23,519 nucleotides of DNA from the IMG/VR virus record IMGVR_UViG_3300030060_006245, positions 1 to 23,519 of that record; one strand, written 5' to 3'. Shown here piece by piece: positions 1 through 23,519 of this stretch. Position 1 is the stretch's first letter. Each line of letters starts with the position of its first letter. The position numbers and the translations under genes are program-made. A model generated the notes under the pieces. The model saw only the letters and a list, made by a program, of their open reading frames with translations. It was not told where the DNA came from and did no database searches. The stretch is from a virus.

Positions 1-793
1 CGTTGAGTTTTGTCTCCATTTCATCTAGTTTGGTGACCATTGCCTCAAGTACATCATATTTGTCTTCAGGGATTTCGACATAATGTTCTTCAAAAAGATT
101 TTTGAGACCAGTCAAGAAGGATTCAGAGAGTTCACCTCTGATTCCCGACTCTACTTGGAGTGCATTTTCAGTAATCCACTCTTCTGCAACATAGTGCAAG
201 TATGAGTCTACTCGTTCTTGAAGCGATGCTTTATACTCACCCATTTCTTTTTGGATGTAAGCATCATAGTCTGCTTCAAGCGATTCCTTTACGATAGCAA
301 TCTTTGACATTACGGCTGTCTCAAAGACTGTACGTGCTTTTTCTTTGAAACTCTCAGATAGCTTCTCTCCTTCAAACAATGCTTTTACATCGTCCTCAAG
401 ATCGATTTCAATATCGCCTATTGGAGTTTCTTGTTCGGGTGCTTCTGCTACAACTTCATCAGTTGTTTCTGTTTCTTCATTAGCACCTCTGCCGTATCCA
501 GATGATTTCATACCATCTGCTTGGTTTCCAAGGGGACCGTCCATTTTGACTGTGCCCGCAGTACCTTTAGTTTGTACGTCACCTTGCTGTGCAAACTTTG
601 CACTAGGTGTTTTCAACTTGTTAGAGTTGTCGTCAGGTTTACTATTTGTTGGGGTAGGACCTCCTAGATCCTCGTATCCTGTTCCCCCTGCATCGGGTAC
701 ATAATTTGGAGCTTTTGGCATAGGTTCCGCAGGTTTAGATCCTTTGGTGACCTGGTTCTCCATTTCATGTAGTTCGCTATTTGCTGCGGTCAT
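1..793 (-). CDS. 22: gp22-like prohead core (scaffold) protein, C-terminus beyond window
   Basis: Reading frame open from an ATG at 793 to the left edge (264 codons, then cut), so the C-terminus is missing. An AAGGA ribosome site lies about 9 bases before the ATG. The translated N-terminal half is low in structure and rich in Pro, Gly, Asn and Thr. It is followed by an acidic, helix-forming part (IEIDLEDDVKALFEGE, then many Glu/Lys/Leu) typical of T4 gp22, the major internal scaffold that fills the prohead and is later digested by gp21. The position directly downstream of gp21 matches the T4 order 20-67-68-21-22-23. Several Leu-x-Glu tripeptides (for example LSE, LQE) could be gp21 cleavage sites, but which are used cannot be read here. 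A late promoter at 831-837 precedes it. Confidence 0.88.
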   Translation of the reverse strand, partial: MTAANSELHEMENQVTKGSKPAEPMPKAPNYVPDAGGTGYEDLGGPTPTNSKPDDNSNKLKTPSAKFAQQGDVQTKGTAGTVKMDGPLGNQADGMKSSGYGRGANEETETTDEVVAEAPEQETPIGDIEIDLEDDVKALFEGEKLSESFKEKARTVFETAVMSKIAIVKESLEADYDAYIQKEMGEYKASLQERVDSYLHYVAEEWITENALQVESGIRGELSESFLTGLKNLFEEHYVEIPEDKYDVLEAMVTKLDEMETKLN

Positions 794-830
794 TGTTGCC
801 AGTCCTTGTTCCTTAGAATTTTTATGTTAT

Positions 831-837
831 TATTTAG
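831..837 (-). promoter_or_regulatory. Late promoter box CTAAATA for gp22
   Basis: On the minus strand the short gap between gp21 and gp22 contains CTAAATA, the variant of the T4 late -10 box (TATAAATA) described for cyanomyoviruses. It lies 38 bases upstream of the gp22 ATG, leaving room for a short leader with the AAGGA ribosome site. Gives the scaffold gene, and gp23 beyond the window, their own late start. Assigned from motif and position only. Confidence 0.6.
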
Positions 838-841
838 ACAT

Positions 842-1489
842 TTATAGATTGTTTAGAAACTTTTCAAATAAAGAAAGCTTGTACTCGTCTAGTCTCTTTG
901 AATCCACCAAAGTATTTATACTCTTCTTAATGTTAGACACATTTTTTTCACGCAAAACGCTACCTTCCCAAACCCATTCTTTGCCTTCCATTACGCCATC
1001 TACGAATGCATCAGGTGCAGATGGATCAGCAACAATGTCTGCTGCGGTAGCAAGCATGAAGTCTTCGCCAACATAAGAAACACCTTCTTTGTTTACGATA
1101 GATCCCATACCTCTTGATGATACACCGAGTTTTACACCAGAGTCCAAAAGAGATTCTGCTATCTTACCCATAGGTGTGCTCAAGATTTGTGCTTTACCCA
1201 CAAAGTTATTACCCTCTTGTGTAAGAGAACATATCTTGTGTGATACACGATCAAGGTTTATTTGCGGTCCGTCTGGATGTCCTAGTTCTCCTAGTGCACG
1301 TCCTTTAGACACGAACGCTTCATTGTATCTCTTTACCTCGTTCATCATAGTAGAGAGAGGATAGCAACGTTTGTTGCGATTGACTATCTCTGCCTGTAAA
1401 AACGGACCTTGAATGTAAAGAGTTTTCTTTCCGTCCTTTTCTTCAGTAAGAATATCGACTGATTCTATTTCTTCTGAAATTAACTTCAT
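842..1489 (-). CDS. 21: gp21 prohead core scaffold protease
   Basis: 215 residues, the size of T4 gp21 (212). It is the serine protease that digests the scaffold and trims capsid proteins during prohead maturation. Visible family features: the catalytic-type His in the GELGHP block (His71), the LGVSSRG block (Ser124/Ser125 is the likely nucleophile region, as in herpesvirus-type assemblins) and a conserved DIVADPSAPDAFV segment at 151-163. Start is the ATG overlapping the stop of the upstream ORF (ATGA). It sits between the unknown beta-rich ORF and gp22, as expected. The last residues, KFLNNL, resemble the C-terminus of the basic protein at 9493-10251. Which Ser and third residue act in catalysis is inferred from the family. 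Confidence 0.93.
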   Translation of the reverse strand: MKLISEEIESVDILTEEKDGKKTLYIQGPFLQAEIVNRNKRCYPLSTMMNEVKRYNEAFVSKGRALGELGHPDGPQINLDRVSHKICSLTQEGNNFVGKAQILSTPMGKIAESLLDSGVKLGVSSRGMGSIVNKEGVSYVGEDFMLATAADIVADPSAPDAFVDGVMEGKEWVWEGSVLREKNVSNIKKSINTLVDSKRLDEYKLSLFEKFLNNL

Positions 1490-2052
1490 CCTATTCCTAC
1501 CTCATGTAAGTGTAACGTACAACCCGATGCTGTTTCGGGTGCCAGTCTGAATATGACAGACTTGGATAATGTTGCTGTGCCAGTAAAATCTGCTAGAGAT
1601 GATGTGTCAGCGTCAACTGTGATAGTTGTCTTGAATTCATTGACTCTTTGTGGTCTTTGAATTGCTGTGATCTCTTTGTGTGCAATCGTGCTATTGTATG
1701 TACCTACAGATGATCCAGAGAGAGTAACGAAGTCACCTACCTGTAATTTTGTATCTGTATGATCAATAGTTATGACTGCTCCACTTGCTTTACTGATAGC
1801 AGAAACTGGTGCTTTAGCTGGATGACCGTAACGATAAAGGAATGAATCTCCCTTCGCTACATGAAACGATCCAACACCTGCTTGGTTTGCACTATTGCAA
1901 ACTGCTATGTTACCACCTGCTTTTGCTTCTGAACAGACTACGTAAAGCACACCAGTCTTCACTGTCTGAGCAGATGTTACAGCAGACGTTGCGTTAGCAC
2001 TGCTAAGTTCACCATAATCTGTTACTAATGATAGTGGTTGTGATGCACTCAT
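1486..2052 (-). CDS. Unknown beta-rich protein in the head-core operon (gp68 position)
   Basis: 188 residues that I do not recognise as any T4 protein. Its ends overlap both neighbours through ATGA junctions (gp67 upstream, gp21 downstream), so it is translationally coupled into the prohead operon, where T4 carries gp68. The sequence is not the short helical core type: it is rich in Thr, Ser, Val and Gly and predicts as beta strands, with a GDFVTLSGSSVGTYNSTIA segment near residues 106-124. No signal peptide or membrane segment is visible. A virion or head-surface protein is an inference from position and composition; a core component is the alternative. Confidence 0.75.
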   Translation of the reverse strand: MSASQPLSLVTDYGELSSANATSAVTSAQTVKTGVLYVVCSEAKAGGNIAVCNSANQAGVGSFHVAKGDSFLYRYGHPAKAPVSAISKASGAVITIDHTDTKLQVGDFVTLSGSSVGTYNSTIAHKEITAIQRPQRVNEFKTTITVDADTSSLADFTGTATLSKSVIFRLAPETASGCTLHLHEVGIG

Positions 2053-2294
2053 TCTTCTTCCTGTTCAGGTTCTTGTTCAAGTTCAGCGTTTGCCTCTGGT
2101 TCTTCCAAACCATCACCCACCTCAGGTAAGGGATCGCCTTCCTCAGGTTCGCCAAACAAATCTTTGGCAATCTCAGGTGCAGCAGCATCCACAAACTCAG
2201 CAGATTTTGCAAACATCATTTGTTTCAAAGCATCAGATACTTCCGCAGACGGAGCATCGCTTGCAACCATGTCAATAAATTCAGCAGAATCCAT
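2049..2294 (-). CDS. 67: gp67-like prohead core protein
   Basis: 81 residues, the same size as T4 gp67 (80). It lies immediately downstream of the portal gene, exactly where T4 places gp67. The N-terminal half is amphipathic helix (FIDMVASD, DALKQMMFAKSAEFV). The last 30 residues are almost entirely Glu, Pro and Asp, ending EQEPEQEEE, the strongly acidic tail typical of prohead core proteins. Such proteins fill the scaffold and are cut to small acidic peptides by gp21. Sequence identity to T4 gp67 cannot be shown by eye, so the call rests on size, charge and synteny. Start ATG at 2294 lies 25 bases after a TATAAATA late box; its ribosome site is weak. Confidence 0.75.
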   Translation of the reverse strand: MDSAEFIDMVASDAPSAEVSDALKQMMFAKSAEFVDAAAPEIAKDLFGEPEEGDPLPEVGDGLEEPEANAELEQEPEQEEE

Positions 2295-2318
2295 TCAAAT
2301 ATTATAAAACGCTAGTTA

Positions 2319-2326
2319 TATTTATA
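2319..2326 (-). promoter_or_regulatory. Late promoter TATAAATA upstream of gp67
   Basis: Exact T4 late -10 box TATAAATA on the minus strand, overlapping the last codons of gp20 and ending 25 bases before the gp67 ATG. The position would let gp67, the unknown ORF and gp21 be transcribed independently of gp20. Confidence 0.65.
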
Positions 2327-4007
2327 TCTTCGCTTTCTTGATGTCTATTTCTGGTGCCTCTGTGCGTCCTCCATTTTTCTTGTTGTCGAGAGTGGGTTCA
2401 GTTTTATTTTTACCTAAGTTACCTTGTCTCTGTGCCTCGGCATCCACCGCACCTTGCATCATTTGTTTCTGAGTTTCAAGTGGCACACCTACCCCTGCTT
2501 CATTTTCTTGTTCCATCTCCTGTGACATCTCTTCTATCTCCTCATCTGTCTGACGTAGAACTTTACGCTTCACGTAATCTCTTGAATAGTATGTTCCGAT
2601 GTATGGTTCAATCGCAACCATAATATTAAGACGCTCAGTCATCAACTCATGGTCTTTGAGTTCAGCAAAGTGGTTGTCATACTTATAATCAAACTGTATA
2701 TGCTCTGCCATCTTCTCAAAATCCTCAGGAGTCACGATATTTTTTAATATCAACTGTGTCTTGAGCATGTCAATGAACAAACCACTGAATCTTTTTCTCA
2801 ATCTACCCACAAACTTACTGAACATGAGTTCGTCACGTAAGATTTCTGATGATCTACCAAGATTGAATCCACTATCAGCACCAATGCGTGACTCTGGCAC
2901 GTTCAATGCACGATATAACTTCTTCTGGAAGTATTCTATGTCTGTAAGTTCACCTAAGTTCTGTCCACCAGGTAATGTAGAGATCTCTGTACCTCTACCA
3001 CCCTCTCTACGTGGTAACCAAAAGTCCTCAAGCATGGACATGAACTTTTTATCGTCTTTTATCTCACCTGTATTCGCATCATACACTAATTTGTTACGAT
3101 AACGACTCATAACATCACGCAGATACTGTTCTGCCTTGACTTTAGGTAAATTACCCACGTCAATGTAGAATATTCTACGTTCTGGTGCCCTTGATAGTCT
3201 GTATATGACAAGAGAGTCTTCAATCATGCGTAATTGATTGAGTCCTTTGATTGCTTTGTGAAGATAAGAGAGAGTTATCTTCTTGTTACGATCAACAAGA
3301 CCAGAATGCACGTATGTGATCGCATCTTTTGCTATTCTTATTCCCTTACCTGCGACAGAACCATATTTCTGTGCCATACCTTGTGGGTAATAAGTGTAAA
3401 ATTCCTCTATCTTAGTATCTTTAGTGATTGTTTCATTACCTGAGTATGGTAATGCAGGTATTCCCTCTGCTCCTCTTGCTCCTTTATCCTTTGTCGGTCT
3501 CACTCTCATGAATTTAAGTTTGAGAGAGTCAATATATCTAACTTCTTGTATGCCTTCGTCTGGTTTTTGTGTGTCTATTACCTTGTGATAGTATAATCTA
3601 CCGTCTGTATACCAGTTTCTAAAAATTTCGTGTGCCTTTTTATCAAACTGCAGTAAATCTTTGACACCTTTGAACTCATCTCTAACTATTTTCTTTAGAT
3701 TATCGCTTACATTAAGGTTGTCTAGGTTTATTTCTACTGGACTATCATTAGAATCTGATACAATTGCTTCATTTACCACATGTTCAATGGCAGTATCACA
3801 CTCAGGATGCAATGCCATGTCACGATATCTTTTTATTACGTCAAACTCTGTACGAAAAACACCCTCGATGTCGACGTACTGACCATAGAAACCTGACGAT
3901 AGAAAATAATCAGCCCCGTCCTCGTTATTAGGAGGAACTGGACTGATTACACCCTTCTTCTTCTTATCATTGGGATCCTCAATAGAGAACCCAAAGAGTT
4001 TTGCCAT
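2322..4007 (-). CDS. 20: gp20 portal vertex protein
   Basis: 561 residues (T4 gp20: 524). It forms the dodecameric portal at one capsid vertex, through which the terminase pumps DNA and to which the neck attaches. The long alpha/beta body matches myoviral portal proteins, with blocks such as FRTEFDVIKRYRDMA near the N-terminus, DGRLYYHKVIDTQ and RAPERRIFYIDVGNLPKVKA in the middle, and ESRIGADSGFNLGRSSEI before the C-terminal helices. The C-terminal 60 residues are charged and low in complexity. Start ATG at 4007 has an AAGGA site at good spacing and gives the expected MAKLFGFSIEDPNDKKKKG N-terminus. It lies between gp19 and gp67 as in T4. In cyanophage ecology this gene is a classical diversity marker. 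Confidence 0.96.
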   Translation of the reverse strand: MAKLFGFSIEDPNDKKKKGVISPVPPNNEDGADYFLSSGFYGQYVDIEGVFRTEFDVIKRYRDMALHPECDTAIEHVVNEAIVSDSNDSPVEINLDNLNVSDNLKKIVRDEFKGVKDLLQFDKKAHEIFRNWYTDGRLYYHKVIDTQKPDEGIQEVRYIDSLKLKFMRVRPTKDKGARGAEGIPALPYSGNETITKDTKIEEFYTYYPQGMAQKYGSVAGKGIRIAKDAITYVHSGLVDRNKKITLSYLHKAIKGLNQLRMIEDSLVIYRLSRAPERRIFYIDVGNLPKVKAEQYLRDVMSRYRNKLVYDANTGEIKDDKKFMSMLEDFWLPRREGGRGTEISTLPGGQNLGELTDIEYFQKKLYRALNVPESRIGADSGFNLGRSSEILRDELMFSKFVGRLRKRFSGLFIDMLKTQLILKNIVTPEDFEKMAEHIQFDYKYDNHFAELKDHELMTERLNIMVAIEPYIGTYYSRDYVKRKVLRQTDEEIEEMSQEMEQENEAGVGVPLETQKQMMQGAVDAEAQRQGNLGKNKTEPTLDNKKNGGRTEAPEIDIKKAKI

Positions 4008-4032
4008 AATATTTTCCTTGTTCTTCTATGTA

Positions 4033-4668
4033 TTATACCACAGAGTCAGCATTTCTGCCATCATATGCTTCCCACCACTGGACTTGGAGGGTAACTTGGA
4101 ACTCTTCTACTGTGTCTGCTGTGTCATAAGACAATTCGATTGGACTTACGACTGAAGGCCAACAACCATGCATCTTGTATCTACGCAAGACAGGAAGTGT
4201 AGCACTACTTTGATCACCACGTACGTTTAGATCTGTGTCTGCTCTTCCAAGTTGGTTGACCACCCACTCAGCAAAGTAATCAGTAGGATTGATAGTACCA
4301 GATCCGTCAGATACTTTGGTTATAAAGTTTGCCCATCTCTCAAATGCTTCTCTGAGTTTGAAATCACCGTCATTGATAACTGTAATTGTCCATGGGTCAA
4401 ACCTTCTATCACCTGCTACCTTCAGTTGTCTACCTCTGAAAGGAACGACAACCTCCTGTATATTTGATGCAGGCAACTGTGCTCCCTTTATCATCATACG
4501 ATGAGTCGTATTCTCAATCTCATCGTCAAATATGCCAACACCTGAGGGGAAGTCCATCTCAACCTCAAAGAGGTTAGGACGAGCACCACCCTGTACGAGT
4601 CTTGCCTTGAATGAATCAATTGATCTTTCGTTGTTGGGAACCGAAAAAATGTTTCTGTTTAATGCCAT
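4033..4668 (-). CDS. 19: gp19 tail tube protein
   Basis: 211 residues (T4 gp19: 163; marine T4-like homologues are usually near 200). It polymerises into the inner, non-contractile tube of the tail inside the gp18 sheath. Visible family features are the early block RPNLFEVEMDFPSG, VVVPFRGRQLKVAGDRRF followed by WTITVINDGDFKLREAFERW, and a C-terminal VTLQVQWWEAYD, the usual order for T4-type tube proteins. Start ATG at 4668 is served by AGGAGA 11 bases upstream. The 18-base gap to gp18 shows no separate promoter, so it is probably read through from gp18. Confidence 0.94.
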   Translation of the reverse strand: MALNRNIFSVPNNERSIDSFKARLVQGGARPNLFEVEMDFPSGVGIFDDEIENTTHRMMIKGAQLPASNIQEVVVPFRGRQLKVAGDRRFDPWTITVINDGDFKLREAFERWANFITKVSDGSGTINPTDYFAEWVVNQLGRADTDLNVRGDQSSATLPVLRRYKMHGCWPSVVSPIELSYDTADTVEEFQVTLQVQWWEAYDGRNADSVV

Positions 4669-4686
4669 AATTGTGTGGGTCTCCTA

Positions 4687-6864
4687 TTACACAGTTCCTA
4701 CAACTTCACTGAAGGAAACTCCAGTTCTTGTAGCAACAAATGTTAGACCAATGAAGTTGATTGATCTTGCTGGTTTCACAAAGATGTCAGCAAGGAATTC
4801 ATTGCGATCAATAACATCTGGTGTGTTGTTTGTTTCATCACATATGACGAGGAAGTCTTGAATACCTCTCTTCGCCTGAACATCCCTTAGGAATGGTTCA
4901 ACAATATTGATGAAGTTTGATCTTGTGCCTGCATCGTTGAGTTCAAAAAGAACTGATTTTGCAGCGTTTTCAATTGCTTGCTCTATTGTGATGAATAGTC
5001 TTCTTACGTTGATGCGATCAAATGCACTCTCAAATGAGAGAGCAGTTTTATCACCAAACAATACGATACCATCACCAGGTTTAGATGTGATTGGGTTGAT
5101 TCTATTTGAATACAACTGATCTCTTGCATCTCTACCAGGATTGAATGCAAGTTTGATTGCAAAGTTCAATCCACCTCTAGTGGTGCCTGCAGGTGAGAAC
5201 CAAGGGAAGAAATCTCTATCTGTTCTTACCATTGTGCCTGCAACATCTGCAGAAGCAGGCATGTAGATAAACTTCTTGTTGAATCTATCATACACATATT
5301 GGAATCCTGAATCAAATACAGCGTATGATGATGACGTAAGAGGTCCAAAGAAAGATAAGATGTTAGATAACTGAGTTGAGGAATCTGTAACATTCACCAC
5401 AGAATCTCTGTTGGGTGATATTACAGCAATGCAATCCTTTCTTCCTTCTGCTAAAGCAATGAGTTTATTTGCTTTTGCCTGCTCTTCCTCTTTTGTTCCA
5501 GAACATCCACCTTGTAAAAGGAATCTGATGTCACTGTCTATAGGATCAGCAAATTTCTCGTATGATGTCAACACATCACCCAATGGAGCATTGTATAATC
5601 CAACGCCAGTGTAATCAAGACCACCTGTAAGTGAATAACCCTGATTACCTATAGAACTAAACTTGATGTTTTTAGCGTCTTGTCCCCACGCACCTTCAGC
5701 AGAAGTAATTGATGTGAATCCAGTTGTAAATCCACCAGGCAATACGAGTGTATTATGATGTGCATCGTCTGCTGCAGTCACATGTTGTCCAGAGAATATA
5801 AACTCTGAACCCTCTGCTATGAAATCTTTGTAAAATATTGATTTACTTCCAGATGCTACTGCGTCTTTTGCTTTGGATAAGTTTGGAAACTTCTCCAAAA
5901 TTTGTCCGACATCTCCAGTGACTCCACCGCCAGCATCAATAACAACAATGTGAAGAGCATCGTTGTCTCCATCTCTTTTGGATACATAATCATTTGTCCT
6001 TGGTTTATTAAGTACAGATCTCCATGTGACTGTAGTAAAATCAGAACCACCGTCTGCCACACTTGTGAGTATGTTTTGACTGTTGTACCAGTCAGCAGAT
6101 GTGATTGTTGAACTCGACGCTACAGCAGATCCACTGTTGTTTACAAAACTAATCGCTGAACCAGTCTTAAATTCAAACTGTGTGTTTGATTGATAGTCAA
6201 CTAATTTTTCTACGCCACCTATGACTGTGCTTACAACTTTGACATCTATAGTTGTTGTTGTTTTACCAGTAACCACACCTTTTAGAACACCTGATGCAAA
6301 AGCGGTTGTACCAACCCCAACAGTGACTCCTGTCAAGTTCTGTTGTACACCAAATCCAATGTCAATATCAGCAGCAGTATCACTACCCTCATATGTTGGT
6401 GTGATTATTTGATCGGCAGCATTGTCAATCACCGCTACTTTTATGTTCTCTGCCCAGTGACCTGGATTTTTACCTGCGAAATACCAATTAGTATCATTCG
6501 CTTGATTATTATTATAATCTTCTAACCCCTCAAGTAATAGGGTTGTATTTGCCAAACCAACAGCAGCGTTTGCTGTATTGAGGTCACCTCCAACAGATCT
6601 TACGATGTCTAACTTACCACCGTATGATAAGAAATTGGATGCTGCATACCACGTTTCGTAGTGATAATCTGTGGTACCCACGCCTGGTTTACCAAATATT
6701 TCAACTAATTCATTCTCATTGTTTACTCTGGTGATCTCGTTACAAGGTCCCTTTGCGAAGGGAGCAGCTAAACCACCAACAACGTTCAGAGTGAAATCCA
6801 CTCCTCCTCTTGTGAGGTCTACCTCTCTAACTGAAATACCTGGAGATGCAAGTCTTAATGCCAT
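4687..6864 (-). CDS. 18: gp18 contractile tail sheath protein
   Basis: 725 residues (T4: 659). The N-terminus MALRLASPGISVREVDLTRGG and the block near residues 545-560 (FFPWFSPAGTTRGGL), then LYSNRINPI and GIVLFGDKTAL around 590-605, are standard for myoviral sheath subunits. The sheath contracts to drive the gp19 tube through the host envelope. The middle of the protein (roughly residues 150-370) is the variable, surface-facing part, rich in Thr, Val, Gly and Ser, and explains the extra length over T4. A good GGGAG ribosome site precedes ATG 6864 and a TATAAATA late box lies at 6902-6909. Downstream gp19 follows after 18 bases. Confidence 0.97.
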   Translation of the reverse strand: MALRLASPGISVREVDLTRGGVDFTLNVVGGLAAPFAKGPCNEITRVNNENELVEIFGKPGVGTTDYHYETWYAASNFLSYGGKLDIVRSVGGDLNTANAAVGLANTTLLLEGLEDYNNNQANDTNWYFAGKNPGHWAENIKVAVIDNAADQIITPTYEGSDTAADIDIGFGVQQNLTGVTVGVGTTAFASGVLKGVVTGKTTTTIDVKVVSTVIGGVEKLVDYQSNTQFEFKTGSAISFVNNSGSAVASSSTITSADWYNSQNILTSVADGGSDFTTVTWRSVLNKPRTNDYVSKRDGDNDALHIVVIDAGGGVTGDVGQILEKFPNLSKAKDAVASGSKSIFYKDFIAEGSEFIFSGQHVTAADDAHHNTLVLPGGFTTGFTSITSAEGAWGQDAKNIKFSSIGNQGYSLTGGLDYTGVGLYNAPLGDVLTSYEKFADPIDSDIRFLLQGGCSGTKEEEQAKANKLIALAEGRKDCIAVISPNRDSVVNVTDSSTQLSNILSFFGPLTSSSYAVFDSGFQYVYDRFNKKFIYMPASADVAGTMVRTDRDFFPWFSPAGTTRGGLNFAIKLAFNPGRDARDQLYSNRINPITSKPGDGIVLFGDKTALSFESAFDRINVRRLFITIEQAIENAAKSVLFELNDAGTRSNFINIVEPFLRDVQAKRGIQDFLVICDETNNTPDVIDRNEFLADIFVKPARSINFIGLTFVATRTGVSFSEVVGTV

Positions 6865-6901
6865 TCTAACTCCCTATGGGTCCTTCTTTTTAGACTGAAA
6901 T

Positions 6902-6909
6902 TATTTATA
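6902..6909 (-). promoter_or_regulatory. Late promoter TATAAATA for gp18-gp19
   Basis: Exact T4-type late box on the minus strand in the 56-base gap between the radical-SAM gene and gp18. It ends 38 bases before the gp18 ATG, leaving space for a leader with the GGGAG ribosome site. This is one of the two perfect TATAAATA boxes noted in the window, fitting a highly expressed tail sheath gene. Confidence 0.7.
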
Positions 6910-6920
6910 AAATCGAGTGT

Positions 6921-7604
6921 TTATCCGCACAAGTCATAAGAATCGTTCTCCCTTATCGATTGTCTGATCCCTGTATCTGATTCATCAACGTAATCTTTTG
7001 TTGGTTTTAAATTTTGCAATTCATCAGTCCACCACCTACATGAAATAATTTTATCAAATTCTATCCCCCTTGACTCCGCATCTTTTCTGCATGTCTCTGT
7101 GTCATTCTCATTGTAATTAAAAACCACATAATTCCATGTAGTTTTTATTCCCATGGCAGCACATCTTATCATCATATTATATAAAAACTTACCATCTTGC
7201 CCCTTTCTATACTTATGACTATCTTCTGGTCTACCATCTATTCCAAAAACCCATCTTACATTATGTCCTTTTGATATTTGAAATGCTTTAGTAAACCACT
7301 TACTTGGTCTTATTGTCGATGCAACATGAATGATTGTCTCAACATGTTTATCGACACACATTTGTAATAGGTCATGAAATCTAGGGTGCAATGATGGATC
7401 TGAAATAGTTCCGCAAAAAGATATCTCATCAAAGTAATCTGTTATTTTATTCATTTCATCTAACGTAATAGGTCTACCTGGTATAGATCCTACTATATCT
7501 TCAAAACCATTCAATCCATCTTGATATCTTTGTCTTGCACAACCTGCACATTTCAATGAGCAATGATTCGTGGTATCTAAATTGATTCCACGAAATTTAT
7601 CCAC
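6921..7604 (-). CDS. Radical SAM core protein (catalytic half of a split SPASM-type enzyme)
   Basis: 227 residues. The N-terminal motif CSLKCAGC (Cys15, Cys19, Cys22) is the CX3CX2C signature that binds the [4Fe-4S] cluster of radical S-adenosylmethionine enzymes. It is followed by typical barrel elements (EISFCGTISDPSLHP, VRWVFGIDGRPEDSHKYRKG). Such enzymes generate a 5'-deoxyadenosyl radical; with SPASM partners they usually modify peptides or proteins. The start must be GTG 7604, because a stop lies just upstream and every later ATG would lose the cysteines. That GTG overlaps the stop of the preceding SPASM-like ORF, so the two are translationally coupled. No SPASM domain is attached to its own C-terminus, which ends SYDLCG. 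The substrate is unknown. It lies between terminase and tail sheath, before the gp18 late promoter. Confidence 0.85.
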   Translation of the reverse strand: MDKFRGINLDTTNHCSLKCAGCARQRYQDGLNGFEDIVGSIPGRPITLDEMNKITDYFDEISFCGTISDPSLHPRFHDLLQMCVDKHVETIIHVASTIRPSKWFTKAFQISKGHNVRWVFGIDGRPEDSHKYRKGQDGKFLYNMMIRCAAMGIKTTWNYVVFNYNENDTETCRKDAESRGIEFDKIISCRWWTDELQNLKPTKDYVDESDTGIRQSIRENDSYDLCG

Positions 7605-7842
7605 AATACCGATGACAAATCATAGGAAGAGTTATGTCATGTCTCTCAACCTTATCGATAAATTCTTTCCATTCCTTAGAATCTAAAACCTCTTGCACTG
7701 TATTTTCTTTAAGATTGAATTTATCTTGTATCAACTCTGGTATGTATTTTTTATTTTGATTATCATACCAACAACATGGAAGGAGGTGTCCTGTAGCAGA
7801 CCACGCTAAGTAACCTCCATGTTCAAGGCATTTAGGTTTCAT
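7597..7842 (-). CDS. Stand-alone SPASM-like iron-sulfur domain protein
   Basis: 81 residues from ATG 7842, which overlaps the gp17 stop (ATGA) and has GGGAG 9 bases upstream; an in-frame GTG at 7857 is less likely. The protein looks like the auxiliary-cluster C-terminal domain of radical-SAM/SPASM enzymes: an early Cys5, the run GYLAWSATGHLLPCCWYD (Cys23, Cys24), a middle helix that fits the usual short stretch before the last cysteines (NTVQEVLDSKEWKEF), and a final CHRYC (Cys76, Cys80). In one-chain enzymes this domain follows the radical-SAM core; here it is a separate gene placed before it. It presumably supplies an auxiliary [4Fe-4S] cluster or substrate docking to the 6921-7604 product. 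The assignment is by pattern; no homologue was searched. Confidence 0.78.
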   Translation of the reverse strand: MKPKCLEHGGYLAWSATGHLLPCCWYDNQNKKYIPELIQDKFNLKENTVQEVLDSKEWKEFIDKVERHDITLPMICHRYCG

Positions 7843-9488
7843 AAATGATACTCCCACATGAATGACCTGTCACCATATTCATCTGCCTTCTTCCATCTAT
7901 CACCCTTATCATCAACCTCTTCAAAATCTTCCAATCCATCAATCACAAAACCAAATGGTGCCATGTCTTGTTCAATAGCATTCTTCTGTTCTTCGTATAT
8001 ACGTTTTCTTACATCTTGATCTGTCATTTCCTTGAAATAATCTTGTGCTACTAACCATGAGAATATAACAAGACACATGGCAAGGTCATCATTACATCCC
8101 TCTTCTGCCTCGAATGATTGCTTTCTTTGTATGAATGTGGTGAGTTCACTTATAATATTATAATCACAGAAAGTAAGTTTATCCTCTTCAATCAATGTCT
8201 TCAGGTTTGAACACCCGACCTTTTTCGTAGTGGTGCTCATCTTGACACCTAATTGTGTTTTGACACCAGAAAATCCCGATCCCACTATCTGACCTGCTCT
8301 ACCACGCATTGCTACCATAAGTAAGTTCTCATACTCTAAGTCGTAGAATAGTATAGATGCTACTTGATCTCCTATGTCATTGACTTCACATAGAACATAT
8401 GCATTATTGTATGCCTTTGCCACATCTTCAATCACAGAGGGAAAAAGCATGGGTTTTATTTCATTATCCTTAAAGGTGGCAACCACTCTGTAAGGGAAGT
8501 GTGTGATATCAACCACGACAAATGCACTATAATCTTTAGACACGCCTCTTGCCACATCGACTGTGACAATATAATCCCTATCTTTGAATGGTTTCTCATA
8601 GACAGACAGTTTGCCATTCTGTTCTATAGGTTGCTCATATACGAGTGATTTGAGTTTTGATGCTGCAATCAACGTGTCTACAGAACCTAAAAACTCACAC
8701 TCAAACTCAATAGCAAACTGTTGCTTGCTTGTGTTCTTTATCGTCTGTTCTTTCCATTTGGCATTTCTACCTGGCACCTCAGACCAGTGCACCTCCGTTG
8801 CAACATACTCATTCTGTCCCCTTTCAGCATCATGCCACATGCGATAGAAGTGGTTCATACCATGTGGAGTGGATACTATTATAACCTTCGTAGATTTACC
8901 AGAAGATATAGTAGGATACACCGACGCAAAGAAATCATCTGCAAGATGGTTCTGCACGAATGCAAACTCATCAAGGAAGATGATATTGAATGACATACCT
9001 CGAACTGCTGATGCAGATGTAGACGCTGCAATTATTTTTGATCCGTTTTCGAGTTCCATAGAACCCTTATTCCACGCAACGATTCCTTGCTGCATCCACC
9101 TCGGCAAGTTTTCATACGCCAGTTGTAATCGTCCGAGGAGATCTCTAGCAGTCGCTGCTTTATTAGCGAGAATTCCGATGTTGACATTATCGTTAAAGAT
9201 TGCGTAATGGAGTAGGTATGATACCACAGTTGTAGACTTACCAGTCTGACGAGGCATCTTACAAATATTGAATCTATGTTTATGAAAATTTCTTAGAAGT
9301 TTCTTTTGAAACTTATACATGTTAAAGTGAACCAGTCCTTCATCTACGTTTACTATTCGTATGTGTTTTTCAGTAAAGTATACTGGATCTGATTTGCATT
9401 TCAAATACTCTTGAATATCATCTTCTGTAAATTGAAGTTGAGTATTTGCTTTTTTTAGATTCGGATTACCAAGATAAATGTCACTCAT
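7839..9488 (-). CDS. 17: gp17 terminase large subunit
   Basis: 549 residues (T4: 610). It is the DNA-packaging motor ATPase and headful nuclease. The ATPase domain has Walker A at 78-86 (MPRQTGKST, Lys84), Walker B with the catalytic acid in IIFLDEFAF (Asp173, Glu174) and a coupling-type segment VIIVSTPHG at 202-210. The nuclease domain shows the expected acidic triad: Asp311 in VTVDVARG, Glu368 in LCEVNDIGDQ and Asp467/468 in GCNDDLA. Start ATG 9488 lies right after the upstream stop without a strong ribosome site. Its stop overlaps the SPASM-like gene. It works with gp16 and docks on the gp20 portal. Confidence 0.97.
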   Translation of the reverse strand: MSDIYLGNPNLKKANTQLQFTEDDIQEYLKCKSDPVYFTEKHIRIVNVDEGLVHFNMYKFQKKLLRNFHKHRFNICKMPRQTGKSTTVVSYLLHYAIFNDNVNIGILANKAATARDLLGRLQLAYENLPRWMQQGIVAWNKGSMELENGSKIIAASTSASAVRGMSFNIIFLDEFAFVQNHLADDFFASVYPTISSGKSTKVIIVSTPHGMNHFYRMWHDAERGQNEYVATEVHWSEVPGRNAKWKEQTIKNTSKQQFAIEFECEFLGSVDTLIAASKLKSLVYEQPIEQNGKLSVYEKPFKDRDYIVTVDVARGVSKDYSAFVVVDITHFPYRVVATFKDNEIKPMLFPSVIEDVAKAYNNAYVLCEVNDIGDQVASILFYDLEYENLLMVAMRGRAGQIVGSGFSGVKTQLGVKMSTTTKKVGCSNLKTLIEEDKLTFCDYNIISELTTFIQRKQSFEAEEGCNDDLAMCLVIFSWLVAQDYFKEMTDQDVRKRIYEEQKNAIEQDMAPFGFVIDGLEDFEEVDDKGDRWKKADEYGDRSFMWEYHL

Positions 9489-9492
9489 AGAA

Positions 9493-10251
9493 TCATAAGT
9501 TATTCAAAAAATCTCTAAACGTTATACTTTCTTTCTTGAAACTTGTTTTACCAAATCCTCCTGTGAGTGCACCTGTTGCATCAGCAACTTTTTCACCTGT
9601 TTTTTTTACAACTTTCCTTGATTTGCCAAGATAATCTGGTTTCTTTTTATTGTTTGTGTTTGCTATATCATCTAGTTTCTTATCTATATTTTTATTTCGT
9701 TCTTTATTTGTAGTGGTGTTTTTGTTATTTTGAGAATTATTATTTGTGGTGTTGTTATTGTTATTTTGAGAAGTATTATTTGTGGTGGTGGTTTTTTTCT
9801 TAGAAGTATTATTAGAAGTATTTGTAGTGGTATTTTTTTTCGGATCAACAGTTTTTTTACCACTGTTTGCCATCTTATTAGAAGGTAAACCTCGTTTATT
9901 TTTTATAAGATCTTTGTTCCTATCGTATGCTGCTGCCATTCTGTCTTTGAGTGACAGTTCTTTTGTTGCAGTTTTGCTTCCTTTTGCCATTCCTTTTGTT
10001 ACTTTAGTGGATGTTTTTGCTGCTGCAGAACCTGCTTTTGTACCTGCTTTTACACCTGCTTTTGCTGCTGCAGTGCCTGCTTTTGCTGCTGAAGAACCTG
10101 CTTTTCCTACCACAGCAGCTCCTTTTGCAAGAGCTTTGCCAGCAATTGCTGCTCCTTTACCTAGTGCAGCGAGAGTTCCAGTGATAATCGCTTCATCTAC
10201 TTTTTTATTTTTCTGTACCTTTTTAATGGCACGTGATATTGGTTTGTCCAT
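9493..10251 (-). CDS. Histone-H1-like basic low-complexity protein, possible packaged DNA-binding protein
   Basis: 252 residues, very basic, with no recognisable enzyme domain. Three zones are visible. Residues about 28-95 are a Lys/Ala/Gly repeat region (KGAA, KAGT, AAKAG) like the tails of histone H1 and bacterial H1-like proteins. Residues 134-203 consist almost only of Asn, Thr, Lys and Ser with long Asn runs. The C-terminus ends KESITFRDFLNNL, similar to the phage capsid-targeting core (aromatic-x-x-Phe-Leu/Ile). It lies between gp16 and gp17, 3 bases from the former and 4 from the latter, so it is co-expressed with the packaging machine. A role in condensing or carrying DNA is inferred from composition alone. 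A tail or head linker protein would be an alternative. Confidence 0.75.
   Translation of the reverse strand: MDKPISRAIKKVQKNKKVDEAIITGTLAALGKGAAIAGKALAKGAAVVGKAGSSAAKAGTAAAKAGVKAGTKAGSAAAKTSTKVTKGMAKGSKTATKELSLKDRMAAAYDRNKDLIKNKRGLPSNKMANSGKKTVDPKKNTTTNTSNNTSKKKTTTTNNTSQNNNNNTTNNNSQNNKNTTTNKERNKNIDKKLDDIANTNNKKKPDYLGKSRKVVKKTGEKVADATGALTGGFGKTSFKKESITFRDFLNNL
9725..9796. repeat. Two tandem 36-bp units within the basic-protein gene
   Basis: Two imperfect copies, 9725-9760 and 9761-9796, both beginning TTATTTTGAGAA on the plus strand and sharing TATTATTTGTGGTG. The 12-codon period keeps the frame and encodes the Asn/Thr/Ser/Gln-rich zone, suggesting expansion by slippage. Related shorter copies of AGAAGTATT follow to about 9830. 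Confidence 0.7.
10031..10105. repeat. Five copies of the 9-mer CCTGCTTTT in the Lys/Ala/Gly zone
   Basis: CCTGCTTTT (plus strand) occurs at 10031, 10043, 10055, 10076 and 10097. Spacings are 12, 12, 21 and 21 bases, all multiples of three. Each copy encodes Lys-Ala-Gly on the minus strand and marks the H1-like repeat of the basic protein. Confidence 0.8.
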
Positions 10252-10254
10252 GTT

Positions 10255-10659
10255 TTATTTAGATTGGTTTGACATGTCCTTTAGCATTTTTTGAAGATCA
10301 GATGTGCTACCTACAAACATCGCATTGTTTGTTACTGATTTAGGTCCTTTATCTTCATCAAGTTCCTTCATCTTTCTTTGTAAGTCGACTAACTTATCCG
10401 TAGTATCAGCGACATGTTTTATCAATTGACCTGCAACTTCATATGCCCTTGGGTGTTGTGAATCTTGACATACATCAAGAATTCCATTCACTGCCTCCTG
10501 TCCTTTTTCAACTAGGTCATATAATTGTGCACGACTGTACTCATAATCCTTTGTGGGATCATCTTGTTCACTAGATCTTTTTGCTATTCTCTTTTTTTCA
10601 CGAACGATTTCAGACTTCACGTCTAGTGCTTTATCAATAGCATCATAAGAGTTTGACAT
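10255..10659 (-). CDS. 16: gp16 terminase small subunit
   Basis: 134 residues (T4 gp16: 164). It is the recognition subunit of the packaging terminase, a helical ring that regulates the gp17 ATPase and nuclease. The sequence is almost wholly alpha-helical with coiled-coil character (YSRAQLYDLVEKGQEAVNGIL, then AGQLIKHVADTTDKLVDLQRKMKEL), as in T4-type small terminases. It ends with a Met/Lys/Gln-rich segment. Start ATG 10659 has a weak GGAAAA site. It lies upstream of the basic protein and gp17, preserving the T4 order 15-16-17 although two unknown ORFs intervene towards gp15. The call rests on family look and synteny. Confidence 0.88.
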   Translation of the reverse strand: MSNSYDAIDKALDVKSEIVREKKRIAKRSSEQDDPTKDYEYSRAQLYDLVEKGQEAVNGILDVCQDSQHPRAYEVAGQLIKHVADTTDKLVDLQRKMKELDEDKGPKSVTNNAMFVGSTSDLQKMLKDMSNQSK

Positions 10660-10687
10660 GTTTTTTCCAAATAATTACAGAGCAAAT

Positions 10688-10704
10688 ATTCGGAGGATTC
10701 GGAG
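10688..10704. repeat. Direct repeat of ATTCGGAG in the gp16 leader region
   Basis: ATTCGGAG at 10688-10695 is repeated at 10697-10704 (period 9) in the 51-base gap before gp16, just downstream of the candidate late box on the minus strand. No hairpin is evident. It could be a protein or RNA-level control site; function unknown. Confidence 0.45.
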
Positions 10705-10710
10705 TATTGT

Positions 10711-10905
10711 TTATCTATATTTATTATATGCTGCTCTCATTTCAGCAACAGCAACTCTTGGATCTGCATTGTGACCAGATTCTAGGAAGATAATTGAATT
10801 ACGTTCTATCCCATCATCAAGTTCTATTGTTTGATTTTTCTTGATGTTCCAATACCATACATTATCAGATTCTGCCCTGAATATTCTAAAAACAAATTTC
10901 TTCAC
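10711..10905 (-). CDS. Small unknown protein upstream of gp16
   Basis: 64 residues, starting at GTG 10905, since no other start codon gives a sizeable product. The GTG lies within the end of the preceding ORF (20-base overlap), indicating coupled translation. The sequence (VFRIFRAESDNVWYWNIKK, then ELDDGIERNSIIFLESGH) suggests a small alpha/beta protein with no membrane segment or Cys motif. I do not recognise it. It and its upstream partner occupy the gap between gp15 and gp16, where T4 has no gene. Confidence 0.65.
   Translation of the reverse strand: MKKFVFRIFRAESDNVWYWNIKKNQTIELDDGIERNSIIFLESGHNADPRVAVAEMRAAYNKYR
10718..10724 (-). promoter_or_regulatory. Candidate late promoter ATAAATA for gp16-gp17
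   Basis: Minus-strand AATAAATA, seven of eight positions of the T4 late box, lies at the end of the 64-residue ORF and 58 bases before the gp16 ATG. Weaker evidence than the exact boxes, because the sequence also encodes the C-terminal residues of that ORF. Confidence 0.4.
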
Positions 10906-11272
10906 TTAGTTTGTCAAATGCTTCATCGAGGGTATTTAGTTTGTGATGACTTATAATTTTAGATGTACATTCATTTCTCTCTCTCGTATAACACACCCAC
11001 TCATCATCGTAGTGTATACGACCTACCTTACAATTCTGAAAGTAAATGCTTTTCCTTGCTTTTCCACAATGAGAGAGATTTATTGCACACTCTTCCATTA
11101 GATCAAAAGCATCATCTATGGTTTGACACTTAGTGTTAATACCATAGTCATAACTTCTCACATCATCATTCCATTTTATTTTTCTTGTATGAATCTCTAT
11201 TTTTTTACCTTCAGTATTTTTTATACGTATAATAAAATTAGATTTTTCTCTACCATCCAATCTATACGTCAT
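10886..11272 (-). CDS. Unknown protein between gp15 and gp16
   Basis: 128 residues from ATG 11272, which overlaps the gp15 end by 11 bases; an in-frame GTG three bases earlier is possible, and AAGG lies close by. It looks like two related halves, each with a basic segment followed by a helix led by a similar phrase: QTIDDAFDLMEECA near residue 50 and NTLDEAFDKLSEEI at the C-terminus. Five Cys residues (about 48, 61, 69, 80 and 93) are scattered, plus two near 100 and 127, without a classical zinc pattern. It could be a small internally duplicated binding protein; function unknown. Confidence 0.65.
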   Translation of the reverse strand: MTYRLDGREKSNFIIRIKNTEGKKIEIHTRKIKWNDDVRSYDYGINTKCQTIDDAFDLMEECAINLSHCGKARKSIYFQNCKVGRIHYDDEWVCYTRERNECTSKIISHHKLNTLDEAFDKLSEEICF

Positions 11273-12305
11273 CACCTTGTACCGTGCTATACTCTAATCC
11301 ATCAGCATCAAAGAATGATCTAGTTTCTGTGAAACCAAATTCATCACCCACCTCAATCAGGTCTCTATCTACCGCATCAATCTTGCTTATAGTAGCACCA
11401 ACATAATGTTCTGCTATCTTAGAACCAAATTGTGCTCTTGAGACAAGAAGATTAGTTCCGTTGATTTCTCTTATTCTCATCACCTCAGAATCTATTTGAA
11501 TATATGTATTTGTAGAGAATGAGGCAGCAGATGATACTGAGACAAGAGTTTGTTTTTCATTAATCTCTACTGTAATAGTAGTAGCAGTATCATCATTGTA
11601 ATCTTTGACTGCCTGTGGTACAACAGTATATCTTTGTGCCCTAGGTGCTCTGATAGCAGTAGAGTAATCGACTTGAACTTTTTTGATAATACCTGACTCG
11701 TCTGTAGGAACTTCAGAATAGAAATATGTTTTTGCGATGAAATCAAGGTCATACTGTATAAACCTTCTTGTTGAAAAATCACCCTCATACTCATCTGAAA
11801 ATGCTACGTTTGCAAGAGTAAAGGGAATATCTCTTTTCTCTTCAACTCCCTCTAGCATATTAACTGTAACGCTAAAAGATGGTTGAAAATGTGGTAATAT
11901 TTGTTCAAGTATTTGAAGTGAATCATCTTGCAATTTTGCAGCAAAACTCAATCTAAAACCTATTTCGTAGGGGACTGGTAAAAATATTTTTTTATGTTTT
12001 AATTTTGTTGAACCTTTACTTGTAAACTTAGTGATCGGTGATGCCTTACGAGAAGGATCGTATGAGTATGAAGTCAATTCAAATGATATTCTAGGTAATG
12101 TAATAGCGACATTATCATCAAAATTAGTTTGTTGCTCGATCCTTGCAAGAAACCTTTGCATAGGTCCGTATGCAATGGGCACTTTTATTTGACTAATAGT
12201 TTTCCCATCACTGCCAAATTTCTTAATTTTTATGTCGTTGAACAATGTGCCGAAAGCGATTACAGTCTTTCTGATTGTTTCATTGTAAAAATAACTTCCT
12301 AACAT
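11262..12305 (-). CDS. 15: gp15 tail sheath stabiliser / tail terminator, with C-terminal extension
   Basis: 347 residues (T4 gp15: 272). It caps the top of the tail tube and sheath as a hexamer and joins the tail to the gp13/gp14 neck. The first 215 residues carry the family pattern: GSYFYNETIRKTVIAFGTLF, VPIAYGPMQRFLAR, LPRISFELTSYSYDPSRK, VPYEIGFRLSFAAK and the late RFIQYDLDFIAKTYFY. The extra C-terminal part holds a compact module (about 258-306: YIQIDSEVMRIREINGTNLLVSRAQ) resembling one in the large structural protein at the right edge. Start ATG 12305 overlaps the gp14 stop as TAATG. Confidence 0.93.
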   Translation of the reverse strand: MLGSYFYNETIRKTVIAFGTLFNDIKIKKFGSDGKTISQIKVPIAYGPMQRFLARIEQQTNFDDNVAITLPRISFELTSYSYDPSRKASPITKFTSKGSTKLKHKKIFLPVPYEIGFRLSFAAKLQDDSLQILEQILPHFQPSFSVTVNMLEGVEEKRDIPFTLANVAFSDEYEGDFSTRRFIQYDLDFIAKTYFYSEVPTDESGIIKKVQVDYSTAIRAPRAQRYTVVPQAVKDYNDDTATTITVEINEKQTLVSVSSAASFSTNTYIQIDSEVMRIREINGTNLLVSRAQFGSKIAEHYVGATISKIDAVDRDLIEVGDEFGFTETRSFFDADGLEYSTVQGDDV

Positions 12306-13717
12306 TATACCTCACCAAATGGGTTTCTTTCTGTAAAGTCTACGATACTACTTTGTGTAAGAGTTTGAATTGAATCACCCGTATTGAAAGTATCATCGTC
12401 ATTGTAATTAATACTATCTAGGGTGTAGACAGCAGTTCCAAATCCAACATTAGTTATCTGTTCACCAACTGCAAAGTCTCCTGATAGATCTTTTGCAAGT
12501 AAAGTATTTGTGCTTGTATCCCATTTTGTAACGAATGCTGTAGTAAGAGTTGATTCTCCAGTAATAATCTCACCATAAACAAAAGTACCACTTCCAATTG
12601 TTGACGAGGCACCTACAGTTATTACGGGTGCAACAGTATATCCAAAACCTGCATTTGTAACAATAATGCTATCAATTTGATTCGTTGTAGAATTGATAGT
12701 TGCAGTTGCAATACCTGTTGTGCCACCAGTAGGTGCTGTAGAAAATGCCACTATTGGAGGAGTTGTGTATCCTTTTCCTAAGAAATTGATTGTAATAGGA
12801 CCTATCACACCTGAGGTTCCTAAACCTGCTAGAGCAGATGCACCTGTTCCCTTTCCATCCTCAGTAATAAATTGTATGGTTGGTACAAAGGTATACCCTG
12901 CACCAGGATTTGTTATTTGTATACTATCCACTCGTAAAGATTGGAAGTTACGTGTGCCAGTTGTTGATGTTATTGCAACAGCAGTAGCTTGCACTCCTCC
13001 CACAGGTGGTTCTATAAGCACGGTGGGTGCGTTTGTGAAACCTGTGCCTCCATTCAATACATCAATTTTATGAATACCACCATTCACAAGAGATGCAGAG
13101 GCAGTTGCTCTTGCACCTGCGTCACCTAGTATCATTGTTACATTGTAACCCTCATCATCAAAGTCATCATCTATCTCAGATACACCAGTGTCAAATGTCT
13201 CCTCACCCAACTCGAATGGTTCACATGTCAATTCATATGTGTAGGTATCTTGTAGTTGATAAAAATTCTCTATATCGTTTACATACTTAATCTCAAATAT
13301 TATATCTCTAAGTGGGAAATACATTAGATCTCCCTCAAAAGGTCTCTTCTGATCCTGTGCTCTTCCTGTAGGTCCTACCTCTGCTGTAGGAAATTTGAAC
13401 ATAAGGGGAGCGATTGAGTTCTCGTACCTGTCCTGAGATATGATTATCTTCATCTCTGCTGTAGATCTTACACCAAACTTTGTAAGTAAATTATACCCAG
13501 AATCAAATCCTTCAAAAGATGATATGTATCCCTCTATTGGAAACGACCTGTCAAATTTTGAACTTGTTATCTCTCTAAGAACATCCGCTTGTTTTATCAA
13601 TACACGAGGCATGTAGATAAACTCAATACCATGCATCCTGATCTGTTCATTGACCAGTTCTTGCACGAGAGTTTGCTCACCCTTGCTACCTTGTAAGAAG
13701 AACGGATTGAGTGCCAT
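12305..13717 (-). CDS. 14: gp14 neck protein with a repeat-domain insertion
   Basis: 470 residues, far longer than T4 gp14 (256). Residues 1-185 show the neck-protein core (MALNPFFLQGSKGEQTLVQE, IHGIEFIYMPRV-type segment, FGVRSTAEMKIIISQDRY, GDLMYFPLRDIIFEIKYV), and the end DFTERNPFGEV is the usual gp14 C-terminus. Between them, residues about 200-375 contain four copies of a Gly-rich unit centred on GGTGFTNAP, GAGYTFVP, GKGYTTPP and GFGYTVAP, spaced 42-49 residues, followed by a Thr/Gly-rich linker to about 455. gp14 and gp13 form the head-tail connector. The insertion probably forms beta repeats projecting from the neck; that is inference. Its ATG directly follows the preceding stop. Confidence 0.94.
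   Translation of the reverse strand: MALNPFFLQGSKGEQTLVQELVNEQIRMHGIEFIYMPRVLIKQADVLREITSSKFDRSFPIEGYISSFEGFDSGYNLLTKFGVRSTAEMKIIISQDRYENSIAPLMFKFPTAEVGPTGRAQDQKRPFEGDLMYFPLRDIIFEIKYVNDIENFYQLQDTYTYELTCEPFELGEETFDTGVSEIDDDFDDEGYNVTMILGDAGARATASASLVNGGIHKIDVLNGGTGFTNAPTVLIEPPVGGVQATAVAITSTTGTRNFQSLRVDSIQITNPGAGYTFVPTIQFITEDGKGTGASALAGLGTSGVIGPITINFLGKGYTTPPIVAFSTAPTGGTTGIATATINSTTNQIDSIIVTNAGFGYTVAPVITVGASSTIGSGTFVYGEIITGESTLTTAFVTKWDTSTNTLLAKDLSGDFAVGEQITNVGFGTAVYTLDSINYNDDDTFNTGDSIQTLTQSSIVDFTERNPFGEV
12593..13120. repeat. Four Gly-x-Gly-Tyr/Phe protein repeats inside gp14
   Basis: The encoded insertion holds four diverged units with the pattern hydrophobic-x-Asn-x-Gly-x-Gly-(Tyr/Phe)-Thr-x-x-Pro, then a Pro or Thr/Gly-rich turn and a Thr/Ala-rich strand. 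Centres are near residues 224, 273, 315 and 358. DNA identity between copies is low, so this is an old duplication rather than a recent slippage array. Confidence 0.75.
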
Positions 13718-13906
13718 TTATACTAATCCTTTTTGTTTCACAAAATTAGGTAATTTTTTTCTGTAAATTGTTGGGTCAAACTTTCCTGTATTTGGATTGA
13801 TAGAAGAATTTTTCATTGTGTCATAATCTTTTTGCAATCCTTTGGAAGGAAAATTTATTATGTCAGCTTCAGAAATATCTGAGATAAATTGTTGAAATGT
13901 TTTCAT
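13718..13906 (-). CDS. Small protein with T4-type capsid-targeting N-terminus (putative internal head protein)
   Basis: 62 residues between gp13 and gp14, coupled to both (TAATG with the gp13 stop; its own stop abuts the gp14 ATG). The N-terminus MKTFQQFISDISEA closely resembles the capsid-targeting sequence of T4 internal proteins, which starts MKTYQEFI, binds the scaffold and is removed by gp21 after a Leu/Ile-x-Glu tripeptide. Here Ile11-Ser12-Glu13 fits that cleavage rule, leaving a basic 49-residue mature peptide (KNSSINPNTGKFDPTIYRKK, KQKG). I infer a protein packaged in the head and possibly injected with DNA. Family resemblance comes from memory of T4 internal proteins, not from a search. 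Confidence 0.72.
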   Translation of the reverse strand: MKTFQQFISDISEADIINFPSKGLQKDYDTMKNSSINPNTGKFDPTIYRKKLPNFVKQKGLV

Positions 13907-14760
13907 TATCCTATAAGGTCTAGTGGTGGTAATTCGTACTCGTTTGCCATCTTAGATTCGAGTGCATCTAGTTCGGCAACGCCATCATCATATATCTGTC
14001 TGCCATTGAGTTCTACACCGCCTGGCAATTTCACACCTTGGAATTTTATGAGGTTCTGACCCCACTGTTTCTTCAACAATGCTGTGAAATATTTTTTGAG
14101 AAATGGATCACTATAAACTTTTGGATAGTCATTAGGATCTAATACTCTATAGCACTTGATAATTAGGAAATCATCTTCTTTCAAACTAGAGTAATCTGTA
14201 TCAAGATATAATCTGTTTTGTCTTCTATTGAATCTAATCTGTTTATCTGGATGTAATATAAAATCTAAATCGTTTAGATATCTTTTGACCATCGTGTACT
14301 GTAATAGTTCCATAGAACTAAAGTAGTATATTTCATTCAAGAACAACTGGTAGTTGATATTGAACATGTTTGTGCTAATTGATCTATTGTCAATCTTGAA
14401 CACTCTTTCTATACCTATGACTGCATCTGGTATCTGTATGTAATTTTGTGTTTCGACATATGAGAATGTAGTTGTACCTACACCTGTAATATTACCTGTG
14501 GCAGTTGTAGTTGTAATACCTGTAGATGTCTCAGCACCATCAGCGTTTGATGCTTGAATTGTATCAGTCAACTGATTGGTAATCTTATGTTTTAGATACA
14601 TTAATTCGACACCATCCATATGCCGATTCTGATATATCTCTATAGCATCATCTAGTAGATCCTCTATTTGCTCGTCAGCAACATTGATCTCTAATACAGG
14701 AGCACCAAGTTTTCTTTTACCGTACTCTGCTAATTCTTGTCTAGTTGAAGGTTTTGCCAT
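13906..14760 (-). CDS. 13: gp13 neck protein (head completion)
   Basis: 284 residues (T4 gp13: 309). With gp14 it closes the filled head below the portal and offers the docking site for tails. Family blocks visible: KPSTRQELAEYGKRKLGAP and DEQIEDLLDDAIEIYQNRH at the N-terminus, YFSSMELLQYTMVKRYLNDL in the middle, then YPKVYSDPFLKKYFTALLKK and KLPGGVELNGRQIYDDGVAE near the end. A Thr/Gly-rich stretch at about 70-100 (TGITTTTATGNITGVGTTT) looks like an insertion relative to T4. ATG 14760 follows the tail-fibre stop by six bases. Confidence 0.95.
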   Translation of the reverse strand: MAKPSTRQELAEYGKRKLGAPVLEINVADEQIEDLLDDAIEIYQNRHMDGVELMYLKHKITNQLTDTIQASNADGAETSTGITTTTATGNITGVGTTTFSYVETQNYIQIPDAVIGIERVFKIDNRSISTNMFNINYQLFLNEIYYFSSMELLQYTMVKRYLNDLDFILHPDKQIRFNRRQNRLYLDTDYSSLKEDDFLIIKCYRVLDPNDYPKVYSDPFLKKYFTALLKKQWGQNLIKFQGVKLPGGVELNGRQIYDDGVAELDALESKMANEYELPPLDLIG

Positions 14761-14768
14761 GTTGTTAT

Positions 14769-16136
14769 TTATCGAGTAATCACGATGTCAAAGTTATCAC
14801 CTGCAGTCAATCCTGTAGCAGGGTTGATGACTGTAACTGATGGGTTACCTAATGTATAGTCTGTCCCGATTTCCAAGAAGATACCATTGAGATATACTTG
14901 TGTATTTTCAGATGTGGTGCTCGTATCAGTTGCTGTAAATTTAGTTTGTCCTTCATTAGCAGTGAAAAATTCTTCAGCGTTCGCATTCATAATACAAATC
15001 TCATCGCCAGATTTAGCTGCTGTAGATAAAACAATCGGAGATCCAGCAGTGTAATCAGTGCCACGTCTAAGTAGCACACCATTGAGATAACAATGAAACT
15101 TGTTCTGAGCAGCTTGTTCACCTGAGATTGTAAACGTGGTGTCACCCTGAGATGCTGTAAATTGTCTTTCGTCTACAGTATGACCATAACCTACTTTTGT
15201 AACAACTCTTGTTCCTACATCAAGTCCTTGATTGAATACAATTTGTTGAGTGCCAGATAATTGATAGTCAAATGATGCACCTGCACCTACTCTAGCTCTT
15301 ACTCCATTGAAGAAAACTTCAACAGGGTATGTTTTAGTGCCATCATTGTGTAAATTAGGAAGAGTGAACGTTGTTTGACCTGCTGTAGCAGTATAAGCGT
15401 TCTGAGAGATGGTTGTCGCTGTGCCAGATCCACTCTCTGCTGTCACAAATGAGAGCGTACCAGCTCCATCAGTAGCAAGCACCTGTCCATTACTCCCATC
15501 ATCAGCGATGGGTGGGAATGTATACCCACCAACTGTAGCAATACCTACAGAATGAAGATTGTTTATCTTTTTGACTTGTAAAGTCCCTGTAGACGGGTTG
15601 TAATTGTATGACGAATCTACTCTTACAAATCTATTTCCAGAAGACCCTGACACAAACGTGGGGAACCTTGTGGCATTTGTACTATCTGCAGAAACACCCA
15701 CAGATGCAGCAGCACCAGCAGATATAGCTCCAACAGATATCCATTTGGTATCCGTTCCATCAGATGATAGTAATTGTCCATTAGAACCGAAACCACCGTC
15801 ACCATCTTGAACTTGTGCACCAAACTTTACATTTCCTGAAAATGTAACAACACCTGCAACACTAACATTATCTAAGTTTGTATGTCCATCTACATCTAAT
15901 GCACCATTTAGATCACTATTACCATCTACTTGTAGAGTTTGTATCAGTACGTTCTCTGTTGATACACCAACTTCTCTTACTGTTGTTCCGACACCAACAC
16001 CTGCTTGACCTGCTGCTATGAAGACTTTACCGTCTGCGGTATTGATTGCAAATTCCCCCAAATCCAGTGTAGAGGGGTAATGTGGGACTTTGCCAGCGAC
16101 ACTAGATCGCTTTATTTTAATTTTTGGATTTGCCAT
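14769..16136 (-). CDS. Tail-fibre-like virion structural protein with three C-terminal repeats
   Basis: 455 residues. The first 40 residues (IKIKRSSVAGK then LDLGEFAINTADGKVFIAAG) resemble the N-terminal attachment domain seen in many phage fibre proteins, including the major tropism determinant. The middle has two related phrases, GSNGQLLSSDGTDTKWISVG and GSNGQVLATDGAGTLSFV. The C-terminal 210 residues are three tandem units (about 248-318, 325-385 and 390-455), each with TxGQTTF, then V-x-LNG near its centre and a GD-x-I-x-I end. Such proteins are elongated trimers that may contact the host; the exact part (fibre, whisker or neck) is unknown. Good AGGTA ribosome site at ATG 16136; late box at 16176-16183. 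Confidence 0.82.
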   Translation of the reverse strand: MANPKIKIKRSSVAGKVPHYPSTLDLGEFAINTADGKVFIAAGQAGVGVGTTVREVGVSTENVLIQTLQVDGNSDLNGALDVDGHTNLDNVSVAGVVTFSGNVKFGAQVQDGDGGFGSNGQLLSSDGTDTKWISVGAISAGAAASVGVSADSTNATRFPTFVSGSSGNRFVRVDSSYNYNPSTGTLQVKKINNLHSVGIATVGGYTFPPIADDGSNGQVLATDGAGTLSFVTAESGSGTATTISQNAYTATAGQTTFTLPNLHNDGTKTYPVEVFFNGVRARVGAGASFDYQLSGTQQIVFNQGLDVGTRVVTKVGYGHTVDERQFTASQGDTTFTISGEQAAQNKFHCYLNGVLLRRGTDYTAGSPIVLSTAAKSGDEICIMNANAEEFFTANEGQTKFTATDTSTTSENTQVYLNGIFLEIGTDYTLGNPSVTVINPATGLTAGDNFDIVITR

Positions 16137-16154
16137 ATGGTATGTACCTAATAT

Positions 16155-16170
16155 GACTGTATGTACAGTC
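16155..16170. promoter_or_regulatory. 16-bp palindrome (possible operator) between divergent genes
   Basis: GACTGTA-TG-TACAGTC, a perfect inverted repeat with 7-bp arms. It covers the -35 hexamer of the plus-strand promoter and the expected transcription start of the minus-strand late promoter. The size and position suit a dimeric DNA-binding regulator. No matching known operator was recognised. Confidence 0.5.
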
Positions 16171-16190
16171 CAGATTATTTATGATATAAT
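16162..16190 (+). promoter_or_regulatory. Sigma-70-type promoter for the plus-strand cassette
   Basis: TGTACA (four of six to the -35 consensus) at 16162-16167, a 17-base spacer, and a perfect TATAAT at 16185-16190 preceded by TGA (extended -10). The first gene starts 20 bases after the -10 box, leaving a very short leader with AGG before ATG 16210. Suggests transcription by host RNA polymerase, i.e. early expression, unlike its late neighbours. Confidence 0.62.
16176..16183 (-). promoter_or_regulatory. Late promoter box CATAAATA for the 14769-16136 gene
   Basis: Minus-strand CATAAATA (seven of eight to TATAAATA) ends 39 bases before ATG 16136. It abuts the plus-strand -10 box, so the two polymerases would compete for the same DNA. 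Likely drives the fibre-like gene and the gp13-gp14-gp15 series. Confidence 0.58.
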
Positions 16191-16209
16191 TAGTTCACAG
16201 GTACTGATT

Positions 16210-16929
16210 ATGATGAACAAAACGCTTGTCGTGCTCACGGGACCGCAAGGTTCGGGCAACCACCTCTGGTCTAAAATTTTCTCATTACACCAAGACGTTT
16301 TTGGTTGGAAGAGTCTTCTTGATAATTATTGGGAAGCTCACCGTTATTCAGAGCCCTTTGCGGAATATTGGAGGGATCCATCCACTCTGCATAAATTTGA
16401 CTGGTCGAAAAGTCAATATTTTTTTACTTCAATAAGTATCCCACTTGGCATACAAAGTAAAGGGACGAAATGGTGTCCAAACGTGGTGCAGTTTTGCACG
16501 AATGCTCAATCCTTGGGTGTCAAAACCAAGGTCATAGTCATAGGTAGGGATCAAACCATACTTCAAAATCAACAAAAAAGAATACGAGAAGAATCTACTA
16601 CAAGACATTTTCTTGATCAACTACATCAATTTAAGAATCCAACTTTTCTAAGTTATGAGTTATTATATTTGTATAAACAAGAGTATTTAAAATCATTAGA
16701 CATAGGTATACCTATAGCATGGTATGATGATAGAGTCAATGAAATATTAGAGATGGATTCAAATGCAAAATATATTCAATATGTAAAAGATAATATTTTA
16801 GATGACGGAAATAAAACAGGTGTTCCTTTTCTAGACAATCCATATAAAAAAGACGTAAATCCTATAAGACAAAGAGATCACTTATATGATGAAGAGGGTA
16901 AAACTGGTTCATTTTGTTGTCAAGACTAA
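16210..16929 (+). CDS. Sulfotransferase-like P-loop protein A
   Basis: 239 residues from ATG 16210 (a second ATG follows at once; AGG lies about 8 bases upstream). The N-terminus VVLTGPQGSGNHLWSKIFSLH is a P-loop of the sulfotransferase type (Gly-x-x-x-Ser-Gly, no Lys in the usual place). The later VIVIGRDQTILQNQQ resembles the 3'-phosphate-binding strand of that fold. A shared block reads GWKSLLDNYW and EPFAEYW. Clear paralogue of the protein at 17107-17724. Its substrate is unknown; PAPS-dependent sulfation or a kinase-like reaction are both possible. The first 330 bases are far more GC-rich than the rest, suggesting a mosaic gene. Its stop overlaps the next ATG (TAATG). Confidence 0.78.
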   Translation: MMNKTLVVLTGPQGSGNHLWSKIFSLHQDVFGWKSLLDNYWEAHRYSEPFAEYWRDPSTLHKFDWSKSQYFFTSISIPLGIQSKGTKWCPNVVQFCTNAQSLGVKTKVIVIGRDQTILQNQQKRIREESTTRHFLDQLHQFKNPTFLSYELLYLYKQEYLKSLDIGIPIAWYDDRVNEILEMDSNAKYIQYVKDNILDDGNKTGVPFLDNPYKKDVNPIRQRDHLYDEEGKTGSFCCQD

Positions 16930-17150
16930 TGAAGTTGTGGAGAATATGGGCAAAAGCATTAGGTGACAAATCAGGTAATACAGATAGAGAAGCAGATTAT
17001 GTCGCCATCATTAGAACCTTTATTTTTCTACAACTTATAATCACAAACTGTTTCATTGTTGGTGGCAACATCAGACATTGGAACGATCATCACATTCCAC
17101 CATCTTATGAAAAAACTATTGATAGTAACAGGACCTCAAGGGTCGGGTAA
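16929..17150 (+). CDS. Small single-span membrane protein of the plus-strand cassette
   Basis: 73 residues. ATG 16929 overlaps the stop of P-loop gene A (TAATG). After a basic amphipathic start (MKLWRIWAKALGDKSG) and an acidic turn (DREADYVAIIRT) comes one hydrophobic span of about 20 residues (FIFLQLIITNCFIVGGNI, residues about 30-48), then a polar tail with His and Lys. I recall small proteins beginning M-K-x-W-R-x-W-A-K-A-L-G as conserved but uncharacterised in T4-like cyanophages; that is from memory. Its last 44 bases overlap the start of P-loop gene B in another frame. Probably inner-membrane; role unknown. Confidence 0.75.
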   Translation: MKLWRIWAKALGDKSGNTDREADYVAIIRTFIFLQLIITNCFIVGGNIRHWNDHHIPPSYEKTIDSNRTSRVG

Positions 17151-17724
17151 TCATTTGTTCGCAAGATTACTTTCTGCTCATCCTAATGTAAAGGGTTGGG
17201 ATTCTCTTAAAGATAATTACTGGGTGCCTAGTGATGAAGAACCATTTGCTAGGTATTGGGTATATCCTGACGAACTTAAGTTTCCTGAGGGAGACTTCTT
17301 TTGTGCGAATGTATCTGTACCATTCTTTTATGATGGTGTAAGACAGACTCCTAAGATATGTGAGGTAGCAAGAAAAGCAATATCAATGGGTGTGATGCCT
17401 ATCATAGCAGTGATTGTAAGAGATAGAAATATAAATGAACTACAACAAAGACGTGTGGGTGGTGAAGTGACTATGGATATCGCATTAGATTACTACAAAG
17501 ATCTAGCAGTTCACTTCATAGACCATGAGGCATTCTTCTTATACAAAGAAAAATATTTAGAATATCTTGGACGTATCCTAGAATTTCCAATCACAAAAGA
17601 AGGCATCGACAATTTTATAACTGTCGATGCCAATCATAAGTATGTCTATCCGTGCAAAGAGCACTGGTTAGATAATGAAATTCGTAAAGGTCGTAAACCT
17701 TTTAGATCACGGCCAAAGGAGTAG
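17107..17724 (+). CDS. Sulfotransferase-like P-loop protein B
   Basis: 205 residues from ATG 17107, chosen because it gives MKKLLIVTGPQGSGNHLF, colinear with protein A; the upstream in-frame ATG at 17056 would add 17 unlikely residues. Shared with A: the P-loop, LSAHPNVKGWDSLKDNYW, EPFARYW, and VIVRDRNINELQQRR in the place of the 3'-phosphate motif. A and B are therefore diverged duplicates flanking the membrane protein. The 3' end overlaps the diiron-protein gene tail-to-tail by 23 bases, and a minus-strand terminator hairpin lies inside it at 17592-17631. No strong ribosome site is visible, so translation may depend on coupling with the overlapping upstream gene. Confidence 0.8.
   Translation: MKKLLIVTGPQGSGNHLFARLLSAHPNVKGWDSLKDNYWVPSDEEPFARYWVYPDELKFPEGDFFCANVSVPFFYDGVRQTPKICEVARKAISMGVMPIIAVIVRDRNINELQQRRVGGEVTMDIALDYYKDLAVHFIDHEAFFLYKEKYLEYLGRILEFPITKEGIDNFITVDANHKYVYPCKEHWLDNEIRKGRKPFRSRPKE
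17592..17631 (-). terminator. Intrinsic terminator for the diiron-protein transcript, antisense inside P-loop gene B
   Basis: Perfect 10-bp inverted repeat: GGCATCGACA (17602-17611), 10-base loop, TGTCGATGCC (17622-17631). Read on the minus strand the hairpin is followed by TTCTTTT, a usable U-rich tail; read on the plus strand it is followed by AATCATAAG, with no U tract. It starts 71 bases beyond the stop of the 17702-18376 gene, as expected for an intrinsic terminator. Confidence 0.65.
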
Positions 17725-18376
17725 CAGTGTTCTTGTTGGAGATCTCAAGAAGATCAACTCTCATTTTCTCAACCATATCTAGAATGCGAGTTTGCAATTC
17801 TGCATTACCCTCTACTAATCTAGAAAGTGCACGTCCACCTAAGTTTGAGTGGAACCCTTCATCTTTTGCAATAGTTTTGTAACGTGAGGAGATAAACTTG
17901 TCGTTTACACACTCTCCCATTTCATTCCATACTGCTTCTGCTCTACCCTCTGCTACCAATTGGTATGCAGCAAGTGCTGCCTCATCTTCTGATGCTTCAT
18001 ACTTATCTAAAAGTTCAGCACCTTTTGCTTGAGGTTTCTCTGCTTCAGCAGCGAATGCAGCAGCAACATCAAGTGGTTCACCTGTGATGTGCTCGATTAC
18101 TTCCTTTACCATACGGAAGTGCTTTGCTTCGTCCATAGCTTGACGGCTTAGAAGTTCTAAGTCTTTTACATCTGTAGAAGGATCAGAGGAGGCAACCTGA
18201 CCTGCGATAGCATACATGTTTTGAGCTTCGTTGACCATGCGTCCACGGAAGTGCTCAACTAGATACTCATCACTTGGGTTGGAAGCGAAGAAACGACGAA
18301 CGTTTGAGCGTGATGCATCAAACAATCCTTTGTTTCCTTCCTTGATCTTCTTTACAAAATCTGTTCCAGAAAGCAT
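17702..18376 (-). CDS. Ferritin-like diiron-carboxylate protein
   Basis: 224 residues, wholly helical. Two ExxH motifs (Glu83-x-x-His86 in MDEAKHF; Glu173-x-x-His176 in DEGFHSN), each preceded about 30 residues earlier by a further Glu (Glu50 in MVNEAQN; Glu143 in VAEGRAE, or Glu147), give the E/ExxH/E/ExxH ligand set of ferritin-like four-helix diiron proteins. The helix order fits two pairs joined by an Ala/Glu-rich linker (about 100-130). This superfamily includes ferritins, rubrerythrins, aldehyde-deformylating oxygenases and hydroxylases; which reaction applies here cannot be told. It looks host-derived: richer in Ala and GC than its neighbours. It has its own late box (18401-18407) and terminator, so it may be a single-gene unit. 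Confidence 0.8.
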   Translation of the reverse strand: MLSGTDFVKKIKEGNKGLFDASRSNVRRFFASNPSDEYLVEHFRGRMVNEAQNMYAIAGQVASSDPSTDVKDLELLSRQAMDEAKHFRMVKEVIEHITGEPLDVAAAFAAEAEKPQAKGAELLDKYEASEDEAALAAYQLVAEGRAEAVWNEMGECVNDKFISSRYKTIAKDEGFHSNLGGRALSRLVEGNAELQTRILDMVEKMRVDLLEISNKNTATPLAVI

Positions 18377-18400
18377 TGTTAATTTACCTATCTACGAATC

Positions 18401-18407
18401 TATTTAG
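18401..18407 (-). promoter_or_regulatory. Late promoter box CTAAATA for the diiron gene
   Basis: CTAAATA on the minus strand in the 39-base gap between the methyltransferase stop and the diiron-protein ATG, ending 25 bases before ATG 18376. A run of A/T flanks it upstream. Same box as before gp22 and the 20316 gene. Confidence 0.6.
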
Positions 18408-18415
18408 TAAAAAAA

Positions 18416-18940
18416 TTATAAAGCAGTTTCGTAGCGAGAGTAAACAAAGAAATATCTCATGTGACCTTGCTCTGTATACTCCGCATGTAGTTTCTTAATC
18501 CAATAATCATATTTTGCTGCAATAGAATGTATTTTATCTAATGTCCAAGGGTACCAAACTATGTCACCGTAGTCTGCCCAATCATGTGGTATACCAGGAT
18601 TGACTCTGAATATTGCTTCCTTTCTAAACATCGTGTGTATCTTTTCTATTTGTTTGTCAATTGTTTTTTCATCACCAAAATTTATTGAACCAAGACACAT
18701 TACTATTTCAAAAGGTGCTGTGTTATAATCTTCTATAGATGCCTTTATGTCAGCACAATCGTTGTAAGGATCAATACCGATAAGATTATCAATTTTATTC
18801 TTGAACCTATTATAACCACACCCTATATCAAGAACACTGGAGGGTTTTTGATTATTGACATAATCAACTAAGGAGTAACCAGAATGTTTGTAACCATCCA
18901 TACTGGTGTCTTTCCAAATTCCATTGAAATATGATTCCAT
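18416..18940 (-). CDS. Class I SAM-dependent methyltransferase
   Basis: 174 residues. Motif I is clear at residues 36-42 (VLDIGCG, in SSVLDIGCGYNRFKNKI), followed by a second-strand acid in LIGIDPYND (Asp57) that would bind the ribose of S-adenosylmethionine, and a fourth strand FEIVMCLGSINFG at 77-89. The C-terminal part (IFRVNPG, then WYPWTLDKIHSIAAKYDY) completes a small Rossmann-fold enzyme. The substrate is unknown. It lacks a DPPY-type DNA-adenine motif, so a small molecule, sugar or protein is more likely than DNA. It sits in the fibre cluster, 6 bases after the coiled-coil ORF, with no clear ribosome site. Confidence 0.82.
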   Translation of the reverse strand: MESYFNGIWKDTSMDGYKHSGYSLVDYVNNQKPSSVLDIGCGYNRFKNKIDNLIGIDPYNDCADIKASIEDYNTAPFEIVMCLGSINFGDEKTIDKQIEKIHTMFRKEAIFRVNPGIPHDWADYGDIVWYPWTLDKIHSIAAKYDYWIKKLHAEYTEQGHMRYFFVYSRYETAL

Positions 18941-18946
18941 GAAAGT

Positions 18947-19120
18947 TTATGTTGCTTTGTCATCTATATCTCCACCATCAACTTCAGGTGCAGGTGATTG
19001 AAGTGCTTGTAATTGTTTTGTGAGAGTCAAAATTTTTGCCTCAAAAGCAATGTTTTGAGCAGTGAGATTGTTTACTCGTGCTTGATATACTTGAAGAATT
19101 GAATTTACATCTTCATTCAT
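18947..19120 (-). CDS. Short coiled-coil protein
   Basis: 57 residues, ATG 19120. Residues about 5-42 form a continuous heptad-like helix (SILQVYQARVNNL, AFEAKILTLTKQLQAL), followed by a Pro/Asp-rich tail (APEVDGGDIDDKAT). It resembles the short helical accessory ORFs that accompany phage fibre and baseplate genes, but the role is unknown. Spacing to the methyltransferase is 6 bases and to the upstream ORF 21 bases, on the same strand. No good ribosome site is seen; confidence comes from operon position and protein-like composition. Confidence 0.6.
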   Translation of the reverse strand: MNEDVNSILQVYQARVNNLTAQNIAFEAKILTLTKQLQALQSPAPEVDGGDIDDKAT

Positions 19121-19141
19121 TATAAAAAAATACGTACTACA

Positions 19142-19312
19142 CTATGTATCAGTCATAATCTCCACTGTTTTTTCAGCAATAACATCTCCCAAATCGTTTG
19201 ATAGGGGAACACAACCTATATCAATTTCTATTTTTGGTATTGAAATTTCTTTTATATTTTTTTCATCTAAAAGTCTTATAACTTTCTTTCTTATATCAGG
19301 ATGAACTACCAC
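19142..19312 (-). CDS. Short unknown protein following the fibre-like gene
   Basis: 56 residues from GTG 19312, two bases after the stop of the 19315-20316 gene, indicating reinitiation. The sequence VVVHPDIRKKVIRLLDEKNI then EISIPKIEIDIGCVPLSND looks like a compact alpha/beta protein of ordinary composition. An in-frame ATG exists only near the C-terminus, so the GTG is needed. I do not recognise it. The frame is clean and fills the gap between two same-strand genes, which supports coding. Confidence 0.55.
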   Translation of the reverse strand: MVVHPDIRKKVIRLLDEKNIKEISIPKIEIDIGCVPLSNDLGDVIAEKTVEIMTDT

Positions 19313-19314
19313 TT

Positions 19315-20316
19315 TTAGAAGGAGCCACCGTCTATGGTTATATTTTCTAATGACCTAGTTGTACCAGAACAAGATATGACTTGAGTTTGACCTGCACAAT
19401 CATTTACAAATAATGAACCTATCTCTAATCCTGAGAATGCACTCGCTGTAAGAACACCTGAGGATTCTGATACTTCTGATCCTATTACTATTCTACCTGC
19501 TGAGTCGTCCCAATATACAGCAGCTTTCTTTGCAGAACCACTGTAATAATTGAATACGACCCCCACGTCTTTGTTTGTGTCACTACCCAGTGCTCCCCCA
19601 TCAACTACTTGTAACTCAAGTAAAACATCTTCAATAGTTGTATTGACAGTGTTTAGAGATGATGTAGTTCCCTCTACAGTTAGATTACCACTCAATGTAA
19701 GATTTGTTCCTACAATCGCACCAACTGTTATATTTGGGGTTCCAGTCAAACCACCAGAGGTTCCAGAAACATTACCAGTGACATCACCTGTCAATGATCC
19801 TGAAAATGATGATGCAGTAAGTTGACCTGATGAAGAATTGAATGTCAGGTTTGATCCAGTTTTAGGTTCAATGTCACCTGTAGCAGATACAGCAAACATT
19901 GGAAAACATGTTGTATCACTTGATTCGTCTGCAACTGTTACTGTTGTAACTGAACCTGCATTTTGAGGTGTTGTATCAAAAGAAAATTCTCCCGATCCAT
20001 TACACTTTAGGAAACCATCAGCGACTGCTGCTGATGGCATTGTATAAACTTGATTGTCTGATAAAGATGTAGGTGCTTTGATGGTGATAGCGTGTGCACC
20101 ATTATTTTGTGCTTCAACTAATTTGACACCAGATGCATTTGTAGCATCACCTTTTTCCCAAAATCTTCCAGATCCTATAAATTGGTTGTTAAGTGTTGTA
20201 GAGTCTATACCAACATATAAATCATTTTTGTCAACGGTAAAACCAGGCTCACCTGCTTGAAGACCAGGTAAACTAGCAAGATTACCTCTTTTGAATTGCA
20301 ATACTGGGGCTGCCAT
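19315..20316 (-). CDS. Tail-fibre-like virion structural protein
   Basis: 333 residues. The N-terminus VLQFKRGNLASLPGLQAGEPG, then FTVDKNDLYVGID, is the same attachment-type domain as in the 14769-16136 protein (cf. the tropism-determinant N-terminus). The centre is a Ser/Gly/Thr-rich strand ladder (SSGQLTASSFSGSLTGDVTG, TLSGNLTVEGTTSSLNTVNT). Towards the end, VVFNYYSGSAKKAAVYWDDS forms a more globular unit. A phrase DESSDTTCFPMFAVSATGD matches ADSTNATRFPTFVSGSSGN of the other fibre-like protein, so they share modules. Probably a fibre or baseplate-attached host-contact protein. It starts at ATG 20316, 22 bases after a CTAAATA box. Confidence 0.8.
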   Translation of the reverse strand: MAAPVLQFKRGNLASLPGLQAGEPGFTVDKNDLYVGIDSTTLNNQFIGSGRFWEKGDATNASGVKLVEAQNNGAHAITIKAPTSLSDNQVYTMPSAAVADGFLKCNGSGEFSFDTTPQNAGSVTTVTVADESSDTTCFPMFAVSATGDIEPKTGSNLTFNSSSGQLTASSFSGSLTGDVTGNVSGTSGGLTGTPNITVGAIVGTNLTLSGNLTVEGTTSSLNTVNTTIEDVLLELQVVDGGALGSDTNKDVGVVFNYYSGSAKKAAVYWDDSAGRIVIGSEVSESSGVLTASAFSGLEIGSLFVNDCAGQTQVISCSGTTRSLENITIDGGSF

Positions 20317-20337
20317 CTCTGATTAATACCTATCTTA

Positions 20338-20344
20338 TATTTAG
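20338..20344 (-). promoter_or_regulatory. Late promoter box CTAAATA for the 20316 gene
   Basis: Minus-strand CTAAATA followed by TAAG, in the 29-base gap between the 20346-20765 stop and ATG 20316. It ends 22 bases before the ATG, consistent with the other late boxes here. Confidence 0.55.
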
Positions 20345-20345
20345 A

Positions 20346-20765
20346 TTATGACCAAGTTCCTGCGTCGAGATCAATTTTATCATCTAATCGCACGTCAAGT
20401 GTGTCGACGAGGTTGTTTATAACGGAGGTGCTAAATCCAACAGGTCCTGATACTCCTCCTACAGCAGAGTCAACCACAGCATCAGGAGAAACAAACTGAA
20501 AATTATCTTCAGTTGCATTGTAGGTAAGGATAAAATTAGTCCCAACCCCTGCTGCTATCGCAGTTGAATTGATGTCACTTATGTCTCTTAGGTTTGCCAC
20601 TTCTTCCCCTTCAGCAGAAAATACGGATCTTGTTTCACCTTCTTTAATAATAAAAAATTCACTGTCTACAGTAACACTGAATTTTTCATCTCTCTGTAAT
20701 TTGACAGATGGATTATCACCTATATTGTCATCAGCACTTGATGAACTTAGTCTAACAGAGGACAT
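20346..20765 (-). CDS. Unknown small virion-type protein
   Basis: 139 residues. The first 60 residues are charged and beta-like (SVKLQRDEKFSVTVDSEFFI), then DISDINSTAIAAGVGTNFILTYNATEDNFQFVSPDAVVD, a phrase style seen in cyanophage fibre and baseplate proteins where a field of values is joined to a strand. It ends NLVDTLDVRLDDKIDLDAGTWS. No domain is recognised. It is coupled to its neighbours (ATG 20765 one base from the previous stop). A structural or assembly role is likely from context only. Confidence 0.7.
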   Translation of the reverse strand: MSSVRLSSSSADDNIGDNPSVKLQRDEKFSVTVDSEFFIIKEGETRSVFSAEGEEVANLRDISDINSTAIAAGVGTNFILTYNATEDNFQFVSPDAVVDSAVGGVSGPVGFSTSVINNLVDTLDVRLDDKIDLDAGTWS

Positions 20766-20766
20766 A

Positions 20767-21108
20767 TCATAATGATGATGTAGGATTTACTAATGCTTGT
20801 CCAGTGAATATTTTAGTTTTTACACCAGAAAAAACATTTGTGATTGTAACGTCATACTCATATCTACCAGATGTGATAATACCAGTTTGAGCGTTGGTCA
20901 ATGATAGTGTAAGTTGACCGTTAGATGGCGAAGAACCATGAGTTGCAGCGAATCCTATCGACCCTGCTGCACCAGCATGTTTTCTCATTTTCGCAGAAAA
21001 ACTAAACCCAGAAAGGTTTAGTGGAGAATTATCACTCTTCTTCACATCAAAGGTTGAAGAGAAATCTGCTCCCTGTTCTATTTGAATATTAACTGATGGA
21101 ACTGCCAT
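20767..21108 (-). CDS. BppU-N-like baseplate-associated protein
   Basis: 113 residues forming one small beta domain: IQIEQGADFSSTFDVKKSDN, SPLNLSGFSFSAKMRKHAG, LTLSLTNAQTGIITSGRYEY, then DVTITNVFSGVKTKIFTGQA. The order (Gln-Gly-Asp/Ala start, L-x-Gly-x-x-x-x-A-x-hydrophobic-Arg, Gly-x-Tyr-x-Tyr-Asp-Val) resembles the N-terminal domain of phage baseplate upper proteins, an immunoglobulin-like adaptor that holds receptor-binding parts. The comparison is by eye. An AGGA site lies just before ATG 21108, and it precedes the small virion-type gene and the fibre-like gene. Confidence 0.7.
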   Translation of the reverse strand: MAVPSVNIQIEQGADFSSTFDVKKSDNSPLNLSGFSFSAKMRKHAGAAGSIGFAATHGSSPSNGQLTLSLTNAQTGIITSGRYEYDVTITNVFSGVKTKIFTGQALVNPTSSL

Positions 21109-21112
21109 AATC

Positions 21113-21325
21113 CTATTTATTCTGTTCGTAAATTAATTGTTTCAGCAATTCAATCTCGTTTTTCAACCTGTCTATCTCATTTTTTTGAGATAAACGTGCA
21201 GTCTTATCATTCATGTAGCGTTCATACGCTGCGTGATCAGTGTTTACTATCGCTGATGTCCTTACATCCCTCTTTAGATTTGGATGGTTTTCTACCTTCA
21301 TTCTTTTTGATTGGGTATGTTTCAT
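21113..21325 (-). CDS. Small basic protein with C-terminal coiled coil
   Basis: 70 residues from ATG 21325, which has GAGGG 8 bases upstream. The internal ATG 21301 (MKVENHPNLKRDV) is a serious alternative, because the segment from there on looks like the conserved start of small cyanophage proteins I recall. Residues 10-45 are polar (HPNLKRDVRTSAIVNTDHAA, YERYMNDK); the C-terminal 25 form a leucine-heptad helix (NEIDRLKNEIELLKQLIYEQ). Probably oligomeric. It overlaps the 45-residue ORF at 21237-21374 in another frame. Function unknown. Confidence 0.65.
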   Translation of the reverse strand: MKHTQSKRMKVENHPNLKRDVRTSAIVNTDHAAYERYMNDKTARLSQKNEIDRLKNEIELLKQLIYEQNK

Positions 21326-21374
21326 CAAAAGTTCCCTCTAGAATTTCTGCTGCTAGTGACCATGCGTTTATCAT
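21237..21374 (-). CDS. Tiny overlapping ORF, unknown
   Basis: 45 residues from ATG 21374, one base after the stop of the previous small gene. The first half, MINAWSLAAEILEGTFDETY, reads like a real amphipathic helix; the second half is Lys/Ser-rich and overlaps the start of the next gene by 89 bases in another frame. The intimate start spacing argues for translation; the long overlap and weak second half argue against. Kept as tentative. Confidence 0.45.
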   Translation of the reverse strand: MINAWSLAAEILEGTFDETYPIKKNEGRKPSKSKEGCKDISDSKH

Positions 21375-21375
21375 A

Positions 21376-21522
21376 CTAATAATCAGTTCCTTTTTTGTCG
21401 GGACTTCTGTACTTGTCTTGGAAGTCCTTTACTCTTTTTCTGTTTTTTAGATCAGTGTCTATTTTTTTAAGAGGCACACTTATGTGGTCAAGACCCTCTA
21501 TGTATTGTTTGAATGTTTTCAT
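21376..21522 (-). CDS. Small basic protein with MKTF-type N-terminus
   Basis: 48 residues. ATG 21522 overlaps the stop of the large structural gene (TAATG). The N-terminus MKTFKQYIEG resembles the capsid-targeting type seen in the 13718-13906 protein (MKTFQQFI), but no Leu/Ile-x-Glu cleavage site lies right after it. The rest is strongly basic (LKKIDTDLKNRKRVKDFQDKY, then RSPDKKGTDY). It may be a packaged or scaffold-binding peptide, or merely share an amphipathic start. Function unknown. Confidence 0.6.
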   Translation of the reverse strand: MKTFKQYIEGLDHISVPLKKIDTDLKNRKRVKDFQDKYRSPDKKGTDY

Positions 21523-23519
21523 TATGCCACAGCGATTGCTTGGAAGTCAAGCAACTCAGCAGGTGTTGCTTGGTTTGTTGATGCGATTACTATTTTCACT
21601 TGGAAACCAGTGAACAATGGTAGATCATCTTGAGTGAATTCATATTCTAAGAATTGATCCTCAAGACTTGCTACAACATTTGTATCAGCTCTTCCATTAT
21701 TATTGTTTGGATTGATAACAAAACCTGCTGCGTCAAGATTATCAAAACCTGGCATCAACTCAAACACCTTATCTATCTCATCACCATCTGCTCTCTGTAA
21801 TCTATACAAACATCTAATGTCTGCTGACGCAGGTCTCATTGCTGCAACTTTTACCTTAAGTGATGATGCAGGTGTGTCAAGTTTAATAACCTTTGTTTGA
21901 TAGATGTTCTCATGTGGATCATCCACTTTATTTACTCTACCACTTGAGGCGTAGTCTCCTACAGGAGAATTAATTCTTGAACTTCTTGTGGTAATATTAC
22001 TCTTAAATGCATCTATGACAGGTGATAAATCTTCATTGTTCGTGTTCATAGAGACTTGCAACATGAATGATTTATTGCCTGGTAGTTGAGATAATTGTGC
22101 TTCCTCATTAGCAACTGATGCAACCATTCTAGTCTCTGTAAACACAGTTTCATTTACAAGTGACAAATTAGTGAACCCTGTGTCTACAAAAGAATTTTCA
22201 CCACCACTTACACTGGTCGCAGTTATTGTTCTAATACTTGCATTGATATCTGTGCCAGGTGGTAGACTATGTGATACTGACGGTGTAATAGCATCAAACA
22301 TTATATTTTTTGTAGCTCTTCCTTTTACTCCCCCACCAAATTTATCTTTAGAGAAGAATTTAGTACCATCAATTTTTACGTGATATGAATCAAGAGTTAC
22401 TCTGTCTTCAATTCCAGATGTCACATTTATAAGTGAATGAGTTTTGTTTATTTTTCTAAGTGATACTCCAGACAATTCATATTTTTGTATTGGTGTACCT
22501 ACAGAATAAGTTCTAGGTGATGAATTATCTATTCCACGAGTTATGGTACCACTTAGTTGATTTACTCCTACAGAAGTATATTCTATGATTTCATTTCCTA
22601 TCATAGCATAACCAGGATTACTCGCTGTTACTTGCTCTCCCTCAAAGAAACTAAATCCAATGCTACTCGCTACAGATACTACACTTGTCTCACTCACCCC
22701 ATAAGATACGGTTGTTTTGGTTGCAACTGAATCACCAGTTATATCAGCGATAGTCACTGTGTTATTCACTGCATGATTACAATGATTAATATGACTAACT
22801 TTGAAATGCGATCCATCATATTGATCTGTATTTGTTGTCACTGTAGCAGGTATGATGTCAGGTAAAGTTGTTCCGTCACTTATAATAGTATTCGTGGTGT
22901 CGAATGTTCCTGTACCATTTGTCAATACAAGAGCGTTTGCTGCTGTGGTTACACCGACTGTTATCTTAAGATCTTGACCTAAACCTTTCACTCCGAGAGC
23001 AGCAGTGAGTATATCACCCACTTGATATCCACTTCCCGTATTGCTCCCTTTGACTGTTACACCAGTTATTTGACCTGATGAAACAGTAACAACTCCAACT
23101 GCACCTGATCCTCTACCTGTCAAAGCAACCAAATCAACTGAACTGTATACAGCATCTTCATACCCAGTTCCAGAGTTTGTTATGGATAAGGTATTTCCAG
23201 CTTGTGAAAGGTGTGATAATTTTTCAGCAACAATACCACTGGCATCTGAATTAGATGTTTGTGTTATAAGAGATCCAATGTCAGTGCCTGTTGCGATTGA
23301 TGATGTAAGTCCAACAACGACTCTCCTAGAAAATGTCTCTATTGGATTATCAGGTAGTTTGTTTCTATTATCAAAAATGTTAAGTGCTGGATTATAGAAG
23401 TTGACTGCACCAGAATTTGTGGTAAATTTTGCTCTCCTTAGGGTATATTTCATATCCTCTAACTGAGAGGGTGTCCATGTGCCAGCAGTTTGACCTTTGA
23501 ATAGTGATCCAAGAGTAGG
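21522..23519 (-). CDS. Large virion structural protein, C-terminal part (start beyond window)
   Basis: The frame stays open through the right edge: 22 further in-frame codons before the internal Met at 23453 read PTLGSLFKGQTAGTWTPSQL and continue, so the true start lies outside and at least 665 residues are present here. That phrase recalls large cyanophage structural proteins (GSLF...STWTPSQ). Near residues 110-190 of this fragment are GTGY / GSGY repeat units like those in gp14. Further on is a module YAMIGNEIIEYTSVGVNQLS resembling one in gp15. The C-terminal 200 residues form a conserved-looking domain (MLQVSMNTNNEDLSPVIDAF, then DLPLFTGFQVKIVIASTNQA). Probably a baseplate or tail-periphery protein; the exact identity is unknown. 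Confidence 0.82.
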   Translation of the reverse strand, partial: PTLGSLFKGQTAGTWTPSQLEDMKYTLRRAKFTTNSGAVNFYNPALNIFDNRNKLPDNPIETFSRRVVVGLTSSIATGTDIGSLITQTSNSDASGIVAEKLSHLSQAGNTLSITNSGTGYEDAVYSSVDLVALTGRGSGAVGVVTVSSGQITGVTVKGSNTGSGYQVGDILTAALGVKGLGQDLKITVGVTTAANALVLTNGTGTFDTTNTIISDGTTLPDIIPATVTTNTDQYDGSHFKVSHINHCNHAVNNTVTIADITGDSVATKTTVSYGVSETSVVSVASSIGFSFFEGEQVTASNPGYAMIGNEIIEYTSVGVNQLSGTITRGIDNSSPRTYSVGTPIQKYELSGVSLRKINKTHSLINVTSGIEDRVTLDSYHVKIDGTKFFSKDKFGGGVKGRATKNIMFDAITPSVSHSLPPGTDINASIRTITATSVSGGENSFVDTGFTNLSLVNETVFTETRMVASVANEEAQLSQLPGNKSFMLQVSMNTNNEDLSPVIDAFKSNITTRSSRINSPVGDYASSGRVNKVDDPHENIYQTKVIKLDTPASSLKVKVAAMRPASADIRCLYRLQRADGDEIDKVFELMPGFDNLDAAGFVINPNNNNGRADTNVVASLEDQFLEYEFTQDDLPLFTGFQVKIVIASTNQATPAELLDFQAIAVA

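Follow-up and report, generated by a model that had tools for sequence, protein, structure and literature searches.

The analysed window is a 23.5-kb fragment of a marine, cyanomyovirus-like phage, the minus strand of which reads, in this order, a terminase large subunit, an 81-codon ORF, a 227-codon ORF and a tail sheath. The terminase gene (gp17; 7839..9488, minus strand; PF03237/PF17289, phrog_2) flanks the two ORFs upstream, and its product was 77–81% identical to those of Synechococcus myoviruses and of one marine single-cell virus. Its stop shares an ATGA overlap with the start of the small ORF (7842..7597, minus strand), which begins with ATG downstream of a Shine-Dalgarno-like GGGAG stretch and encodes a stand-alone SPASM/Twitch protein of 81 aa (PF13186), the predicted small subunit. 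An alternative GTG start at 7857, yielding 86 aa, is possible. The predicted catalytic subunit, a radical-SAM core of 227 aa (7604..6921, minus strand; PF04055), starts with GTG, and this start and the stop of the small ORF overlap by 8 bases (TGTGGATAA; 7597..7604, minus strand), an arrangement that probably serves translational coupling. The tail sheath gene (gp18; 4687..6864, minus strand; phrog_23, PF17482) follows downstream. A preceding sequence-only reading had located both ORFs, their lengths, the cysteines 5, 23, 24, 76 and 80 of the small protein and the stop/GTG overlap correctly to the base.

The same pair was found in the same order in every close viral relative whose contig spans both genes. 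In Synechococcus phage S-BM3 the gap between gp17 and gp18 is empty, with the two genes adjoining and the pair missing, and in S-SM2 it holds an unrelated small gene for a PF09723 protein. The gap therefore looks like a site for passenger genes, and the position gives little functional clue for the window clade.

Elsewhere in the window, and on the other strand than the structural module, two neighbouring genes (16198-16929 and 17098-17724, plus strand) encode products that are 34% identical to each other and share a P-loop-like TGPQGSGNHL start. Pfam returned no family for either and PHROG none for the first; the products are possibly kinase- or sulfotransferase-like. A further gene (17702-18376, minus strand) encodes a ferritin-like/diiron protein, with sub-threshold matches only, to the ribonucleotide reductase small chain and PaaA/PaaC.

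A radical-SAM core and a Twitch-type domain

The 227-residue protein scored 30.7 bits against the Pfam family Radical_SAM (PF04055; cut-off 29.5) and carries the CX3CX2C motif as Cys15/19/22, which, together with the partial TIM barrel in the modelled fold of a fused homologue, places it in the radical-SAM superfamily. The GGEP motif is replaced by FCGxxSDP, and extra domains are absent from both the N-terminus and the C-terminus. No RRE peptide-binding domain was detected on either chain, and the core starts at its first strand (MDKFRGINLDTTNHC), leaving no room for one.

The small protein reached 21.7 bits against the Pfam SPASM family (PF13186), just above the cut-off of 21.5, and its earlier assignment as a SPASM-type domain can thus be retained in a narrower form. 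The full SPASM motif comprises seven cysteines (CX9-15GX4C-gap-CX2CX5CX3C-gap-C) for two auxiliary clusters, and its truncated form, Twitch, uses the first part of the motif for one cluster (PMC6231123). As the small protein holds only five cysteines (Cys5-x12-Gly18-x4-Cys23-Cys24 ... Cys76-x3-Cys80, i.e., CX12GX4CC...CX3C), it has the Twitch set, which fits a one-cluster form and not the seven-cysteine SPASM domain. These cysteines are the predicted ligands of one auxiliary Fe-S cluster. A chance cysteine pattern was ruled out by the homologues.

The strongest evidence that the small protein belongs with the core is that other phages encode both as one chain. In hhalign comparisons with a profile of these fused homologues, the window-type core aligned onto columns 24-216 (probability 100, E 1.3e-76) and the small protein, next to it, onto columns 226-324 (probability 99.8, E 2e-29). 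This supports the small ORF as the missing SPASM/Twitch domain of the core and fits the two-subunit enzyme proposed by the sequence-only reading; the finding that would have spoken against that proposal, an unrelated zinc protein, is contradicted by homologues in which the small domain is fused to the core. The one-chain arrangement with an N-terminal core occurs in the fused relatives only, and the window holds two ORFs with the small one first.

A structural model of one fused homologue (L150; pLDDT 88, pTM 0.87) matched solved two-domain enzymes over both domains, namely SkfB (TM 0.67), SuiB (0.65-0.68), MoaA (0.59-0.63), PqqE (0.51) and SpeY (0.40-0.42), with CteB also among the best matches. 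Such moderate TM-scores (0.4-0.68) fix the fold class but not the reaction. The small protein of the window, folded alone, gave a pLDDT of 82 and an order of strands and helices like that of the C-terminal part of the fused model. Folding relied on window and fetched-locus sequences only. Compared with solved structures, the model of the small protein alone yielded insignificant matches only, both to anSME (E 7-8), and a sequence search against solved structures returned nothing significant.

Fused, split and reversed pairs in viral contigs

The search of other phages for paired and fused forms that the sequence-only reading had suggested was carried out by pattern scans of viral contigs, with the best 80 loci taken per scan, and core and small domains were mapped on all open frames of the loci found. 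At least 260-270 loci (approximately) gave 214 distinct module pairs, comprising 70 fused pairs with the core first, 99 split pairs in the order core-small and 45 split pairs in the order small-core of the window, where the counts are not to be read as frequencies. Every one of the 45 reversed and 99 ordinary split pairs has overlapping or abutting open frames. All full-length cores contain CX3CX2C (43 reversed, 95 ordinary split, 67 fused); the five cysteines of the small protein accompany it in 43 of 43 full-length reversed pairs, and the cluster ligands are kept in nearly all of the 95 ordinary ones and of the remaining pairs. Records with a single reversed core have exactly one small-domain gene, adjoining the core, and no other. 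Partnerless cores lie nearly all at contig ends; the few others comprise low-scoring hits to different radical-SAM proteins, L178, in which the frame is broken, and the single unexplained case of L070. Assembly error as the source of the split was ruled out by dozens of distinct sequences from independent metagenomes.

Distances between cores correlated with those between small domains (rho of 0.68 for reversed, 0.62 for ordinary split and 0.60 for fused pairs), and 0 of 999 permutations gave a correlation as high. Judged by these sequence distances, co-divergence is no weaker between split partners than between fused domains. When prokaryote genomes were scanned with the fused profile, five contigs only were found, all from metagenome-assembled genomes and several with phage-type neighbours, which makes this a mainly or wholly viral family. 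Among isolated phages, a close pair was present only in Pelagibacter phage Mosig, in the order core-small.

In a tree of 86 representative cores, each of the three architectures was clustered (9 changes versus 35 in shuffles). Fused and split forms occur together in some clades (L060/L079). Reversed pairs occupy two main places, the window clade, which adjoins fused proteins, and a second clade that is nested among the Mosig-type split pairs. With the core alone, a single reversed clade survived the AU test (p-AU 0.275), whereas the concatenation of core and small domain, which assumes a shared history of the domains, rejected it (p-AU 0.0027). Where the contig shows it, pairs of the window clade are placed between terminase and sheath, in some cases with one small gene intervening ahead of the sheath, and those of the second clade are mostly located between a DegT aminotransferase gene and another radical-SAM gene (DegT-MoaA). 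These different gene contexts agree with two origins, and the order was probably reversed on at least two occasions; the contexts and the concatenated test both stand against one ancient event, which the core alone would accommodate. For an origin by collapse of a tandem fused pair, with the small domain from the first copy and the core from the second, the trees lean in favour, the AU tests leave it undecided and the gene positions differ.

The term 'permuted' in the sequence-only reading was too strong, since the chains are separate and only the order of the genes differs. In Mosig the pair is split as well, with the genes in the usual sequence, and a change of order costs none of the cluster ligands.

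Several loci showed additional arrangements. Both orders occur in one phage in L078, L243, L257 and L258, where a core-small pair is followed about 2 kb on by a small-core pair, the two flanking SGNH-like and DegT genes. Tandem fused radical-SAM/Twitch paralogues surround the terminase small-subunit gene in L132, L135, L148, L150, L154 and similar loci (neck - CS - gp16 - CS - TerL). One core followed by two small-domain genes was seen in L085 (3878-5242), L086, L160 and L245, and extra small-domain genes are also present in L234 and L237; the two small genes behind one core are possible alternative small subunits.

Gene context and candidate substrates

In the Mosig-type clade, the genes typically run in the order c4 (a gene without assigned function), core, small, SGNH-like (by eye), DegT aminotransferase, radical SAM and carbamoyltransferase, with nitroreductase-like or weakly GT8-like genes further on. 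Another set of loci (L057, L067, L068, L179, L181) encodes the small domain in one chain with a glycosyltransferase-like domain, which in L054/L060/L079 is a separate gene just downstream (phrog_1962 glycosyltransferase, E 3e-5). A DxD motif was noticed in the Twitch-glycosyltransferase-like fusions L057:4620-5552 and L067/L068:4596-5501, where the Twitch domain is N-terminal, and in L072:4594-5676 the N-terminal small Twitch domain is, by eye, fused to a tail of different sequence. The host-recognition islands of pelagimyophages reportedly contain radical-SAM cassettes as well as glycosyltransferases presumed to alter the host O-chain (PMC7029224). Within the window clade, just 1 of 8 longer records contained a DegT gene, and the terminase-sheath site is not part of a sugar cluster. 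Fused relatives lie between the neck and terminase-small genes or between the two terminase genes, and many relatives are part of sugar-type clusters away from the packaging genes.

With regard to the sugar-type neighbours and the glycosyltransferase fusion in other clades, we favour sugar or glycan chemistry over a virion protein as the target. As other clades, but not the window pair itself, show such neighbours, they only weakly suggest that the substrate here is a sugar or glycan which is synthesised or modified in the course of infection, to decorate the host surface or the virion. Twitch dehydrogenases of the BtrN/SpeY type oxidise a secondary alcohol of an aminocyclitol or sugar, and with those of aminocyclitol antibiotics the oxidation step is followed by transamination. 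By analogy, oxidation followed by transamination is our preferred, if tentative, guess for the phage enzymes.

Alternatively, the two-subunit enzyme could modify a structural protein or peptide of the phage (virion or tail), and the position between terminase and sheath would then reflect late co-expression with the target. The location of the window-clade pairs and of the fused relatives near terminase genes is consistent with such a role, and since the closest full-length structural matches include RiPP maturases, SkfB being the top one, the substrate may be a peptide. However, SkfB, CteB and SuiB all carry an RRE (PMC6231123), whereas the core of the window lacks this or any other peptide-binding domain. 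The gp17-gp18 gap, empty in S-BM3 and filled by a PF09723 gene in S-SM2, resembles a site for passengers, and many relatives are encoded in sugar-type clusters away from packaging genes. A virion or tail target therefore seems rather unlikely, and the 'peptide- or protein-modifying' function with a possible virion target put forward in the sequence-only reading went too far, as the core has no peptide-recognition domain and sugar-type enzymes and glycosyltransferases stand beside other clades.

A probable two-subunit enzyme and known systems

Taken as a whole, the best explanation, to which we assign a probability of roughly 0.8, is that the two genes of the window encode two subunits of one radical-SAM/Twitch enzyme. 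It builds on domain identity, conserved pairing, co-divergence, fused homologues and conserved ligands, all established at the sequence level, from which we infer a physical complex, its cluster content and its chemistry. The larger subunit would bind the SAM-cleaving [4Fe-4S] cluster and generate the 5'-deoxyadenosyl radical. The small subunit would carry an auxiliary Fe-S cluster, as is the established role in this family, dock beside the active site at the position of the C-terminal Twitch domain of the fused homologues, and either accept the electron of the substrate radical or help to hold the substrate. The fused form represents the known arrangement, which the phages presumably split repeatedly while shuffling the gene order, and translational coupling instead of fusion would provide near-equal amounts of the subunits. 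Whether this extends to a large phage family of split radical-SAM enzymes, with Twitch as an exchangeable subunit whose coding sequence may precede, follow or lie within the catalytic gene and which is sometimes present in two copies or fused to a glycosyltransferase, we consider an even call; if true, one radical core could be combined with different substrate-facing subunits.

The small protein could instead be a free electron-transfer or regulatory Fe-S protein that serves several phage radical-SAM enzymes. Small genes outnumber cores in L085/L086, L160, L245 and L234, and one clade has small domains joined to a glycosyltransferase-like domain, as might be expected of such a protein, but 1:1 pairing, overlap and co-divergence in nearly all loci, single-copy records with one of each side by side and the existence of fused homologues make this improbable. 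A programmed frameshift that joins the ORFs into one small-then-core chain, a true permutation, would be compatible with the 8-base overlap; on reading, however, no X XXY YYZ slippery heptamer was seen in the overlap, the core frame of the L025 group opens with its own ATG right after an in-frame stop and other phages have the opposite split order, so that we regard it as very improbable. Decay, either as a fused enzyme broken by mutation or as a pseudogene remnant, is hardly credible despite the fused relatives and the clades of mixed forms (L060/L079), given that one frameshift cannot yield the reversed order, that the split state is clustered on the tree, that ligands are kept in the 43 reversed and nearly all of the 95 ordinary full-length split pairs, and that dN/dS against L003 (protein about 90% identical to the window pair) was 0.05 for the core and 0.03 for the small gene, the dS of the latter being near saturation.

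What the auxiliary cluster does in SPASM/Twitch enzymes is disputed and difficult to examine, since the domain is part of the catalyst's own chain. With a natural two-subunit version, in vitro work could supply or leave out the cluster subunit, mutate it or exchange it. Many radical-SAM genes are known from phages, with 12 in one T4-like genome (PMC5332604). A search of mostly open-access literature turned up radical-SAM cassettes in phages, whereas no description of a split SPASM/Twitch enzyme was found, and the naturally split phage radical-SAM/Twitch family is apparently undescribed. In the Baltic Sea, 261 viral 'ahbD' hits were obtained, with three contigs only containing both PF13186 and PF04055 (PMC9301287); AhbD itself is a heme synthase that contains two auxiliary clusters (PMC10452713). 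The pattern could stem from split pairs, or from cores in which the Twitch domain scores weakly. As a warning for annotation, stand-alone cores and Twitch proteins of marine phages are filed as MoaA-like or 'hypothetical', and hundreds of phage enzymes, many adjoining sugar-modifying genes, are seemingly unrecognised as two-subunit enzymes.

A close known counterpart is found in Pelagibacter phage Mosig EXVC030M, where the same split pair (Mosig_00084/Mosig_00085; 34% and 33% identical) is encoded by overlapping genes. It differs from the window in that the core precedes the small gene and in that the pair is clustered with genes for a DegT aminotransferase, a carbamoyltransferase and a nitroreductase and is not located beside the terminase. 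The Mosig genes (MT647606.1, 62425-63391; L001:5974-6940) were deposited as 'molybdenum cofactor biosynthesis enzyme' and 'hypothetical protein'. The fused phage homologues (L054, L060, L065, L104, L132, L150 and others), mostly 35-75% identical to each other, possess the same core, Twitch domain and cysteine set, but as a single chain of about 270-350 residues with the core first, often in two to three copies around the terminase genes. With SPASM/Twitch enzymes such as SkfB, BtrN, MoaA, SpeY, PqqE, SuiB and anSME, the phage family shares a CX3CX2C core, which in the fused relatives is followed by a C-terminal CX12GX4C...CX3C domain. In contrast, the auxiliary domain of the window is a separate protein of 81 residues encoded before the core, and the core has neither an RRE nor any other extra domain and carries FCGxxSDP instead of GGEP.
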